This document shows, in pieces, positions 1 to 64,000 of a DNA stretch of 64,000 bases. The DNA is from Trichothermofontia sichuanensis B231. GTDB taxonomy: Bacteria > Cyanobacteriota > Cyanobacteriia > B231. The stretch is taken from assembly GCF_026240635.1 (NCBI RefSeq), contig NZ_CP110848.1, forward strand, positions 3,863,741 to 3,927,740. Reading direction: 5' to 3'. Numbering within the stretch: the first letter of the stretch is position 1; each line of letters starts with the position of its first letter. The notes below the pieces were generated by a model that had not been told where the DNA came from, ran no database searches, and was given only the letters and a program-made list of their open reading frames with translations. The translations under genes and the position numbers were made by a program.

Positions 1-182
1 GCTAGATCAATTTGAATTTCCACCTCGTCCTTGCCCAATTCCTCACAGGTAATTAGCGGTGGATTGACTCCCGTTGCCGCCTCCACCACGACCCAGCTTT
101 GCAACTCTGGCGGTAGTAACCCTTTCAAACGCCGGAGTTCACTCATTTCTGATCGGGCAGTGGAAGCAGCATAGGAAGTCAT
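1..182 (-). CDS. DUF3318-like conserved cyanobacterial protein, N-terminal part only
   Basis: The minus strand reads ATG at 180-182 and stays open to the left edge, so only about 60 N-terminal residues are present. They begin MTSYAASTARSEMSELRRL and continue with a segment rich in L, P, V and E (LLPPELQSWVVVEAATG). From memory this matches the start of a small cyanobacteria-specific family of unknown function (DUF3318), but the match cannot be checked here. No function can be assigned. The 257 bp between this start and the next gene are AT-richer and presumably hold both divergent promoters. The other end of the gene lies outside the window. Confidence 0.6.
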   Translation of the reverse strand, partial: MTSYAASTARSEMSELRRLKGLLPPELQSWVVVEAATGVNPPLITCEELGKDEVEIQIDL

Positions 183-439
183 AGCCAATCTGTACCAATC
201 TGTAAAGATTTTTGAATGGTGTCTCTCTAGTCTCTCTATTTTAACTTGCCAGACCCCTACCCCTATACTTTCAGGGGATAAAAATCGGGGGTGAACGGGC
301 GGTTTCCGGAAATCTGTGCTATAGACTATGCCCAAGCTTTACCCTATCCTCCCCGTCGGTATGCAGCCGTCGGTGTTTTGCCGGCATCAGGGTAAGCCCA
401 GTCTCACATCAACACTTTGCAAGGTTTCTGGAGGCAAGG

Positions 440-3400
440 ATGACCGATTGGCAATTCCTAATCCAAAGGGCGGGCGATCGTGCTTGGTTGCCCCTGGATG
501 CATCCAGTACCGAGATCCTGGAGGGGCGTTATCGGATTGTGGCCCGTTCTAGCCGGAGTAATGTGCCTGCCGAGATTCGCATTACCCACTACGCGCTCGC
601 GGAAATCCCCCCAAAGCGGCGGGTACAACGGCGATCTAGCCGCATCAATGCCGATGGGTTAATGATGATTTTGCCCTTTACCCTGCTGAAGCCGGGGGTA
701 TGGGAAGTGTGCTGTATGGCGGATGTCATGGCTGACTTTTTTGGGGAAAGCTGGTCGCATTCAGTCCGGCTTCAGGTCCTGGCTAGCTCGGAAGCCCTAG
801 ATGACGGGGATTTAGAGGCGCCATTACCGGGAGAGCCAGAACCTGCCGTGGTCAAGGTTCCTGCCACGCGAGTGGCCAACGCTGAGCCGGCGATTCTCCT
901 AGGGAGACGCTGCGCGAACGCCCCGGCTCCCCGGCTCCCCCATCCCCTGTCGCCTCCTACCCTGCCGGACCCATCTCCGGCGGACTTACCCCTGGTGGCG
1001 GCAACCGCAACGGAGCCAGACCCTGCGTCAGGTGTGCCTGCGCCCGTCCCCGAGTTAGCCGCGATCGCCCCACCTCTACCGGACGCGATCGCCCTGGAGC
1101 CCCAACCAGAACCCGTGGCTTCCTCCTCGGCAGAGGAGTTGGCTCAGAGCCTAGCCCAGGATCTCGATCAGGCCATGCAGAGCTTGTTGGCGACCTTAGC
1201 GACGGCGCCCCTGGATCCCGCAGCGATGGCTTCTGGTATGACCGCTGGGGGGGCGGCTAACTTGGGTCCTCTGACGACGGCGGCGGCACCGGATCACCCG
1301 CCAGCGGTAGCTGTTCCTGAGGTCCAGGAACGCTTGCAGGCGATCGCCCAGCAAATTTCAGAGCAGGTGGTGGAGCGTGCTCTCCAGGAATTTGATCTCG
1401 ATGCCGTGTTTTCTGGCCTCCAGGAGTGGTTGGAAACCCTGCCCGCTTCTACAGCGGCGGCTACAGCGGCAACCCCCGATCGGACGCCGACAGCTAGGGA
1501 AATCCCCCTGGTTGCCAAGCTGAGCGATACCCCACCCGCCGCTGCTGTTGACGTATCTGACGTAGCTGGCTTATTCGACTTATCCGACCTATCCGACTCA
1601 ACAGTTGGGCTGCCCGATGCAGATCTGTTGTTACTGGGTCCCCTGCAATTGTCACTGGAGCAGGAGGCCTATGTCGTCCGTCGCGGCCAACCCTTGCGCT
1701 TACAGGGGGTTGTTAGTCCCAGTGATGAGGTGGTAGAGATAACCACGACGGCGATCGGGGAATTACAGCTATATCTGCGGGACCCCCAAACCTTGAAAGT
1801 GCTGGCCAGTACCTACCAGTTATTGCCGATCGCAACCCTACCCGTGGACTTTAGTTGTGAAGTCAGGATCCCGTCGGATTGTGCGACCCAACTGTTGCTA
1901 GGGGAAGTGAATTTAGTTCAACTCACCCAACCCGATGCGCCGCTGTTAACGGATGAATTGCCCTGGGCCGAGCGGCAACGGTTACAAGAGGAGGCGGCAG
2001 CCACGGGACGGGTGTTGGCCCAGTCTTCGGCCCAAACGGCCCACCTACTGGCGACCTATGCTTTTACGATTGCGACGGATGTCACTGAGCTGTTGCCGCA
2101 TGGGGTCCTGGTCCCCGATCCGCACGTGATTGATCCCCCGGCCCGACAACCCGAACGGCCCCGGATTGAGTTACCGATGGCGACGGCGATCGCGGCTCCC
2201 CTACCCCTGCAACCCTCACCGGCTGCCAAGGCACCAACGGCGGCGGCGTTTCGCCTGAAACAGGCTACAGGGGCTACCTCCCCAGAATCCGTTGATCTCC
2301 CTGTATTCACTGGCCTCGGTCAATTCCAGCGTCCCCAACCTAGCCCTAAACCGACTAGCCCTAAACCGATGGGACGGCCAACCATCGGCGGAATCAGTCT
2401 CTCGTTTATCGAGATTTCTAAGCGAATGCCCGTCGCCTCGGTGCCCACACGCCCCGCCGCCTGCCATCCCTTACCCGAACAAATTTACCATCCCGATCCT
2501 GATACCCTACGGCAACTCTCGCCCAAGCTCCCGCCCATTCCGAGCCTTTCTCCACAATTAGCGACCCCATCCCAGGGAGATTGTCCTGAAAGGGCGGCTG
2601 GTGCAGTGAGGGTAAACCCCCAGGTGGAACTGGTCATGACCCATGCCTCAGTGGCGTTACCCACCCTTCCCAAGCAGCCAGAGATGCAGCCAGAGGCCAG
2701 TATTGCCCCTGAGTCACCCCTGGCTGCCGTCCCTAACCTTGATGGGGAGGATAGGGACTCGACCCCATTACCCACTAGCCATCACCCTGATGCAACCGGC
2801 GAAGCCACTGCTGAGCCTGAGTCAGGGCCGGCCCGTTGTTTACCCAGTCTACGCTCTCTCAACCTGGGGCAACGGTTCTGGTCTCGCCTGAATGCGATCG
2901 CTGCGGATGCGGAATTAGCCGATTGGTTACGGGAACAGGCGGAGGCGGAGGCCGAATCCGAATCCGAATCCCCTGCCATCGCAGCCTTCATGACGGAGGG
3001 ACCGTTAGAGGAAACCGACGATTCTCCTGGGGAGACGTGGTGCGAACGTTCAGACAACGACGATTGGGCAGACGGTTGGCCAGCGCAGACTTGGCCCGTG
3101 GACAACGGTGAAGCAGATTGGCCAGCCGAAGATTGGCTAGAAACAGATGATGCCCCCTTGGCGCAAACCTTATTGGAGCCGGAGGATTGGGAAGGGGAGG
3201 CTTGGAGCGATGACGATGGGGAAGCCCCTGTCGCTGCCTTTGACGAGGGTGTGGAATATGCCTTTGCGGATGCTTGTGAGGATGACGGGGGGGGGATTGA
3301 TCTGGACAATCGGGATACCTTGGATGATTTTGATGAGGATCAGGCAGCCCTTGTAGAAACCACTCCAGAAGCAGCTATCTGGGTTGAGGGGGAGGCGGAA

Positions 3401-4195
3401 GCGAGCCTAGACGCACCCGATGTGCCTTCTCCCCACGGTCGGCGCTCCATTGAGCAATTGCAGGCGCTCACCCCTGACCCCATGCTTACGGCGGAAATGG
3501 AAGCCTTTCTCAAGGCTCTGGAACAGGGACCTGATTGGTCTGCGTTGCAACCCGCTTCCCCGTCTCGGCCAGAAGTCCCCTCGGAACTAGCGGCTAGCCC
3601 TGAGACCGAGGCAACTCGGACGGCCTGGGAGATCGAAGCCATGCTGATGCCTAGGGATGAGGCTAGGGATGAGACGTTGCCCAATTCACCTTCCCCTGTG
3701 CTTCCCTGTCCCCCGGCTCCCCATACCGAAATTGTGATTGAAGATGAACCACCGTCTCCGGCTGCCCACTCGCCGGGGCGGATTCTCTCCCATCCTTCCC
3801 TGTTCTATCGGCTGGCGGATGATGAGCCAGTGCCAGTCCCGCTCCTCTGCCTGCCCAATCAGGAACTGGTGGCGGGGCAATCGATTACCTTGTGTGTACG
3901 GCTGGCCAAAACCCCGGCCCGCCTTCAAGTGAAAGTGTGGGTGCAGGATCGCCAAACCCGGCAAGTGTTGGATGGCCCTCGCTGGTTGGTGGATTTCTTC
4001 CCCTGTGGTGATGCGGTGGTGGAAGCCTGGACCCAGTTAACGGTGCCCCTGGGGTGTCTGGAGATTCAATTTGAGGCGATCGCGATCGAAATCTATAGTC
4101 AGCGGGAAAGTCATAAAACCAGTTTGGAGCGATCGGTGTTGCCCCCTGATTTGGCGGTTTCTGCCGTGAGTCGTCAGGGGTATTCTCTCGCTTAG
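440..4195 (+). CDS. Large proline/acid-rich conserved cyanobacterial protein with beta-rich segments
   Basis: A 1251-residue protein starting at an ATG preceded by a clear GGAGG. I do not recognise a named family. Three stretches look folded and beta-rich: residues about 1-115 (MTDWQFLIQRAGDRAW and a GVWEVCCMADVMADFF strand), about 400-500 (LLLLGPLQLSLEQEAYVVRR onward) and about 1120-1240 (LFYRLADDEPVPVPLLCL to the C-terminus). Between them lie long linkers rich in P, A, T and S, and a very acidic D/E/W-rich block near residues 850-960. There is no signal peptide or membrane segment. The order of beta-domains and flexible acidic linkers suggests a cytoplasmic scaffold or binding protein; this is inference only. 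It is followed by another proline-rich gene on the same strand. Confidence 0.8.
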   Translation: MTDWQFLIQRAGDRAWLPLDASSTEILEGRYRIVARSSRSNVPAEIRITHYALAEIPPKRRVQRRSSRINADGLMMILPFTLLKPGVWEVCCMADVMADFFGESWSHSVRLQVLASSEALDDGDLEAPLPGEPEPAVVKVPATRVANAEPAILLGRRCANAPAPRLPHPLSPPTLPDPSPADLPLVAATATEPDPASGVPAPVPELAAIAPPLPDAIALEPQPEPVASSSAEELAQSLAQDLDQAMQSLLATLATAPLDPAAMASGMTAGGAANLGPLTTAAAPDHPPAVAVPEVQERLQAIAQQISEQVVERALQEFDLDAVFSGLQEWLETLPASTAAATAATPDRTPTAREIPLVAKLSDTPPAAAVDVSDVAGLFDLSDLSDSTVGLPDADLLLLGPLQLSLEQEAYVVRRGQPLRLQGVVSPSDEVVEITTTAIGELQLYLRDPQTLKVLASTYQLLPIATLPVDFSCEVRIPSDCATQLLLGEVNLVQLTQPDAPLLTDELPWAERQRLQEEAAATGRVLAQSSAQTAHLLATYAFTIATDVTELLPHGVLVPDPHVIDPPARQPERPRIELPMATAIAAPLPLQPSPAAKAPTAAAFRLKQATGATSPESVDLPVFTGLGQFQRPQPSPKPTSPKPMGRPTIGGISLSFIEISKRMPVASVPTRPAACHPLPEQIYHPDPDTLRQLSPKLPPIPSLSPQLATPSQGDCPERAAGAVRVNPQVELVMTHASVALPTLPKQPEMQPEASIAPESPLAAVPNLDGEDRDSTPLPTSHHPDATGEATAEPESGPARCLPSLRSLNLGQRFWSRLNAIAADAELADWLREQAEAEAESESESPAIAAFMTEGPLEETDDSPGETWCERSDNDDWADGWPAQTWPVDNGEADWPAEDWLETDDAPLAQTLLEPEDWEGEAWSDDDGEAPVAAFDEGVEYAFADACEDDGGGIDLDNRDTLDDFDEDQAALVETTPEAAIWVEGEAEASLDAPDVPSPHGRRSIEQLQALTPDPMLTAEMEAFLKALEQGPDWSALQPASPSRPEVPSELAASPETEATRTAWEIEAMLMPRDEARDETLPNSPSPVLPCPPAPHTEIVIEDEPPSPAAHSPGRILSHPSLFYRLADDEPVPVPLLCLPNQELVAGQSITLCVRLAKTPARLQVKVWVQDRQTRQVLDGPRWLVDFFPCGDAVVEAWTQLTVPLGCLEIQFEAIAIEIYSQRESHKTSLERSVLPPDLAVSAVSRQGYSLA

Positions 4196-4289
4196 GCCAC
4201 GGTCGTTAGCGCTCCTGAAACGTCGTGTCAACCCCTTGGGCGCTTGTTGAAGCCTTATCGGTGCCAGTAACCCACCGGAATTGACAGTC

Positions 4290-4396
4290 TATAGTCATTG
4301 CAATTTAGCCTGAAACAGCCCCCTCACTCCCTCTCCCTCTCCCAGAGAGCGGGAGAGGGAGTGAAAACTGTATCGTTTTTATTTGGATTGACCATA
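4290..4396 (+). mobile_element. MITE-like repeat, family B copy 1
   Basis: A 107-bp element beginning TATAGTCATTGCAATTTAG and ending ATTTGGATTGACCATA. The two ends are imperfect inverted repeats (TATAGTCATTGCAA against TATGGTCAATCCAA), and the core is a hairpin of the CTCTCCC/GGGAGAG type. Both ends include TA, as expected for a TA-target (IS630/mariner-like) element. Other copies lie near 23.5, 30.4, 34.3, 42.5, 52.1 and 58.6 kb. It occupies the middle of the 417-bp gap between two genes; I see no gene in the rest of the gap. Confidence 0.7.
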
Positions 4397-4612
4397 TTTG
4401 CCCCTAGGGGGTGTGGCAGGGACGTAAGGTTGCTCTGGACTGCCCCCGACTTGAGGTAAAGCCGTTATACTGACAGAACCTTTTGCCTCGGTGAAGTGCC
4501 TTGGACTCAAGCGTGTGATGATCGCCGGACTTACACCCTGTCGCTAGACGTGCGCTCGTGTCTAGATTGTGCCCAATTGTGCCCAATGCTGTTGATGTGA
4601 TGTGGGGGATCC

Positions 4613-5521
4613 ATGAGTCATAAGCTAAAACGCATTACGGCGGCTCTGCAGCAATCGGAGTCCCAAAAGCACAAGCAGACGGCGATCGTCTCACCGCCAC
4701 CCCCGGTAACGGCGACGTTACCCCCGTTGCCCCCGGAACCCGTTTTGCCAGATACCTCCCCGCCGCCGGTGCCCAGTAAGCCCTGTTCATTTGAAATCCA
4801 GCCTGAGCCGCCGGTAGAACCTCGCCCGGTGGAGGGTAGTCCTCCCCGTTTGCGCAGCGTCTCGCCCGGAGATTCGTCCCGACCTGTTCCCCTGGCCGCG
4901 TCAACGGATGCCTCATCCGACAGCACCCCAACCTCAGCCCTGGCGAAACCTTCCCCTGTTTCTGCCTTCCCGGTAGCCCGCCCCGAAACGCCCAAGGTAC
5001 CCACCCTGCCCAAAGTCGCAACGCCGGAGATCAGCCGCTATCTGCCGGGGGTTGATCCGGACTTGGTGCTGAATGTCCTCAAGGAAATTCAGGCTACCAT
5101 ACTCCAGTGGCGAGCGGAGCTTGAACAAATTGTGGCCAATATTCAGGCCCTTTATGAGGAAGGTCCGATTATTGACGGCTGGCTGGAGTCGTTACCCCCG
5201 AATACCTTGGAGCCAGTTACTCTCCGTCATGCCGAGATTAGCGATCTCATCGACTACGTGGAAGCGACGAGCAATCCCCAGCGGGCAGCCAGTTATCATC
5301 ACTCCAGTTCACGGGTGGCCTATCGCGTATGTGGGCTGGACGAAAATGGGCAGCAGTGGGAACGCCCCTGCCCGCCGGAACAGGTGCCTGCCGTCAGTCT
5401 GGCGATCGCCCGCTATCAAAAGTTACGCCAACTGATCAACCGTAAGCATTTACTGGAGGATCGGCTCAGCCAGTTTGCGTCAACCCTGGTGATGGTCCAT
5501 AGTCAGATCAAGCAATTCTGA
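4613..5521 (+). CDS. Proline-rich conserved cyanobacterial hypothetical protein
   Basis: A 302-residue protein starting at an ATG with GGGGGATCC just upstream. The first 150 residues are low-complexity and rich in P, S and V (PPPPVTATLPPLPPEPV). From about residue 150 a compact, mostly helical domain follows: VDPDLVLNVLKEIQATILQW, then LEQIVANIQALYEEGPIIDG, and a final helical pair ending MVHSQIKQF. This pattern of a disordered proline-rich arm and a helical domain recurs in cyanobacterial proteins of unknown role. There is no signal peptide. The gene lies 41 bp before the TPR fusion gene on the same strand, so the two are probably co-transcribed. No function can be named. Confidence 0.8.
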   Translation: MSHKLKRITAALQQSESQKHKQTAIVSPPPPVTATLPPLPPEPVLPDTSPPPVPSKPCSFEIQPEPPVEPRPVEGSPPRLRSVSPGDSSRPVPLAASTDASSDSTPTSALAKPSPVSAFPVARPETPKVPTLPKVATPEISRYLPGVDPDLVLNVLKEIQATILQWRAELEQIVANIQALYEEGPIIDGWLESLPPNTLEPVTLRHAEISDLIDYVEATSNPQRAASYHHSSSRVAYRVCGLDENGQQWERPCPPEQVPAVSLAIARYQKLRQLINRKHLLEDRLSQFASTLVMVHSQIKQF

Positions 5522-5562
5522 TGAACGCCCATTCCCCGATGCTGAGTTGACCCCGATCCCCC

Positions 5563-8061
5563 ATGTCCGATGCCGCAACTGGATTAGATACGCTCTTTGA
5601 GCGGGCCACCGCTGCCCTTAAAGCGGGTCAGGTGGAAACTGCCATTCGTCGTTATGAAGCGATCCTGGCTCAAGTTCCTGACGATGCTGCTACCCTGAAT
5701 AACCTGGCGATCGCCCTGAGGCAGGTAGGTCAGTTGGATGCGGCCATTCGTCACTATGAAACCCTGATCCGCCTGCAACCGGATTCAGCCGTTGTCCACT
5801 TTAACCTGGCGAATGCTTACCACGATCGGGGGGACCTCGCTGCTGCGATCGCCACGTACCAAAAGTCCCTGGCCCTGGAACCCCTTGCGAATACCTATGT
5901 CAACCTGGGGCTTGCCCTCTATGATGCGGGTGACCCAGGCGGAGCGATCGCCGCCTATGAGCAAGCCCTACGCCTCAATCCAGACTTGGGGCACGCCCAT
6001 ACCAACCTGGGAATGACGCTGCTGATGGAAGGTGACTGGCGGCGGGGATGGCAAGAATGGCGTTGGAAGGCGGAACAAGTCCTCTTGCCAACGATTCCAA
6101 CCCCCCACTGGGATGGCTCGGACCTGCGGGGCCAAACCCTGCTCCTCCATACCGAAGGGGGATTTGGGGATACGTTGCAGTTTATTCGCTATGCCCCGCT
6201 GTTAGCCGAACAGGGAGCCAGGCTAGGATTGGTTTGCCCATCGCCATTACACCGCTTGCTGCAAACGATGCCCGCTCTGGATTGGCTGGCTGCTCCCGGT
6301 GCTGCCTATCCGCCGGTGGATGCCCACACCCTCCTCCTCAGCCTCCCCAAGTATTTGGGGACCACCTTAGAGACGATCCCCACAACGATTCCCTATTTGA
6401 GTGCCCCGATCGCCCACCCTGCCTTGACGCCCGCCCCCGGTACCCGGCTCAAGGTGGGGGTAACCTGGGCCAGTGGCGCTTACCAGGGGGCTTTTTTGAA
6501 ACGGTTTCAGCAGCGTAAAACCTGCCCCCTCCCCATTTTCGCGGATCTGTTCACCCTACCGGATGTGAGCTTCTACAGCCTGCAAGTGGGACAAGATCCC
6601 CAAGAACTGGCGGCATTGTCTCAGGCCCAGGGGTTAGGCGATCGCCTGCACGACCTCAATCCCCAGATCCATGACTTTGCCGATACCGCCGCCTGGATTG
6701 AACAACTAGATCTGGTCATCGCTGTAGACACGTCGGTGGTCCATCTGGCGGGTGCCTTGGCGAAACCCACCTGGGTCTTGTTGCCCTATGCGTGTGATTG
6801 GCGGTGGGGCCGCGATCGGGCTGACACCCCCTGGTACCCCACCCTGCGATTATTTCGGCAACCCACAGCCGGCGATTGGCCCAGTGTCATTGCCACGCTT
6901 AAAGCGGCGTTACAGCAGTGGCAGCCGCCGGCACAGGGGAATTCTGCGGTTGTGCTTGGCCCAACGGCTCCCCCTGTGAGGCCACCGTCCCCCGCTAGCT
7001 CCGACGATCGCTCCTCCCATCTGCCATCAGATCCTAAAACGCTCTTTCAACAGGGAACCACTGCCTTGCAATCAGGGGATTGGGAAAGAGCCATTCGCTG
7101 CTATCAAGCTATCCTGGCCGTGAAGCCCCAAGCCGGGGCTGTCCACCATAACCTTGCCGTTGCCCTGCGCCTGCAAGGCGGGCCGGGGAATTTAGCCCAG
7201 GCGATTGATCACTTTCAACGGGCGATCGCCCTGCAAACCCCTACCGCCGGGATGCACTATAACTTGGCCAATGCCTTACGGGAGGCCCAGGATTGGTCAG
7301 CGGCGATCGCCCAGTACCAGGCGGCCCTCCAGTTACAACCCAACTATCCCGAAGCCACCCTGGGGTTGGGACGGGCCTATCTGGCTCAGGGGGACACGGC
7401 AGCCGCGATTGCGCTCTATGAAGCCTTGCTGGACCAACGCCCCGATGACCCCGATGCCCACGCCGCCCTCAGCGAGGCCTTAGCCGCCCAAGGCGAACGG
7501 GTGGCCGCCGCGATCGCCCAGCGGCAAGCCGAACGTCTACGCCAGTGCCATACGGTTGAACCAACACCCCCCAGTCCGATTAGCGTCCTGGCCAACGCGT
7601 CAGACCCTGACCATCAGATTTGGTTGAGTACCGATCGGAACCTCGACCTGAACGACCTCAAGGCCCTCTTTGAAGCCGTCGGTTGGCCCAGTCGTCCCCT
7701 GCGACAGTTGAAAAAGGCACTCCAGGATAGCTTCCAGGTGGTGACCCTCTGGACGGGACAGCCTTCACGACGGCGACTGATCGGCTTCGCTCGCCTCACC
7801 ACCGATCAGGTCTTTAATGCCACCCTCTGGGACGTGATGGTCCACCCCGATTACCAAGGACAGGGCTGGGGAAAAACCCTCGTCCGCCACCTCATGGCCC
7901 AATTGGCCGACACCGAGATCAGCCAGATCACGTTGTTTGCCAACCCCAACGTCGTCGATTTTTACCGGCGCTTAGGGTTTGTCCCTGATCCAGACGCTAC
8001 CCACCCCTTGGTCTGGTATCGGGATCAGCCACATCAGCCACACAAAGACCAATCACGGTAA
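5563..8061 (+). CDS. TPR / glycosyltransferase-9-like / TPR protein fused to a C-terminal GNAT acetyltransferase
   Basis: An 832-residue multidomain protein. Residues about 10-155 are tetratricopeptide repeats (NNLAIALRQVGQLDAAIRHY and similar). Residues about 160-455 form the heptosyltransferase/GT9-like fold that often follows TPRs in cyanobacteria: GGFGDTLQFIRYAPLLAEQG near 199-218 and a nucleotide-sugar site DTSVVHLAGALAKPTWVLLP at 389-408. Residues about 495-670 are a second TPR block. Residues about 683-832 are a GNAT domain with the acetyl-CoA loop HPDYQGQGWGKTLVRHLM and the terminal FYRRLGFVPDP. The GNAT part resembles the free-standing Ycf52-type acetyltransferase of cyanobacteria and plastids. 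TPRs usually bind protein partners, so it may modify proteins or glycans; substrate unknown. Reading is uninterrupted, so the fusion looks real. Confidence 0.85.
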   Translation: MSDAATGLDTLFERATAALKAGQVETAIRRYEAILAQVPDDAATLNNLAIALRQVGQLDAAIRHYETLIRLQPDSAVVHFNLANAYHDRGDLAAAIATYQKSLALEPLANTYVNLGLALYDAGDPGGAIAAYEQALRLNPDLGHAHTNLGMTLLMEGDWRRGWQEWRWKAEQVLLPTIPTPHWDGSDLRGQTLLLHTEGGFGDTLQFIRYAPLLAEQGARLGLVCPSPLHRLLQTMPALDWLAAPGAAYPPVDAHTLLLSLPKYLGTTLETIPTTIPYLSAPIAHPALTPAPGTRLKVGVTWASGAYQGAFLKRFQQRKTCPLPIFADLFTLPDVSFYSLQVGQDPQELAALSQAQGLGDRLHDLNPQIHDFADTAAWIEQLDLVIAVDTSVVHLAGALAKPTWVLLPYACDWRWGRDRADTPWYPTLRLFRQPTAGDWPSVIATLKAALQQWQPPAQGNSAVVLGPTAPPVRPPSPASSDDRSSHLPSDPKTLFQQGTTALQSGDWERAIRCYQAILAVKPQAGAVHHNLAVALRLQGGPGNLAQAIDHFQRAIALQTPTAGMHYNLANALREAQDWSAAIAQYQAALQLQPNYPEATLGLGRAYLAQGDTAAAIALYEALLDQRPDDPDAHAALSEALAAQGERVAAAIAQRQAERLRQCHTVEPTPPSPISVLANASDPDHQIWLSTDRNLDLNDLKALFEAVGWPSRPLRQLKKALQDSFQVVTLWTGQPSRRRLIGFARLTTDQVFNATLWDVMVHPDYQGQGWGKTLVRHLMAQLADTEISQITLFANPNVVDFYRRLGFVPDPDATHPLVWYRDQPHQPHKDQSR

Positions 8062-8129
8062 ACAATCTTGTAAACAATCTTGTAGAATCAGATTGCATAG
8101 GTGGAAGTGCTTCAGTATAATTTGCAGTT

Positions 8130-8528
8130 ATGGAAAATAAATTTAAGTCTGATCCGGCCATCGTCCATTCTTGCAAATATCACGTTACCTGGTGTTCCAA
8201 GTATCGGCGCAAGGTGCTGATCGAAGGGGTGGACAAGCGACTAAAGGAGATTCTCAAGGAAATCTGCGACCAGTTTGAGGCGAAGCTGACGGAAGTCGAA
8301 GTCTTGCCCGATCATGTTCATATTTTGGTTGAAGTTGATCCCAAATTTGGGATTGTTAAATTGGTGCGATACTTGAAGGGGCGGTCTTCACGGCGACTGC
8401 GTGATGAGTTTCCCTGGTTAAGAAGTCGGTTACCCACACTGTGGACAAAAAGCTACTTTGTTGCCACGGTGGGGGTAGCTCCTCTCTCGGAGATTGAGCA
8501 ATATATTGAGAGCCAAAAGAACGTTTAG
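8130..8528 (+). CDS. tnpA: IS200/IS605-family transposase TnpA (Y1 HUH single-strand transposase)
   Basis: A 132-residue protein of normal length for the IS200/IS605 TnpA family, which moves single-stranded DNA using a catalytic tyrosine. The HUH motif is visible as HVHILVEV near residues 67-74 and the tyrosine near the C-terminus in EIEQYIESQKNV. The N-terminal SCKYHVTWCSKYRRKVL is also typical. No partner tnpB is beside it, so this is an IS200-type solo element. Upstream there is a small GAAG-TG-CTTC stem-loop and a 12-bp tandem duplication (TAAACAATCTTG). Its stop lies only 22 bp from the convergent stop of the next gene, so the right end must be very short or overlap that gene; I could not place the element ends. 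Confidence 0.9.
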   Translation: MENKFKSDPAIVHSCKYHVTWCSKYRRKVLIEGVDKRLKEILKEICDQFEAKLTEVEVLPDHVHILVEVDPKFGIVKLVRYLKGRSSRRLRDEFPWLRSRLPTLWTKSYFVATVGVAPLSEIEQYIESQKNV

Positions 8529-8550
8529 TGGCCTCTGGATAAGTTAATCG

Positions 8551-11295
8551 TCAGTGGAGATAGCGATCGCGCAAAAATTGTTCTGCTTGCTGGCGATCGC
8601 GAATCAGACCATCGAGCGTTGCGGCATGGAGTTCAGCCAGCATTTGCTTGAACTGGCGACCAGGTTTATAGCCCAATTGTTTGAGGTCATCGCCATCTAA
8701 GAGGGGTTTGATGTGGGACCAGGTTGTTAGGTATTGCCAGAGATAGCGGCGCAGGGCGCGTTCGCAGCGACAACCGACTAAGATTAGTAACTCCAGCGCA
8801 TAGGGTTGCAGGAGGCTGACTATCTGGCTGGGGGTTTGGCAGGTCGGTAAGGTTTGGGTGACCTTGAGTTCAACCGCTGCTAGGTTGTGTAACCGTTCAA
8901 TGCTCGATATTGGTAATTGCATCGCAGCGGCGATCGGCCCGCGTAAGGGGGGAGCCAGGTAGGCCAGGAGCAACTCCAGGAGGACTTCCCAGTGGGGGCG
9001 GCTGTGCTGGGGATCAAAGCGGCGTAACCAGCGATCGGCCCGTCGCAGTTGCCACCACAGGGCATCGTCTAAATGCAGGCTGCTGTGGATACATTGCAAG
9101 GCGTCCAGATCTCCCAGGAGGCGCAGGGCCGACGGCCACTGGGCCGATTGCAGAATGTATTTCAACTCCATTTTGAGGCGGGTTTGCAAAGCGGGTGCCC
9201 GTTGCGCCTGTTGTTGCATTTGGGCATAAATCCCACTGGCGATCGCATGACGGATATAGCGCTCCGTCTGCTCATCCAGGTGAAACCCTAAGCGCACGGC
9301 AAAACGGACAGCCCGATAAATGCGTGTTGGGTCTTCGATAAAACTATTGGCATGGAGGACGCGAATTTTGCCCGCCTGGAGATCGTGGAGACCGCCAAAA
9401 AAGTCCAGCAGTTCCCCTGCTCGTGGTGGCGTTAGGCGAATTGCCATCGCATTGATCGTAAAGTCGCGGCGATAGAGATCCTGGCGAATGGAACTGGCCT
9501 CCACCTCTGGGTTGGCCGCAGGGTAGGGATAAAATTCCGTGCGAGCCGTGGCAATGTCGATCATCAACGAATCCAGGGCCGGGTGTTTGTGCCATACCAG
9601 GGCTGCCGTTTGAAACCGACCGTGGACCTGAAGCCGGGACTCCGGGTAAGTTTGCTGTAACGCCTGAGCAATCTCAACCCCTGCCCCCACCTGGGGAATC
9701 TGCTCAAAGCCATCCACCACCAGATCAATGTCGCTCAAAGCCAGGGGTTCCCCTGGTGTGGCCAGCATCAAGGTCCGCACGGCTCCCCCAACCAGATACA
9801 GGTGCCACCCCCGCTGTTCGGCGGCTTTAGCGGCTGTTATCAAAATGTCCCACAGGGCTGGCTGGAGCGATCGCTGGAGCCGTTGCCACATCTCACGGGG
9901 TAGGGGGCAGTAGGCACTGGGAGGGATCGCGGGGGCACGGTTGCCGCTGGTTTGGGTCTGGTGCAATTGCCGTAGGACATCCGTGCGCGTCACAATGCCG
10001 ATAAGGTGCCCCTGGTCGTTGAGGACGGGCAGGCGACCAATGTCATAGGTCACCATCAGGTCTTCGATTTCCGGCAGCAGGGTATCGGGGGCGATCGTGC
10101 GGGGATTGCGGGTCATATAACCCCGAACGGGAGCATGACTAAACCCGTGGTGCAGTGCAATATCAATATCCCGACGGGAAATTACCCCCACCAGTTGGTC
10201 CGTTTCATCGACCACCGACAAGCCGGAGTGGCCATAGCGCAACAAAATCCGCTGGGCTTCAGCGATCGTCGTATCGGGACGAATCGTGCGTACCGGCGAC
10301 GACATCAAATCGCGGGCGGTGGGTGGTTGGGGCAATTGTTGGCGCACCTGGTCCAGGAGTGGGGGCAAGACCCGATCGGGGTCCACATCCCGCAGGGTCA
10401 AGGCCGCCGCCGTGGGATGGCCGCCTCCCCCCCAGGGTTCAAACACCTTGGCTAGGTTAAGTCCCTCCTCTGGATCACGGCTGAAACTGGGAACGCGGGC
10501 ACGCCCGATCACCGTCAGCCGACTGCCCTTGCCGCCGCCCAGACGGTAGTAGCTGGCCAGCAGCAGCACATCACTTTCGGTAAGATCGATCAACCGCGCC
10601 GCCAAACTCGACAACCCAGGGGCATAGCCCGGTGTATCCAGCACCACCCACGCTAACCGCTGACCCGCGACCACCTCGGTCTGGATCGTTTCCAGGGCTG
10701 TCGTTAACAACGCTTGCAGGTTAGGCGACAGGCCCGGTTCCACAAATTCCGCGATCGTGCGTAAATTAGCCCCCTGCTGCATTAACCAAGCGAGGGCCAA
10801 GGCATCGCGATCGGTGGTCTGCTCATAGGTCAGGGACCCCGTATCCACATGAATTCCCAGGGCCATCACCGTTGCCTCTGCCACTGAAAGGCTGATCTGC
10901 TGCGCCTGGAGGTGTTCGACTAGGAGGGTGCTGGTAGACCCCACTGGTTCAATTTGGACCCAGGTGGCGGGGATATCCCCCTTAACCAGTTGGTGGTGAT
11001 CGTAGAGAAAGATGGGAATCGCGTCGAGGGTGAGCCATTCAGCGGCCTTGCCCAGGCGATCGCGTTGTTGGGTATCCACAATCGTGAGGGATCGAATCTG
11101 GCGGGGATTAACCGATCGGCGTTCGATCAGGGGATATTCATCGCGATAGAGTGCCAGGAATTCCTGTACCCCTGGATGGCAGCCCCCCGTCAACACAATC
11201 CGCGCTCCTGGTCGCAGCCGCGTTACACCCACTGCCGCCCCCAGCGTATCGAAGTCTGCTGTTGTGTGACAGAGGACTAAATCCAATAAGGCCAC
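8551..11295 (-). CDS. DHH phosphoesterase - tandem CBS - tRNA nucleotidyltransferase (CCA/poly(A) polymerase family)
   Basis: A 914-residue protein of an architecture known in cyanobacteria. Residues 1-320 are a DHH/DHHA1 phosphoesterase: DFDTLGA at 14-20, DTQQRDRLG near 74, DHH at 99-101, HVDTGS, and the DHHA1 loop [11 protein letters not shown]. Residues about 325-450 are two CBS domains ([19 protein letters not shown] and [19 protein letters not shown]), which often bind adenylates. The rest is a class II nucleotidyltransferase with [13 protein letters not shown], the DID metal pair in [10 protein letters not shown], and [13 protein letters not shown]. In this family the enzyme adds all or part of the CCA tail to tRNA; the DHH part may act on oligonucleotides. 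Whether it adds A, CC or CCA cannot be told by eye. All catalytic motifs are present. Confidence 0.9.
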
Positions 11296-11436
11296 GATCG
11301 TCTACCCACCTTGCCGTGTCACTTTTCTGATAGCCTAACTACTGGGGGGCGGTTCCCACAAAATGGAACAGCCCAGCAGTGTCGCGATTGGCGACCGCAC
11401 TTAATTAAGACAACTGTTGTTTGGGAGCAGGGATTT

Positions 11437-11625
11437 ATGACGATCGTATTTCAAATTGCACTGGCTGCCCTGGTATTGCTATCCTTTGCGATGGTCGTTT
11501 GGGTACCCGTTGCCTATGCCTCACCGACCAATTGGGATCAGTCGAAGCAGCTGATCTTTATTGGCTCAGGGTTGTGGGTTGCCCTAGTTATCCTGGTTGG
11601 GGTCTTGAATTACCTGGTGGCCTAG
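11437..11625 (+). CDS. psbZ: Photosystem II protein PsbZ (Ycf9)
   Basis: A 62-residue membrane protein beginning [20 protein letters not shown], with two hydrophobic helices separated by a short polar loop ([19 protein letters not shown]) and ending VGVLNYLVA. Length and sequence fit PsbZ, a small subunit at the edge of photosystem II that contacts CP43. The ATG at 11437 is chosen because it gives the canonical N-terminus and has a GGGAG purine run 10-15 bp upstream; longer upstream in-frame starts add non-conserved residues. It is divergent from the DHH-CBS-CCA gene, with a 141-bp intergenic promoter region. It appears to be transcribed alone. Confidence 0.95.
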
Positions 11626-12740
11626 GTTGCGTTGCTCAGGTTAAGACCGCAAAGTTCAAGCTTTTTTCACATTGATAGGTTGGGTCGACCCCAAAGCAGC
11701 CTGACAGGTTTAGTACGTTGGGCTGCGTCACTTTGACATCAACCTACAATTAGGTTATAGGTTAGCTTTGGTACAGTTAATATCTAATAGATTTACAATT
11801 ACAGCCTTTACCTCAATCATAAAGTACAGTTTTACGGCTCTTCTGGGATTTTGGGGTAAACAGTATCAGCAACTACAAATAAACGATCGGAAACGTTGAG
11901 TTTATGGTGGGGGCGCGTAGCGCCCCCACCATAAACTCAGGAGAGCCAGTTTTACAAAGGTAAAATGGCGCAGCCCGTGGGTGTGGCCCTCACCCTAAAT
12001 CCCTCTCCCACTCTGGGAGAGGGACTTGCAAATCCAGCTCCCTCCCCTTGCGGATAGAGGAAGGCAAGGGGACGTTGTTCTCCCAGAGTGGGAGAGGGAC
12101 TTGCAAATCCAGCTCCCCTTCTCCCCACTTGGAAGAAGGGGTGGGGGGATGAGGGCCGCATCTTACCCAACTGAGATGCTCCCCTCGGTTATTCCCAAAA
12201 TGGGTGGGTGGGGGTGTTGCCCGAAACCCTGGGGGGCAGGTTTATGTAGATGCTCGGTTATTCCGAAAATTGGTCGGTAAACCTGCCCCTACGCAATTGA
12301 TGCATCATGTCGAATGGGGTGGGATTATTGATTGGTTGTGTTGGATCGCACAGTGTTTGAGCTAACCTACGGCTACTAATCCTCTTGTAGGGTAGGCGTC
12401 CCGCCTGCCATTTTAATAAAGCTTTGTTTTCCCAGGCTGAAAATTTTTGGGTCATGCTGAAAACTGACAGGCCAGAGGGCCTCATCCCACAAGAAGACTG
12501 ACTGAAAACTTGGTTGGTCGTGCTGAAAACTGACTCTCCAGTCAATAGCCAAGATCCTGGTTTGTAAGCTTAATTATGGTGAATCGGGTGATCGTTCGCC
12601 GAAGCTACTAAAACACCCGATCCGGTTTTATTTTAGGAAGCTGTCGCCAACTTCACTGGAACAGGTCTGGACTCCCTAGGGCACGCCTAAATAATTCCCA
12701 TCATTTAGCTCTGGCAGCAAGGAGTACTCGCGCAAACCAA
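11626..12740. other. Gene-free stretch filled with nested repeats
   Basis: No convincing gene is present. Near 11678-11755 lies a dispersed ATAGGTTGGGTCGA / CATCAACCTACA segment also seen near 38.0-38.2 kb. A family C repeat starts near 11797 (ACAGCCTTTACCTCAATC) and is split by family A copy 1 at 11836-11947. From about 11985 to 12150 come two tandem blocks of GGGAGAGGGACTTGCAAATC type. Between 12160 and 12290 two diverged copies of a TCGGTTATTCC segment occur, and near 12430-12540 a GCTGAAAACTGA motif is repeated. A stem-loop with arms ATCGGGTG (12583-12590) and CACCCGAT (12614-12621), followed by a T-rich run on the plus strand, lies about 120 bp beyond the end of the next gene. Confidence 0.6.
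11836..11947 (+). mobile_element. MITE-like repeat, family A copy 1, with 8-bp target duplication
   Basis: A 112-bp element with termini GGCTCTTCT and (inverted) GGCTCTCCT. It is flanked on both sides by the direct repeat AGTTTTAC (11828-11835 and 11948-11955), a target-site duplication. Inside, positions 11897-11939 form a perfect palindrome with two 20-bp arms around GTA (arms start TGAGTTTATGGTGGGGG). The flanking sequence before and after belongs to a family C repeat, so this copy jumped into an older repeat. It has no coding capacity, so it must have been mobilised in trans. Confidence 0.85.
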
Positions 12741-14222
12741 CTACACAACCAACACCACCTGAAAACCCAGGTAGAAGTAGTAGTCGACTGAAGAGAAGTA
12801 GCCGCGGTACGAAGCACGGCAATTGCCAGTGGACTCGTTACACAAACCACTGCGAATCGGATGAAGAGAAGAATTTCCGCCCTTCGTTAACCGCGTGCCA
12901 TCATTAGGTAGTTCATTTGTATTGTTAGTCCAATTATCGGCACACCACTCCCAGACATGGCCATGCATATCCACCAGCCCCCAGAAATTTTCATGCTCCT
13001 TCGCCTTCTCATACACGGAATGAGTACGCCTTCCTGAATTGCCATCGTACCAGGCGTGTTTACCCAGATCATTATCGCTATTGCCAAACCAGAACTTCGT
13101 CGTTGTCCCCGCCCGACAGGCATACTCCCACTGGGCCTCACTAGGCAAATATACCTTCTGCCCCGCCATCACTGGCTCCTGCGATAGTTTTTTACAAAAC
13201 GCCTTAGCATCATTCCAGGACACCCTTTCTACGGGACAATCCAAATCGCCCTTAAAGTCTGACGGATTATTCCCCATAATCGCCTGATACTGCCGCTGCG
13301 TGATCGGGTACTTACTCATGCGAAACGCTGCCAGGTGAATCTCACGCCCATTCAAATTCAGCGTCCCCTTGCGTATTTCAACAAACTCCAGATCGCCGCC
13401 ATCATTGGGTAGCGTAAAGATCAATTGCCGCCGCCGCTCCGCCGCTTCCTGTTGCTGCCGCAACGCCTCATTAAACGCCGTAATTCGCTCCTGCTGAATC
13501 TGGTGCAAAAACAACGCCAGCGGGCGAATATATTCCGTTTCCAATCCCGTCGGTAACCCCCATTCACCCCCTCCAACTGCGTCACATAGAAGGGATTATC
13601 GCCATCCACCAAGGCATAGAGATCGAGCAAAAATACGGCATAAATCTTTTGCAGCGTTGTCAACCAATCCCCGATCATTTCATACAGATCATCCTCAGCC
13701 AGAGACGCCCCCACTTCCCCCTGCACCTGTTGCGCCAACTCCCGCCACGGCAACTCCACGTCCAAATGGCCCCCCAGCAACTTCGCACTTTGACTACCCC
13801 AGAGTTTGTAATGGAAATAGGCACAACGCCGCGTCACCTTACTAAAGCTCATCACACAGGGCACATTCGGAATAATGCTCTGCAACTGGGCCGCATTCGT
13901 ATCGAAAATATTTTCATCATCAAAAAAGCGGCTATAAAAACGCACCCGCTCCTGAAACACCGAATTGGCAAACTTCTTAATTTGGCTTTCAGCATCCGCC
14001 GCTAACTCCGTCTGAAAATAATCCGGACACCCCGCCGTAATTTGCATCTTGGCACACACAATCACTATTGTTGCTAAGCGCCTCCGCGATCGCGCTATCC
14101 CCACGATGGGGCGTGCTCCCAAACGCTTGCCGTCCCATTAACATCGCCAACGGTTCCGCAAAGTCACCCACAAACTTACTACCAATTTCAAACGCTTTCT
14201 TAGCCAGATCGATCAGCTTCAT
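12741..14222 (-). pseudogene. Broken gene for an FGE/C-type-lectin-fold protein; 3' end resembles a DGR variable region
   Basis: Three adjacent minus-strand reading frames read as one gene of about 490 codons with two frameshifts. The start (14220-14222) encodes MKLIDLAKKAFEIGSKFVGD; the frame shifts near 14060-14075, continues through KKFANSVFQERVRFYSRFFD, and shifts again at a G-run near 13555-13560. The C-terminal 230 residues are a formylglycine-generating-enzyme (SUMF1) domain: FRMSKYPITQRQYQAIMGN, VSWNDAKAFCKKLS, LPSEAQWEYACRAGT, GLVDMHGHVWEWCADNW. The last 30 codons read GNCRASYRGYFSSVDYYFY then LGFQVV, with Y, F, G and D all ending in C (TAC, TTC, GGC, GAC), as if each came from AAC by adenine mutagenesis. 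It follows the DUF29 gene with ends almost touching. The frameshifts could be sequencing errors; if not, the gene is dead. Confidence 0.65.
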
Positions 14223-14726
14223 TGTTCAATCCTCCCAAAGTGTGTACTCAGCCTCAAACACCTCAGCCCAACTCAGCGCCATCACCGTGGGTTGTTTCCC
14301 CATCTCATCCCGCGCATCCTGCTGCGCCGCCAAAAAACATTTTTCCCAAATCGACATCAAAAAATCCCGATTCAGGCTGGGCATCTCCTCCTGACTTGCC
14401 GCAATTTCCCGTCGCGCCGATCGGATCGCAATCACCCAACTGGCCCTGCGTTTATCCGGTTATTCCTGCCACTTAATCACGTGCAACATCAACCGCGTCA
14501 ATTGACTGATACCGCCCGTTTCTCCGATCGCCCCATCGACTCCGCCAAACTGTCCAAAAGGTCATACGCCGCCGTCACCTCTCCCTCCCGAAGCAACTGC
14601 TTCGCCTCCCTCCCGAAGCAACTGCTTCGCCTGTTCAACTGCCAAATAGGGCGACTGAAACACCAAGTCATCCCACGATCGTGCCTCCAATTCCCCCTTA
14701 ACTGGCCCCGCCATAACGTCCGCCAT
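14223..14726 (-). pseudogene. DUF29-family gene, broken
   Basis: Minus-strand coding begins ATG at 14724-14726 (MADVMAGPVKGELEARSWDD) and ends with a TGA at 14226-14228. Pieces in different frames together resemble the cyanobacterial DUF29 family: a MGRSEKRAV motif, a LHVIKWQ segment, RRASWVIAIRSARREIA and a C-terminal EVFEAEYTLWED. At least three lesions are visible: a perfect 25-bp tandem duplication (CTCCCTCCCGAAGC... twice, about 14580-14630), a one-base loss near the MGRSEKRAV segment, and an in-frame TAA where CAA would be expected near 14460. DUF29 proteins have no established function and are often found in mobile or toxin-like neighbourhoods. It sits directly upstream of the broken FGE-domain gene, probably once one operon. 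Confidence 0.7.
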
Positions 14727-14829
14727 CCTACCCTCCCCGCCCGTTGCTTTTATCCACACGGCGATTTCTTATATACTGTCTGTCGTTGACCGCTTATGCT
14801 GTCAATATAGCGCCCCAGTTCCCCCATGC

Positions 14830-15024
14830 CCATCCCCGCCCTCGCCCCCGAAACCTCAACCGTCATCCCAACCCGTCTCCTGCCAATGGTTACGCCTACC
14901 GATTCGGGAGGGGATTGAGTTGCACCTGCAATCGGACACCCCCCTGCCCCAAACCCCGCTGGAGTATCAACATCTACTCGCCGAGATTGAACGCACCTTA
15001 AAAGCCTGGGCAGGGGGCACCTAG
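14830..15024 (+). pseudogene. Possible short coding remnant
   Basis: A plus-strand frame ending at TAG 15022-15024 reads PKPQPSSQPVSCQWLRLPIR, then EGIELHLQSDTPLPQTPL and LLAEIERTLKAWAGGT. Amphipathic helices and codon use look coding, but the frame has no ATG, GTG or TTG start at a sensible place. The nearest ATG (14826) is in another frame, so a one-base shift would be needed. I do not recognise the family. It may be a small decayed gene or a remnant of a longer one. The remaining bases up to the psbD terminator hold nothing I can identify. Confidence 0.3.
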
Positions 15025-15062
15025 GGCTTCCCTAACCGGGTCCCTCCAATCAAGTCACCCCA

Positions 15063-15092
15063 TAAAAAATGCCCCGTCCATAGCGGGGCACT
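15063..15092 (-). terminator. Rho-independent terminator of psbD
   Basis: Read on the minus strand, GCCCCG and CGGGGC form a stem around a 7-base loop (15071-15089) and are followed by six Ts (15064-15069 on the complementary strand). It lies about 70 bp downstream of the psbD stop, the expected place for a single-gene transcript. Confidence 0.85.
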
Positions 15093-15161
15093 GCAATTCA
15101 CTAGTATTTAATCCACGCAATGAAATGATTGCTAGGTGCTAGGGTGAACCACCCCATTTCC

Positions 15162-16220
15162 CTAGAGCGCATTACCGCGCGGTAGCACTTCTTCAGGGAA
15201 GACAAAATGTTCATGGGGTTGGTCTTGGGGAGCCATCCAAGCCCGTAGACCCTCGTTGAGCAGAATGTTCTTGGTGTAGAACGTCTCAAACTCAGGGTCT
15301 TCGGCAGCCCGAATCTCCTGGCTCACAAAGTCATAAGCCCGCAGGTTCAGCGCCAAACCGACAATGCCAACCGCACTCATCCACAGCCCCATCACGGGCA
15401 CGAACAACATGAAAAAGTGCAACCAACGCTTGTTGGAAAAGGCAATCCCGAAAATCTGCGACCAGAAGCGGTTCGCCGTCACCATCGAGTAGGTTTCCTC
15501 CGATTGCGTCGGCGTGAAGGCGCGGAAGGTATTGGCCCCTTCGCCATCTTCAAACAGGGTGTTCTCCACCGTCGCCCCGTGAATTGCACACAGCAGGGCA
15601 CCACCAAGGACACCGGCTACCCCCATCATGTGGAAGGGATTGAGCGTCCAGTTGTGGAACCCTTGCAAAAACAGCAGGAAGCGGAAAATCGCCGCCACGC
15701 CAAAGCTAGGGGCAAAGAACCAACTCGATTGCCCCAGCGGGTACATCAAAAACACGCTTACGAAGACGGCGATCGGGGCCGAAAAGGCGATGGCGTTGTA
15801 GGGGCGCAGACCCACCAGCCGAGCGATTTCAAACTGGCGCAGCATGAAGCCAATCAGCCCGAAGGCCCCGTGCAGCGCCACAAAGGTCCACAGGCCGCCG
15901 AGTTGGCACCAGCGGGTGAAATTGCCCTGGGCTTCCGGTCCCCAGAGGAACAGCAGGGAGTGCCCCAGGCTATCGGGTGGCGTCGAGACGGCCACGGTGA
16001 GGAAATTGCAGCCTTCCAGGTAGGAGGAGGCGAGTCCGTGGGTATACCAGGACGTGACAAAGGTGGTTCCGGTCAGCCAGCCGCCCAGGGCCAAGTAGGC
16101 ACAGGGGAACAGCAGCAGACCTGACCAGCCGACAAAGACGAATCTATCGCGCTTTAGCCAGTCATCGAGAACGTCGAACCATCCCCGACTGGCACTCGCA
16201 CGACCCACTGCAATGGTCAT
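15162..16220 (-). CDS. psbD: Photosystem II reaction centre D2 protein
   Basis: 352 residues, exactly the usual length of D2. All key residues fall at canonical numbers: Tyr160 (redox-active TyrD, in [13 protein letters not shown]), His197 (special-pair chlorophyll ligand, in NPFHMMG), His214 and His268 (non-haem iron ligands, in [10 protein letters not shown] and KRWLHFF). It starts [20 protein letters not shown] and has GGAG 9 bases before the ATG. D2 pairs with D1 to carry the electron-transfer chain of photosystem II in the thylakoid membrane. In the usual psbDC operon psbC overlaps the psbD end; here there is no psbC and a terminator follows at once. It is therefore the stand-alone psbD copy that many cyanobacteria keep as a second, often light-regulated, gene. 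Confidence 0.98.
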
Positions 16221-16594
16221 TGCGGTTATCTCCAGGGTTTATATATGACGACAAGCACTGCCTCTGCCGGGGCAAACCCCTAGGCCATCCTTGCCACGAT
16301 CGCAACCTGCGCTTAGCAGCAAAGGTACCTACTTGTCAGCAGAGTTTACTTTTCTTTACTTGGGAATTATAGCAAACTCTTCTGGGTTCTCTGGGGTTAG
16401 GGTTAAATTCTTGTTGATCCCTGCCCAGACCATTGCTCAGGGGGGGAGTGGCGGGTTCCCTAGCCCTGGGTGGGCAGGAAAGTTTCCAGAACTTTTAAGG
16501 CTTAGGGGGCTAGAAATGGGGGGAGGGGGGATTGTCCCCTGGTTAAATTAGCGTGTTTACTGGCAAGTGGTTTGCCGAGGCAGCGTTGAGTTTG
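16221..16594. other. Divergent promoter region between psbD and the ECF transporter operon
   Basis: A 374-bp gap. Next to psbD it has the ribosome site and, further up, a TATATA-containing stretch (about 16240) that could be a -10 element for psbD. The half nearer the transporter genes is G-rich (runs of 5-7 G around 16440 and 16510-16530). I looked for a cobalamin riboswitch or NikR-type palindrome in front of the metal transporter operon and saw neither. Confidence 0.45.
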
Positions 16595-17344
16595 ATGACA
16601 CACCTGTTTCCCGTGTTGATCCATCCCCTAGGTGAGTTAGGTTTAATCTTCCCGCCCTCATTGGCCCTGCATATTCCCGATGGGTTTCTCAATCCACCCG
16701 TGATGCTGGTGACCTGGGTTGTTGCGATCGCCCTGATCGCCGTTTGTCTGCGCCAGGTCAAAGCCGACTACCAAGATCGGATGGTACCCCTGATGGGCGT
16801 CTGCGCCGCCTTCGTCTTCGCTGCCCAGATGATCAACTTTCCGATCCCTGGCGGTACCTCTGGGCACCTGTTGGGCGGCACCCTAGCTGGAGTTCTGCTG
16901 GGGCCGTGGGCCGGTTCCCTGGTGATGACTGCCGTCTTTATTGTCCAGAGCCTCTTTTTCCAGGATGGCGGCATTCTGGTCATGGGAGCCAACATCTTCA
17001 ACATGGGCCTGATTGGCACCTTCTTCGGCTATTACGTGTTTCAAACCGTTCGCAGAACCATTGGCCACAATAGGTTAGCGGGTATGGTGATTGGCAGTGC
17101 GATTGCTGCGTGGGCCAGCGTTGTCCTTGCCGCCGTCATCTGTGCCCTGCAATTGGGCCTATCGGGAACCGTCCCCCTGTCCGTGGCCCTAGTGGCGATG
17201 GTGGGGTGGCATATGGTCATTGGCATTGGCGAAGCCATCATCACCGCGATCGCCGTCACCTTCATCTGGCGCACCCGCCCCGATTTGTTCTACCGTCCCC
17301 CCCGCAAAGCTGTGCCCTTATCCCATAGCGGCATCGTGGAATAG
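16595..17344 (+). CDS. cbiM: Cobalt/nickel ECF transporter substrate-binding permease (CbiM/NikM)
   Basis: About 249 residues from the ATG at 16595; an in-frame GTG at 16553 is possible but has a poorer context. This is the S-component that binds the metal ion and sits in the inner membrane. The family hallmark HIPDGF occurs at residues 26-31 after a short hydrophobic leader ending PPSLA, and the further metal-site region INFPIPGGTSGHLLGG is intact. Seven or so hydrophobic helices follow (LVTWVVAIALIAV, LLGPWAGSLVMTAVFIV, VIGSAIAAWASVVLAAV). Oddly the residue before the key His is Leu, not the usual Met that becomes the mature N-terminus (LHIPDG instead of MHIPDG). It is the first gene of the M-N-Q-O operon. 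Cobalt versus nickel cannot be decided from sequence alone. Confidence 0.9.
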   Translation: MTHLFPVLIHPLGELGLIFPPSLALHIPDGFLNPPVMLVTWVVAIALIAVCLRQVKADYQDRMVPLMGVCAAFVFAAQMINFPIPGGTSGHLLGGTLAGVLLGPWAGSLVMTAVFIVQSLFFQDGGILVMGANIFNMGLIGTFFGYYVFQTVRRTIGHNRLAGMVIGSAIAAWASVVLAAVICALQLGLSGTVPLSVALVAMVGWHMVIGIGEAIITAIAVTFIWRTRPDLFYRPPRKAVPLSHSGIVE

Positions 17345-17451
17345 ATATACAAGTCCCACAGAACTCAAACACCAACCTCCCAGGCATTCAAACCTCATTT
17401 TCTCTTTTCTCATTTTCTCTTTTCTCTTTTCTCTCTCTTTCCTCCTAACCC

Positions 17452-17829
17452 ATGAGCCATCCCACCCACCCTTCTCGCTCCAATCGCATCTTGATCGGCA
17501 CTGGCTTAGGGATTGCGCTGATCATTGCTGTGTTGTTGTCTCCCTTTGCCAGTCAGCATCCCGATGGTCTCGATCGCGTCGCTCAGGATTTGGCGTTTGA
17601 ACATAAGGCCAACCCTGAGCCAGCAGCCCAAAAATTGCCGTTCTACCGCCTGTTTGATGAATATGCCCTGCGGGGCGTGCCGGCGCCGATCGCGACGCCC
17701 TTGGCCGGTCTGGTGGGGACGCTGGCGGCCTTTGGCTTGGCCTGGGGGATTGGCAAACTGGTGATGCGCCCAACACTGGCGGAAGCTGGGGAACAGGTTC
17801 CGCCTGCTAACGACGAGACTCAGGACTAG
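17452..17829 (+). CDS. PDGLE-domain protein, accessory subunit of the metal ECF transporter (CbiN/NikN type)
   Basis: A 125-residue protein with one hydrophobic segment near the N-terminus (ILIGTGLGIALIIAVLLS) and one near the C-terminus (TPLAGLVGTLAAFGLAWGI), joined by an outside loop. The loop begins with HPDGLDRVAQDLAF, the PDGLE-type motif of NikN-like proteins. Such small two-helix proteins work with CbiM/NikM and are required for full metal uptake. It lies between the M and Q genes. The 107-bp gap before it contains a pyrimidine-rich TTTTCTCTTTTCTC microsatellite right up to the TTTCCTCC next to the start; there is no obvious strong ribosome site. The PDGLE form leans toward nickel, but this is weak evidence. 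Confidence 0.85.
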   Translation: MSHPTHPSRSNRILIGTGLGIALIIAVLLSPFASQHPDGLDRVAQDLAFEHKANPEPAAQKLPFYRLFDEYALRGVPAPIATPLAGLVGTLAAFGLAWGIGKLVMRPTLAEAGEQVPPANDETQD

Positions 17830-17838
17830 GCTAGGGCG

Positions 17839-18618
17839 ATGCTGCTGCACATTCCAGTTATCCGTCTGGATGTCGATCGCGATCGCGCCACGGTTTGGCA
17901 TTCGCTGACGCCCCCGGCCCGGGTGCTGTGCGTGTTGTTGCTGTTATTGGCGATCGCCCTGACCCCCAACGGCCATTGGGGTACCTGGGCAGTTTATGGC
18001 GTTGGGATTGTCTGGGTGTTGTGGCTGAGCCGGATTAGCGTGGCCGTGCTGCTCAAGCGCTTAGTCGTCGAATCGGCCTTTGTCGGTGTGATCTTGCTGG
18101 GGACCGTGTTCCGCCCGGAGGGAGAGGTGCTGTGGCAGTGGGGACCGTTGCAGGTGACAACGGTGGGGGTGTTGATCCTGGGTAGTGTGGCCACGAAAAC
18201 CTTCCTATCGCTCCTTCTACTCAACTTGCTGACTTTAACAACGTCCGTGCCCGATTTGCTGCAGGCGTTGCTTGTGCTGAAGGTCCCGCCCTTGCTAGTG
18301 GCAATTTTGGCGTCTATGTATCGCTACCTGGAAGTCCTGATCGCGGAATTTACGACTATGAAACGGGCGGCCCTCTCCCGTAACTTGATGGGGCACCGCC
18401 GCTGGCAACGGCTGGTCCTGGGTAATATGATCGGGTCTCTGTTCATTCGCACCGTCGATCGCGGCGATCGCATTCACCGGGCTATGATCGCCCGGAGCTA
18501 TCAGGGATTAACGCCTGTCGTCACCCAGCCCCTGATTCGGGGGCACCGGGATAGCCTGGCCCTCACCTTCACCCTCTGGCTAGCCTTGCTCGGACAGGCC
18601 ATTTATCTAGATGTCTAG
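17839..18618 (+). CDS. cbiQ: Energy-coupling factor transporter transmembrane protein CbiQ (T-component)
   Basis: A 259-residue integral membrane protein of the ECF T-component family, which couples ATP hydrolysis by CbiO to the M subunit. Four to five hydrophobic helices are visible (VLCVLLLLLAIALTP, LVVESAFVGVILLGTVF, TFLSLLLLNLLTLTT, VPPLLVAILASMYRYL). The two coupling-helix signatures appear as MKRAALSRNLMG and IHRAMIARSYQG, both of the A-R/S type that bind the ATPase grooves. It starts 9 bp after the previous gene and is followed after 41 bp by the ATPase gene, so all four genes are one transcript. Confidence 0.92.
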   Translation: MLLHIPVIRLDVDRDRATVWHSLTPPARVLCVLLLLLAIALTPNGHWGTWAVYGVGIVWVLWLSRISVAVLLKRLVVESAFVGVILLGTVFRPEGEVLWQWGPLQVTTVGVLILGSVATKTFLSLLLLNLLTLTTSVPDLLQALLVLKVPPLLVAILASMYRYLEVLIAEFTTMKRAALSRNLMGHRRWQRLVLGNMIGSLFIRTVDRGDRIHRAMIARSYQGLTPVVTQPLIRGHRDSLALTFTLWLALLGQAIYLDV

Positions 18619-18659
18619 TCGGGATGCGATATCCTGAGTCGCTGTAGTTTGGGTCGCCC

Positions 18660-19466
18660 ATGCACCACAACTCGATTTCGATTCAAAACCTCAGCTTCAC
18701 CTACCCGGATGGCACACCTGCCCTGCGGCAGATTACGCTCCAGATTCGGGCGACGGAGCGGGTTGCTCTGGTAGGTGCCAACGGTTCAGGTAAATCAACC
18801 CTATTGCAACACCTCAATGGCATTTTGCCCCAGCAGACGGGGACGATCGTCATCGGGCAATATGCGATGCAACCGGAAAATATCAAGGCGATTCGGGATT
18901 TTGTGGGGCTAGTGTTTCAGAATCCGGATGATCAATTGTTTATGCCCACGGTGCGCGAAGATGTGTGTTTTGGTCCCTTGAATCAGGGCCTCCAGGGGGC
19001 AGCCCTAGACGATCGCTATCACCAGGCGATGCACGCCGTCGCCCTTGATCCCCACCACTATGGCGATCGCCACCCCAATCACCTGTCGGGGGGGGAGAAA
19101 AAACGGGTGGCGATCGCGGGGGTGCTGGCCATGCAACCCCAGGTCCTCGTGTTTGACGAACCCTCGGCCCAGCTTGATCCGCGATCGCGGCGACAGTTAA
19201 TGGATCTCCTGCGGAGTCTACCCATGACCCAACTCATTGCCACCCATGATCTGGATTTGGCCTTGGAACTGTGCGATCGCACGATCGTCCTCCACCAGGG
19301 TCAGATCGTGCGGGATGCCCCCACGGCTGAGGTGCTTTTTGATACAGCCTTTTTAGAGCAGCATTGTCTTGAGGCCCCTGCTAGTTATCGCCGTCCCTAT
19401 TGTCTGCTCACTGATCGGCCAGCCCCGGTCCTTACCTCGGCTCAGCCCTCAGGGGTCTGCCATTAA
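18660..19466 (+). CDS. cbiO: Cobalt/nickel ECF transporter ATP-binding protein CbiO
   Basis: A 268-residue ABC ATPase with all motifs in order: Walker A GANGSGKSTL near residues 39-48, Q-loop VFQNPDDQLF, ABC signature LSGGEKKRVAIAGVLA, Walker B VLVFDEPSAQLD and the switch histidine in ATHDLDLALE. The Q-loop form FQNPDDQ and the ECF-type C-terminus (EVLFDTAFLEQHCLEAP) place it with CbiO/NikO energising subunits. It hydrolyses ATP on the cytoplasmic face to drive metal uptake by the M-N-Q partners encoded just upstream. It is the last gene of the operon; decayed sequence and a MITE follow. Confidence 0.95.
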   Translation: MHHNSISIQNLSFTYPDGTPALRQITLQIRATERVALVGANGSGKSTLLQHLNGILPQQTGTIVIGQYAMQPENIKAIRDFVGLVFQNPDDQLFMPTVREDVCFGPLNQGLQGAALDDRYHQAMHAVALDPHHYGDRHPNHLSGGEKKRVAIAGVLAMQPQVLVFDEPSAQLDPRSRRQLMDLLRSLPMTQLIATHDLDLALELCDRTIVLHQGQIVRDAPTAEVLFDTAFLEQHCLEAPASYRRPYCLLTDRPAPVLTSAQPSGVCH

Positions 19467-19525
19467 ATCCAAATCTGAGTTTCCGCCTAAGGGCACTGCG
19501 CGAAATAGCAACCTTGCATTGATAA

Positions 19526-20308
19526 TCAACAGCAGAGACATTCATTGTCACACCAGGAGAGGTCGTCCAGAAACATCCCCGCTTGTCGATAGCTATCCAG
19601 AGGGGGGCAGTCGATGCCAAGGCGTCGGGCGATCGCATTAGCAACAACGGCAAAACGCTGGCGAAACTTATAGATAAAGCAGAAGATGACCTTGCCATGG
19701 CGCATGGATGCAAAGTGATGCACCAGAGAAGGGATTGAGATTCGGATACTGAAATTCACCTGCTGCCCAAATCAAAAAACGGTTCTTCTGGGATTTTGGG
19801 GTAAGTAGTATCAGCAGCTACAAATAAACGATCGCAAATGCTGAGTTTATGGTGGGGGCGCTACGCGCCCCCACCATAAACTCAGAAGAGCCCAAAAAAC
19901 GGGTTTTGAGAATGCCGTCAGGAACATGCACGAGAAATCCTTGATAGTGCGGCAAAGGCGCAATTTTTTGCACCTCTACACCCGTATAAACAGGGAGCTT
20001 AAAGTAGTCTGCAACCTTCTCTAGATATAGGGCATATTGACTACCGGTCAGGTGTTCCCGCCGAAAGCTGATGGCAGGAGAGGTTTTGCGGGCAATTGCA
20101 TTCAAGTCGAGGTGTCCAAAGCCATGACTGGGAAAGGATGGGGTAATGAAGTGCATCTCTTGGGGCCAACGCCGGAAGGAGGCTCCAATTTCATGCCGCT
20201 CCAGAATGGCAAAATTCTCTAAACCAACTCCTTCAGGACTACCCCAACGCCGATGCCCGCAGCACCCGTACCTACCACAATCACATCGAACGCTTCTGGT
20301 TTTTCCAT
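19526..20308 (-). pseudogene. FAD/NAD(P)-binding flavoprotein gene, broken by a frameshift, a MITE and a deletion
   Basis: The minus-strand start ATG (20306-20308) encodes MEKPEAFDVIVVGTGAAGIG, a classic GxGxxG dinucleotide-binding start. A one-base loss near 20222 then makes a stop, and the frame resumes as GLENFAILERHEIGASFRRW and HFITPSFPSHGFGHLDLNAI. At LKTRFL a 112-bp MITE interrupts the gene; removing it with one copy of its 8-bp duplication restores the reading LKTRFLIWAAGEFQYPNL. After that, sequence in another frame (GKVIFCFIYKFRQRFAVVAN ending LDDLSWCDNECLCC) looks like the C-terminus of the same kind of protein, implying an internal deletion. Intact relatives are flavin-dependent oxidoreductases of uncertain substrate. 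The upstream Fur box suggests an iron-stress role. Assignment of the C-terminal block to the same gene is inference. Confidence 0.75.
19781..19892 (-). mobile_element. MITE-like repeat, family A copy 2, inserted in the flavoprotein gene
   Basis: A 112-bp element, the same length as copy 1, starting GGTTCTTCTGGG and ending AGAAGAGCC, so the termini are inverted repeats. It is flanked by perfect 8-bp direct repeats CAAAAAAC (19773-19780 and 19893-19900). The central palindrome has arms starting TGAGTTTATGGTGGGGG around a 3-base loop. The palindrome may also act as a strong transcriptional hairpin. It interrupts a coding region exactly, giving an empty-site reconstruction. Confidence 0.88.
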
Positions 20309-20325
20309 GGAATTTGGTGGTACTT

Positions 20326-20345
20326 AAAATGATAATCATTATTAC
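20326..20345 (-). promoter_or_regulatory. Probable Fur box
   Basis: AAATGATAATCATTATTAC matches the Fur consensus GATAATGATAATCATTATC at 16 of 19 positions, including a perfect 14-base core ATGATAATCATTAT. It lies 18-37 bp upstream of the start codon of the flavoprotein pseudogene, the right place for iron-dependent repression. Confidence 0.7.
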
Positions 20346-20440
20346 TATAGCAAGGACGTTTTTTGCTGAACCTCGCTAGCAATCGTTTCGCTGACAATCG
20401 TCATGCAGACAATCGTCATGCAGAAGTCCGATGGCATCAA

Positions 20441-21385
20441 TCACGACAGATATTCGTTATCCAGTTCACCGGGAATTGGCATCTGAGCAGATAGATTAAG
20501 CTGTTGCCAATCTAATGTCAGCACCTCTTTCAGTGTTTGCCAACCCTTCTCAGCGGCAATAATGGCATGTTTTGTGAAATCCAGCGGTTTGCGGTAGTGG
20601 GCTTGCAGCACAAACAGCCGGATTGCCATGGGATCGATTGGTTGTGGATATTCTGACCACTTGCCCTCCAGCAAATCCTGAATTGTGGTGAAATTACCCA
20701 GAGACTTGGACATCTTTTCGCCGTTCACTGTCACCATACCATTGTGCAACCAGTAGTTTGCCAGAGGTTTTCCTGTCAACACTTCCGATTGAGCAATTTC
20801 ATTTTCATGATGGGGAAAGACCAGGTCACCGCCGCCGCCATGGATGTCGATCGTTTCTCCCAATCGCGCTCGAATCATTGCCGAGCATTCGATATGCCAC
20901 CCCGGTCGCTCCGGCCCCCAAGGTGACTCCCACGCGGCTTCACCCGGTTTTGCTGCTTTCCAGAGGGCAAAGTCAAACGGGTCTCGTTTCTGACGTTCTG
21001 GATCATGAGGGTCAACTCGTCCGCCTGCCCCTGCTTGCATCTGCTCAAGTTGCCGTCCCGAAAGTTTGCCATAGTCTGCAAACCGCCGCACATTGTAGTA
21101 AACATTACCCTCAACGGCATAGGCATATCCCTGCTCTTCCAGCGCCCGAATCAATTGATGAATGTCTGAAATATGTTCCGTTACACGGGCATACTCATCG
21201 GCATCCAGAACATTAAGTCGTCGCATATCTCGAAAATAGGCAGCAATGTAGCGATCGCTGACTGCCTGCATGGTTGATCCTTCTGCTTGAGCGCGATTCA
21301 GGATCTTGTCATCAATGTCGGTGAAGTTTTGCACGTAGCGGACCTGATAGCCACGCCATTTCAGATATCGCCGCACCACATCCCA
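20441..21385 (-). pseudogene. cysS: Cysteinyl-tRNA synthetase gene fragment, truncated at both ends
   Basis: The sequence is clearly class I CysRS from WDVVRRYLKWRGYQVRYVQN through FTDIDDKILNRA, PGWHIECSAM, FPHHENEIAQSE and the KMSKSLGNF (KMSKS) motif. It begins at the WDVV segment, so about 45-50 N-terminal residues, including the HIGH-type ATP motif, are missing and are replaced by the end of a broken IS66 transposase. At the other side it stops shortly after the catalytic domain (LDNEYLS), lacking the anticodon-binding region. Without HIGH it cannot aminoacylate tRNA. A working cysS must exist elsewhere. A 15-bp tandem duplication (ACAATCGTCATGCAG) lies just past the broken 3' end. Confidence 0.85.
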
Positions 21386-22633
21386 ATTGATGGCGGAATT
21401 TCCGGATGCGTCAAACAATACCACCCCTGAGCTGGCTTGTCGCGCAGAGAGCGCAACAATAAGCCCGCCTCATGCCCAACTTGCGGCAGCCACTGCTCAA
21501 TCGCTGCCTGCACTTCACCCATAAAACCGAATGCCCATTCATGATACGCACCCCCATCCTCGGTTTCCCGCCACCGACGGTGCTGCTCAAACGCCGTATC
21601 AATCAAATCCAGGAATACCTTCGCTACCGCTCGATTATGACCCTGTTTGAGCTTGCCCACCTTTTGGAAGTGTCGCCGCTTGGAAGTGTCGCCGCAGATG
21701 CGCCAGACATTGCTGTTGTGCTTTCACCGCATAACCGTTGTACACGCTGAAGTCATCCGAGACGAGTACCCCTGCAAATCGCTCACCTAATAGGGTCACT
21801 AACTCGGCTCGTGAACGGGTGTCCGCCGCGTGGAATAAGCAAAATCCTACGCCACACACCACCCACATCCACTCTTTGACACCGTTGACCAGCCATGGGG
21901 TTTCATCCACTTGGCCATAGTTGTGATGCTTGATCCAGTCCCCTAGTGCCTCCACCGTTGGCTTCACGCTTGCTGCTGCTCTGGCATTCGTCTGTTGCAG
22001 TGTCCCCACCCCGACGGTGATGCCACCCAACTCTAGTAAAAATTCTTGCTGCTTCTCATCGCTCATGTGGCCGTAGTTGCCTAACCACATGACTAACGAC
22101 TGTAGCCCTACCCCTAGACTTTGACCCCCAATCACCTCGGGGGGCAACTCTCCCCAGGTTGGCTCGCCACACCGCCGACAACAACATTTCTGCTGCTCAT
22201 ACGCCACTACCTCAATGGCTGGCTGCATTAATTCAGCGATGGTGTGGTGACGGGTTTGCCGGGGGATTTCACTAAACTCTTGGCTGCCACAGTGCTGACA
22301 CACGGTGGGTTGCACCACCTCATAACGGTCGATTCTGCCAAATCCTTGCCTGGTTTTTCCGACATGACCGGGCTGCCCACCGGGTTTCCTTTGCCCGGGT
22401 TTGGGTTGCGCTGCTGCTTGCGGTTGGCATTCTGAGCGTTTATGAATGTCACTTGATGGCGGTTTTGATGAACTCTAACTATCACTACTGGCGTTATTCT
22501 TGAGCCGCTCTATCTCTGAGACTAGGTGCTCGATAATGGCTTGTTGCTGTAACACCAACTCCACCAGCATCTCTAGTGGTGCTTGTCGGAGTTGCTCTCG
22601 CTCAATGGTTGGGGGAATCTCAATGGGCTTCAT
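21386..22633 (-). pseudogene. IS66-family transposase, broken and 3'-truncated
   Basis: Minus-strand reading starts MKPIEIPPTIEREQLRQAPL at 22631-22633. A leucine/charged coiled coil and the basic SSSKPPSSD segment follow, then the zinc-ribbon CQHCGSQEF...CCCRRCGEP and the DDE core (VDETPWLVNG, VLVSDDFSVYNGY, QQQCLAHLRRHFQ). Lesions are an in-frame TAG in the DS-SSSKPPSSD stretch (about 22487), a perfect 16-bp tandem duplication (GCGGCGACACTTCCAA, about 21663-21694) that shifts the frame, and loss of the C-terminus at the junction with cysS near 21385. A 33-bp palindrome sits just upstream of the start. It cannot encode an active enzyme. Confidence 0.85.
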
Positions 22634-22643
22634 GCTGCTACAC

Positions 22644-22676
22644 TATCTATTTTTTTCGATTCGAAAAAAATAGATA
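22644..22676. repeat. Perfect AT-rich palindrome upstream of the IS66 remnant
   Basis: TATCTATTTTTTTCGA is followed almost directly by its reverse complement, giving a 33-bp near-loopless palindrome with T and A runs on the two sides. It could be a bidirectional terminator shielding the element from outside transcription, or the remains of the element end. The next 80 bp hold nothing else I recognise before the next gene. Confidence 0.6.
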
Positions 22677-22760
22677 TTTGTCAACCCCCCCCACCTGAAT
22701 CCTTACATCTCGTCTAGATGAAAGCTGTAAAATAAAAAAGCAACTGAAAAAGACGAAAGT

Positions 22761-23441
22761 ATGCACATTCGGTATGGGGGTTTACTGCCTAAGTGGAAAT
22801 GTCTCCTTTGTCTGGGCAGTCTATGCTGGGGTATAGTGATGGGGGGCAGTGACGCGAGGGCGGAGATCAATCCCGATCTACTGCCTTCCCTCGAACCCCT
22901 CGATCTCAGCGTCTTTCAGCAAGTAGGGCCGCCTCCTTGCCTAGACAGTCCACCCCCCGGAACGGTCAGAACTGCCCTGACGATTTGCCATAGCCAATTA
23001 ACCAACCCCAGCCTGTGGTGGGCTAAGCAATTGTATGGGGAAACACTGGTTGATAACTGGGTGACTTATATGGGCGCTCCTAATGAACCTGGACGGGTAG
23101 ATGTGGTGGTAAATCCCCAGGTTTGGAACGCTTGGAACTACTTAGAGCGCTATGCTTTCGTCGATCGCTTTGGTGTCGCAGCCCAACGTCAGGGGTATAA
23201 TGTGCGGGTATTTGACTGGCAAAGTCGTTTCCTGGCTGCCTATACCTGCGACTTTGATGAACTCACCAGGGTAAGTATGCTCCCACCGCAGCCAACGGCA
23301 GGGCAAACCCGCCATGATTGGCTGCCAATCAATCAGCAACTGGATCACCCGCCCTTGGCCTGTCGTGTGCTTTTAAATCCCTCCGGACGATCGGCTCTGC
23401 GGGGGCGTAGCCCAATGGTGCCTAACGCTAACCCGAACTAG
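22761..23441 (+). CDS. Conserved exported hypothetical protein
   Basis: A 226-residue protein with a signal peptide: positive start, hydrophobic core CLLCLGSLCWGIVMGG and a cleavage-like ARA-E near residue 35. The mature part begins with a proline-rich segment (LLPSLEPLDLSVFQQVGPPP) followed by a compact domain with WWAKQLYGETLVDNW, VDVVVNPQVWNAWNYLERYA and FDWQSRFLAAYTCDF. I recognise it only as a type found in cyanobacteria and cannot name a function. It is probably periplasmic. It stands alone between the IS66 remnant and a repeat-filled gap. The last about 20 codons (from about 23380) read SGRSALRGRSPMVP and overlap a GC-rich repeat-like stretch, so the C-terminus may have been altered. 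Confidence 0.7.
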   Translation: MHIRYGGLLPKWKCLLCLGSLCWGIVMGGSDARAEINPDLLPSLEPLDLSVFQQVGPPPCLDSPPPGTVRTALTICHSQLTNPSLWWAKQLYGETLVDNWVTYMGAPNEPGRVDVVVNPQVWNAWNYLERYAFVDRFGVAAQRQGYNVRVFDWQSRFLAAYTCDFDELTRVSMLPPQPTAGQTRHDWLPINQQLDHPPLACRVLLNPSGRSALRGRSPMVPNANPN

Positions 23442-23530
23442 CGTATCGCCGGGGACGTAGCCCGGCTAGGGAGCGTGGGCACTGACACCAGAGTGGACAG
23501 TCGTACAGTAAACCTCAAGTTTCGCAATGT

Positions 23531-23633
23531 TATAGTCATTGCCATTTAGGCTGAAACAGCCCCCTCACCTCCAGCCCCTCTCCTACAAGGGGGGAGGGGC
23601 TTAGACATCTTTTTCTAATCTGAAATAACTATA
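23531..23633 (+). mobile_element. Diverged MITE-like repeat, family B copy 2, within a 356-bp gene-free gap
   Basis: Starts TATAGTCATTGCCATTTAGG and ends near AATAACTATA, again inverted ends, with a CTCTCC/GGAGGGG core; the right arm is diverged from other copies. The rest of the 23442-23797 gap holds another repeat type, two copies of a GTAACGAC(T/C)TTAG...CTAAAGCC palindromic motif (about 23635-23735). I see no gene. Confidence 0.6.
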
Positions 23634-23797
23634 GTAGTAACGACTTTAGGCGTTGCAGACTAAAGCCCCGTTGGCCCCCTTGGGAGTAACGACCTTAGTT
23701 GTTGCGGATGTTGCGGGCTAAAGCCAGCACTACAAACTTTGCCTAAGTTGCATCATCAATTGTGCGCCGCACTAATGGCTGCATCGGTTGCGATCGG

Positions 23798-25975
23798 CTA
23801 GGATTGACGCTGAAGCAACCCTTGAGGTGTAATCGTGAGGGGAGTTTCGGGAAAATCACTGCGGTTGAGTCGCTCAACCAGTTTGACTGTGCGGAATTGC
23901 CGATCAAGGGTGGGAATCCCTTCGCCATCAATATGGACGGGAATAATTTGGCCGGCGATAAAATTCCCTAAGCGATTCATCTGCACTTCCAGGATGAGGG
24001 AATAGCCGGTCTCCGCCGCTGACGATAGGCCCCCATAGCCCACAAAATTGCCCAGGGAATAGGCAATCAGTTTATTCCCATACAACTCGATCGCCCGCGG
24101 TACATGCGGTCCATGCCCCAGGATTAAATCGGCCCCCGCATCAATCATCGTCCGGGAGAAGAGCACGGGATTACCCCGCAATTCCCCGAAAAAGGTTTCT
24201 TGACGGTTTCGTACAGGCATCGCCGCAGTCCCCTCAGCTCCCATGTGGACCGAAATAATCACGATCGTGGCTTTCTCGTTAGCCTGACGCACTAACTGTT
24301 TAGCTGTCTCCAGGTTATGCACCGAGTTATGGGTATCAAAGTAGCTAAACCCAATCAGGGCGATCGTCACCCCTTTGCGTTCCAAGTAGAGAATGTGATC
24401 TTTCTGACCGATCGCCTTCATCCCAGCAGCTTCAATATGGCGAATCGTATCCTGAAATCCCGTGAGGCCAAAATCCATGGAATGATTATTTGCCACACTC
24501 AAGACATCAAACCCCGCCATGCGTAGGATATCTGCAAAAGAAGGGGGAGTACGAAAGGCATACACATGCGGACGGCGCACATCCTTAGCGACATGGGGAT
24601 GGGTCGTCAGAGTACTTTCAAAATTACCCAACACCAGATCGGCGGCTCCTAACGCCGGTCGCACCGCGTCAAACAAATGGCGTCCCCCGTTGGGCGGCAA
24701 CCGTCGGCTGGGGAAATCCACCCCCGGCACCATGTCCCCGACCGCTTTGACCGTAATCGCATCCTCCGGATGGCCGAGGGTAATGGCGATCGCCGTGTTC
24801 ACATTACCGCTGGCATAGGCCAGATTGCGGCTGTATTCCCCAATCTTCTGCTGCGCCAAATCCGAGTTGACGTGGTCGCGGGGGACACGGTGCAGGAACG
24901 CGATCGCCTGTTGCCAATGGGTTGCCACGGCTTCCCACTCATGGCGAAACTTGGCCCGTTGATTCAGAGCCGCTGCTTGCAGGGCGTGGCTAATGGCTTG
25001 CTGCCAGGGATCCGGGGGTGGGGGGAGTTCTGGCTCCGGCGGCGGGGTTGGGATCGGGGTCGTCTCGATTGCCCTGGGGGAATGCGGCACGAACGAGGCC
25101 GCAGGGGAGTCTAGCGGCGGTAGGTCCGACGGGGAGGTTGGGGTGAGATCGGCAGTTGGAGCGGCCCCATCCGGACGGGTAGGAACCGCAACATTTGCTC
25201 CTGGGGGCATAGGCAAGACATCCACCACCACCGGTGGCACGGTCGGCGTAGCGCCGCCGGGGGAACCCTGGGTCAGCACCAGTGGGTCAACCGCAGCCAG
25301 ATCTTGGGTTGCCAACAGGACCACGGAGTGGGTTGGCCCTGCTGACGGGGAGGGACGGAATGGCCAGGGGTAACCCAGCAGCGCGATCGCACCGATCGTC
25401 CCCAGGGTGAGGAGGGCCGACAGTCGAGCAGCCGGGACCAGGAAGCGGGGGGCAGCCGCCAGGAGGGGGCGGCGAGGGAGCGGTTTAACCGGTGGTAATT
25501 TTCCTGGGGAAATGCTACGCGGACGGGCCAGCGGGATGGACGGAAGGCCCATGCCATCCAGGTTAGGCGTTGACACGGTAGGCGGTGCAGTCCCCAGGGT
25601 GGGGGACAGGTGGAGCAACTGGCTCCATTGGTCAGTGCAGGCGTGTCCCGGCGTTGGGGCATGAATGCGGGCATTGATGCGGACCTGGGCAATGGCAGGG
25701 GCATCCAGTCGTTGTAGCCCCGTGTGCATAAAGGCGACGATCGCCTCGGCAGTGGGTAGTCCCTCACCCAACAGGTCAATCACCAGAACGCACTGTCCTT
25801 GAGGCAAGCGATCCTCAGGTAAGACATCTGGTGACCACCAGTACACGTGACTGCGCACCCCTGGCCAGGGCATCGCCTGATTGATCAACGCCGCGATCGC
25901 CGAGGGATGGCCCCGTTTGGCCGCAGCGATGACAGCAGCTACTCCCTGCGGCCCATCACAATCTGCCTGCGCCAT
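23798..25975 (-). CDS. CapA-family (PGA_cap) metallophosphoesterase-like protein with cytoplasmic N-domain and one membrane segment
   Basis: About 725 residues from the ATG at 25973-25975 (MAQADCDGPQGVAAVIAAAK). An earlier in-frame start adds 24 unlikely residues. The N-terminal 130 residues are a small alpha/beta domain (GQCVLVIDLLGEGLPTAEAI). One membrane helix follows at about 175-200 (LSALLTLGTIGAIALLGY), then a long proline/threonine-rich linker. The C-terminal 310 residues are the CapA/PgsA fold: VGDMVPGVDFP, LGNFESTLTT, VLSVANNHSMDFG, HMGAEG, LILGHGPHVPRAIE and YSLGNFVG, all with the metal-site N, H and D residues. CapA relatives act in poly-gamma-glutamate capsule production, but in cyanobacteria the role is unproven. 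The domain is expected outside the membrane. Confidence 0.85.
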   Translation of the reverse strand: MAQADCDGPQGVAAVIAAAKRGHPSAIAALINQAMPWPGVRSHVYWWSPDVLPEDRLPQGQCVLVIDLLGEGLPTAEAIVAFMHTGLQRLDAPAIAQVRINARIHAPTPGHACTDQWSQLLHLSPTLGTAPPTVSTPNLDGMGLPSIPLARPRSISPGKLPPVKPLPRRPLLAAAPRFLVPAARLSALLTLGTIGAIALLGYPWPFRPSPSAGPTHSVVLLATQDLAAVDPLVLTQGSPGGATPTVPPVVVDVLPMPPGANVAVPTRPDGAAPTADLTPTSPSDLPPLDSPAASFVPHSPRAIETTPIPTPPPEPELPPPPDPWQQAISHALQAAALNQRAKFRHEWEAVATHWQQAIAFLHRVPRDHVNSDLAQQKIGEYSRNLAYASGNVNTAIAITLGHPEDAITVKAVGDMVPGVDFPSRRLPPNGGRHLFDAVRPALGAADLVLGNFESTLTTHPHVAKDVRRPHVYAFRTPPSFADILRMAGFDVLSVANNHSMDFGLTGFQDTIRHIEAAGMKAIGQKDHILYLERKGVTIALIGFSYFDTHNSVHNLETAKQLVRQANEKATIVIISVHMGAEGTAAMPVRNRQETFFGELRGNPVLFSRTMIDAGADLILGHGPHVPRAIELYGNKLIAYSLGNFVGYGGLSSAAETGYSLILEVQMNRLGNFIAGQIIPVHIDGEGIPTLDRQFRTVKLVERLNRSDFPETPLTITPQGLLQRQS

Positions 25976-26178
25976 GTGTCGATTCTCCTGGGGAGATCCG
26001 AGTGAAAACCTAAGATCAAATCGAGGTTCAGAATAAGTTGTGAGCAATGCCCAGTGAGTCGAAAGACGAGAGCATCGGACTAACGGCTCACATATCGACG
26101 GATGCTCCCCTCTCTATGCTGCTCAGTTGCCGGAATTTGTCAAGGGGGTTGCAAGGCATGCCAACACTCAGTCATGCC

Positions 26179-27087
26179 TTAAGGGGCTTGCAAGGCCCCC
26201 AATACGTCAAGGGTTTGTTGGTAGCGAGGAGTATCTTGCCGTTGGCGGAAGAGTTGGGCCGCCTGTTGGAGATCCGCGATCGCCCTCGCTGTATCGCCAT
26301 TGCGCTGATGCATGAGGCCCCGATTGGTATAGGCATAGGGATTTTCCGGGTCCAGTTGCAACGATCGCTCCCAGTCCGCCAGTGCGCCCGCCAAATTGCC
26401 CTGCTTTTCCTTGGCTAACCCCCGGTTATTATAGGCTTGCACATAGAAGGGATTTTGGTCGATCGCCTGGTCAAAGTCAGCGATCGCCTGGGTCATATTG
26501 CCTTCCATAAAGTACACATTCGCCCGGTTGAAATAGGCCGTGGTATTGGTCGGCTCGACCGTAATGGCTTGCGTGTAAGCCGCGATCGCCGCTTGACGAT
26601 TCCCCAGGGCCAACAGCGCATTCCCCAGATTATTGTAGGCAAAATCATTATTGGGGTTGAGTTCCAACGCCTTCATAAAGTCAGCCACAGCCTGACGGTA
26701 GCGCTTCAGGTCCGAGTAGGCCGCCCCACGATTGACGTAGGCTTCCACATGCTGGGGATCGGCCCGGAGCACCTGGGTATAGTCAGCGATCGCTCCTGGT
26801 TTATCCCCTAAGAGATCACGGGCTAAGCCTCGGTTAAAGCGGGCTTCGAGCAACGTGGGGGCTTGATCCAACACCCAGGTAAATCCCTGAATTGCCCCGG
26901 CCAAATCCCCCGCTTCGGCCCGTGCCATTGCTGCCGCGAAAACCGCCTCTACTTGGGGGGATGCCGCTACGGGAGAGACCACAGCGGTTGGCACGGGTGG
27001 AACTTGCGCCAACACGGGCATCCCCACGCCACCGACGGCAACCACCCCAGCCACCGCCCAAATCCGATCGGGAAACTTCAGTGCCAT
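26179..27087 (-). CDS. Exported TPR-repeat protein
   Basis: About 302 residues from the ATG at 27085-27087. A signal peptide is visible (hydrophobic WAVAGVVAVGGVGMPVLA with cleavage after VLA-Q). From residue about 45 the whole protein is a run of about six to seven tetratricopeptide repeats (AIADYTQVLRADPQHVEAYV, AYNNLGNALLALGNRQAAIA and others). Such periplasmic TPR proteins bind other proteins; no partner can be named. It is 59 bp downstream of the large histidine kinase gene on the same strand, so the two may be co-transcribed. After the stop there is a stem AAGGCATG/CATGCCTT without a T-run. Confidence 0.85.
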   Translation of the reverse strand: MALKFPDRIWAVAGVVAVGGVGMPVLAQVPPVPTAVVSPVAASPQVEAVFAAAMARAEAGDLAGAIQGFTWVLDQAPTLLEARFNRGLARDLLGDKPGAIADYTQVLRADPQHVEAYVNRGAAYSDLKRYRQAVADFMKALELNPNNDFAYNNLGNALLALGNRQAAIAAYTQAITVEPTNTTAYFNRANVYFMEGNMTQAIADFDQAIDQNPFYVQAYNNRGLAKEKQGNLAGALADWERSLQLDPENPYAYTNRGLMHQRNGDTARAIADLQQAAQLFRQRQDTPRYQQTLDVLGALQAP

Positions 27088-27146
27088 ACCCACCTCTTAA
27101 CAAAGCCCATGAGGATATGGCAGTTTTCAGCGCGATCGCCGTTCGC

Positions 27147-30100
27147 TCAGGAGAATTGTGTTGGAGCACGGGGCAGGCTGACGGTGAAGGTTGTTAGCCC
27201 CTCCCGACTCTCTACCGTAATAGTGCCTGCCAGTTGGCTAACCAGACGACGAACCAAGGCCAGCCCCAAGCCTATTCCCCCATGTTGCCAGGGGTCGTGG
27301 CCAAGAATGCGGTAGAACTTATCAAAGATACGGGGCAGTTCAGGGGCCGGAATCTCCACACCGGAATTACTTACGCCTAAATGAAAGACCTCTGGGTCTA
27401 GGCGCACAAAGACCCGAATCGTTTCACCCGCAGGCGTATACTTGCAGGCATTATTCAGCAGTTCATTGAGAATGCGTTCTAAATAGGTGACATCAGTTTG
27501 GAGTGTCGGCAAGTTAGGGGGAATATCTAACACGAGGGATTGTTGCTGTGTCTCGATGCGTCGTCTAAAGGCTGCGGTCATTTTCTCCAGCCAGGGGTTG
27601 GGTTCTAAGGTCCTGATCACCAGGGCTTCTTCCCCCGTGTCCAACTGTGATAGATCCAGCAAATCATTAATCAAACCCGTTTCCCGCTGGCACTCCTGCT
27701 GAAGAATCTGGAAATAGCGGTGGGCGACCCCCCCATTCGGGTCTAAGATTCCCAAGGGTTTGAGGACAATTTCTAGCATTTGGATCGCCATTTTGATGTT
27801 CGACAGGGGGGTGCGCAGTTCATGGGAAACGGTGCTGAGAAAATCATCCTTGAGCCGATTGAGGCGTTCTAATTCGGTGACCTGATTCTGGGCGGCCTGG
27901 TATAGCCGCGACTGACGCAGGGCGATCGCGCATTGGTTGGCCACCTGTTGCACGAGGCGAATATCCTGCTCACTAAAGCCATAATTAGCCCGGTGAATGA
28001 GCCACAGATCCCCCAGCACCCCTTCATTATCCAGAATCGGACAAGCCAGTTTCGCGACCCGTCCTTCTGCCGGGTGGGGCTGACAGGGACAGAATTGAAA
28101 ATACTGTCCCTGCAACAGTTGGGCATAGCCCTGCTCAAAATTCGCCATGTGCAGCACTGTGTTGTCCTGAAAGGGGGTAGCAGACGTGGCATATTGGTAG
28201 CGAATGGTTGAAGTCTGTTGCTCCAGGTTATAGATCGAGGCATTGCAGTTGCTTACCCCGATCGCCTGGGCCAGCTCTTCCACCGCCGTTTGCAGAATTT
28301 GGGTTTCGTCTAAACTATCGCGTACTCGATCCGTAATCCGCTTCAGGGTGGCTTCAAAGGTAAATGCTTGTTGCAACAGGGCGGTTCGTTCCTGAACCTG
28401 CTGTTCTAAGTCTGCATTGAGATGCTGGATTTGCTGATAGAGTTCCGACTGCTGGATCGCGATCGCCAGCTGATCGGCAATGGCGCGGGCCAGTTCCACA
28501 TCGCTCTCTTGCCAGCGCCAGGGGGCTTGGAGGTGGTTAAGGTTGAGACTGCCCCACACCTGATTGCTAGCTCGATTTTCCGAGGACGACGCCCCCCCAA
28601 CCCCCCCCGCCTCCCCGACACATAAGGGGGCCAGCAACCAGGCACCGGGATAGGAGGTCACCGGTGACTGCGTGGGATCGGGGTTAGTCGGCGCTGCCAC
28701 TTGCGAATCGCTTTGCAAATCGTTGCCATCAATACACACGATCGCTCCGCGTTTAAGGGGGTCGGCAAAACAGTTCTCCCGATCTGGAATCTCTAGCCCC
28801 AGTGTGTCGGGAAGCGTAGGGCTGCGGCGATAGCTGGCCACATAGCGCCAGACTTGTTGGTCAGGCCGGTATTGCACAATCTCGGCCCGCTCTAACTGGA
28901 GGAGGGTGCCAATTTCGGCCACGGCGGTGGTAAACAAGGTCTGGAGATCGAGGGATTGGCGAATGCGCTGGAGCAGTAACCCCAAAAGCCGCTCCCGTTC
29001 CGCCTGCCGCCGCAGGGAGCGTTCCGTCTGGTGATGTTGGGTAACATCACGGGCAACACTCAGGACAGACTGCACGGTGGGTTCGCGCCGTATCTCCCCA
29101 GGAGAAGCAGTGGCAATTTCTGGTACGAGGCGGGCTTGATAGATCCTTGGTCCGTCGATCGTGAGTAACTCAAAGGTAATGGTGGTTTCTTCGGCTGTGG
29201 TGAAGACCTGACGCACCTGGGTGTCCCAGATTTCTAAGACACTGGCTGGCATCCCCAACTCCTGATTGGTCCGGCCTTGAAACGCTTGCGCCGGCAACCC
29301 CGTCACCCGTTCCATCGACGGATTGATGTAGCGATACCGAAGCTGGCGATCGAAGCGAGCAACAATATCCGGGGAATGCTCCACAAGGGCGCGAAACTCC
29401 TGCTCCCGGCGGGCTAACAACTGCTCCGCCTGTTTGCGCTGACTAATGTCCTGGAAGACCATCACCCCCCCCGTAATTTCTCCCCGTTGGTTTTTGATCG
29501 GGGAGGCTACGTCGCCGACGATGAATTCCTGACCTGTCCGTGTACTCAAGAGGCACCCCTCCGCAAGGGTGAGGGTTCGCCCCTGCTGAATGGCTTGTAG
29601 GAGGGGATTTGGCAAAGGGGTTCGGGTCTGGGGATGGACTAAATTCAAGACTTGGGTAATCGGTTGTCCCAATGCCTCCTGTTGGGACCAGCCAGTCAAG
29701 TTGGCCGCCACGGGGTTGATGAAGGTGATATGCCCCCAAGCGTCGGTGGCGATCGTGCCTTCACCAATACTGGTGAGGATCGCTCCTAACCATTGTTCGG
29801 CATGTTGCAGTTGGGTTTCGAGGAGATGCCGCCGCAGGGCGATATTGATCGTTGTATGGAGTTGTAAGGCATCAAAGGGCTTGAGGAGATAACCAAAGGG
29901 GGAGGTCGCGATCGCCCGCCGCAGGGTTTCATGATCACGAACAGCGGTGAGGAACACGATCGGCAAATCCCACCGTTGGCTCATAGTATGGGCCGTCGCA
30001 ATCCCATCCATCTCCCCCTGGAGGCGAATATCCATGAGTACCAGATCAGGGCGTACCTGGGGAACTTGGGCCAGGGCCGCAACGCCAGTCGCCGCCGTTG

Positions 30101-30188
30101 CCACGACTTCATGCTCCGAATCAGCCAGGAAATCGCGGATGCACTGGGCCGCAACTTGCTCATCCTCGACGACTAATATCCTTGCCAT
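27147..30188 (-). CDS. Hybrid sensor histidine kinase: REC-PAS-PAS-GAF-GAF-HisKA-HATPase
   Basis: A 1013-residue signalling protein. Residues 1-120 are a response-regulator receiver with the phospho-acceptor Asp53 (LVLMDIRLQ), an acidic pair VVEDE and Lys in LLKPFDA. Two PAS domains follow (about 130-255 and 265-390: GEGTIATDAWGHITFINPVA, SPDIVARFDRQLRYRYINPS), then two GAF domains (about 400-590 and 630-775) separated by a coiled coil. The kinase core has the H-box FLSTVSHELRTPLSNIK near 790-800 and an ATPase with NELLNNACKYTPAG, DKFYRI and GGIGLGLALVRRLV. There is no membrane segment, so it senses inside the cell. A receiver at the N-terminus means it probably takes a phosphate from, or is tuned by, another kinase. 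The bilin-binding Cys of phytochromes was not evident. Confidence 0.93.
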   Translation of the reverse strand: MARILVVEDEQVAAQCIRDFLADSEHEVVATAATGVAALAQVPQVRPDLVLMDIRLQGEMDGIATAHTMSQRWDLPIVFLTAVRDHETLRRAIATSPFGYLLKPFDALQLHTTINIALRRHLLETQLQHAEQWLGAILTSIGEGTIATDAWGHITFINPVAANLTGWSQQEALGQPITQVLNLVHPQTRTPLPNPLLQAIQQGRTLTLAEGCLLSTRTGQEFIVGDVASPIKNQRGEITGGVMVFQDISQRKQAEQLLARREQEFRALVEHSPDIVARFDRQLRYRYINPSMERVTGLPAQAFQGRTNQELGMPASVLEIWDTQVRQVFTTAEETTITFELLTIDGPRIYQARLVPEIATASPGEIRREPTVQSVLSVARDVTQHHQTERSLRRQAERERLLGLLLQRIRQSLDLQTLFTTAVAEIGTLLQLERAEIVQYRPDQQVWRYVASYRRSPTLPDTLGLEIPDRENCFADPLKRGAIVCIDGNDLQSDSQVAAPTNPDPTQSPVTSYPGAWLLAPLCVGEAGGVGGASSSENRASNQVWGSLNLNHLQAPWRWQESDVELARAIADQLAIAIQQSELYQQIQHLNADLEQQVQERTALLQQAFTFEATLKRITDRVRDSLDETQILQTAVEELAQAIGVSNCNASIYNLEQQTSTIRYQYATSATPFQDNTVLHMANFEQGYAQLLQGQYFQFCPCQPHPAEGRVAKLACPILDNEGVLGDLWLIHRANYGFSEQDIRLVQQVANQCAIALRQSRLYQAAQNQVTELERLNRLKDDFLSTVSHELRTPLSNIKMAIQMLEIVLKPLGILDPNGGVAHRYFQILQQECQRETGLINDLLDLSQLDTGEEALVIRTLEPNPWLEKMTAAFRRRIETQQQSLVLDIPPNLPTLQTDVTYLERILNELLNNACKYTPAGETIRVFVRLDPEVFHLGVSNSGVEIPAPELPRIFDKFYRILGHDPWQHGGIGLGLALVRRLVSQLAGTITVESREGLTTFTVSLPRAPTQFS

Positions 30189-30359
30189 AGGGAATCCCTG
30201 ATCTAGGGAAGCGCCGCTAAGTAGAAGGGAGTGCCCAACCGAGCATTATCCTAATGACTTATATTTATAAGCTGCCCCTAATCCTGACATACGGCAACAG
30301 CAGTAACCCTGAATCAGTCAAACATCAAGCCAGACTGCTGCAATAAACTGTCTCAATTG

Positions 30360-30517
30360 CTCTGGGAGAGGGGCTGGGGGTGAGGGTGTTGTTTCAGCCT
30401 AAATTGCAATGACTATGTCAGCAACTAAAAATAAACGATCAAATAAAAATAAACGATCAAAAGTGCTGAGTTTGTGGTGAGGGCGCGTAGCGCCCCCACC
30501 ACAAACTCAGGAGAGCC
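30360..30517. mobile_element. Composite of a partial family B repeat and a 5'-truncated family A repeat (copy 3)
   Basis: 30360-30416 carries a reversed left half of family B (ending TTGCAATGACTAT). It runs directly into family A sequence (GTCAGCAACTAAAAATAAAC, then the palindrome GTTTGTGGTGAGGGCGC, ending GAGAGCC at 30517). A short internal tandem duplication of ATAAACGATCAAA is present. The family A end forms part of the stop codon of the AarF/UbiB gene. The remainder of the 30189-30516 gap shows nothing else recognisable. Confidence 0.7.
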
Positions 30518-32199
30518 TAACGTTCGGCTAAGCGATCAAAACGCTCACGAATGAGTAATTCAATCAGCGATCGCAGGAGAGCCAAAAAAGACAAGGCCGT
30601 GAGTACAAAAGTAACCATTGCCCACCCTTGATAGCCACCGAGCACCAACACCGCCCCAGAGAGCAGGGTAAACCCTGCAAGAGAGGCATAAATCAGACAC
30701 TTTACCCCTAAACTAATGCGCTTTAGAGCGCGATCGCTTTCCACGGAGCGCACCCGTACCTGAAGTTCCCCTTGCTCAATCCGTTCCTCCAGACGTTGGA
30801 TCAGTAATTCTAATTTGCTGGGCTGTTGCATTCGATACTTAATAAAGTCCTTGGCTTGACGGGCCAGTTCGCTGAGGGCACTCCCCTGATTTTGGACCGC
30901 TAAACTTTTGACAAAGGGCTTGGCTGCCGCCAGCAGGTTATATTCGGGGTCCAAGGCACGGGCAATTCCATCCAGGGTTGTGAGGGATTTCAGAATATAG
31001 GTCATTTTGGCTGGTAGGCGGAAGGGTTGCTTTTCAAAGACGGCATACACTTCACTGCGCAACTCATGAAATGCCTGGAGATCAACTGGCTTTTCAGTAA
31101 ATTTATCTAGGATAAAACTCATCAATCGTCGCACCGGGGTCATATCGGACATGGGTTCAATTAATCCCATTGAGGTGAGGGTATCAATCACCTGATTGGT
31201 GTCTTTTTTCAACACCGCAAAGAAGGTACGAACCATCTTGTCCTTATCAACGGACTTCACCTCAGCCATCATGCCAAAGTCATAGAAAATGAGCTTGCCA
31301 TCCTGACTGACGGCCATGTTACCAGGATGGGGATCAGCCTGAAAAAAGCCATCTTGCAATAGTTGCTTTAAGTAGCAGCAAATTCCGAGTTGGTTAATCT
31401 GCTTGACATCCAAGCCGCAGGCTTCCAAGGTTGCCCGATCGTTGATCTTGATCCCCGGCACATATTCCATCGTCAAAACTTTACGAGAGGTATAACGCCA
31501 GTAGACTTTAGGCACAATAATTTGGGGATAGTCCTGGAAATTCTCCCGGAAACGATCGGCATTTTTCCCTTCTTGGATATAGTCGATTTCCTGAAACAGG
31601 ATTGTAAAAAATTCGCTGTAGATTTCCTCTAAATGATATTGTCGGGTCCAGGGGAGATAACGATGGCTGAACCGTACCAGTTGATGCAGCACTTCCATAT
31701 CGAGATTGAACAACTGCTCCAATCCTGGGCGCTGGACTTTAACCACCACGTCCTCCCCTGTATGCAGGCGGGCCTTATGTACCTGGCCTAGGCTGGCTGC
31801 CGCGATCGGAAAATGGTCAAAATCCCGGAATAGGGATGGTAGTGAACTGCCTAACTCCGCTTCAATGAGGGCGATCGCTTCGGTGGGGCTGAATTCTGGC
31901 ACCTGATCCTGTAATCGCCCTAGGGCTTGCACATACTCGAGGGGCAGCAAATCAGCGCGCGTGGAGAGGGCCTGTCCAATTTTGATAAACGTGGGTCCCA
32001 GGTGTAGCAACGACATTACTAACCACTGGGCATGGCGATAGCGACGTTGGGGTGATTGCTCTACCCCTAGTAAGCGATCCCAGGCGAGGGATAACGCCAG
32101 TTGCAGGGCAACGCCGTAGATATCCATCTGACGCGCCAGTAGCGACCCTCGGGCACGTTGCCACCGCAGCGGTTTGGAAGCAGAGGAGGAAGTGAGCAT
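30517..32199 (-). CDS. AarF/UbiB-family (ABC1/ADCK) atypical kinase
   Basis: 560 residues, normal for the cyanobacterial/plastid ABC1K family. Diagnostic features are all visible: the KxGQ motif FIKIGQALSTRADLLP at 71-86, the alanine-rich loop AAASLGQVHKA at 133-143 in place of a glycine loop, the ATP-site lysine at 154 (VVVKVQRP), and ADPHPGN at 288-294 with DFG at 307-309. Two hydrophobic helices near the C-terminus (LIYASLAGFTLLSGAVLVLG and VTFVLTALSFLALLRSL) anchor it in a membrane. Family members support quinone, tocopherol or other isoprenoid-lipid metabolism; whether it phosphorylates protein is unsettled. The end of the gene coincides with a family A MITE, whose last bases form part of the TAG stop, so the original C-terminus may have been a little different. 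Confidence 0.92.
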   Translation of the reverse strand: MLTSSSASKPLRWQRARGSLLARQMDIYGVALQLALSLAWDRLLGVEQSPQRRYRHAQWLVMSLLHLGPTFIKIGQALSTRADLLPLEYVQALGRLQDQVPEFSPTEAIALIEAELGSSLPSLFRDFDHFPIAAASLGQVHKARLHTGEDVVVKVQRPGLEQLFNLDMEVLHQLVRFSHRYLPWTRQYHLEEIYSEFFTILFQEIDYIQEGKNADRFRENFQDYPQIIVPKVYWRYTSRKVLTMEYVPGIKINDRATLEACGLDVKQINQLGICCYLKQLLQDGFFQADPHPGNMAVSQDGKLIFYDFGMMAEVKSVDKDKMVRTFFAVLKKDTNQVIDTLTSMGLIEPMSDMTPVRRLMSFILDKFTEKPVDLQAFHELRSEVYAVFEKQPFRLPAKMTYILKSLTTLDGIARALDPEYNLLAAAKPFVKSLAVQNQGSALSELARQAKDFIKYRMQQPSKLELLIQRLEERIEQGELQVRVRSVESDRALKRISLGVKCLIYASLAGFTLLSGAVLVLGGYQGWAMVTFVLTALSFLALLRSLIELLIRERFDRLAER

Positions 32200-32498
32200 T
32201 CGGGTGCAAGGGGGCAGAGGGACTCTCCCTAGAGTCTACTCATTGGTGGGCGATCGTGCTCAAACTGTCACAAAAAAGTGTTAAAAGCGACAATCTAACA
32301 CGCATTTTCCCAACATTGCTCACTAACATTGCTCACCAACGTTGCCAATAGATCTTCTAAGATTTGGGGGCAGACCGTGTCAGCAACTATAGTCAACAGC
32401 TCCGACCAGCAGCCCTCATCCCCTAACCCCTGCTCCCAAACCCGGAGCAGGGGGACTGATCCAGTTCTCCCCGTTGCTTCCCCGGCAAACGGAGCGTC
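32200..32498. other. Intergenic region with a degenerate family A fragment
   Basis: Contains a diverged left part of the family A repeat at about 32353-32390 (TCTTCTAAGATTTGGGGG and CAGCAACTAT), without the palindrome. Two near-identical AACATTGCTCACCAAC segments occur near 32310-32345. There is no gene that I can support on the plus strand. Confidence 0.45.
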
Positions 32499-32825
32499 TC
32501 AACAACCAACCAGCGAGTCGATCGCGCCGATGTTATCTTCACTCCCTGGTCCCGCCAACCAGGTTAATAGCTGATCTAACTGGGTCAGCGAAATCAATCC
32601 ATACTGCCACAGGACGATCGGCAAATTCCCCTCACTACGCTCGGTATATCGAACCGCAAGAGCGATCGCTGCCGCAGACAAGCGCAGGTCTTCCTCTAAA
32701 AATCTTAATAGTGCCTTTGGCAGTGCTGGCATGACAATTTCCCAACCTAACAAAGCAAGCTCAAGATGATTGCCCATGATGTCAGTATCTGGCTCAATTC
32801 CTGGTTTATCTGTGATCCCTGTCAT
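32499..32825 (-). CDS. DUF2949-like small conserved cyanobacterial protein
   Basis: A 108-residue protein. The conserved part is LPKALLRFLEEDLRLSAAAI, ALAVRYTERSEGNLPIVLWQ and YGLISLTQLDQLLTWL, a mostly helical domain that I associate with the cyanobacterial DUF2949 family (recalled, not searched). It has no signal peptide or membrane helix and its function is unknown. The true start may be the later Met at residue 17 or 32, because the first 20 residues (GITDKPGIEPDTD) are not characteristic. It lies between the AarF-like gene and the PLP decarboxylase on the same strand, separated from both by more than 140 bp. Upstream is a CTGTCCTCTGTCCTC microsatellite. Confidence 0.65.
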   Translation of the reverse strand: MTGITDKPGIEPDTDIMGNHLELALLGWEIVMPALPKALLRFLEEDLRLSAAAIALAVRYTERSEGNLPIVLWQYGLISLTQLDQLLTWLAGPGSEDNIGAIDSLVGC

Positions 32826-32974
32826 GTTATAGCTGTGATGCAGTCATTTCTTGTCTGGTGTAGCTCAGGGCATTTGGGATAGAACAGTGTCTTCTGTCCT
32901 CTGTCCTCTGTCCTCTTTTCTCTCTCCTCTCTCCTCGTGAAAGGGGCAAAGAGGGGTCAGTCAACCAGTGACTG

Positions 32975-34207
32975 CTAGGTATTACCGTTGACCGCAGTCG
33001 TGATCGCTGCAATGACTTGATCGCAATCCACACAAGGATTGGCGGCAACGGCTCTGGCCCACACTTCACCCGCTAGGACACAGGTGGAGAGCATCCCCGG
33101 TGGTGTTTTGGTGATAAAGGTCGGGATAGACATCCCCAGTGGACGGAAGAGAGTAATGCCAGTTTGGGGGCGCTGCCAGAGTTCTAGACGATCGTTGGCC
33201 TCAATACTGGCAGCAAGGGTATCCGCCACCTGCATGAGGAACTCCAGACGACTGGCCAGCCCCGCCCGCCCCCAAGCCAGCAGCGTAGCTAGCAGCGGGA
33301 TCGCCGCTGCCGATCGCGATCCCTGTACCCCAACATTAGGTTTGGCCAGATACCCACTGTCAAAACTGATGGCCGCATTGGCTACTGCCAACTGACGGAA
33401 CAAGATCAGGGCCGCATCCTTGGGTTGAAACAATAATTTATGGGCTGAAACACTCACCGAGTCAGCCTGATCAATCCCCTTGAGGCGATCGGCATAGATG
33501 GGGCTGAGGCGCAACGGCCCTGCCCAAGCAGCGTCTACGTGAGTCCATTTAGCCTGACCAGCAAGATCCAGGGGATCGATCGCGCCTGTAGCCGTAGTTC
33601 CTGCCGTCAGGACCAGGCAGACATTCTGGAGTGGGGGAAGGTATTGGGGATCGAGTCGCCCCCGCTGATCAGTAGGGATTTGGATCAAATCCAAACCGAG
33701 AAGCCGACAGGACTTCGCAATACTCAGGTGGGCTGCTTCCGACGCCACAACGGTACTCACCCCAGCAGCATCACGGGCTGCCCACAAACCGGTCAGGTTA
33801 GCAAGGGTGGAACCGGCACAAAAATGCCCGCCCGCCATGCCAAAATAAGGGCTGAGCCAATCCAAAACGATCGCTTCGGCCTGAGTGGCAAACGGCGATG
33901 TCATGTCATGGAGCAGGTTTTGGTTCAGGCTAGCATTCCAGAGTGACATGGCCCAAGTGATCCAGGGCGTGGGTGGATTCATGTGGGCGAGGGCAGTAGG
34001 TGCATTCAGGTGGGCCGCTCCCCCCAAAACGTAACCCGCCAGTAGATCAAGTGTTTGGCGTTCACCGATCCCGGCTTCCGGTAGTTGGTTAGGTAGATCC
34101 TGGCTGATATGCGTTGGCGACTCCAGATATGCCAGGGCACAGGCTAAGTCGTTAGCGGTTGAGAAGCTAGGGTCGGGATAATCCATGTGAATCGAGGGCA
34201 AGAGCAA
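32975..34207 (-). CDS. Pyridoxal-phosphate-dependent group II decarboxylase family protein
   Basis: A 410-residue fold-type I PLP enzyme of the group II decarboxylase family. Visible markers are the FCAGSTLANLTGLWAARDA segment that holds the cofactor phosphate, ASEAAHLSIAKSCRLLGLD (stacking His), the cofactor aspartate in THVDAAWAG, and the Schiff-base lysine in VSVSAHKLLFQPKDAALILF. These residues indicate a working enzyme. Family members decarboxylate glutamate, aspartate, 2,4-diaminobutyrate or aromatic amino acids. At 410 residues this protein is shorter than the usual 470-550, because the C-terminal domain is reduced. The substrate cannot be predicted by eye. It is transcribed on its own as far as spacing shows. 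Confidence 0.85.
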   Translation of the reverse strand: MLLPSIHMDYPDPSFSTANDLACALAYLESPTHISQDLPNQLPEAGIGERQTLDLLAGYVLGGAAHLNAPTALAHMNPPTPWITWAMSLWNASLNQNLLHDMTSPFATQAEAIVLDWLSPYFGMAGGHFCAGSTLANLTGLWAARDAAGVSTVVASEAAHLSIAKSCRLLGLDLIQIPTDQRGRLDPQYLPPLQNVCLVLTAGTTATGAIDPLDLAGQAKWTHVDAAWAGPLRLSPIYADRLKGIDQADSVSVSAHKLLFQPKDAALILFRQLAVANAAISFDSGYLAKPNVGVQGSRSAAAIPLLATLLAWGRAGLASRLEFLMQVADTLAASIEANDRLELWQRPQTGITLFRPLGMSIPTFITKTPPGMLSTCVLAGEVWARAVAANPCVDCDQVIAAITTAVNGNT

Positions 34208-34298
34208 TCCGTTAAATGACTAAATTAAATGACTGAATGACTCTGGTTGATGACCAATCTTTTCCCCTTTCATCAGGAGAGAGAAAAGAGAAAAGAGA

Positions 34299-34405
34299 TA
34301 TGGTCAATCCAAATAAGAACGATACAGTTTTTCACTCCCCTCTCCCGCTCTGGGAGAGAGGCTGAGGGTGAGGGTGCTGTTTCAGCCTAAATGGCAATGA
34401 CTATA
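34299..34405 (-). mobile_element. MITE-like repeat, family B copy 4
   Basis: A 107-bp copy in reverse orientation: begins TATGGTCAATCCAAATAAG and ends GGCAATGACTATA. The core is a CCCTCTCCCGC/GGGAGAG hairpin. It lies in the gap between fumC and the PLP decarboxylase, beside a purine-rich GAGAGAAAAGAGAAAAGAG tract. Nothing else is evident in the 308-bp gap. Confidence 0.75.
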
Positions 34406-34515
34406 GTCACTCAGTGGCCCTCACTGCTCACTTCTCTAGCCTCACTCCTAAATTCCTTCTCCCACCAGGGGCGAAGGAACTTGCGTGCAAGCGGGGCTAG
34501 GCCGCAATACCCGCC

Positions 34516-35937
34516 CTAGTCTGGGTAAGCTGGTCCGATCATCGTCTCTGGGCGGACTAGGCGATCGAAAGCCTCTCCAGTCAGGAATCCCAAGGCTAGA
34601 CAGGCTTCGCGCAAGGTGGTGCCTTCTGCATAGGCTTTTTTGGCTACTTTGGCGGCATTGTCGTAGCCAATATGGGGATTTAAGGCCGTTACTAACATGA
34701 GGGAATTATCCACGAAAAATTGGATCCGCTCCCGATTGGGTTGCAGACCCACAATCAAATGTTCCGTAAATGACCCACAGGCATCGGCCAAGAGGCGGAT
34801 CGAATTGAGCAGGTTAAAAATGATCATCGGTTTGAAGACATTTAATTCAAAATTACCCTGGCTACCCGCGATCGCGATCGCGGCATCGTTTCCCAACACC
34901 TGTACACAGACCATTGTCATTGCCTCACACTGGGTAGGATTGACCTTCCCCGGCATAATCGACGAGCCAGGTTCATTTGCTGGTAGTAAAAGTTCTCCCA
35001 ACCCACAACGGGGGCCTGACCCCAGCCAACGCAAATCATTCGCAATTTTCATGAGTGAACAGGCCAGGGTTTTTAACGCCCCACTGGCCATTACGATCGC
35101 ATCATGGGCTGCCAACGCGGCAAACTTATTCGGAGCACTAACAAACGGGAGACCGGTTAACGTGGCAATGGCTGCCGCTACCTGTTCAGCAAAATCCGGA
35201 TGGGTGTTCAAACCGGTTCCCACTGCTGTTCCCCCGATCGCCAATTCATACAAATCCGGCAGCGTTGCCCGAATTCGGGCTATGTCTTTATCCAGTTGCG
35301 CCACATACCCCGAAAACTCCTGTCCCAAAGTCAAAGGGACCGCATCCATCAGGTGAGTGCGGCCAATTTTAACAATGTCCCGAAAAGCCTCGGCTTTGGT
35401 GGCGATCGCATCCCGTAATTGTGTCAACTTAGGTAGTAATTGCTGCTGGATTTGTTCAACGGCAGCAATATGCATCGCCGTGGGAAAAGTATCATTGGAC
35501 GATTGGGACATATTGACATGATCATTCGGGTGAATGGGCGTTTTGCTACCCAGGCGTCCCCCCACCAGCGCGATCGCCCGATTGGCAATCACCTCGTTGA
35601 CATTCATATTGGTTTGGGTACCACTCCCCGTTTGCCAAATTCGCAAGGGAAAATGATCATCTAAATCGCCGGCGATTACCTCATCTGCTGCACGCATAAT
35701 AAGATCAGCCTTGTCGGATGATAGTTGACCAAGATCACGATTGACCATCGCGGCGGCTTTTTTCAAAATTCCCAGTGCCCGGATCATTTCCCGTGGCATC
35801 ACATCGTGACCAATTGCAAAATGAATCAGGGAACGTTGGGTTTGAGCACCCCAGTAGCGATCGTTGGGGACGGCGATTTCTCCCATACTATCGGTTTCAA
35901 GGCGAGTCGTGGATGACACAGAGCTAGGTTCCATCAT
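34516..35937 (-). CDS. fumC: Class II fumarate hydratase
   Basis: A 473-residue enzyme of the fumarase/aspartase superfamily that interconverts fumarate and malate in the cytosolic TCA reactions. It starts with a short variable leader and then [20 protein letters not shown], typical of class II fumarases. Active-site segments are [48 protein letters not shown] and the superfamily signature [17 protein letters not shown]. The sequence is uninterrupted and of normal length. It stands alone; upstream are short direct repeats (ATAGAGTGATATAGA) and a family C repeat. Confidence 0.96.
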
Positions 35938-35969
35938 CGATATAGAGTGATATAGAATAGAGTGATATA

Positions 35970-36190
35970 GAGCTTTTACCTAATTTACTCAGTACACAGT
36001 TAAGGCTTGGATTTCGAGCCGACCGGCAGCCCTTATCCCCCAACCCCTTCTCCCAAGTGGGGAGAAGCTAACCCTCACCCTAAATCCCTCTCCCAGAGCG
36101 GGAGAGGGATTTAGGGTGAGGGCCACACCGGCGGCGTGCATCTAGCCTACCCCTGTAAAACTGTACTTTATGATTAAGGTAAAGGCTGTA
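35970..36190. mobile_element. MITE-like repeat, family C, in a 707-bp gene-free gap
   Basis: About 220 bp with inverted ends: left AGCTTTTACCTAATTTACTC, right (inverted) ACAGCCTTTACCTTAATCA. The middle holds GGGGAGAAG and GAGAGGGATTTAGGGTGAGGG hairpin blocks. Related left ends occur at about 11797 and 42333. The rest of the gap up to urtA (36191-36644) contains no gene I would defend; one 83-codon open frame there has no coding character. Confidence 0.6.
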
Positions 36191-36644
36191 GAGCATATAG
36201 AGAGCATATCGAGAATTTTCGTAGAGAATTTTCAAGTTTTGCGTGCTGACAGTTCTCCTGCACAGACGCTTGTCGCCATTAACCCAAACGCCATCAACTC
36301 AAATCTGACATGGACATATTTCCCTTTGGTGCTTCCGGCAAAACCCGCGATCGCCCTTCACCCGGTTAAGTCCTTTTGTACTCTAGAATACATTCTTGCT
36401 GAAGGTCAGGTCGTAATCTGACTTTGATTCTGGCGCGTATTGGGGGTACCACTGCCGCACGACCGTGCCCACCCTACCTCATATAGGTGACAGAATCAAT
36501 GCCGATCGTCTTCTCAGACATTAGGGTTGGGGGGAGGCTCATCGACCGAAAACGGACATCTACAGGATTGCTGTGGGTGTCGCTGCATGAACCCAACGGC
36601 AACTGTTCAGTTGATTATCAGTGGATAAGGATCACGGTGTTAGC

Positions 36645-37973
36645 ATGACAATGCGCTTCGATCGACGGAAATTCTTGGTATACGGCTCAGTGACCCTGGG
36701 CACGGGCCTGCTGCTCAAAGCTTGTGGCGGGGGAACTGAACCCGTGAGTAGCCCCAGCCCCAGTCCGGAAGCAGCTTCTCCACAAGCATCCCCAGTTGCT
36801 GCCGGAGGCGGGAACACCATTAAGGTCGGCATTTTGCACTCCCTCAGTGGCACGATGGCCATCAGTGAGACGACGGTCGTCGAGGCGGAGAAACTCGCAA
36901 TCAAGGAGATCAACGAAGCCGGGGGCGTCCTGGGTAAACAAATCGAAGCGGTGGTCGAGGATGGCGCTTCGGATTGGCCCACCTTCGCGGAAAAGGCTAC
37001 CAAGTTGATTGACCAGGACAAGGTGGTGACGGTCTTTGGCTGCTGGACCTCGGCTAGCCGCAAGGCGGTGTTGCCGGTTTTCGAGTCCAAGAACCACATG
37101 CTCTGGTATCCGGTCCAGTACGAAGGTCAGGAATGCTCGAAGAATATCTTCTACACTGGGGCCGCCCCCAACCAGCAGATCGAACCAGCGGTGCAATGGC
37201 TGCTCGACAACAAGGGCAAGCAATTCTTCCTGGTGGGGTCTGACTACGTGTTCCCGCGCACGGCGAACACGATTATTAAGGAGCAACTCAAGGCCCTCGG
37301 CGGCGAAACGGTGGGTGAGGACTACCTGCCCCTCGGCAACACGGAAGTGACGCCAATTATCACCAAGATCAAGGCGGCCCTGCCCGATGGGGGTGTCATC
37401 TTCAACAGCCTGAACGGGGACAGCAACGTGGCCTTCTTCAAGCAATTGCAAGGGGCGGGTTTGGGACCTGACAAGTACCCGGTGATGTCGGTCAGTATTG
37501 CCGAGGAAGAAGTCCGCCAGATCGGTAAGGAGTTCCTCATCGGTCACTATGCGGCCTGGAACTACTTCCAAACCGTTGATACGCCAGAGAACAAGGTTTG
37601 GGTGGAAGCCTTCCGCAAGGAATACGGGGCCGATCGCGTCACCAATGACCCGATGGAAGCGGCCTATATCATGGTGTACCTGTGGAAGCAGGCCGTTGAG
37701 AAGGCGGGGACTGCCGATGATCTGGAGAAGGTCCGGGCGGCGGCGATCGGTCAGGAGATGAAGGCACCGGAAGGACCGGTGAAGATGCAGCCGAATCACC
37801 ACATCTCGAAGACGGTGCGGATTGGCCAGGTCCGGGATGATGGTCTGTTTGATATCGTTTGGGCGACGGATGGTCCTGTTGATCCCCAGCCCTGGAACCA
37901 GTTTGTTCCCGATACCAAGGGCTTTGCCTGCGACTGGACTGATCCCAACAAGGGTGAAAAGTTCAAGGTGTGA
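36645..37973 (+). CDS. urtA: Urea ABC transporter substrate-binding protein UrtA
   Basis: About 442 residues from the ATG at 36645 ([15 protein letters not shown]); an in-frame GTG 24 bases earlier is less likely. The leader has a twin-arginine motif DRRKFL followed by a hydrophobic stretch and a lipobox-like LLLKAC, so it is probably a Tat-exported lipoprotein. A proline/serine tether follows, then the periplasmic-binding fold: [47 protein letters not shown]-type segment with YEGQEC, and FGCWTSAS. These are characteristic of UrtA of the HAAT family rather than leucine-binding proteins. It captures urea outside the inner membrane for UrtBC. Unusually 712 bp separate it from urtB. I found no convincing NtcA site. 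Confidence 0.95.
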
Positions 37974-38685
37974 AGTCTAGGAGGGCGATCGCGACTCACG
38001 TAGCCTTGATATACGCCTGAGCTTGATTGATGTAGGTTGGGTCAAACATAGTGCGACCCAACGCCTCCCATGAGTTGTTAGGTCTCGCAAACTCGACACT
38101 AACCTAGGCAAATCGTTTGGGGTTAATGGCGTGAGAGCAAGCACAGGGTAACCCAATCATTCTTGCACGTTGTTGGGTTTCCTAACCTCGACACCAACCT
38201 ACACAAATATTCAGCCTTGCTAGGCAAGTAGCTACCCTTCAAGGTTCTGGTGACAACGTATTATGTCAATGCTTTCCGAGCAGTGAATTGGTTCATACAT
38301 CTCGATATCATTGCCTCACGGCTTTTTCCCCTTGACGAAGGCAGCAGCTTTTGGATATCACACCCACGGTTGGGAACATTGAGGTTGGTTCGTTAATTGA
38401 CTTTGTGACTGAACTTATTAACGTGTATTTAATGTTGCTCCTGTTTAATTGAATTGAGTCATTGCTGGCAATCATTTGTCTTTTGGCCAGTCACTTAAAT
38501 TGAGCTAAATTGAGAATCATATATCGCTTATTTTCTGAGTATTTAGGATTATTTAATCCCACGATCGCTAACTTCAGAAAATGCTCCTGGTACTTTTTCT
38601 ATTTTGACCTTGGTGGCTTTGATTTTGACTTTAAGTTAAGTATTTAGTTAAGTATTTATGCTGGATTCTGGATCGAGGCAGGCAC
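37974..38685. other. Long gap between urtA and urtB with dispersed repeats
   Basis: No gene is visible. From about 38028 to 38213 there are segments of the GTAGGTTGGGTCAA / CGACACCAACCTACA type, also present near 11678-11755, so this is another dispersed inverted repeat. The part from 38220 to 38685 is AT-rich with a TTAAGTATTTAGTTAAG duplication near 38633-38657 and probably contains a separate promoter for urtB. No clear terminator follows urtA. Confidence 0.5.
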
Positions 38686-39918
38686 GTGCAACCGATATTG
38701 CAGGGATTGTTCGACGGGATTTTTAATGGGGTGAGTATTGGGTCGGTCTTATTACTAGCCGCCTTGGGACTCGCGATCGTCTTTGGCCTCATGGGGGTCA
38801 TTAACCTGGCCCACGGGGAATTGATGATGCTGGGGGCCTACACGACCTTTGTGGTCCAAAACGTGGCGAAAGCCTGGTTACCCGCCTATAAACCCTCGGC
38901 AGAAGCGGGGGCGATCGGGAACGCCTTGAAATTCCTCATCAGTCAGGAGATGTATATCTTCTATGCCCTGATCGCGGCCTTTATCGTGACAGCCTTGGTG
39001 GGGTTAGCCCTGGAGCGGGGGGTAATTCGCTTTCTCTATGGCCGTCCCCTAGAAACTTTGTTAGCCACCTGGGGGGTGAGCCTGATCCTGCGCCAGTTTG
39101 TCCGCAGTGCCAACACGCTGCTGACGATCGCGATCGCCCTGTTCTGCCTGCTATTCCTCGGCGGCTGGTGGCTGTTGTCCCGTCGCCTCGACTGGGAGCG
39201 AATTCGCGGTTGGGCGCTGACGATTCTTTTTGTCCTGTCTATGGGCATTGTGATCACGGCAGGACTGCTGATGGCACGGATGCCCAAACTCACCCAACTC
39301 TGGTTTGGGACGCGCAATATCGACGTAACCGCTCCGGCCTGGTTACGGGGCGGGATGCCCGTGGGCACCCTGCAACTGCCCTATGCGCGGCTGTTCATTA
39401 TGGCACTGACGGTTTTGTGCCTGGTGGGGATTTACACGTTTCTCCAACGGTCAACCTGGGGTCTTAAAATTCGGGCCGTCACTCAAAACCGGAATATGAG
39501 CGCCTGTTTGGGGATTCCCACCTCGGTTGTGGATGCGCTGACCTTTGCCCTGGGGTCGGGGCTGGCGGGGATTGCCGGATGTGCCGTGACGCTGTTGGGG
39601 TCGGTGGGACCCAACTTGGGGGCCAACTATATTGTGGATGCCTTTATGGTGGTCGTCGTGGGCGGCGTGGGCAAGATGATTGGCACGGTGGTGGCGTCGC
39701 TGATGATTGGCACAGTGACTTATTTGATCGGGTCGGGCACGATCGCGTTGATTTTGACCAATCTTCAGGTGGCGGCGCTGCAACCACTGGTGGACTTTTT
39801 CACCTTCTTCGCCACGACCAGCATGGCAAAGGTGATGGTGTTCGCCTTGATTATTGCCTTCTTACAATTCCGTCCGGCGGGCTTATTCCCGCAAAAGGGA
39901 CGCACGGTAGATGCTTAG
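38686..39918 (+). CDS. urtB: Urea ABC transporter permease UrtB
   Basis: A 410-residue integral membrane protein of the branched-chain amino acid/urea permease family. It uses a GTG start (VQPILQGLFDGIFNGVSIGS). The conserved IVFGLMGVINLAHGELMMLG near the N-terminus and LSRRLDW, AVTQNRNMSACLGIPTSVVD, GVGKMIGTVVASLMIG later are typical UrtB. It forms the membrane channel with UrtC. Nine to ten hydrophobic segments are visible. It is longer than the roughly 300 residues of LivH because it has extra helices and a longer loop near residues 140-230, as UrtB proteins do. urtC follows after 36 bp. Confidence 0.95.
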   Translation: MQPILQGLFDGIFNGVSIGSVLLLAALGLAIVFGLMGVINLAHGELMMLGAYTTFVVQNVAKAWLPAYKPSAEAGAIGNALKFLISQEMYIFYALIAAFIVTALVGLALERGVIRFLYGRPLETLLATWGVSLILRQFVRSANTLLTIAIALFCLLFLGGWWLLSRRLDWERIRGWALTILFVLSMGIVITAGLLMARMPKLTQLWFGTRNIDVTAPAWLRGGMPVGTLQLPYARLFIMALTVLCLVGIYTFLQRSTWGLKIRAVTQNRNMSACLGIPTSVVDALTFALGSGLAGIAGCAVTLLGSVGPNLGANYIVDAFMVVVVGGVGKMIGTVVASLMIGTVTYLIGSGTIALILTNLQVAALQPLVDFFTFFATTSMAKVMVFALIIAFLQFRPAGLFPQKGRTVDA

Positions 39919-39954
39919 GGTCAGGATGCTGAGGTTAACGCTGAGGAAGCAGAT

Positions 39955-41148
39955 ATGACTGTGGTAAATGCGGCGATCGCGAACCTGGGGGTCAAGCGCA
40001 ATCCCAAGCGTGCCCTGGTGATCGAAGCGGCGATCGTCCTGACGATCGCCCTGGTGTTGGTGTTGATTCTGCCGTTGCTCTTGTCGGGATTTCGACTGAA
40101 GTTGTTGGGGCGCTTTCTGTCACTGGCGATCGTTGCCCTGGGGATTGACTTAATTTGGGGCTATACAGGCCTGTTGAGTTTGGGACATGGCATTTTCTTT
40201 GCCCTGGGTGGCTATGCCTTGGCCATGTACCTGCAATTGCAACTGCCGGCTGGCCGGATTCCGGAATTCTTCAGCCTCTATGGGGTGCAAGACCTCCCCT
40301 GGTTTTGGAAACCGTTCTATTCCTTCCCGTTTACCCTGGTGGCAATCGTTGTAATCCCCATGTTGGTGGCCGGTTTGCTGGGATACCTAGTGTTTCGGAA
40401 TCGCATCCGAGGCGTCTATTTCTCGATCCTGACCCAGGCCGCCCTCGTCGTCTTTTTCAACTTTTTCAACGGTCAGCAAAAACTGATCAACGGCACCAAC
40501 GGCCTTAAGACCGATACCTCCACTCTTTTCGGCTTCCAGGTGGGAACGCCCCAGGTGCAATTTGTGTTCTATGTGCTGACGGTGGTCTTCCTGGTGTTGA
40601 TCTATGCCCTCTGTCGGTGGCTCACCAGTGGCCGCTTTGGGCGGATGTTAATCGCCATTCGGGATGACGAAAGTCGGGTACGTTTCTCTGGTTACAACCC
40701 CACCAGCTTTAAGGTCTTGGTCTTTGCCGTGTCCGGGGCGATCGCGGGCATTTCCGGCGCACTCTACACCGTCCAGTCGGGGATTGTTTCGCCCCAGTAT
40801 ATGGACATTGCCTTTTCGATCGAAATGGTGATCTGGGTAGCTGTGGGGGGACGGGCGACGCTGGCAGGGGCCGTGTTAGGGGCCGTGGCCGTTAACTTTG
40901 CCCGGACCTTACTGAGTGAAAAATTCCCAGAAATTTGGTTGTTCTTCCAGGGTGCCCTCTTCCTGCTGGTGGTGACAGTACTACCGGATGGGGTGATTGG
41001 CTGGGCACGCTATCGCGCACTGGATCAGCTGCGATCGCTCCTGCGGCGTCCCCCGAAGGTCAGCACCTATCCCAGTTTGGCCACAGACCCGACCGTTCAG
41101 CAAGAGCAGGCCAGCCTAGAGGCGTCGCATCCCCCCAAGTCGTCTTGA
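39955..41148 (+). CDS. urtC: Urea ABC transporter permease UrtC
   Basis: A 397-residue permease related to LivM. After a hydrophobic helix (IVLTIALVLVLILPLLLSGF) comes the LGIDLIWGYTGLLSLGHGIF motif of this family, then YGVQDLPWFWKPFYSF, QQKLINGTNGLK and the EAA-like cytoplasmic loop AIRDDESRVRFSGYNPTSFK, which touches the ATPase. It pairs with UrtB to form the urea pore. The short C-terminal tail is polar. It overlaps nothing; urtD begins 26 bp downstream. Confidence 0.95.
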   Translation: MTVVNAAIANLGVKRNPKRALVIEAAIVLTIALVLVLILPLLLSGFRLKLLGRFLSLAIVALGIDLIWGYTGLLSLGHGIFFALGGYALAMYLQLQLPAGRIPEFFSLYGVQDLPWFWKPFYSFPFTLVAIVVIPMLVAGLLGYLVFRNRIRGVYFSILTQAALVVFFNFFNGQQKLINGTNGLKTDTSTLFGFQVGTPQVQFVFYVLTVVFLVLIYALCRWLTSGRFGRMLIAIRDDESRVRFSGYNPTSFKVLVFAVSGAIAGISGALYTVQSGIVSPQYMDIAFSIEMVIWVAVGGRATLAGAVLGAVAVNFARTLLSEKFPEIWLFFQGALFLLVVTVLPDGVIGWARYRALDQLRSLLRRPPKVSTYPSLATDPTVQQEQASLEASHPPKSS

Positions 41149-41174
41149 AATCCATACCCAGAGGCAGCACAGGC

Positions 41175-42332
41175 GTGAAGAGTCATATTCTGGAAATCGA
41201 GAACCTGACGGTGAGCTTTGATGGCTTTAAGGCCCTCAATCAGCTTAACTTTGCCATGGAAACCGGTGAACTGCGGGTGATCATCGGTCCCAACGGGGCG
41301 GGCAAAACGACCTTCCTCGATGTCATTACTGGTAAGGTGCAACCGACGATCGGTCAGGTCCGGTTCAAAGGGCGCAATCTCCGCTCCATCTCGGAACATG
41401 AGATTGCCCGTCTCGGCATTGGCCGCAAGTTTCAGACGCCCAGAGTTTACCTGAACCTCACCCCCCGTGAGAACCTAGAACTGTCTGGGAATCGCAATAA
41501 GAATGTCTTTGCCACCCTGTTCCAGCGGCCTCCAAAGGCGGAACGGCTGACCGTGAGTGGCCTGCTGGAGACGATCGGCCTGACGGCCAAAGCCGATATG
41601 CCCGCTGCCCTGCTCTCCCACGGGGAAAAGCAATGGTTGGAGATTGGGATGTTGGTGGCCCAGTCACCGGACTTGCTGCTGGTGGATGAACCAGTAGCGG
41701 GCCTCACCGATGAGGAAACGGAACGCACCGGGGAGTTACTGCTGTCCCTAGCCGAAAGCCATTCGATTATTGTGATCGAACACGACATGGAATTTGTGCG
41801 CCAGATCGCCCGTAAGGTGACCGTGCTGCATGAGGGGACCGTCCTCTGTGAAGGCACGATCGAGCAGGTGCAGAATGACCCCCGCGTGATCGAGGTTTAC
41901 CTGGGTCAGGAACCGTCGATTACACCTCACCAGATGAAACTGCTGCGGGTGGTGGCGGCGATGGCCTGGGTTGATGGCAACTTGGCCCCAGCGGAGGTCG
42001 AGGTGATCCTGTCTCGCCTCAGCCAGTTGTTTGCCGAAAGTGCAGCGGAGCAGCAAAAACTGCGCGAGGAACTCCGCGCCTATGTGGTTCAGGAAGTCCC
42101 GATCGATGAAACAGTGCAGGAAATTACCAGCCCAGAGGAACGGGAATTGATTCTTAAGCTAGCCTATGACGTGATCCAGGCCAGTACGGCCCCAGGGGAG
42201 ACTGAGTTGATTAGCCCTGTGGAAGCAGCCGCCTACCAGAAGTTAGCTGAGTTTTTGGGATTACCTGCAGATGCTATCGATCGCGTTACGTCTGCCCCAG
42301 CAGATCAGACGGGAGCATCCAGCTCCCCCTAA
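41175..42332 (+). CDS. urtD: Urea ABC transporter ATPase UrtD with C-terminal TerB-like domain
   Basis: 385 residues from the GTG at 41175. Residues 1-248 are a complete ABC ATPase: Walker A GPNGAGKTTFLDVITG, LGIGRKFQTPRVYLNLTPRE (UrtD/LivG type), signature LSHGEKQWLEIGM, Walker B LLLVDEPVAGLTDEE and switch VIEHDMEFVRQ. It powers urea uptake on the cytoplasmic face. Residues about 252-385 form an extra helical domain (HQMKLLRVVAAMAWVDGNLA, VEVILSRLSQLFAE, ITSPEERELILKLAYDVIQA, YQKLAEFLGL) that resembles TerB/tellurite-resistance-type domains, with a D-G-x-L-x-x-x-E start. Typical bacterial UrtD is about 250 residues, so this is a fusion. UrtE, the second ATPase, is not encoded next to it. Confidence 0.92.
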   Translation: MKSHILEIENLTVSFDGFKALNQLNFAMETGELRVIIGPNGAGKTTFLDVITGKVQPTIGQVRFKGRNLRSISEHEIARLGIGRKFQTPRVYLNLTPRENLELSGNRNKNVFATLFQRPPKAERLTVSGLLETIGLTAKADMPAALLSHGEKQWLEIGMLVAQSPDLLLVDEPVAGLTDEETERTGELLLSLAESHSIIVIEHDMEFVRQIARKVTVLHEGTVLCEGTIEQVQNDPRVIEVYLGQEPSITPHQMKLLRVVAAMAWVDGNLAPAEVEVILSRLSQLFAESAAEQQKLREELRAYVVQEVPIDETVQEITSPEERELILKLAYDVIQASTAPGETELISPVEAAAYQKLAEFLGLPADAIDRVTSAPADQTGASSSP

Positions 42333-42514
42333 TTACAGCCTTTACCTAATTTACTCAGTACACTGTTAAGGTTTGGATCTGGATCCTACCGGTGGCCCCC
42401 ATCCCCCCGCCCCTTCTCCCAAGTGGGGAGAAGGGGCGGCGGATTTTCAAGTCCCTCTCCCCGAGCGGGAGAGGGGAGTCAAAAACTGTATCGTTCTTAT
42501 TTGGATTAACCATA
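42333..42514 (+). repeat. Chimera of a family C left end and a family B right end
   Basis: Directly after the urtD stop, ACAGCCTTTACCTAATTTAC begins a family C left end. It runs through CCCCTTCTCCCAAGTGGGGAGAAGGGG and then into the right half of family B (AACTGTATCGTTCTTATTTG, ending TTAACCATA at 42514). No complete copy of either family is present, so a deletion or recombination between repeats probably produced it. It lies exactly where urtE would be expected. Confidence 0.65.
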
Positions 42515-42539
42515 AGTTTTGTCCTTTTGCGCAGATGAT

Positions 42540-44783
42540 TTAGGAAGCCTGAGTAACCGCTTGATAAAGTGCCCTCAGGTGTTGTTCCACTGCCGGTGGT
42601 TTGGCTGTGAAGCGGATGTAGTAGTGACCAGGGGAAGCAGACTTCTCCAGCACTTTGGCATAGATATCGTCTCCCAACTGAGCATTGCTCGAATCGAAGA
42701 AATTAAGCTTGATATTGGAAAGCGCGATCGGTATGGCAGCCGCATCCGGTTGATCTGCTTGAATTTCAGCCCCGGTTTCCGAAAGTTTGACCAACTGTCC
42801 CCGAAATTGGTTTGCACCCACATGTTTACCTTCTAAAATTGTGTAGAACAGGGCTAGGGGTTGGGGAAGGGCAAAAAATTGCTCCTCCACTTTTTCCGGT
42901 AACGCCAGTTCATAGCGACCGGAGATACCGCCAATTTCATAAATGAGAATCGGTTCTTTAACCCCTTTGGGTTGCACCTGCTTTTGATCATCAATGCGAA
43001 CGCGATCGCATACCCTTGCCAGGGTAGACTCCGAAACTAAAATCTGGCCTCCTGTAGTATAGGATTCAATGCGATAGGTCAGGTTAACCTGGCTACCAAC
43101 AACCCCGTATTTGGTCCGTTTGGCTGAGCCGATATTCCCTACAACGACATCCCCAGTATTAATCCCGATTCCCATTGATAACTGCGGTAAGCCCCAAGCT
43201 GCCATCTGTTTGTTAATTTGGGGCATGGCTTGTTGCATCGCGATCGCACAGGCGATTGCACGGGTGGCATCATCCGCACGCTGGGTGGGTGCCCCGAAAA
43301 GGACGAGAATCCCATCCCCCATAAATTCATCGATCGTGCCCCCATAATGGGTAATCACATCAGCCATTGCCTCCAGATAAAAGTTGAGAATCCGCACCAC
43401 TTCTTCGGGGGATAGCCGTTCCGAGAGGGCTGTGAAGCCGCGCAAGTCCGAGGTCAACAGGGTAATTGTGCGTCGCTGTCCCCCCAGTTTTAAGCCTTCG
43501 GGATGCTCTAATAAATTCGCCACAATTTCATCGCTTAAATACCGCCCAAAGGTCTGGCGAATGTCCCCGGCTGTGCGGGCAATATAGGCCGTAATTGCGA
43601 TCGCGGCTCCCCCAAAGGCCATCGCTGCGGGCACGATCGGCACCCACCAGGATGCCAGAAACAGCAGATAACTACTGCCCACCAGGATCATTGCTGCCAG
43701 GATGACGATTCCCCCCTTCCGCCAGGACACCGAGCGCACGCCCCCCGCATAGCGTTGGGTCCAGGTCACCGTCGCCCCGATCGTGGCCCAGAGGGCAATC
43801 CACAGCCACTCGACCGGTTCCGGCCAGGTCTTCAGCAGGGGACGGTCGTCTAACACCGTACTCAGGATCTGGCTAGCTAAACTGGCATGGATTTCCACCC
43901 CCGGCATCCGCTGCGACGGCGTGCGCGTAAAGGGCGTCAGAAATAAATCCTGAAAGCTTTCACTCACGGCCCCAATCAGCACCACGCGATCCCTGGCCCA
44001 GTCAGCCGGTATTCGCTCATCCAGGACATCGGTCAGAGACACCCTGGAAAACTGGGGACTAGGACCGCGATAGTTGAGCAAAATCTGGTAGCCTTGGGCA
44101 TCCATGCGCACGTAGCCCCCATCATGGCTCTCCAAGGGAGGAAAGGGGGTAGCGCCAATCTGCCAATAGTCTCGACCAGCCACTAATTCAGGGCTGATTC
44201 CCGCCGCCGCCAGATAGGCCAGGGCGGCATAGGCTCCCACACTCAATACTGTCTCATCCTCGGCATCCTGCAGGGTGAGGAGGGCACGACGCACGACCCG
44301 ATCGCGATCGAACAGTAGGTCATTGAAGGCCACCCGCCCCTTGGCCTTGAGAACTGGGGGGGCGGCGACAGCTTCCCGGCTGCGATCACCCACCACCTTT
44401 TCAATGCCGATAATGTTAGGGCTGTACTCAAACACTTGAAGCAAGGCTGCATGTCCCGGTTCAACCGGTTGGTCACGGTATACATCCAGGGCAATCAGGC
44501 GTGGGTTCTGGGCAGCCAGTTTCCGCAGCACTTGGGCATAGACTGCATCGGGAATAATCGCCTGCCCCAGGCGGCGAACATCATCCTCATCAATCCCGAC
44601 AATCACAATACGATCGTCCTGTCCTGCCCCCGGACGCCAGCGCAAATACTGGTCATAGGCAGCCCACTCCCCCCCTTGGAGCACGCCAGTGAGCCGTAAA
44701 CCCAATACCAGGACCGTGAGGCTAGGGGTGACGATCCAGACCCCACGCCAGTTCCATAAACTTTGCCGGAGTTGTTGCCACAT
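42540..44783 (-). CDS. CHASE2-domain adenylate/guanylate cyclase with C-terminal PilZ-like domain
   Basis: A 747-residue membrane signalling enzyme. A first helix (VTPSLTVLVLGLRLTGVL) is followed by an extracytoplasmic CHASE2 domain (about 35-310: IVIVGIDEDDVRRLG, LIALDVYRDQPVEP, RVAFNDLLFDRDRVVRRALL). Three helices come next at about 325-410. The class III cyclase domain (about 430-620) has TLLTSDLRGFTALSERLSPE and FMGDGILVLFGAP with both metal-binding aspartates, and VVGSQVNLTYRIES with the transition-state N and R. The last 120 residues (from LALFYTILEGKHVGANQFRG) look like a PilZ-type beta-barrel. ATP or GTP preference is not clear because the usual D/T before VN is Q. It probably makes cAMP in response to an unknown outside signal. 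Its start is 39 bp from the DUF928 gene. Confidence 0.9.
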   Translation of the reverse strand: MWQQLRQSLWNWRGVWIVTPSLTVLVLGLRLTGVLQGGEWAAYDQYLRWRPGAGQDDRIVIVGIDEDDVRRLGQAIIPDAVYAQVLRKLAAQNPRLIALDVYRDQPVEPGHAALLQVFEYSPNIIGIEKVVGDRSREAVAAPPVLKAKGRVAFNDLLFDRDRVVRRALLTLQDAEDETVLSVGAYAALAYLAAAGISPELVAGRDYWQIGATPFPPLESHDGGYVRMDAQGYQILLNYRGPSPQFSRVSLTDVLDERIPADWARDRVVLIGAVSESFQDLFLTPFTRTPSQRMPGVEIHASLASQILSTVLDDRPLLKTWPEPVEWLWIALWATIGATVTWTQRYAGGVRSVSWRKGGIVILAAMILVGSSYLLFLASWWVPIVPAAMAFGGAAIAITAYIARTAGDIRQTFGRYLSDEIVANLLEHPEGLKLGGQRRTITLLTSDLRGFTALSERLSPEEVVRILNFYLEAMADVITHYGGTIDEFMGDGILVLFGAPTQRADDATRAIACAIAMQQAMPQINKQMAAWGLPQLSMGIGINTGDVVVGNIGSAKRTKYGVVGSQVNLTYRIESYTTGGQILVSESTLARVCDRVRIDDQKQVQPKGVKEPILIYEIGGISGRYELALPEKVEEQFFALPQPLALFYTILEGKHVGANQFRGQLVKLSETGAEIQADQPDAAAIPIALSNIKLNFFDSSNAQLGDDIYAKVLEKSASPGHYYIRFTAKPPAVEQHLRALYQAVTQAS

Positions 44784-44822
44784 GGGTGCTGCGATTCTCC
44801 TGCAGAGACGTTGGGCGATCGC

Positions 44823-45530
44823 CTAGTCGAGCAGGGGTTGATCGGCAATGGCACCCAGGCCCACCGAGATCAGCAGTTCACGCCAGGCAGCCCTGTGTTG
44901 GGGGTAGTCCGCTGCCAGGGTCATCAGGGTATCGAGCCACACTTCTGATTGGGCATAGAGTTCAGCTTTCTGCAACCCTTGGGCAACGGCGATCGCCGAC
45001 TTCGCCTCTGGGCCTAATTCCACCCGCAGAATCTGACCTCGGACTATTTCCTCCTCACCCCCACAGAGCATCACGAGCCGCCAGCGATAGGGGGTTGCGG
45101 TGGCCAGGGCGATCGTATCCGGTAGGGGCAAACGCATCACGCCTGACTGACTGGGCAAGGTGACTGCTGTTTCGTATACCTTGTCACCCACGGGACTAGT
45201 GAGGGTAAACTGAGCTGCCGTGGCAATCGTTGGGGGCACATACACAAAGAGGGTAGGATTGCCCAGCATGGTGGTACTGAGTTGATCCGGGGGGTGTAAG
45301 GCGGTAAACGGAGTCTCATTTTTGACCGTACAGGGATGAAGATTGCCCCGAATGCCTCCCCCAGCCGTACTACGGGGGGCGCTGCGTCGAGGCCCTGCAG
45401 GGAACTCTAAGCTGACCTGTTGGGAGGCGATCGGTAAGGGGGGCGAGGGCAAAAGAGAATTGTTGGCCCAGGTGGGGGGCAGGAGAGTGGTGACCAATCC
45501 CGCTAGGGGGAGGATGTGACGCCAAGCCAT
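44823..45530 (-). CDS. DUF928-family exported protein
   Basis: About 235 residues from the ATG at 45528-45530; earlier in-frame starts are not plausible because this one gives a proper signal peptide (MAWRHILPLAGLVTTLLPPTWA-N). The mature protein has PRSTAGGGIRG then LFVYVPPTIATAAQFTL, VTLPSQSGVMRLPLP, YRWRLVMLCGG and a helical C-terminus with AAWRELLISVGLGAIADQPL, the signature pattern of DUF928. The family is cyanobacterial, periplasmic and of unknown function. It is usually found with CHASE2 or CHAT-domain genes, and here it directly precedes the CHASE2 cyclase on the same strand. It may be an outside ligand or partner for the CHASE2 sensor; this is inference. Confidence 0.88.
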   Translation of the reverse strand: MAWRHILPLAGLVTTLLPPTWANNSLLPSPPLPIASQQVSLEFPAGPRRSAPRSTAGGGIRGNLHPCTVKNETPFTALHPPDQLSTTMLGNPTLFVYVPPTIATAAQFTLTSPVGDKVYETAVTLPSQSGVMRLPLPDTIALATATPYRWRLVMLCGGEEEIVRGQILRVELGPEAKSAIAVAQGLQKAELYAQSEVWLDTLMTLAADYPQHRAAWRELLISVGLGAIADQPLLD

Positions 45531-45813
45531 AAGAGAAAAATTATTAAGTGTCAGTGAGCAAAAAGGCAGCGGTGGTCCATGCCCCTGCGATGAGGCGGTG
45601 CCAACAGGCACTGCCCTAGATAAACACAAGACAACCGTTAGCAAGACAACCGTTAGACCACTGATTAGACCACTGATAGCACCCTTAAAACTGGGGCCAG
45701 TTAAGCGAGTAGCTACCTCAGCCACAAGCTTGCTGACGCAACTGACCCGCTTTCATGGTCACCTGTTTTCATCTGTTGAATACATTGACTTGGCAATAGT
45801 TCCCGCAAGACCC

Positions 45814-46185
45814 TTAAAGATAAAGATCTTGGCTTGACTCGGACCCACGGGCGGCGGTAGATAGGTTCTCGGCTGGATGCTCGTAGGATTCTAAGCCATT
45901 GCCATGAACGGTACTCAGTTGCAGGCGCACATCGTCGATCGCCTCGTTCAACTGGGCAATTTTGACCTCTAGTGCCCGTCGTGCCGCTTCAATCTCCTGG
46001 GGAGTCGAAGGCATCAAATGGGATTTTTTGGCCTTATCGGCTTTACTGTCGGTTAACTTAACCGTTTCTGACGACTCCGAATGACTGATTCTGGCTGCTA
46101 ATACCGCACCGAGAATCCCACCGATCGTTCCACCGACGATCGCCCCTAACACAAACCCACCAGCAAAATGATTTTGTTGACTCAT
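45814..46185 (-). CDS. Small membrane-anchored conserved hypothetical protein
   Basis: About 123 residues from the ATG at 46183-46185 (MSQQNHFAGGFVLGAIVGGT). The longer frame upstream is not coding-like. One glycine-rich helix (GAIVGGTIGGILGAVLAARI) is followed by a charged linker and an amphipathic coiled-coil helix (EIEAARRALEVKIAQLNEAI). The layout resembles YtxH-like membrane proteins, but family membership cannot be confirmed. It is the gene after phoH on the same strand, about 140 bp away, and may be the last gene of that transcript. The GC-rich end is followed by a gap to the DUF928 gene with no other gene. Confidence 0.7.
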   Translation of the reverse strand: MSQQNHFAGGFVLGAIVGGTIGGILGAVLAARISHSESSETVKLTDSKADKAKKSHLMPSTPQEIEAARRALEVKIAQLNEAIDDVRLQLSTVHGNGLESYEHPAENLSTAARGSESSQDLYL

Positions 46186-46326
46186 GATGATGCGCTCTGC
46201 CCTTTCCTGCTGCGACTGCACGGGACGATCGTAGCGCATGGCCTCACCCGAATACCCTGGAGTTGCAGTTGTTCTTGCTAGCAGGGGGACGGAGGGGCTT
46301 GGTACTTCTGGGGCCATCAAGCGTGC

Positions 46327-47283
46327 CTATCGCGCTTCCTGCTGTTCATAGGCCGCAATAATCCGCTGCACCAAGGGATGACGAACCACATCTGCGTGGG
46401 TCAGCCGATGAAAGGCAATGCCTTCCACATTTTGTAAAATCTTGCAGGCCACCTCCAGGCCAGAGGGTTGATGGGGCAGCAAATCCGTTTGAGTGGTATC
46501 GCCGGTCACCACCATGCGGGAGCGAAAGCCCAGGCGCGTTAACGCCATTTTCATCTGGGCTGGCGTCGTATTTTGCGCTTCGTCGAGAATGATAAAGGAA
46601 TGATTTAGCGTCCGGCCCCGCATATAGGCCAGGGGAGCCACTTCGATAATCCCCCGCTCCATCAGGCTGGTAATTTTTTCTGGATCAGTTAACTCATATA
46701 ACGCATCGTACAGGGGGCGCAAATACGGATTAATCTTTTGCTGCAAGTCACCCGGTAGGAAACCCAGCTTTTCCCCTGCCTCCACGGCTGGCCGGGTGAG
46801 AATCAGCCGCTCATACTGGTTAGCCAGGAGAGCCTGAATTGCCAAGACCGCCGCCAGAAAAGTCTTTCCCGTTCCCGCCGGTCCTGTACAAAAGACAAGA
46901 TCACAGGTCCGCATCGACTGCACATACTGCCGTTGCCGAAAGGTTTTCGCCCGGATTTCTTCCCCCCGTCGGGTACGCGCCAGCACATCCTGTCGCAGAT
47001 CCTTTAATTCATCCTGACGTTGCGTATCCAGGGCATGGCGACTTGTGAGAATATCTACACTGGAGACGCTAATTCCAGCTTGCCAGAGGTCGGCGAGGGA
47101 TCGCACCAGACGACTACAAAGATCAACCTGGTTCGCAGTCCCTGAAATCAATAACTCTTGTCCGCGTAAGACAACGTTAGCCCCCGTTTGTCGCGCTAGA
47201 AGTTTCAGGTTTTCCTCCCGATCGCCGGCTAGGGCGATCGCACTGGCCGCATTGGGTAGTTGAATCCGGTTGGTCTCAGCCAT
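46327..47283 (-). CDS. phoH: PhoH-family P-loop ATPase
   Basis: About 318 residues from the ATG at 47281-47283. Residues about 1-85 contain a small alpha/beta domain (ENLKLLARQTGANVVLRGQE). The PhoH ATPase follows with Walker A FCTGPAGTGKTFLA near 135, ILTRPAVEAGEKLGFLPGDL, Walker B FIILDEAQNTTPAQMKMALT and MVVTGDTTQTDLLP. PhoH (PhoL/YbeZ) proteins are RNA-linked ATPases that cooperate with YbeY and ribosome or rRNA-quality factors. Its start lies two bases after the stop of the KH-domain gene, so translation is coupled. The rpsP-KH-phoH order supports a role in ribosome or RNA metabolism, not phosphate starvation. Confidence 0.93.
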   Translation of the reverse strand: MAETNRIQLPNAASAIALAGDREENLKLLARQTGANVVLRGQELLISGTANQVDLCSRLVRSLADLWQAGISVSSVDILTSRHALDTQRQDELKDLRQDVLARTRRGEEIRAKTFRQRQYVQSMRTCDLVFCTGPAGTGKTFLAAVLAIQALLANQYERLILTRPAVEAGEKLGFLPGDLQQKINPYLRPLYDALYELTDPEKITSLMERGIIEVAPLAYMRGRTLNHSFIILDEAQNTTPAQMKMALTRLGFRSRMVVTGDTTQTDLLPHQPSGLEVACKILQNVEGIAFHRLTHADVVRHPLVQRIIAAYEQQEAR

Positions 47284-47285
47284 GC

Positions 47286-47699
47286 TCAACGGGGGCGCGA
47301 ACTGGCATCAGAGGTAGACCGAGGCCGTCGGCTGGGAAGACGCCGGCGTTCTCCTTTCGTAACCGGCTCAGCAACGGACACAGCCCCATCTTCACTGCCA
47401 TGTCCGTGCCCAAAGACTTCCAGATACAGGGTATGACCTGCCGCCTGCGCGACCGCCGTCAGTACCGTGCGAATTGCTTGTAAATTCCGGCCTCCCCGCC
47501 CAAAGGCACGACCCTTATCTTCGCCTTCAAAAGCAACCCGTAACCAAACCCGCGATCGGTTGGAGATTTCACAATCCACCCGGAGAGAATCGGGTGAGTC
47601 CAAAAGGGGTTCGGCCAGAAAACGCAGGAGACTGACGTAATCTGGGGACGCAGCAGGGTCAGCCAGAGGGGGGACTGATTCAGGCACGGACTTGTTCAA
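47286..47699 (-). CDS. khpA: KH-domain RNA-binding protein (KhpA type)
   Basis: A 137-residue protein. The central 80 residues are a KH domain with [20 protein letters not shown] at the start and the GxxG RNA-binding loop in [20 protein letters not shown]. The C-terminal tail is basic and arginine/serine-rich ([20 protein letters not shown]). The reading frame starts with a TTG at 47699 that overlaps the rpsP end by 20 bp; a GTG at 47687 is an alternative. KhpA-like proteins are small RNA chaperones that follow rpsP in many bacteria. The length is greater than the 75-80 residues of Firmicutes KhpA because of the flanking tails. Confidence 0.88.
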
Positions 47700-47928
47700 A
47701 AACGTTGGCTTTAGCCAGAATACTACGAACGGTTTCGGTCGGCTGTGCCCCTTCTTTCAACCGTTTGACGATCGCGGGGATGTCCAGCTTGGTTTCATTA
47801 GTGCGGGGATTATAAAAGCCCAACTCTTCTAGGGGACGACCATCCCGACGGCTCGTCGCGTGGACGGCCACAATCCGATAGCTGGCCTCGCGCTTTTTGC
47901 CCAGTCGCTTCAGTCGGAGTTTAACCAT
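47680..47928 (-). CDS. rpsP: 30S ribosomal protein bS16
   Basis: 82 residues with the unmistakable bS16 pattern: [40 protein letters not shown] and [19 protein letters not shown]. It is a small-subunit ribosomal protein needed for 30S assembly. It is the first gene of the rpsP-KH-phoH transcript. The upstream region contains a 13-bp tandem repeat array. No ffh gene is attached upstream in this window. Confidence 0.97.
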
Positions 47929-48036
47929 ATCAGCACATGCTTGAGTTCCATACAGATATTCTAGGCTAGCAGGTATTCGAGCAGTTCGATCGCTTTTTCA
48001 GGTCAATCAGGTCGATCGTTTTGGGCCAGTCGTTGG

Positions 48037-48086
48037 CAGCAATTTGGGGCAGCAATTTGGGGCAGCAATTTGGGGCAGCAATTTGG
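48037..48086. repeat. 13-bp tandem repeat array
   Basis: CAGCAATTTGGGG is repeated three times perfectly and a fourth time incompletely. It lies in the 332-bp gap between rpsP and the peptidoglycan-binding protein gene, divergent on both sides. The rest of the gap is not recognisable apart from likely promoters. The spacing and length do not fit CRISPR. It may vary in copy number between strains. Confidence 0.8.
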
Positions 48087-48260
48087 CAGCCGCGACCACC
48101 AGTTCTGGATGATCGGCTAACACGGGTATCACAACAAACCTGGTAGAATCCTGACAGAGACAGCAATTAATGTGTTTCTAATGGATGTGAGATGAGCCAG
48201 TGACCTGGGGGCGAAACTGCCTAACCTGCATCAACCCATTGTCACGCTGCGAGAGATGCT

Positions 48261-49472
48261 ATGCAATCACTGGTTAATTTGGGGGGGACAAGCGTCAGGA
48301 CCTCGACCCCACTAACATCCGCTCTGGCCCCAGTTACTTCGTCTTCGGTGTTAACGGGAAACAATTGGCCAACCTGGCTGCGTTCGCCGCGCTTGCTCCT
48401 CCAGTTGTTATCGTTGGCGATCGGGGGACTGCTCTTCAGCCTGGGTCCGGTTATCTCGCCAGTTCAGGCAGCCGGTAGCTCGGCGCTGCGCCAGGGCAGC
48501 AGTTGCAGTTCGGTGCGGCAGTTACAGGTCAACCTGAGCCGCGTCGGTGTCTACAATGGCCCGATTTCTGGCTACTTTGGTGCCCAAACAGAAGCGGCGG
48601 TGCGACGCTATCAGGCCACGCGGGGTCTCCAAGTTGATGGCATAGCGGGGCCAGCCACCCTCACAGCCTTGAACCGAGAAGTAAACGGTCTCGTGCCCGT
48701 GGTTCCGACTCCTGTCCCCACGACAACGGTGACGAGCCAGGCGATTGTGACGACGACACCCGTAGTGACGACGATGCCTGTGGTGACGACGACACCAATC
48801 GTGACCACGACGCCAGTCGCGGCACCCACCCCCATCATCGCGGCGACGTTGCGGCGCGGCGATCGCGGCCCCGCCGTCGAGCAACTCCAGCGCAGCCTCC
48901 GGGCAGTGGGGGCTTACAGTGGACCCATTACCGGGTATTTTGGCAATTTAACTGAAGATGCCGTCATTCGCTATCAGCGGCGGCGTGGCCTAACCGTCAG
49001 CGGCATTGCGGGTCCCACGACCCTCACGGCCCTAGCCAATGATCTCAATATGGTGGCGATCGGCTATCCCAATACGGGCGCACCCACCCTCGTCCCCGTT
49101 GTGCCCCCTGGCACCCAGATAGTCGCGACGACGCAGGTGGCCACCACCCACTACATCGCAACACCGGGCGTGACCACTCGTGTTGTCCCCCCACCCATTC
49201 CCGTCCAACCCCTGCCGGGACCTGCGAGCGTCTCCACGGGCACCGGCGCAACCTGGGCCACCTCGACCCCCGTCAGCTATGGCAGTGTTGGCGGGGAAGT
49301 GCGGGCCGTGCAGCTACAACTGCGCAACCTGGGGTTCTATCAAGGTCCCATTACCGGGTACTTTGGCCCGGAAACCCAGGCAGCCGTGTATCGGTACCAG
49401 CAATCACGCAATATCGAACCGACCGGTGTCATTGGCCCGACTACGCTCTCCCAACTCAGCCGCGAGATCTAA
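48261..49472 (+). CDS. Exported protein with three peptidoglycan-binding (PG_binding_1) domains
   Basis: A 403-residue protein. After about 35 polar residues there is a hydrophobic export segment (LLLQLLSLAIGGLLFSLGPV) ending near VQA-A. Three PG_binding_1 domains follow: residues about 75-150 (VRQLQVNLSRVGVYNGPISG, GIAGPATLTALN), about 205-270 (VEQLQRSLRAVGAYSGPITG, GIAGPTTLTALA) and about 340-403 (VQLQLRNLGFYQGPITGYFG, VIGPTTLSQLS). The first linker is a threonine-rich repeat of VTTTPV units, encoded by degenerate GACGACGACACC repeats. No catalytic domain is present, so it probably anchors to the cell wall without cutting it. There is a GAGAG ribosome site upstream. The array of binding domains plus Thr/Pro linkers suggests a structural or spacer role. 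Confidence 0.9.
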   Translation: MQSLVNLGGTSVRTSTPLTSALAPVTSSSVLTGNNWPTWLRSPRLLLQLLSLAIGGLLFSLGPVISPVQAAGSSALRQGSSCSSVRQLQVNLSRVGVYNGPISGYFGAQTEAAVRRYQATRGLQVDGIAGPATLTALNREVNGLVPVVPTPVPTTTVTSQAIVTTTPVVTTMPVVTTTPIVTTTPVAAPTPIIAATLRRGDRGPAVEQLQRSLRAVGAYSGPITGYFGNLTEDAVIRYQRRRGLTVSGIAGPTTLTALANDLNMVAIGYPNTGAPTLVPVVPPGTQIVATTQVATTHYIATPGVTTRVVPPPIPVQPLPGPASVSTGTGATWATSTPVSYGSVGGEVRAVQLQLRNLGFYQGPITGYFGPETQAAVYRYQQSRNIEPTGVIGPTTLSQLSREI

Positions 49473-49495
49473 GCCTAGGCCAAGCCTAGGCCAGC

Positions 49496-50656
49496 TTAAA
49501 CCCCAACGGGAGTCAAGGCTTGTGGGGGTTCCTGGGTTAGCTCCTGGATGATGGCTGCGACCGATTGTATTTCCTTGGCGCGTCCAGCATTGGCTCCCGA
49601 AAAGATCAGGCCGTTGACAACATCGCCCCGGCTGGCCCGATCGAGGGCCTGGAGAATGCAGTAGGTTTCCCGGCTGTCTCGCCATTTACAACTGTGGAGA
49701 CAATTAAAACAGCCCCCTTGGGGCCGCAGGACGCCCTGAATCGCCTTTTCTGCAAAGGGGTTGCGCAGTGCCCGTCCCGGTAGGCCCACGGGGCTGGGGA
49801 CCAGAACCACATCCTCTGGACTCGCCTGACGATGGAACTCTTTATAGGCAGGCGCTGCATCACACTCATGAGTAGTAATAAAACGGGTGCCCAGTTGCAC
49901 GCCCCTAGCGCCCAAGGCCAACATGGCCTCTAAATCTGCCCGGTCCCAAACGCCACCTGCTGCAATGACGGGAATGTCTGCCCCCACTTCCTCGCGCAAA
50001 TAGGCGACGAGGGCAGGAATCACCTGCTCGGCACTCAGGGCAGGATCCATAACTTCCGATTCCCTAGCTCCTAGGTGCCCACCCGCATAACGGGGACTCT
50101 CAACGACGATCGCATCCGGTAGCCGCTGGTACTGGCGTTCCCACTTGCGGCAAATCAATTGCGCCGCCCGCACACTGGAGACGATTGGCACCAGGGCAAC
50201 CTCTGGGTGATCTGCTGTATATTCTGGTAACCGCAGCGGTAATCCCGCCCCCGCAATGACTAAATTTACCCCGGCTGCCGCCGCTGTGCGCACCATTGTC
50301 TCGTGATCCCGGGTCGCCACCATTGAGTTAATGCCAATCACCCCCGTTGGGCTGAGGGTACGGGCCAAGCGCAACTCGTCGATCAAGGCCAACCGGTTGG
50401 CGGCAAAAAACGCTGTCTGAGGGTCCTTCCCCGGTCGCTGGGGGTCAAAATAAGGAGAATTCAGCCCCAACCCCGCCGTGGAGATAATGCCAATACCACC
50501 CGCATTCGCAACGGCTGCGGCCAGTCGGGCACCGGAGATCCGCACCCCCATGCCGCCCTGAACGATCGGATAACGCGCAACCTGCTGACCAATGCGCAGA
50601 GGTGTGAGTCCTTTCATCAAGTCCATCCGGTAATTGAACGATGTGAACAGCCCCAT
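49496..50656 (-). CDS. NAD(P)H-dependent flavin oxidoreductase / nitronate monooxygenase family
   Basis: 386 residues at the longest start; a second ATG at 50626 (MDLMKGLTPLRIGQQ) is likely used. The FMN-binding TIM barrel shows YPIVQGGMGVRISGARLAAA, GGIGIISTAGLG, GVIGINSMVA, VIAGAGLPL, ESPRYAGGHLG (with the family His), PVIAAGGVWDRADLEAMLAL and ARGVQLGTRFITTHEC. This matches the 2-nitropropane dioxygenase/FabK-like superfamily. A C-terminal CFNCLHSCKWRDSRETYCI segment carries several cysteines and may bind a metal or Fe-S cluster, which is not part of the core family. Substrate unknown: nitronates, enoyl-ACP or other. It is convergent with the PG-binding gene (23 bp between stops). Confidence 0.85.
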   Translation of the reverse strand: MGLFTSFNYRMDLMKGLTPLRIGQQVARYPIVQGGMGVRISGARLAAAVANAGGIGIISTAGLGLNSPYFDPQRPGKDPQTAFFAANRLALIDELRLARTLSPTGVIGINSMVATRDHETMVRTAAAAGVNLVIAGAGLPLRLPEYTADHPEVALVPIVSSVRAAQLICRKWERQYQRLPDAIVVESPRYAGGHLGARESEVMDPALSAEQVIPALVAYLREEVGADIPVIAAGGVWDRADLEAMLALGARGVQLGTRFITTHECDAAPAYKEFHRQASPEDVVLVPSPVGLPGRALRNPFAEKAIQGVLRPQGGCFNCLHSCKWRDSRETYCILQALDRASRGDVVNGLIFSGANAGRAKEIQSVAAIIQELTQEPPQALTPVGV

Positions 50657-51086
50657 CGACGGGGAAGATAGTTATCAACAGTTATCAACTGCATAACTAT
50701 CTGGCTATTATACTCTTAACGTTTTAAGTTGATTCTTTAGGAAAGTTTAGGTAGCTGTCGGTTTTCGCCACAAAACTTGAGGATTGTTCAGGGGAACGCT
50801 CAAGGAAATCTTAAGCATTGGGACGATGCTTCTGGAGAGACGCTGCGCGATTTTCCGGGGAAGACGCTGGGAAGACGCTGCGCGAACGGGGTCTCCTTGG
50901 CTGGCAGGAGTTGCTCTGTATAGAGGGAGAAATCGCTAAGATGGGTAAGCGGCTGGGGAGCGGGTATTCTCGGTAATCTTCACCCTTGAAACTCACTGAC
51001 ATCCCTGACGCGATGCTCCGGCAGAGACGCGGTGCGATCGCGATCGGGCCACTCATCCAGCGTGACAGGCTATAGGTAAAGTAGCG
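50657..51086. other. Gene-free stretch upstream of obg with short dispersed repeats
   Basis: Contains a repeated AACAGTTATC (50673-50690), then two to three copies of the GGAGACGCTGCGCGA motif family (about 50828-50890) and a related CGGCAGAGACGCGGTGCGATC near 51010-51030. Promoters for obg and for the divergent oxidoreductase must be here, but none is obvious. I see no gene. Confidence 0.5.
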
Positions 51087-52133
51087 ATGCAATTTATTGA
51101 TCAGGCTGAAATTGAGGTCCGGGCTGGAAAAGGGGGCGATGGAATTGTGGCCTTCCGTCGGGAGAAGTATGTCCCTGCGGGGGGGCCTGCCGGTGGCAAC
51201 GGCGGACGGGGGGGATCTGTGTGGATTAGGGCAACCGCCCATCTGCAAACCCTATTGGATTTTAAGTATGCTCGCACTTTTAAGGCGGAAGATGGCCAGC
51301 GGGGGGGGCCTAAGAATATGACGGGAGCCGCCGGGGCCGATCGCTGGATTGAGGTCCCCTGTGGCACGTTGATCTACGATGCGAAAACTGGGGAACTCTT
51401 GGGGGACCTGGTGCAGCCAGGGCAAACCCTGTGTGTGGCCCAGGGGGGGAAGGGGGGTCTGGGAAATGCCCATTTTCTTAGTAACAGCAACCGGGCGCCG
51501 GAACGTGCCCTGCCCGGTCTGCCGGGAGAGGTGCGGCAATTGCGGCTGGAATTAAAGCTCCTGGCTGAGGTGGGGATCATTGGCCTGCCGAATGCGGGCA
51601 AGTCCACGTTAATTTCGGTGCTCTCGGCAGCCCGCCCCAAAATTGCCGACTATCCCTTTACCACTTTGGTCCCTAACCTGGGGGTGGTGCGTAAACCCAC
51701 AGGGGATGGAACCGTGTTTGCCGATATTCCGGGGTTAATTGAAGGGGCACACTTGGGGGTGGGGCTGGGCCATGAATTTTTGCGCCATGTGGAGCGCACC
51801 CGTTTGCTGTTGCATCTGGTGGATGCCACCGGACCCGATCCGATCGCCGCCTATCACACCATCCAAGCCGAACTGCAAGCCTATGGGCGAGGTCTGGCCG
51901 AGCGCCCCCAGATTGTGGTGTTGAATAAGCTGGATGCGATCGGGCCGGACCAACTGATGCCTTTAGTTGAGCAGTTCCAGGCCGAACTCGGCCAGCCTAT
52001 TCTCCAAATTTCAGCCGCCACCGGTTTAGGATTAGAAACGTTGTTACAAGCGGTTTGGGATCACCTGGATGCGCCTGCGGAGATGCCACCGGATCTCAGT
52101 CCTCTGGCCAAAGCTGAGGTTGGCCAGTTATAG
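51087..52133 (+). CDS. obg: GTPase Obg/CgtA
   Basis: 348 residues. The glycine-rich Obg fold fills the first 158 residues ([47 protein letters not shown]). The G domain follows with G1 [12 protein letters not shown], switch [18 protein letters not shown] (VLNKLDAIG) and an SAATGLG G5 motif. It is a ribosome-associated GTPase acting in late 50S assembly and stress control. The C-terminal OCT domain of some relatives is lacking, as in many cyanobacteria. The last codons and stop (CAG TTA TAG) run into the left end of a family B repeat, so the original C-terminus may have been altered. Confidence 0.96.
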
Positions 52134-52235
52134 TCATTGCAATTTAGGCTGAAACAGCACCCTCACCCCCAGCCCCTCTCCCAGAGCGGGAGAGGGGAGC
52201 GAAGAACTGTATCGTTCTTATTTGGATTGACCATA
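52129..52235 (+). mobile_element. MITE-like repeat, family B copy 6, supplying the obg stop codon
   Basis: A complete 107-bp copy: begins TATAGTCATTGCAATTTAGG and ends TTTGGATTGACCATA, core CTCTCCCAGAGCGGGAGAGG. The TAG of the terminal TATAG is in frame as the stop of obg. Confidence 0.85.
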
Positions 52236-52276
52236 GAGTCATCATCGGTCTGATCACCCAGCGATTGGCCCCCAAT

Positions 52277-53857
52277 TCAAGCCCACACGAGGCCGACCCC
52301 ATCGCGTCGCCGATCGCCCACAGCGACTAAGGTGCCATCCGGTTGGCGGCTAATCGCATGAACGCCGCCAAAGAACATATTGGGGGCTTGCCAGGGGATG
52401 ACGCGGTCGCCCGCCGCTGTAGCTAAGCGCTGGATCGCATCGGCTCCGGGTAACCCAGGTTCCAGGTTTAAGACTTGATCTTCCCAGTGGATGCGGGGAC
52501 TGGCGATCGCTAATTCCAGGGGCATTCTAAAATCCAGGAGGTTCAGGATGACCTGTAAAATCGCTGTCCGAATCCGATTCGAGCCGCCGGACCCCAGAAC
52601 CAATGCCGGTTGGCCGTCCTTGAGGACGATCGTCGGAGCCATCATCGAGGCTAGGCGTTGATTAGGTTGCCAGGTGTGAAACCCATCGGGGTTGAGGTCT
52701 GCTTCGCCCAGCATATTGTTGACCATGATCCCGGTCTCTGGAATGAGGAAAGTGGACCCCTCACCATTGGAGGCGGTCAGACTAGCGGCATTGCCCTCAG
52801 CATCCATGACAGTAATGTGGGTGGTACTGCCCCATTTGTTCGTCGGGTGGATTGCCGCCAGGGTTGCCCTTAAGGCTGCTTGAGCCGGTTGGAGTGTGCT
52901 TGGGGCGCGGAAGGTGCTCAGGAGGGTTTGGGGATCGGCGCGGCTGTCGTAGCGATCGCGGCGGGCCACATTGGTTAATTGCATCACCTGCCGCAGGATT
53001 TGCAAGTATTCCTGACTGCCAAACGTCAAACGGGACAGATCGATCGCTTCCAAGACCTTCAAGGCAAAGCCAATCAGCAACCCGCCTGTGCTTGGCGGTG
53101 GATTCGTCAGCAGGGTATTGCCCCGATAGGTGAGGGTCAGGGGTTCGCGTTCGATCACCTGATAGGCCGCCAGATCCGCCTGGGTCAGGTGTCCGCCACC
53201 GTCTGCGCACGCAGCAATCAGCGCCTTGGCCCAATCGCCTGCGTAAAGGGGGCGATCGCCGCTTTTGACTACCTCCGCCAACGTCGTCGCGAAGGCGGGC
53301 ATCCGCAGGGTATCCCCTGCTTGCAGCCGCTGGCCCGTGGGGGCATAGATCTGCCGACCGGCTGGGGTGGCCGTCAGAATCGGTTCCAGAATTTGGAGGC
53401 AGTAGCTAGCGAAGCCTTGGATTGGGGTTCCATTCTGGGCATAGGCGATCGCCGGGGCCGCGATTTCAGCCAGGGGCAGGCGCCCCAGTTGCTGATGGAC
53501 GTGTAAGAGACCCTTGAGCACACCGGGGACGGCGATCGACCCCAGGCCCACATGGAACTGTTGCACCGCATCCCCAAAGTTCACCGTGACTGGATAGAAA
53601 TCCAGATCCGCCACAGGCCGTTTGCGTTGGGGCGTTTGGGTGAAGAAGTCAAAAAGAAGGTTGCGAGCCTCTGCCGTATGGGCCAAGAGAAAGCCCCCGC
53701 CTGCCAGGGAAATCAGGCCCGATTCCGTCACACAGGCCGCTAGGGCCGCCGCGATCGCCGCATCAAAAGCATTTCCGCCAGCCTGCAGGATCCTTAAGCC
53801 AGCTTCAGCCGTTTGGGGATGGCCGGCTGCAATGGCTCCTCGTTGCCGCTGCTCCAT
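52277..53857 (-). CDS. ggt: Gamma-glutamyltransferase family protein
   Basis: 526 residues of the Ntn-hydrolase gamma-glutamyltransferase family. The large-subunit half contains AGGNAFDAAIAAALAACVTE and LAGGGFLL, and the small-subunit start is the nucleophile Thr345 in KWGSTTHITVMDAEGNA. The PPPSTGG loop at 253-259 and MVNNMLGEADLNP, RLASMMAPTIV and LGSGGSNRIRTAI that line the site are also present. It is made as one chain and cut just before Thr345. Usually it hydrolyses or transfers the gamma-glutamyl group of glutathione. No signal peptide is visible, so it may be cytoplasmic, which is unusual for classical GGT. The region that should hold the substrate-binding Arg (about 70-110) is diverged, so glutathione specificity is not certain. 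Confidence 0.88.
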   Translation of the reverse strand: MEQRQRGAIAAGHPQTAEAGLRILQAGGNAFDAAIAAALAACVTESGLISLAGGGFLLAHTAEARNLLFDFFTQTPQRKRPVADLDFYPVTVNFGDAVQQFHVGLGSIAVPGVLKGLLHVHQQLGRLPLAEIAAPAIAYAQNGTPIQGFASYCLQILEPILTATPAGRQIYAPTGQRLQAGDTLRMPAFATTLAEVVKSGDRPLYAGDWAKALIAACADGGGHLTQADLAAYQVIEREPLTLTYRGNTLLTNPPPSTGGLLIGFALKVLEAIDLSRLTFGSQEYLQILRQVMQLTNVARRDRYDSRADPQTLLSTFRAPSTLQPAQAALRATLAAIHPTNKWGSTTHITVMDAEGNAASLTASNGEGSTFLIPETGIMVNNMLGEADLNPDGFHTWQPNQRLASMMAPTIVLKDGQPALVLGSGGSNRIRTAILQVILNLLDFRMPLELAIASPRIHWEDQVLNLEPGLPGADAIQRLATAAGDRVIPWQAPNMFFGGVHAISRQPDGTLVAVGDRRRDGVGLVWA

Positions 53858-54048
53858 AGGATTCCCTCTCCCTCATCGAAAACACCCCACCCGCATCGCC
53901 TCCAGCATCGTAGGTAATAATAGTTGAGACATGCCGGTTTGTTCGTCATGTCCAGATGACCTGGCCCGCTAAGCTGGCCTGCTAAGCTGGCCCGCTAACC
54001 TGTCTAGATGACCTGTTGTTTGGCTGCCACGGCCACACGTAACTCTCC

Positions 54049-54774
54049 ATGCTAGATCACCTGTTAGAGCTATCACCCAGTGTTGGGTTAGATACCCTGC
54101 TGCTGCTGCCAGTGCTGATTGCCCTGGAAGCTGTCCTTTCGGCAGATAATGCGATCGCCCTAGCGGCCCTCGCCCAAGGGCTAGAGAATCCTGCCCTGCA
54201 ACGGAAGGCCCTGAACCTAGGGCTAGTTGCTGCCCTGCTTCTCCGCATTATTCTGATTCTGACGGCAACCTGGGTGATCGGTTATTGGCAATTTGAGCTG
54301 ATGGGGGCGGCCTATTTGCTGTGGTTGGTGTTCCAGTATTTCACCTCCGAGGACGGTGATGAGGAGCACCCCCATCATGGTCCCCGTTTTACCAGCCTCT
54401 GGCAGGCCATTCCCATGATTGCCTTGACTGATTTGGCGTTCTCCCTAGATAGTGTGACTACGGCGATCGCCCTCTCCCAGGAGCGGTGGCTGGTGATTCT
54501 GGGCGGCGTGATTGGCGTTGTCACGTTGCGATTTATGGCGGGCCTCTTTATTCGCTGGTTGGATGAATTTGTCCACCTGGAAGATGCCGGCTTTATCACG
54601 GTCGGCTTCGTAGGTGTCCGGCTCTTGCTCAAGGTCATTAACGATAGTCTGGTTCCGCCCCAATGGCTGATGGTGGTCCTGATTGCGCTAGTCTTTGCCT
54701 GGGGGTTTTCGCGGCGCACACGGACGGAAGCAGGGGTTAAGAGTAATGGGGCCAGGGTTGGGGGTGGGGAATAA
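54049..54774 (+). CDS. TerC-family integral membrane protein
   Basis: 241 residues with about seven hydrophobic helices. It carries the two TerC signature segments, LEAVLSADNAIALAALAQGL near residues 28-47 and LTDLAFSLDSVTTAIALSQE near 125-145, each with aspartates inside the membrane. An acidic/His loop EDGDEEHPHHGPRF lies between. TerC/Alx proteins are thought to export manganese or load metal in membrane proteins; in plastids and cyanobacteria a homologue supports thylakoid protein insertion. It starts 14 bp after AACTCTCC with a weak ribosome site. It stands alone between ggt (divergent) and menF. The C-terminus ends in a G/R-rich tail (GARVGGGE). Confidence 0.88.
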   Translation: MLDHLLELSPSVGLDTLLLLPVLIALEAVLSADNAIALAALAQGLENPALQRKALNLGLVAALLLRIILILTATWVIGYWQFELMGAAYLLWLVFQYFTSEDGDEEHPHHGPRFTSLWQAIPMIALTDLAFSLDSVTTAIALSQERWLVILGGVIGVVTLRFMAGLFIRWLDEFVHLEDAGFITVGFVGVRLLLKVINDSLVPPQWLMVVLIALVFAWGFSRRTRTEAGVKSNGARVGGGE

Positions 54775-55071
54775 AAGCTGCTGTAAAGTGATGGCTCTAC
54801 TGCACAATAGGGAGGGGTAGGAACCAGGAACCCGCTGTGATCCCCATGCCCAGTCGATATGCCTCTCGTTCGCGTAGCGTCTCCATAGGAGAATGCTTGG
54901 AACCAACCCCGTCGGACAAGTCGCTTCTGGTTGCAGTTGTTGTCCAGGCGGGCCAACCTGGCAATGTCCCGGTGCGTGGGGCTAAGAGGAGGCACCTTGC
55001 AAATTGACCCCCCGGCCAATGGCTTGACTGAGTCCTTGCCATCCGTCCGTTCTCGCGCCTGTTCTCGCGCC

Positions 55072-56490
55072 ATGCTTGTTTCACCGCAGCGTACTCAACA
55101 CCTCCAGGCAGCCCTGCAGGACCCCCAGTCCCTCTATCAACTGCTGGCTGACTGTCGGCAGGCTAATGGCACAGCCCCGGTTCCCCAGTTTGTCAGCCTG
55201 TCGATCGCGATGCCGGTCGTGACGGAGTTGGCTGCGTTAGAAACGTTTCGTCAACCTGACCAGTTATATTTTTTTTGTGAGTGTGCCAATCGTGAGCGGG
55301 CGATCGTGGCCTTTGGGGCGGCGGCGACAGTGCAAGTGTCGGGGGCGAATCGCTTCGAGCGTGCCCAGGCATTTATTGAGCATTGCTTTGCCCATACGGC
55401 GTATCTGGGGGATTTACATTTACCCTGGTCCGGCCCCCACTTTTTCTGTCGGTTTACCTTTTTTGACGCCGAAAGTATTCCTGAGCATCCCTTCCCAGCG
55501 TCAACCCTGTTCCTACCCCGCTGGCATTTAGCCCATCATGGCTCAGAGGGGGTGTTGGTGTTCAATCTGCCCCTGGCGGGTCGGTCTTCCCTGCGGCAGT
55601 TGGCCCAGGAGGTCTGTGCCCAATACCAACGGCTACGCACGCTGACGCCCCAGTTATCCTTTCCCTATGCCAATTCGGTGTGGGTCCGTACTGATCCCAG
55701 CAACCGGTTTCAGCGATCGATCCAAACGGTGTTAACTGCCATCCAAGCCCGACAGTTACATAAAGTGGTTTTGGCCGATCGCCTGGAAGTACAGGCTGAA
55801 TATCCTTTTCAAATTAGTGCCTGCCTCGATCGCCTGCGCACGGTATATCCTGACTGCTATGTGTTTGCTACCAGTAATGGCCGGGGCGATACCTTCTTAG
55901 GAGCCAGTCCAGAACGCCTGATCCAGATTCAAGATCGCCAGTTAATCACGGATGCGCTGGCGGGGTCAGCTCCTAGGGGGAAAACGGCGGCGGCGGATGC
56001 TTCCCTGGCCAGTACCCTGTTGCATAGTCGCAAGGATCAACATGAGCATCAGGTGGTTGTGACCTTCATCCAGCAAGCCCTGCGGCAGTTGGGCTTAACC
56101 AGTGAGTTGTCTACACCGACGATTTTGCAACTGTCGAATATCCAGCATTTGCATACGGCTATTCAAGCAAAGGTGCCCCTGACGCTCCCCCCCCTGGCGA
56201 TCGTGGCCGCGCTCCACCCTACCCCCGCCGTTGCGGGAGTGCCCCGGGACTTGGCCAGTGAGCAGATTCGCCGCCATGAACCGTTTGAGCGGGGCCTGTA
56301 TGCGGCTCCCCTGGGCTGGGTTGATTATCGCGGTAATAGTGAGTTTTTTGTGGGGATTCGCTCGGCCTTGGTGCGGCAGGATGTGGCCCAACTGTATGCC
56401 GGGGCCGGGATTGTGGTCGGCTCAGACCCCCAGAAGGAGTTGGCAGAAATCCAGTTAAAGTTCCAGGCGTTGTTGCGGGCATTGGGTTAA
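55072..56490 (+). CDS. menF: Isochorismate synthase MenF
   Basis: About 472 residues from the ATG at 55072 ([16 protein letters not shown]); an upstream TTG-started extension looks non-conserved. The chorismate-binding fold is clear in the C-terminal half: [66 protein letters not shown] (E/H catalytic residues), [33 protein letters not shown] and [20 protein letters not shown]. It converts chorismate to isochorismate, the first step to phylloquinone/menaquinone. Phylloquinone is the electron carrier A1 of photosystem I. menD follows after 5 bp, so the two steps are made together. Confidence 0.95.
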
Positions 56491-56495
56491 GAGTT

Positions 56496-58601
56496 GTGGG
56501 GATTGACGATCGCTTGACGACGCCATTGGCGTATCGCAATACGAATACGGTGTGGGCCTCGGTGCTGGTGGAGACGCTGTACCGCCTGGGGTTGCGGACA
56601 GCGGTGGTGTGTCCGGGGTCGCGATCGGCGCCGTTAGCGATCGCGCTGGCAACCCATCCAGGGATTGAGGCGATCCCGGTGCTGGATGAACGCTCGGCGA
56701 GTTTTTTTGCCCTGGGGTTAGCCCGGCGATGGATGGGAATACCGACGGTGTTGGTGTGTACGTCGGGGACGGCAGGGGCGAATTTCTATCCGGCAGTCAT
56801 TGAGGCCCGCGAGAGTCAGGTGCCGTTGTTGGTGTTGACCGCGGATCGGCCTCCGGAGTTGCGCCAGTGCCACGCGGGGCAGGCGATCGATCAGGTGAAG
56901 TTGTATGGGGGGTATCCCAATTGGCAGGCGGAGTTGGCGATGCCCAGCATTGAGCTGGATTTATTGGCCTATGTGCGGCAAACGCTGGTCTATGCCTGGG
57001 AGCGGACTTGTTTTCCGGTAGCAGGGCCAGTGCATCTGAATGTGCCGTTTCGGGAGCCGTTGACGCCGATCGTGGATCCCTCGGTTGCCGAGAAAATGCA
57101 GGACTTTGATGAGACGGTATTTTTTGCAGCAGTTGGCCCCCACCAGGGCACGCAGGCCCACCCACTAGATACACCACTAGACACACCACTAGACACACCA
57201 CTAGACACACCAGTAGATCCCTCGGTAGACACAGACACAACGGTGCCGGCGAGTGGAGTGCTAGGTTTAGCGCCATTGTCTGGATATTCAAGCCTTGGGG
57301 GGAACCTGCCCCTATCGGTCACGTGGCAACAGTGGTGGGAGTGCGTTGGCGCGGTGTCTGGGCGGGGGAATCGTGGGGTGATCATTGCGGGGCTGGCACA
57401 ACCGGGTGATCCCAAGACCTACTGTCGGGCGATCGGGCAGCTTGCTCAGAGGCTGCAATGGCCGGTTTTAGCGGAAGGGTTATCGCCGTTGCGCAATTTT
57501 CAGTCCCTTTGTCCTGGATTGATTACGACCTATGATTGGCTATTGCGGGACCCGGACTGGCGATCGCGCTTCGCCCCTGATCTGATTCTCCAGATCGGTG
57601 AACTGCCCACGAGCAAAGCGTTACGAATCTGGCTGGCGGAGCAGCAACCCCAGCGCTGGATTGTTGATGCGAGTGATCACAACTTTGATCCCCTACATGG
57701 TCCCACACAGCATCTGCGTCTAGCGGTGGAGCAGTTAAGTTGGCTCTTCCATACCTCCCAGGTCCCGGGGGGTGAATTGGAAAAGTCAAATTTCAAACTT
57801 GAAAACTCAGACAGTCAAACTTTTAAACTTCCAAATTCAAACTCGCAAACTTCAAATTTTCAAACTTCAAATTTTCAAACTTCAAACCTTCAAAATTTCA
57901 AGCCTCTGGATCGCAGTTACCTCGACGCTTGGCTTCGCGCTGATCGGCAGGCACGGATGCAAATTGATACGACATTATCGGCGTTGCCGGATCTATTTGA
58001 GGGGAAGGTGGCGTGGATGTTGGCCCAGGGGTTACCGATTGGGACGCCGTTGTTGATCGCAAATAGTACGCCGGTGCGGGATGTGGAATGGTTTTGGCCC
58101 CCCAGCGATCGCCAGATTCGTCCGTTTTTTAATCGGGGGGCGAATGGGATTGAGGGCCTGCTGTCGACGGCCTGTGGCATTGCCCATCGCGGTCAGCCCA
58201 GTGTGCTGTTAACGGGGGATTTGGCCCTGTTGCATGATACCAATGGCTTCCTGTTACGGCAGCGGTTGGTAGGGCATCTGACGATCGTTTTGATTAACAA
58301 TAATGGCGGCGGCATTTTCGAGCTATTGCCGATCGCCCAGTTTGAGCCACCCTTTACCGAGTTTTTCGCAACCCCACAAACGATCGACTTTGCCCAATTA
58401 TGTAAAACCTATGGGGTTGAACATATTCCCATCACCGATTGGGAACACTTCCGAACACTTTTAAATCCTTTACCTACAACGGGAATACGGGTGCTAGAGA
58501 TCCAGACCGATCGTCGGGCTGATGCCCACTGGCGCCAACAATTTTTTGCGATCCCTTTGCCTTGGCCTTCAGACCCAGAATCGTATGGTCAATCCAAATA
58601 A
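56496..58601 (+). CDS. menD: MenD, SEPHCHC synthase, with two low-complexity insertions
   Basis: 701 residues from a GTG start ([20 protein letters not shown]); most MenD proteins have about 560-600. It adds a succinyl semialdehyde unit from 2-oxoglutarate to isochorismate using thiamine diphosphate. The N-terminal [35 protein letters not shown] and [20 protein letters not shown] are conserved. The cofactor end shows [15 protein letters not shown] and [20 protein letters not shown]. The extra length comes mainly from two in-frame repeat tracts. Residues about 222-248 are a PLDT unit repeated (12-bp CCACTAGACACA repeats) and residues about 428-469 are N/S/F/K/Q-rich (TSNFQ repeated, AT-rich CAAACTTCAAATTTT). 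The last five residues and stop are encoded by a family B repeat end. Catalytic motifs look intact, so it is probably active. Confidence 0.93.
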
Positions 58602-58689
58602 GAACGATACAATTCTTGACTCCCCTCTCCCAGATCGGGAGAGGGGCTGGGGTGAGGGTGCTGTTTCAGCCTAAATTGCAATGACTATA
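58584..58689 (-). mobile_element. MITE-like repeat, family B copy 7, supplying the end of menD
   Basis: A complete copy (106 bp) in reverse orientation: begins TATGGTCAATCCAAATAAG and ends TTGCAATGACTATA. The first 18 bases encode the last menD codons (YGQSK) and the TAA stop. Confidence 0.85.
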
Positions 58690-58694
58690 CAATA

Positions 58695-59570
58695 CTAATT
58701 CAACTTTTCTGCTGTAACTACCCCAAAGATTCCTGTAGGTTCCCTGTAAACGCGCAAATTCTGGAAGCCTGCGGCCTCGGCCCACTGTTGGGTTTGTGCC
58801 CACGGACGCAGCCGCATGGCCCAGGCTTGGCCCGTATGAGCCGGTAGGGTGCGGGCAATTAATTCTACTTGGGGATGATCGGGTTGGATGGTAAAAATCA
58901 AGGTTCCCGGACTGGCCAGCCGTTGATATAGTTGCTGGAAATGGCGTTGAATTAACGCATCATCCGGTAAAATTTCGTGCAAACCTGAAACAACAATCAC
59001 ATTAGGGGCTGGTTGCACGCGATCGAGGTCAGCATCACTAAACGCATCGGCCTGCTCCACTACAGCATTAACACCCAGTTCAGCAGCTAGTTGGCGTGCT
59101 TTCTCTACATTTTCTAACTTATAATCCCGTAAAATGGCCGTTACCGTTCCCGCTGGGAAATGTTGCAAAACCTCCAAATCATAGCGACCACCGCCACAGG
59201 CAACATCCAGTAAAACACAGGGAGTCTCGTGCTGCTGGTAAGTTCCCAATACGTGATGCAGAATATGTTTCAATAGCTGGCCCCGGAGGCGGATACCTTG
59301 CCAGCCTTGGGCACTGAGATAGATGCGATCGAGCATCTTACCCAGGGGGGTAATACCACTGGGTTGGTTGCGATAGACATACTCCAGCATCACACCCGAA
59401 TCAAAGCCATACCGAAACCCCAAGCGGATGCCATTTGACAATTGACCCACCGTTTTTAAGCCAAGACGAAAAGAACGGTAATACCAACTCTTTGGATGCC
59501 AAATAGGCAAGGGTTTACGCAACATTTCATAGCTGGGGGCCGATGATTTGAGAGAAGACTGATGTAGCAT
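58695..59570 (-). CDS. Class I SAM-dependent methyltransferase, last gene of a lipid operon
   Basis: About 291 residues from the ATG at 59568-59570, with GAGG just upstream; a longer start is less convincing. The N-terminal part has the uncommon GIRLGFRYGFDSGVMLEYVY then RNQPSGITPLGKMLDR segment that I associate with the C-terminal methyltransferase half of E. coli YnbC. The SAM site is VLLDVACGGGRYDLEVLQHF (motif I) and later NVIVVSGLHEILPDD. A C-terminal GTLIFTIQPDHPQVELIAR and YREPTGIFGVVTAEKLN complete the fold. The substrate is unknown, but its operon partners make or move lipid head groups, so a lipid or head-group methylation is likely. It lies 73 bp after the acyltransferase gene. Confidence 0.88.
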   Translation of the reverse strand: MLHQSSLKSSAPSYEMLRKPLPIWHPKSWYYRSFRLGLKTVGQLSNGIRLGFRYGFDSGVMLEYVYRNQPSGITPLGKMLDRIYLSAQGWQGIRLRGQLLKHILHHVLGTYQQHETPCVLLDVACGGGRYDLEVLQHFPAGTVTAILRDYKLENVEKARQLAAELGVNAVVEQADAFSDADLDRVQPAPNVIVVSGLHEILPDDALIQRHFQQLYQRLASPGTLIFTIQPDHPQVELIARTLPAHTGQAWAMRLRPWAQTQQWAEAAGFQNLRVYREPTGIFGVVTAEKLN

Positions 59571-59643
59571 AGTAACCTCTGAGAGCGTTTTAGGGTTTGG
59601 GTAGGGGTAGATGAGAGCATTGCAGATTGACAACAGGTAGCGC

Positions 59644-60312
59644 TCATCCGCAGGTAGCCAGAGTGCAGATACGATCGCTCAACTGTTCCAGGAAAGCCTG
59701 TTTTTCCCCATTCCAGTAGAGAGATTCACCAACCGTCACCTGACATAGAAAAGGAACTAGGAGAGGGTCTCCCTTAGGGAGAGCTTTACCAAGCCCCTTG
59801 AGATAGATGGGAATAATCGGTACATTGGGATGGTGTTTTGCTAGATGGGCAATGCCACTTTTGAAGTTGCTGATAACTTCGGGTTCGCCCCTGCTACCTT
59901 CCGGATAGAGGATCAAAATATGATTTTGCGCTAGGGCTGCGCTACAGGTTTTAAGAAAGGTTCGCTGAACACACAGTTTTTGATGAGCATCCGCTCCTGG
60001 GACTTCACGGGTTACGGGAATAATCTCAAAAATATGGCGTGCAATCCAGGCTAGACAACGATTCTGGTGGAGAAAATAGGCTTCATCGGCAAGGGGGTGA
60101 ATTTGAGAGAGTTTGCTTAATGGGAAAAGAGACATGAGGACGAGGGTGTCCAGATGACTATTATGGTTGGCGACTAAAATGGCTGGTCCATCACGCGGTA
60201 AATGGTGACGATCGCGAATGTGTAATCCTAGAATCCACCAGACTAGGGGCCTCACCAGGAGAAGAAAAACGAGTACTTTGAGCATCGAATACCCTGTCCG
60301 CCTCATAGCCAT
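59644..60312 (-). CDS. Lysophospholipid acyltransferase-family protein (PlsC-like)
   Basis: 222 residues of the glycerol-3-phosphate/lysophosphatidate acyltransferase family. One N-terminal hydrophobic helix (KVLVFLLLVRPLVWWILGL) is followed by the catalytic NHNSHLD motif (NHx4D type) near residues 50-56 and the phosphate-binding PEGSRGE later. VPIIPIYLKGLGKALPKG is the fourth motif. It uses acyl-ACP or acyl-CoA to acylate a lyso-lipid on the cytoplasmic face. Its ATG at 60310-60312 overlaps the stop of the CdsA-like gene, so the two are translationally coupled. It is one of two acyltransferases in the operon. Confidence 0.9.
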   Translation of the reverse strand: MAMRRTGYSMLKVLVFLLLVRPLVWWILGLHIRDRHHLPRDGPAILVANHNSHLDTLVLMSLFPLSKLSQIHPLADEAYFLHQNRCLAWIARHIFEIIPVTREVPGADAHQKLCVQRTFLKTCSAALAQNHILILYPEGSRGEPEVISNFKSGIAHLAKHHPNVPIIPIYLKGLGKALPKGDPLLVPFLCQVTVGESLYWNGEKQAFLEQLSDRICTLATCG

Positions 60313-61256
60313 TGTCCTCGATAATAGAAATAGACAGTGAAGTGGAAGAAGAGGGGGGCCGTATAGGTGAGACTATCAATGCGGTCTAAAATTCCCCCAT
60401 GACCGGGTAACAGGGTGCCACTGTCTTTAATGCCTAAATCCCGTTTCAGAGCCGAAACCGTTACGTCGCCAATAAACCCCGTTAAGCTCAAGAGCAGCCC
60501 TAAACAGGTGGCATGGAGGTAACTAAAAGGGGTCAGCCAAGGCGCAAGGCCGATCGCTAACATCGTTGTCGTCAAGATGCCCCCTAATAACCCTTCAACG
60601 GTTTTCCCCGGACTGACCTTGGGGATGACCGCATGGCGACCGAACAACTTACCAAAAATGAATTGGGCAATATCATTGAGTTCGGTTAAGACCACGAGAT
60701 AAAGGAGGAGTCCCACACCGCCCACTGCCGTCTGCGCTACAGGTTCTAACCGCAGGAGATAGGGCAGATGACTGAGGGTATACACGGTGAGCATTAACCC
60801 CCATTGCAGTGTGCCGATCGCCTGTAAAAATCCCTGGGTTTCACCAATCAAGACCATGCGCATGGGCAGGAACAAAAACATATAAATCGGGATAAAAATT
60901 AGAAACATCCCATACCACCCGATGTAAACCCAGAAGTATTGCAGGCCAATAGCCACGTAGGCCCAAATGAGCACATGGCGATCGGCCTGACGAGTCGGGA
61001 TGAGGGAGAGGTATTCCTTCAGCGCGAGAAAACTCAGGATACTGAAGAAGATGAGCGAGGCCGTCCGGTTCAGCAGCAAGGCCAGGGTGAAGACCGGGAT
61101 AATGATCCCCCACGATCGCAGCCGGTTTTTTAATTCTGTCCAGTCTTTTTCAGGTTGATAGGCGGCAAGGCCGTAGACCGTGACTGTGGCTATGACCAAC
61201 AGGCCGTAAATAGCCGCTAAGGTATAAAGCACCGGCAGTGGCAGGGTTACGAACAT
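60303..61256 (-). CDS. Phosphatidate cytidylyltransferase-like protein (CdsA/YnbB type)
   Basis: 317 residues with about eight hydrophobic helices. The CdsA signature is near the C-terminus: KVSPGKTVEGLLGGI, then GDVTVSALKRDLGIKDSGTL and LPGHGGILDRIDSLTYTAPL. The enzyme makes CDP-diacylglycerol (or a CDP-activated lipid) from phosphatidate and CTP. The N-terminal half with EKDWTELKNRLRSWG and FGKLFGRHAVIPKVSPGK resembles YnbB more than housekeeping CdsA. It overlaps the phosphatidyltransferase gene by 10 bp at its start and the acyltransferase gene at its end. It therefore supplies the CDP-lipid used by its upstream neighbour. Confidence 0.92.
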   Translation of the reverse strand: MFVTLPLPVLYTLAAIYGLLVIATVTVYGLAAYQPEKDWTELKNRLRSWGIIIPVFTLALLLNRTASLIFFSILSFLALKEYLSLIPTRQADRHVLIWAYVAIGLQYFWVYIGWYGMFLIFIPIYMFLFLPMRMVLIGETQGFLQAIGTLQWGLMLTVYTLSHLPYLLRLEPVAQTAVGGVGLLLYLVVLTELNDIAQFIFGKLFGRHAVIPKVSPGKTVEGLLGGILTTTMLAIGLAPWLTPFSYLHATCLGLLLSLTGFIGDVTVSALKRDLGIKDSGTLLPGHGGILDRIDSLTYTAPLFFHFTVYFYYRGQWL

Positions 61257-61861
61257 GGGGAAACCTCCTGGAGGATCACCTGTACGCGATTAAAAATGGT
61301 CCACACCTGCAAACTCACTACCCCGAACCACACCCCCCCTAGCCAAGCCCCTGGTTCCAGGCCCAACCCTATGGCCACGGCAATCAGACCAAACACTAAG
61401 GCCCGATCGCTTTTTCCCAGCGGACCGGCATAACTGCGCGACTGACCCATTGCCCAGGCTAAGATGCCCGCCATTTCGGTAATGATCCCCAGCACCACGA
61501 TCACGACAATCCAGGGGGCCGGCATCCCCGGTATCCGGGCAAAGGGCAAATATAAGGCCGCGTCTGCCACCACATCCCCCAGTTCATTGAGCACAGCCCC
61601 CAGGGGCGTCGCCCGGTCATACTCCCGCGCTAACATCCCATCGATCGCATTCAGGGCCAGCCGCCCCGCAAAAATCACCGGCAACGCTAACAAGAGGGTT
61701 GGCGATTGGGGAAAAGCGGCGATCGCGAGTCCCGTCACGCCCGATAAAACCAGGGCCGTGAGGGTGACCTGGTTGGGGGAAATGTGCCCCTGGGCTAACT
61801 GACGCACCAGAGGCCGAAGTACTCTCTGGAAAGCCGGTTTGATTTGATACAGCGTTATCAT
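61247..61861 (-). CDS. CDP-alcohol phosphatidyltransferase, YnbA type
   Basis: 204 residues with about five hydrophobic helices. The motif region reads NAIDGMLAREYDRATPLGAV then LNELGDVVAD. In the classical CDP-alcohol motif D-x2-D-G-x2-A-R-x8-9-G-x3-D-x3-D, the first and third aspartates are here asparagines. From memory E. coli YnbA has the same N-for-D changes (ALNALDGMLAR, LNETGDV), so this is a distinct subfamily and not decay. Further YnbA-like parts are MITLYQIKPAFQRVLRP, SYAGPLGKSDRALVFGLIAV. It would join a CDP-activated lipid to an alcohol; the alcohol is unknown. It overlaps the CdsA-like gene by 10 bp and lies 27 bp after the upstream acyltransferase gene. Confidence 0.92.
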   Translation of the reverse strand: MITLYQIKPAFQRVLRPLVRQLAQGHISPNQVTLTALVLSGVTGLAIAAFPQSPTLLLALPVIFAGRLALNAIDGMLAREYDRATPLGAVLNELGDVVADAALYLPFARIPGMPAPWIVVIVVLGIITEMAGILAWAMGQSRSYAGPLGKSDRALVFGLIAVAIGLGLEPGAWLGGVWFGVVSLQVWTIFNRVQVILQEVSPCS

Positions 61862-61888
61862 CGGTTTGACCGGAAAGGGGTTGAGACA

Positions 61889-62638
61889 TTAGGCCCGATC
61901 GAGGTTCTCCAGGGCGGCGGCCAGATCCGCCGTTAATTTTTCCGCCATTGGTTTACGCGGCCCATCGGCATAGGTGTCAACCGCCAGCGGCGTCCCAATT
62001 TTGACGGTAAGCCCACAGCGCCAGCGGGGGATCGTGTGGCCATACTGCAAACTGATCGGCACCACATGAATACCCGCGGCTGCTCCCGCTTCTCGTTGGA
62101 GGGCTGCGGCTTGCAGGGCCAGACGCGCTAACCCTGGTTTGAGCGGGTGCACTTGGCCATCCCGGAAAATCCCCCCTTCCGGGAAGATCACCAGCATGTC
62201 CTGTTGTTGCAGAATTTCAATTCCATGCCGTAAACTGCTCACCCCTGGATTCCGAGTATTGACGGGGAAACCGCCCGTTTGCCGAATAAACCAGCCCTGT
62301 ACCCCTCGCACCTCATCGGCAGTCACCATAAAGCGTAGGTTTCGCCCGGTAGTGGCTCGGCCTACTGCATAGGGCACCACCAATCCGTCCCACCGCGATC
62401 GATGGGTTGGGGCTAGAATCACAGGACCATGCAGGGGGATATTTTCAATCCCGATGACCTCAATCTTGCCGAAGTAGGCGGGTAAGACCACATGCCGTCC
62501 TAACGCGTAGAGCATGGGGAACAACCAGGGCGAAACGTGGGCTGACTGCCCGCCGTCCTTGGCGTATCGATGGGTGGGTGCATGCGGGGCAAAGGGCAGC
62601 ACCCGGTTGGACTCAGGAGTATGCAGTTGCGTCGTCAT
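61889..62638 (-). CDS. 1-acyl-sn-glycerol-3-phosphate acyltransferase-like protein (PlsC-like)
   Basis: About 249 residues from the ATG at 62636-62638; an upstream start 63 bases earlier adds an unlikely G/R-rich leader. Catalytic motif I is THRSRWD (Hx4D with T instead of N before H), motif III is FPEGGIFRDGQ, and motif IV is VVPISLQYGH. An amphipathic region MLYALGRHVVLPAYFGKIEV lies before it. The form FPEGGI and the size match cyanobacterial PlsC-like enzymes that acylate lysophosphatidate. It is the first gene of the five-gene operon. The promoter must lie in the 62639-63060 region. Confidence 0.88.
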   Translation of the reverse strand: MTTQLHTPESNRVLPFAPHAPTHRYAKDGGQSAHVSPWLFPMLYALGRHVVLPAYFGKIEVIGIENIPLHGPVILAPTHRSRWDGLVVPYAVGRATTGRNLRFMVTADEVRGVQGWFIRQTGGFPVNTRNPGVSSLRHGIEILQQQDMLVIFPEGGIFRDGQVHPLKPGLARLALQAAALQREAGAAAGIHVVPISLQYGHTIPRWRCGLTVKIGTPLAVDTYADGPRKPMAEKLTADLAAALENLDRA

Positions 62639-63060
62639 GGGGATCGCTATTGGTCTCACACATTCAGCCATTCCCCGGCCACCTCCCCCCGTTTCAGGCA
62701 TAGGGCTTCAGGCAGGGCCGGATAGAATGGGTTAACAACTCTCAGCCTAAAGCGCTCCCCAGCGATCGGACCTACCCCCTGGACACTTTTCGGACTGGCT
62801 CAATCCAACTCCCCCGGAGAGGTTGACTGCCCTGAGTTCACGTCGAGTGGGGTCGATGCAGCCTGGCTTGACTGCGCAAACCACTCCTGTCTCTTTGCCT
62901 GAGAAACCGGCATAAGAGCGAATTTGTAAAGTAAACCTTAAGGGGCAACTGTGGCTACTGCATCCGCTTTTATAGTACTGATGATCTGAGTTCAAGCCGC
63001 ATCACCATGAGCTGCCTGCCATAAGTTGCCCAAGCCCAGCGTTAACCCTATCCCAGTGAC
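62639..63060. other. Gene-free region upstream of the lipid operon
   Basis: I find no gene or repeat that I can name. It should contain the promoter of the lipid operon. The stretch 62935-63000 contains a TTTTATAGTACTGATG segment. The right part runs into an IS5-like remnant. Confidence 0.4.
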
Positions 63061-63180
63061 TTGAGTGATGCCGAGTGGGCGGTACTGGTCCCGCTCTTAT
63101 CGGTACCGAAAGGTTTTGGTCATCCCCGGACGGTCGATCGTGATGCGTTGATTCAGTTTATTTTTCTTGCTAATGCTCGT
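63061..63180 (+). pseudogene. Remnant of an IS5-family transposase N-terminus
   Basis: A plus-strand frame starting with a TTG reads LSDAEWAVLVPLLSVPKGFG then HPRTVDRDALIQFIFL, which is the typical N-terminal pattern of IS5-type transposases (DAEW...LLPxPKxxGRPRxVDxRxxLNAIFYV). After about 40 residues the similarity ends, and the rest of the frame (to 63249) is unrelated and short. No DDE residues are present. It marks an old transposon scar. Confidence 0.65.
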
Positions 63181-63371
63181 AATGATTTTTCAGTCGTAAT
63201 CTCAGTATTGATTGGGGAAGCGGTTGCGATCATTGGGGAAGATTTTTAGGGAAGGATAGCTGTTTTTCTGTCTGCCATTCTAACGGATCGGTTGTTTGAC
63301 CGTTAGCGATCGCAATGGCTACAGGACAGTTTTACGATCGCGTGTTATCGTAGCGCACGTGTGAGAGGAAA

Positions 63372-63728
63372 TCAAGTCAGCTTTGCCGCCTCAGTCTTAT
63401 GCTTTTTGTGGAGTTCCCGCTTCAGTGCCAAAAACAGATCATAAAGTATCCAAGGATCTCGGTTCTTAATCTCAAACTCTGGCCATGAGAGGTTAGTGAT
63501 GACATCGGGATCGACTTCCAAGACGCGTGCACTTAAGGACTGACAGAAACCGTCATAGTACTTTTGCCAGTGGCGACACAGGGCCAAGAGATCCTCGGCA
63601 GCGGGTAAACTGCCTGTTCCCAGCCACAGGAGAGAGCGATCACATCCCCACAGTTGAGCATCAATATGAGCCAGACCCGTTGCCAGGGTTCCCTTACCTA
63701 ATTTAAGTGATACCCGTTGATAGGCCAC
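63372..63728 (-). CDS. Hypothetical protein, possibly truncated N-terminal domain of a CHAT-associated protein
   Basis: 118 residues, no signal peptide or membrane helix. The sequence begins MAYQRVSLKLGKGTLATGLA and has LPAAEDLLALCRHWQKYYDG and FEIKNRDPWILYDLFLALKR, ending in a lysine-rich tail. The alternation of a beta-rich start and the LP...L..W...Y segment reminds me of the N-terminal domain in cyanobacterial CHAT-domain proteins, but the CHAT part is absent. This is only a weak resemblance. It may be a complete small protein or the remains of a larger one. The 272 bp beyond its start hold no other gene, only a family A repeat at the edge. Confidence 0.5.
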   Translation of the reverse strand: MAYQRVSLKLGKGTLATGLAHIDAQLWGCDRSLLWLGTGSLPAAEDLLALCRHWQKYYDGFCQSLSARVLEVDPDVITNLSWPEFEIKNRDPWILYDLFLALKRELHKKHKTEAAKLT

Positions 63729-63939
63729 GGCGATCGTCCTGAGTCGCTCTCTCCAGATCTTACTTCACCGATCCAGTAAACCGAAACAGTGAAACTGAAA
63801 CAATTATTGGCAACAGCCCCTCCTAGTTCTGGCGGCGGCGAGATGGAGTCTCCCGATCGGGCGGTCTGAATCCCAGTACCCGCTCGTCGTCTCCGGGCAA
63901 AGCCATCTTTACCCTCCCATGCTCCTCGATCGCAAAAAC

Positions 63940-64000
63940 GGCTCTCCAGAGTTTATGGTGGGGGTGCGTAGCGCCCCACCATAAACTCAGCGTCTCCGAC
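63940..64000 (-). mobile_element. MITE-like repeat, family A copy 4, running off the window
   Basis: Begins GGCTCTCC at 63940 and reaches the palindrome (AGTTTATGGTGGGGG...CCCCACCATAAACTC) with a slightly shorter right arm. Orientation is opposite to copy 1. The other end and its target duplication are outside the window. Confidence 0.8.

What the first reader, a model, noticed from the sequence alone, without database searches (positions are those of the whole stretch)
12741..14222. C-terminus of an FGE-fold gene looks diversified by a retroelement (DGR target) with no retroelement in sight
The final codons in frame read GGC AAT TGC CGT GCT TCG TAC, then CGC GGC TAC TTC TCT TCA, then GTC GAC TAC TAC TTC TAC. 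In related FGE-type proteins these positions are mostly Asn. Here Asn-equivalent sites are Tyr, Phe, Gly and Asp, almost all NNC codons, as expected if AAC codons were changed at adenines. The FGE/C-type-lectin fold is a known scaffold for diversity-generating retroelement (DGR) variable proteins, with the variable region at the extreme 3' end, as here. No template repeat or reverse transcriptase is visible in 64 kb, so it would be a remote or orphan target.
Basis: partly seen in the sequence, partly recalled or inferred. Interest (0 to 1): 0.72.

Follow-up and report, generated by a model that had tools for sequence, protein, structure and literature searches.

The report
Fossil target of a lost mutator retroelement
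This broken cyanobacterial gene still carries the codon fingerprint left by a diversity-generating retroelement (a system that deliberately scrambles the end of one gene), although the reverse transcriptase and template that made it are not found anywhere in the assembled genome; related cyanobacteria still have the complete system around the same gene.

Summary
The codons are exactly as described. The assembled genome (one contig, 4.44 Mb) has no reverse transcriptase, no Avd and no adenine-template copy of the variable region. Even so, the DGR reading is right as history. (1) Two-fold Y/F/D/N/H/C codons end in C at 10/12 sites in the last 25 codons, against 8/45 in the rest of the domain (p=5e-5, third strongest of 191 homologues); upstream control segments give chance levels. 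(2) Over a dozen related loci have FGE variable regions with templates differing only at adenines. (3) Decisively, a Pseudanabaena-group genome has an intact gene of the same architecture in the order DUF29 - variable protein - template - Avd - reverse transcriptase, with 0 non-adenine mismatches in the 66-nt core. The window keeps the first two genes, both broken. Best reading: eroded remains of a DGR cassette with a fossil variable region, not an active orphan target. Orphaned variable proteins are already reported in cyanobacteria, so this is a new member of a known kind, with a useful footprint test.

The parts
12741..13559 (-). third surviving reading frame of the broken variable-protein gene: end of the N-terminal region plus FGE/C-type-lectin-fold domain, stop at 12741
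   Evidence: PF03781 E=2e-30; aligns to residues 338-642 of the intact G123 homologue
12768..12842 (-). fossil variable region: the 25 codons before GFQVV (CNESTGNCRASYRGYFSSVDYYFYL)
   Evidence: 10 of 12 two-fold NNY codons end in C against 8 of 45 in the rest of the domain, p=4.8e-5; against 23 template-like sequences of relatives, mismatches concentrate at template adenines; no template copy in the genome
13556..13560 (-). frameshift between second and third frame
   Evidence: frame 2 matches the intact homologue up to residue 339 and frame 3 continues from residue 338
13556..14059 (-). second surviving frame: conserved N-terminal domain (CAKMQITAGCPDYFQTEL...)
   Evidence: 73-74% identical to G037 and G129 proteins and 59% to the G123 variable protein
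14059..14064 (-). junction of an out-of-frame deletion of about 105 codons (coiled-coil stretch present in the intact close homologues)
   Evidence: frame 1 ends at homologue residue 58; the real match of frame 2 starts near residue 168
14064..14222 (-). first surviving frame: start of the variable-protein gene
   Evidence: aligns to residues 9-58 of the G123 protein
14229..14740 (-). broken DUF29-family gene immediately upstream
   Evidence: 55% over 173 aligned positions to the DUF29 gene of the G123 cassette, E=7e-57; its reading frame contains stops; PF01724 for the intact relative
14581..14630 (-). 25-bp perfect tandem duplication inside the DUF29 gene, shifting its frame
   Evidence: direct repeat D3, two 100% copies; frames
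11640..12740 (-). place where relatives carry template, Avd and RT: no trace here
   Evidence: tblastn of the G123 Avd and RT against the window gives nothing better than E 0.43; sequence read

Best explanation
The locus is the eroded remains of a cyanobacterial diversity-generating retroelement cassette. An ancestor carried DUF29 gene - variable protein - template repeat - Avd - reverse transcriptase, as a Pseudanabaena-group relative still does. The RT copied the template RNA with errors at adenines, and the mutated cDNA replaced the 3' end of the variable-protein gene, turning template AAC codons into NNC codons (shown for relatives by template/variable-region pairs; inferred for this lineage from the footprint). 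Later the template, Avd and RT were lost (their absence from the assembled chromosome is shown), which froze the variable region; the gene lost about 105 codons and suffered a frameshift, and DUF29 was broken by a 25-bp duplication (shown; the order of events is inferred). What remains is a fossil of the last variant written, kept in a gene that can no longer make its full-length protein.
For: Same gene order: G123 contig 137 carries DUF29, an intact 645-aa variable protein with the same N-terminal domain plus FGE, a template with 0 non-adenine mismatches over the 66-nt core (9 adenine mismatches), a bAvd protein and a DGR-type RT with the motif GLPLGNLTSQ. A second relative, G184, has DUF29 - small gene - caspase-like/FGE protein - Avd - RT and a template with 0 non-adenine and 15 adenine mismatches. 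Codon footprint: 10/12 against 8/45, p=4.8e-5, rank 3 of 191 homologues; 88 of 191 homologues have p<0.05 in the variable region, but only 5 of 192 do in an upstream control segment of the same genes. Intact paralogue L002 in the same genome shows no footprint (3/8 against 13/36). Mismatches to 23 template-like sequences concentrate at template adenines (p from 3e-4 to 0.09, not independent). No RVT_1, Avd or template in the own genome, while the same RVT_1 search finds matches in 108 of 194 relatives. Broken frames.
Against: No RT, template or Avd remnant survives in the window, so the former cassette is inferred from gene order in relatives and from the footprint, not seen. The FGE domain itself is closer to proteins of other architectures (up to 53%) than to G123 (39%), so the FGE part may have come by domain shuffling, already diversified. 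The assembly is one contig and plasmids may be missing. The single-gene footprint rests on 12 codons.
Confidence: 0.84

Rival explanations
1. The gene was a remote target: the variable protein sat apart from the cassette and was diversified in trans by a DGR elsewhere in an ancestral genome, which was then lost.
For: Remote variable proteins with no adjacent RT are documented in cyanobacteria (PMC7517822); many related FGE genes in DGR-bearing genomes lie away from the RT; no RT or Avd trace next to the gene.
Against: The DUF29 - variable protein order matches the complete cassette in G123, which favours a cassette in cis.
Confidence: 0.11
2. An active orphan target: mutated in trans by a DGR on a replicon missing from the assembly.
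For: The assembly is one contig, so plasmids could be missing; FGE genes do occur on cyanobacterial plasmids; the FGE frame of 267 codons is still open.
Against: The gene and its upstream partner are broken, so there is no full-length protein to diversify.
Confidence: 0.02
3. No DGR was ever involved: the C-terminal loop of FGE proteins varies naturally and the NNC codons are chance or local codon bias.
For: FGE C-termini vary in all genomes, including those without RT; 13 of 21 such genes have no significant footprint.
Against: P=0.0018 to 5e-6 in three tests; control segments of the same genes give chance levels; the homologue of the same architecture is a template-matched DGR target.
Confidence: 0.03

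Closest known systems
Cyanobacterial DGRs with C-type-lectin/FGE variable proteins (Vallota-Eastman et al. 2020, PMC7517822; clade 5E in PMC10907252)
   Same: FGE/CLec domain at the C-terminus of a multidomain protein, variable region at the extreme 3' end, NNC codons; variable protein - template - Avd - RT in relatives
   Different: here template, Avd and RT are absent from the assembled genome and both remaining genes are broken
Remnant variable-protein paralogue all3226 (described in PMC7517822)
   Same: variable protein left without an RT or RT pseudogene nearby
   Different: all3226 keeps template homology and lies in a genome studied for its DGR; here the genome has no RT and no template, and the evidence is codon footprint plus gene order
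Complete cassette of G123 contig 137 (Pseudanabaena group, found here)
   Same: DUF29 (55% over the aligned part) followed by a protein with the same N-terminal domain (59%) plus FGE
   Different: intact, with template, bAvd and RT

Membership tests
Diversity-generating retroelement (active system) | DGR-type reverse transcriptase | tested here: not met
   no RVT_1 in the own genome, 0 candidates; the same search rings in 108 of 194 relatives
Diversity-generating retroelement (active system) | template repeat differing from the variable region only at adenines | tested here: not met
   adenine-aware pattern with up to 3 mismatches finds only the gene itself; blastn finds no second copy
Diversity-generating retroelement (active system) | accessory protein Avd | tested here: not met
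   no match in the own genome with the G123 Avd; the same query finds some thirty related loci in a local tblastn
DGR variable protein, by descent | C-type-lectin/FGE fold at the C-terminus | tested here: met
   PF03781 E=2e-30; by sequence, the fold itself was not modelled
DGR variable protein, by descent | variable region at the 3' end with substitutions at first and second codon positions (NNC from AAC) | tested here: met
DGR variable protein, by descent | homologue of the same architecture with a matching template in its genome | tested here: met
   G123: 0 non-adenine, 9 adenine mismatches over 66 nt
DGR variable protein, by descent | intact reading frame | tested here: not met
   three frames, about 105 codons deleted
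DGR variable protein, by descent | variation between strains or cells | not testable with these tools
   no other genome of the same family held; no reads

The most novel reading that the evidence does not exclude
The third-codon-position footprint is a general palaeo-signal of DGR activity: in genomes without any reverse transcriptase, a sizeable share of FGE genes (8 of 21 here at p<0.05, against 0 of 21 in control segments) are fossil variable regions, so DGR loss with retention of the last-written variant would be frequent and traceable in cyanobacteria.
Probability: 0.45. Interest if true: 0.6.

Novelty: new member of a known kind. Interest (0 to 1): 0.42.

Why it matters
DGRs are normally found through their reverse transcriptase and template, so targets that outlive the machinery are missed. 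This locus shows that such a target can be recognised from codon third positions and gene order alone, and gives a worked case of how a DGR cassette decays: machinery gone, variable region frozen, target and partner gene broken. If the footprint holds up in a larger sample, the rate of DGR gain and loss, and whether useful variants are kept after the mutator is gone, become testable from genomes.

Tried and rejected
Active remote target: rejected as the main reading, because no RT, Avd or template is in the assembly and the gene is broken. Looking for a decayed template, Avd or RT in the 1.1 kb downstream: nothing. Searching plasmids with the N-terminal region, read through its deletion, gave no match. 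Plasmid FGE relatives exist, but the best listed is 47% identical. My first footprint count used a regular expression that over-extended some regions; it was redone with a fixed 25-codon segment and an internal control. Strain comparison was not possible: no genome of the same family is held, and the class-wide DNA search gave, for the DUF29 and N-terminal parts, only relatives of up to 77% identity. Literature searches found no paper linking DUF29 with DGRs, and the search for decayed DGRs returned only irrelevant papers; the library is open-access only.

Full report
What is there. The window lies in a cyanobacterial chromosome (psbD-like gene at 15162-16220, recognised by eye; one contig, 4,436,989 bases, 99.76% complete). 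The domain that ends at 12741 is an FGE-sulfatase domain (PF03781, E=2e-30). The stretch 12741-14222 is not one gene in one frame. Frame 1 runs from the ATG at 14222 and matches an intact relative to residue 58; frame 2 carries the conserved N-terminal domain from about 14059 to 13556; frame 3 carries the FGE domain. The intact close homologues have a coiled-coil-like stretch of about 105 residues between the first two pieces that is missing here. A deletion of that size cannot be a base-calling error. The DUF29 gene just upstream is broken as well: it contains a perfect 25-bp tandem duplication and in-frame stops.

Is a DGR present now? No, as far as the assembly shows. The RVT_1 model finds nothing in the genome, not even a first-look candidate, while it finds matches in 108 of 194 relatives. 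A pattern that lets every non-adenine base of the variable region be either itself or an adenine (what a template must look like), with up to three mismatches, finds only the gene itself in 4.4 Mb. Ordinary blastn finds no second copy. The Avd protein of a relative finds nothing in the genome, though the same query finds some thirty related loci. The method works: in more than a dozen loci of related genomes the same kind of scan finds templates with zero non-adenine mismatches to FGE variable regions, whose coding reads NNNPRNCRSAYRNNNNP..RNNN.GFRVV.

Was a DGR active in the past? Template AAC codons mutated at adenines leave NNC codons. In the window, 9 of the 11 codons after CGC end in C (P=0.0018 under the codon usage of the window's genes; 39 of 15,651 sliding segments are as extreme). 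In the rest of the gene Tyr, Phe, Asp and Asn codons mostly end in T. Using a fixed definition (the last 25 codons before GF, two-fold NNY codons only) on 191 distinct homologues, the window scores 10 of 12 against 8 of 45 (p=4.8e-5) and ranks third. Across homologues, 88 of 191 variable regions have p<0.05, but only 5 of 192 upstream control segments of the same genes do. Locus classes behave as expected: template-adjacent loci 0.69 C against 0.42 in the rest of the gene, viral contigs 0.82 against 0.46, genomes without RT 0.55 against 0.33. An intact FGE paralogue of the same genome (L002) has no footprint. Aligned to 23 template-like sequences from relatives, the window's mismatches concentrate at template adenines in every case (p from 3e-4 to 0.09; these are not independent).

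The decisive comparison. The N-terminal domain of the broken gene occurs in intact proteins of 547-843 residues. The closest ones (G037, G129, G075, G123) come from one genus, g23, to which G157 also belongs; G157 appears to be Pseudanabaena galeata CCNP1313, because the match on a contig of 151,263 bases is at the same place. These proteins have exchangeable C-termini: FGE, GUN4 or TPR (Pfam matches) and WD40-like repeats in more distant ones (read by eye). One of them, on G123 contig 137, has the same N-terminal domain plus FGE, and it sits in a complete DGR cassette: DUF29, variable protein, template, bAvd (PF22296), RT with the DGR-type motif GLPLGNLTSQ (that this motif marks DGR RTs is from general knowledge). 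Template and variable region differ at 9 positions over the 66-nt core, all adenines in the template. Among the loci then held, the DUF29 query matched only G123 and the window; a wider search found it also in front of a second complete cassette, in G184, whose template has 0 non-adenine and 15 adenine mismatches. DUF29 is not DGR-specific: in other genomes it stands next to unrelated genes. The window therefore keeps the first two genes of a DGR cassette in order, both broken, and nothing of the last three elements.

How it most likely worked and died. Shown: the present anatomy, the absence of the machinery from the assembly, the footprint, and the living cassette in a relative. Inferred: that the ancestor of this locus carried the cassette in cis, that its RT wrote this variable region, and that loss of the machinery came before the breakage. 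A remote target diversified in trans by a cassette elsewhere that was later lost is the main rival and differs only in where the machinery stood. Function of the intact proteins is not tested here; published work proposes signal transduction, cell death or antigen sensing in conflict systems (PMC7517822, PMC10907252).

Known or new. Cyanobacterial DGRs with such targets are known. The same survey reports remote variable proteins and one paralogue (all3226) with remnant template homology and no RT nearby, and suggests that diversification components may be removed once a good variant is selected. This locus is a new, more advanced case of that kind. What may be of wider use is the footprint: 8 of 21 FGE genes in RT-less genomes show it, against none in control segments, but the sample is small and not corrected for kinship.

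Noticed in passing
own genome G000:C1:3219922-3220631 (L251): A second FGE gene of this genome is also split between two frames and ends in a variable-region-like segment (WNGNADNFASGNRGNWGAGVRDDDQGFRVV; NNC 7 of 10 against 10 of 25, p=0.11): possibly a second fossil target.
   Followed up: partly
L321 (G192:C1:5444700-5445900): In a genome without RVT_1 match, an FGE gene has an almost all-Asn variable region (WNNNPRNCRSANRNRNLPDNRNNNNGFRVV), like an unmutated template.
   Followed up: no
L291/L339 (G123 contig 137) and L360 (G184): A DUF29 subfamily stands upstream of two complete DGR cassettes with different variable proteins (caspase-like/FGE in G184); no paper in the library links DUF29 and DGRs.
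   Followed up: partly
L288, L289, L290, L292, L294, L282-L286: An N-terminal domain without Pfam match is combined with exchangeable C-termini (FGE, GUN4, TPR, WD40-like), suggesting a modular sensor family.
   Followed up: partly
L157 and L197 (viral contigs): Viral contigs carry FGE variable regions with template copies differing only at adenines nearby, and viral FGE genes show the strongest NNC footprint (0.82 against 0.46).
   Followed up: no
window 11897-11939 and 12004-12117: Downstream of the broken gene lie a perfect 20-bp inverted repeat with a 3-bp loop and a pair of 39-bp direct repeats (92%); they look like small interspersed repeats.
   Followed up: no
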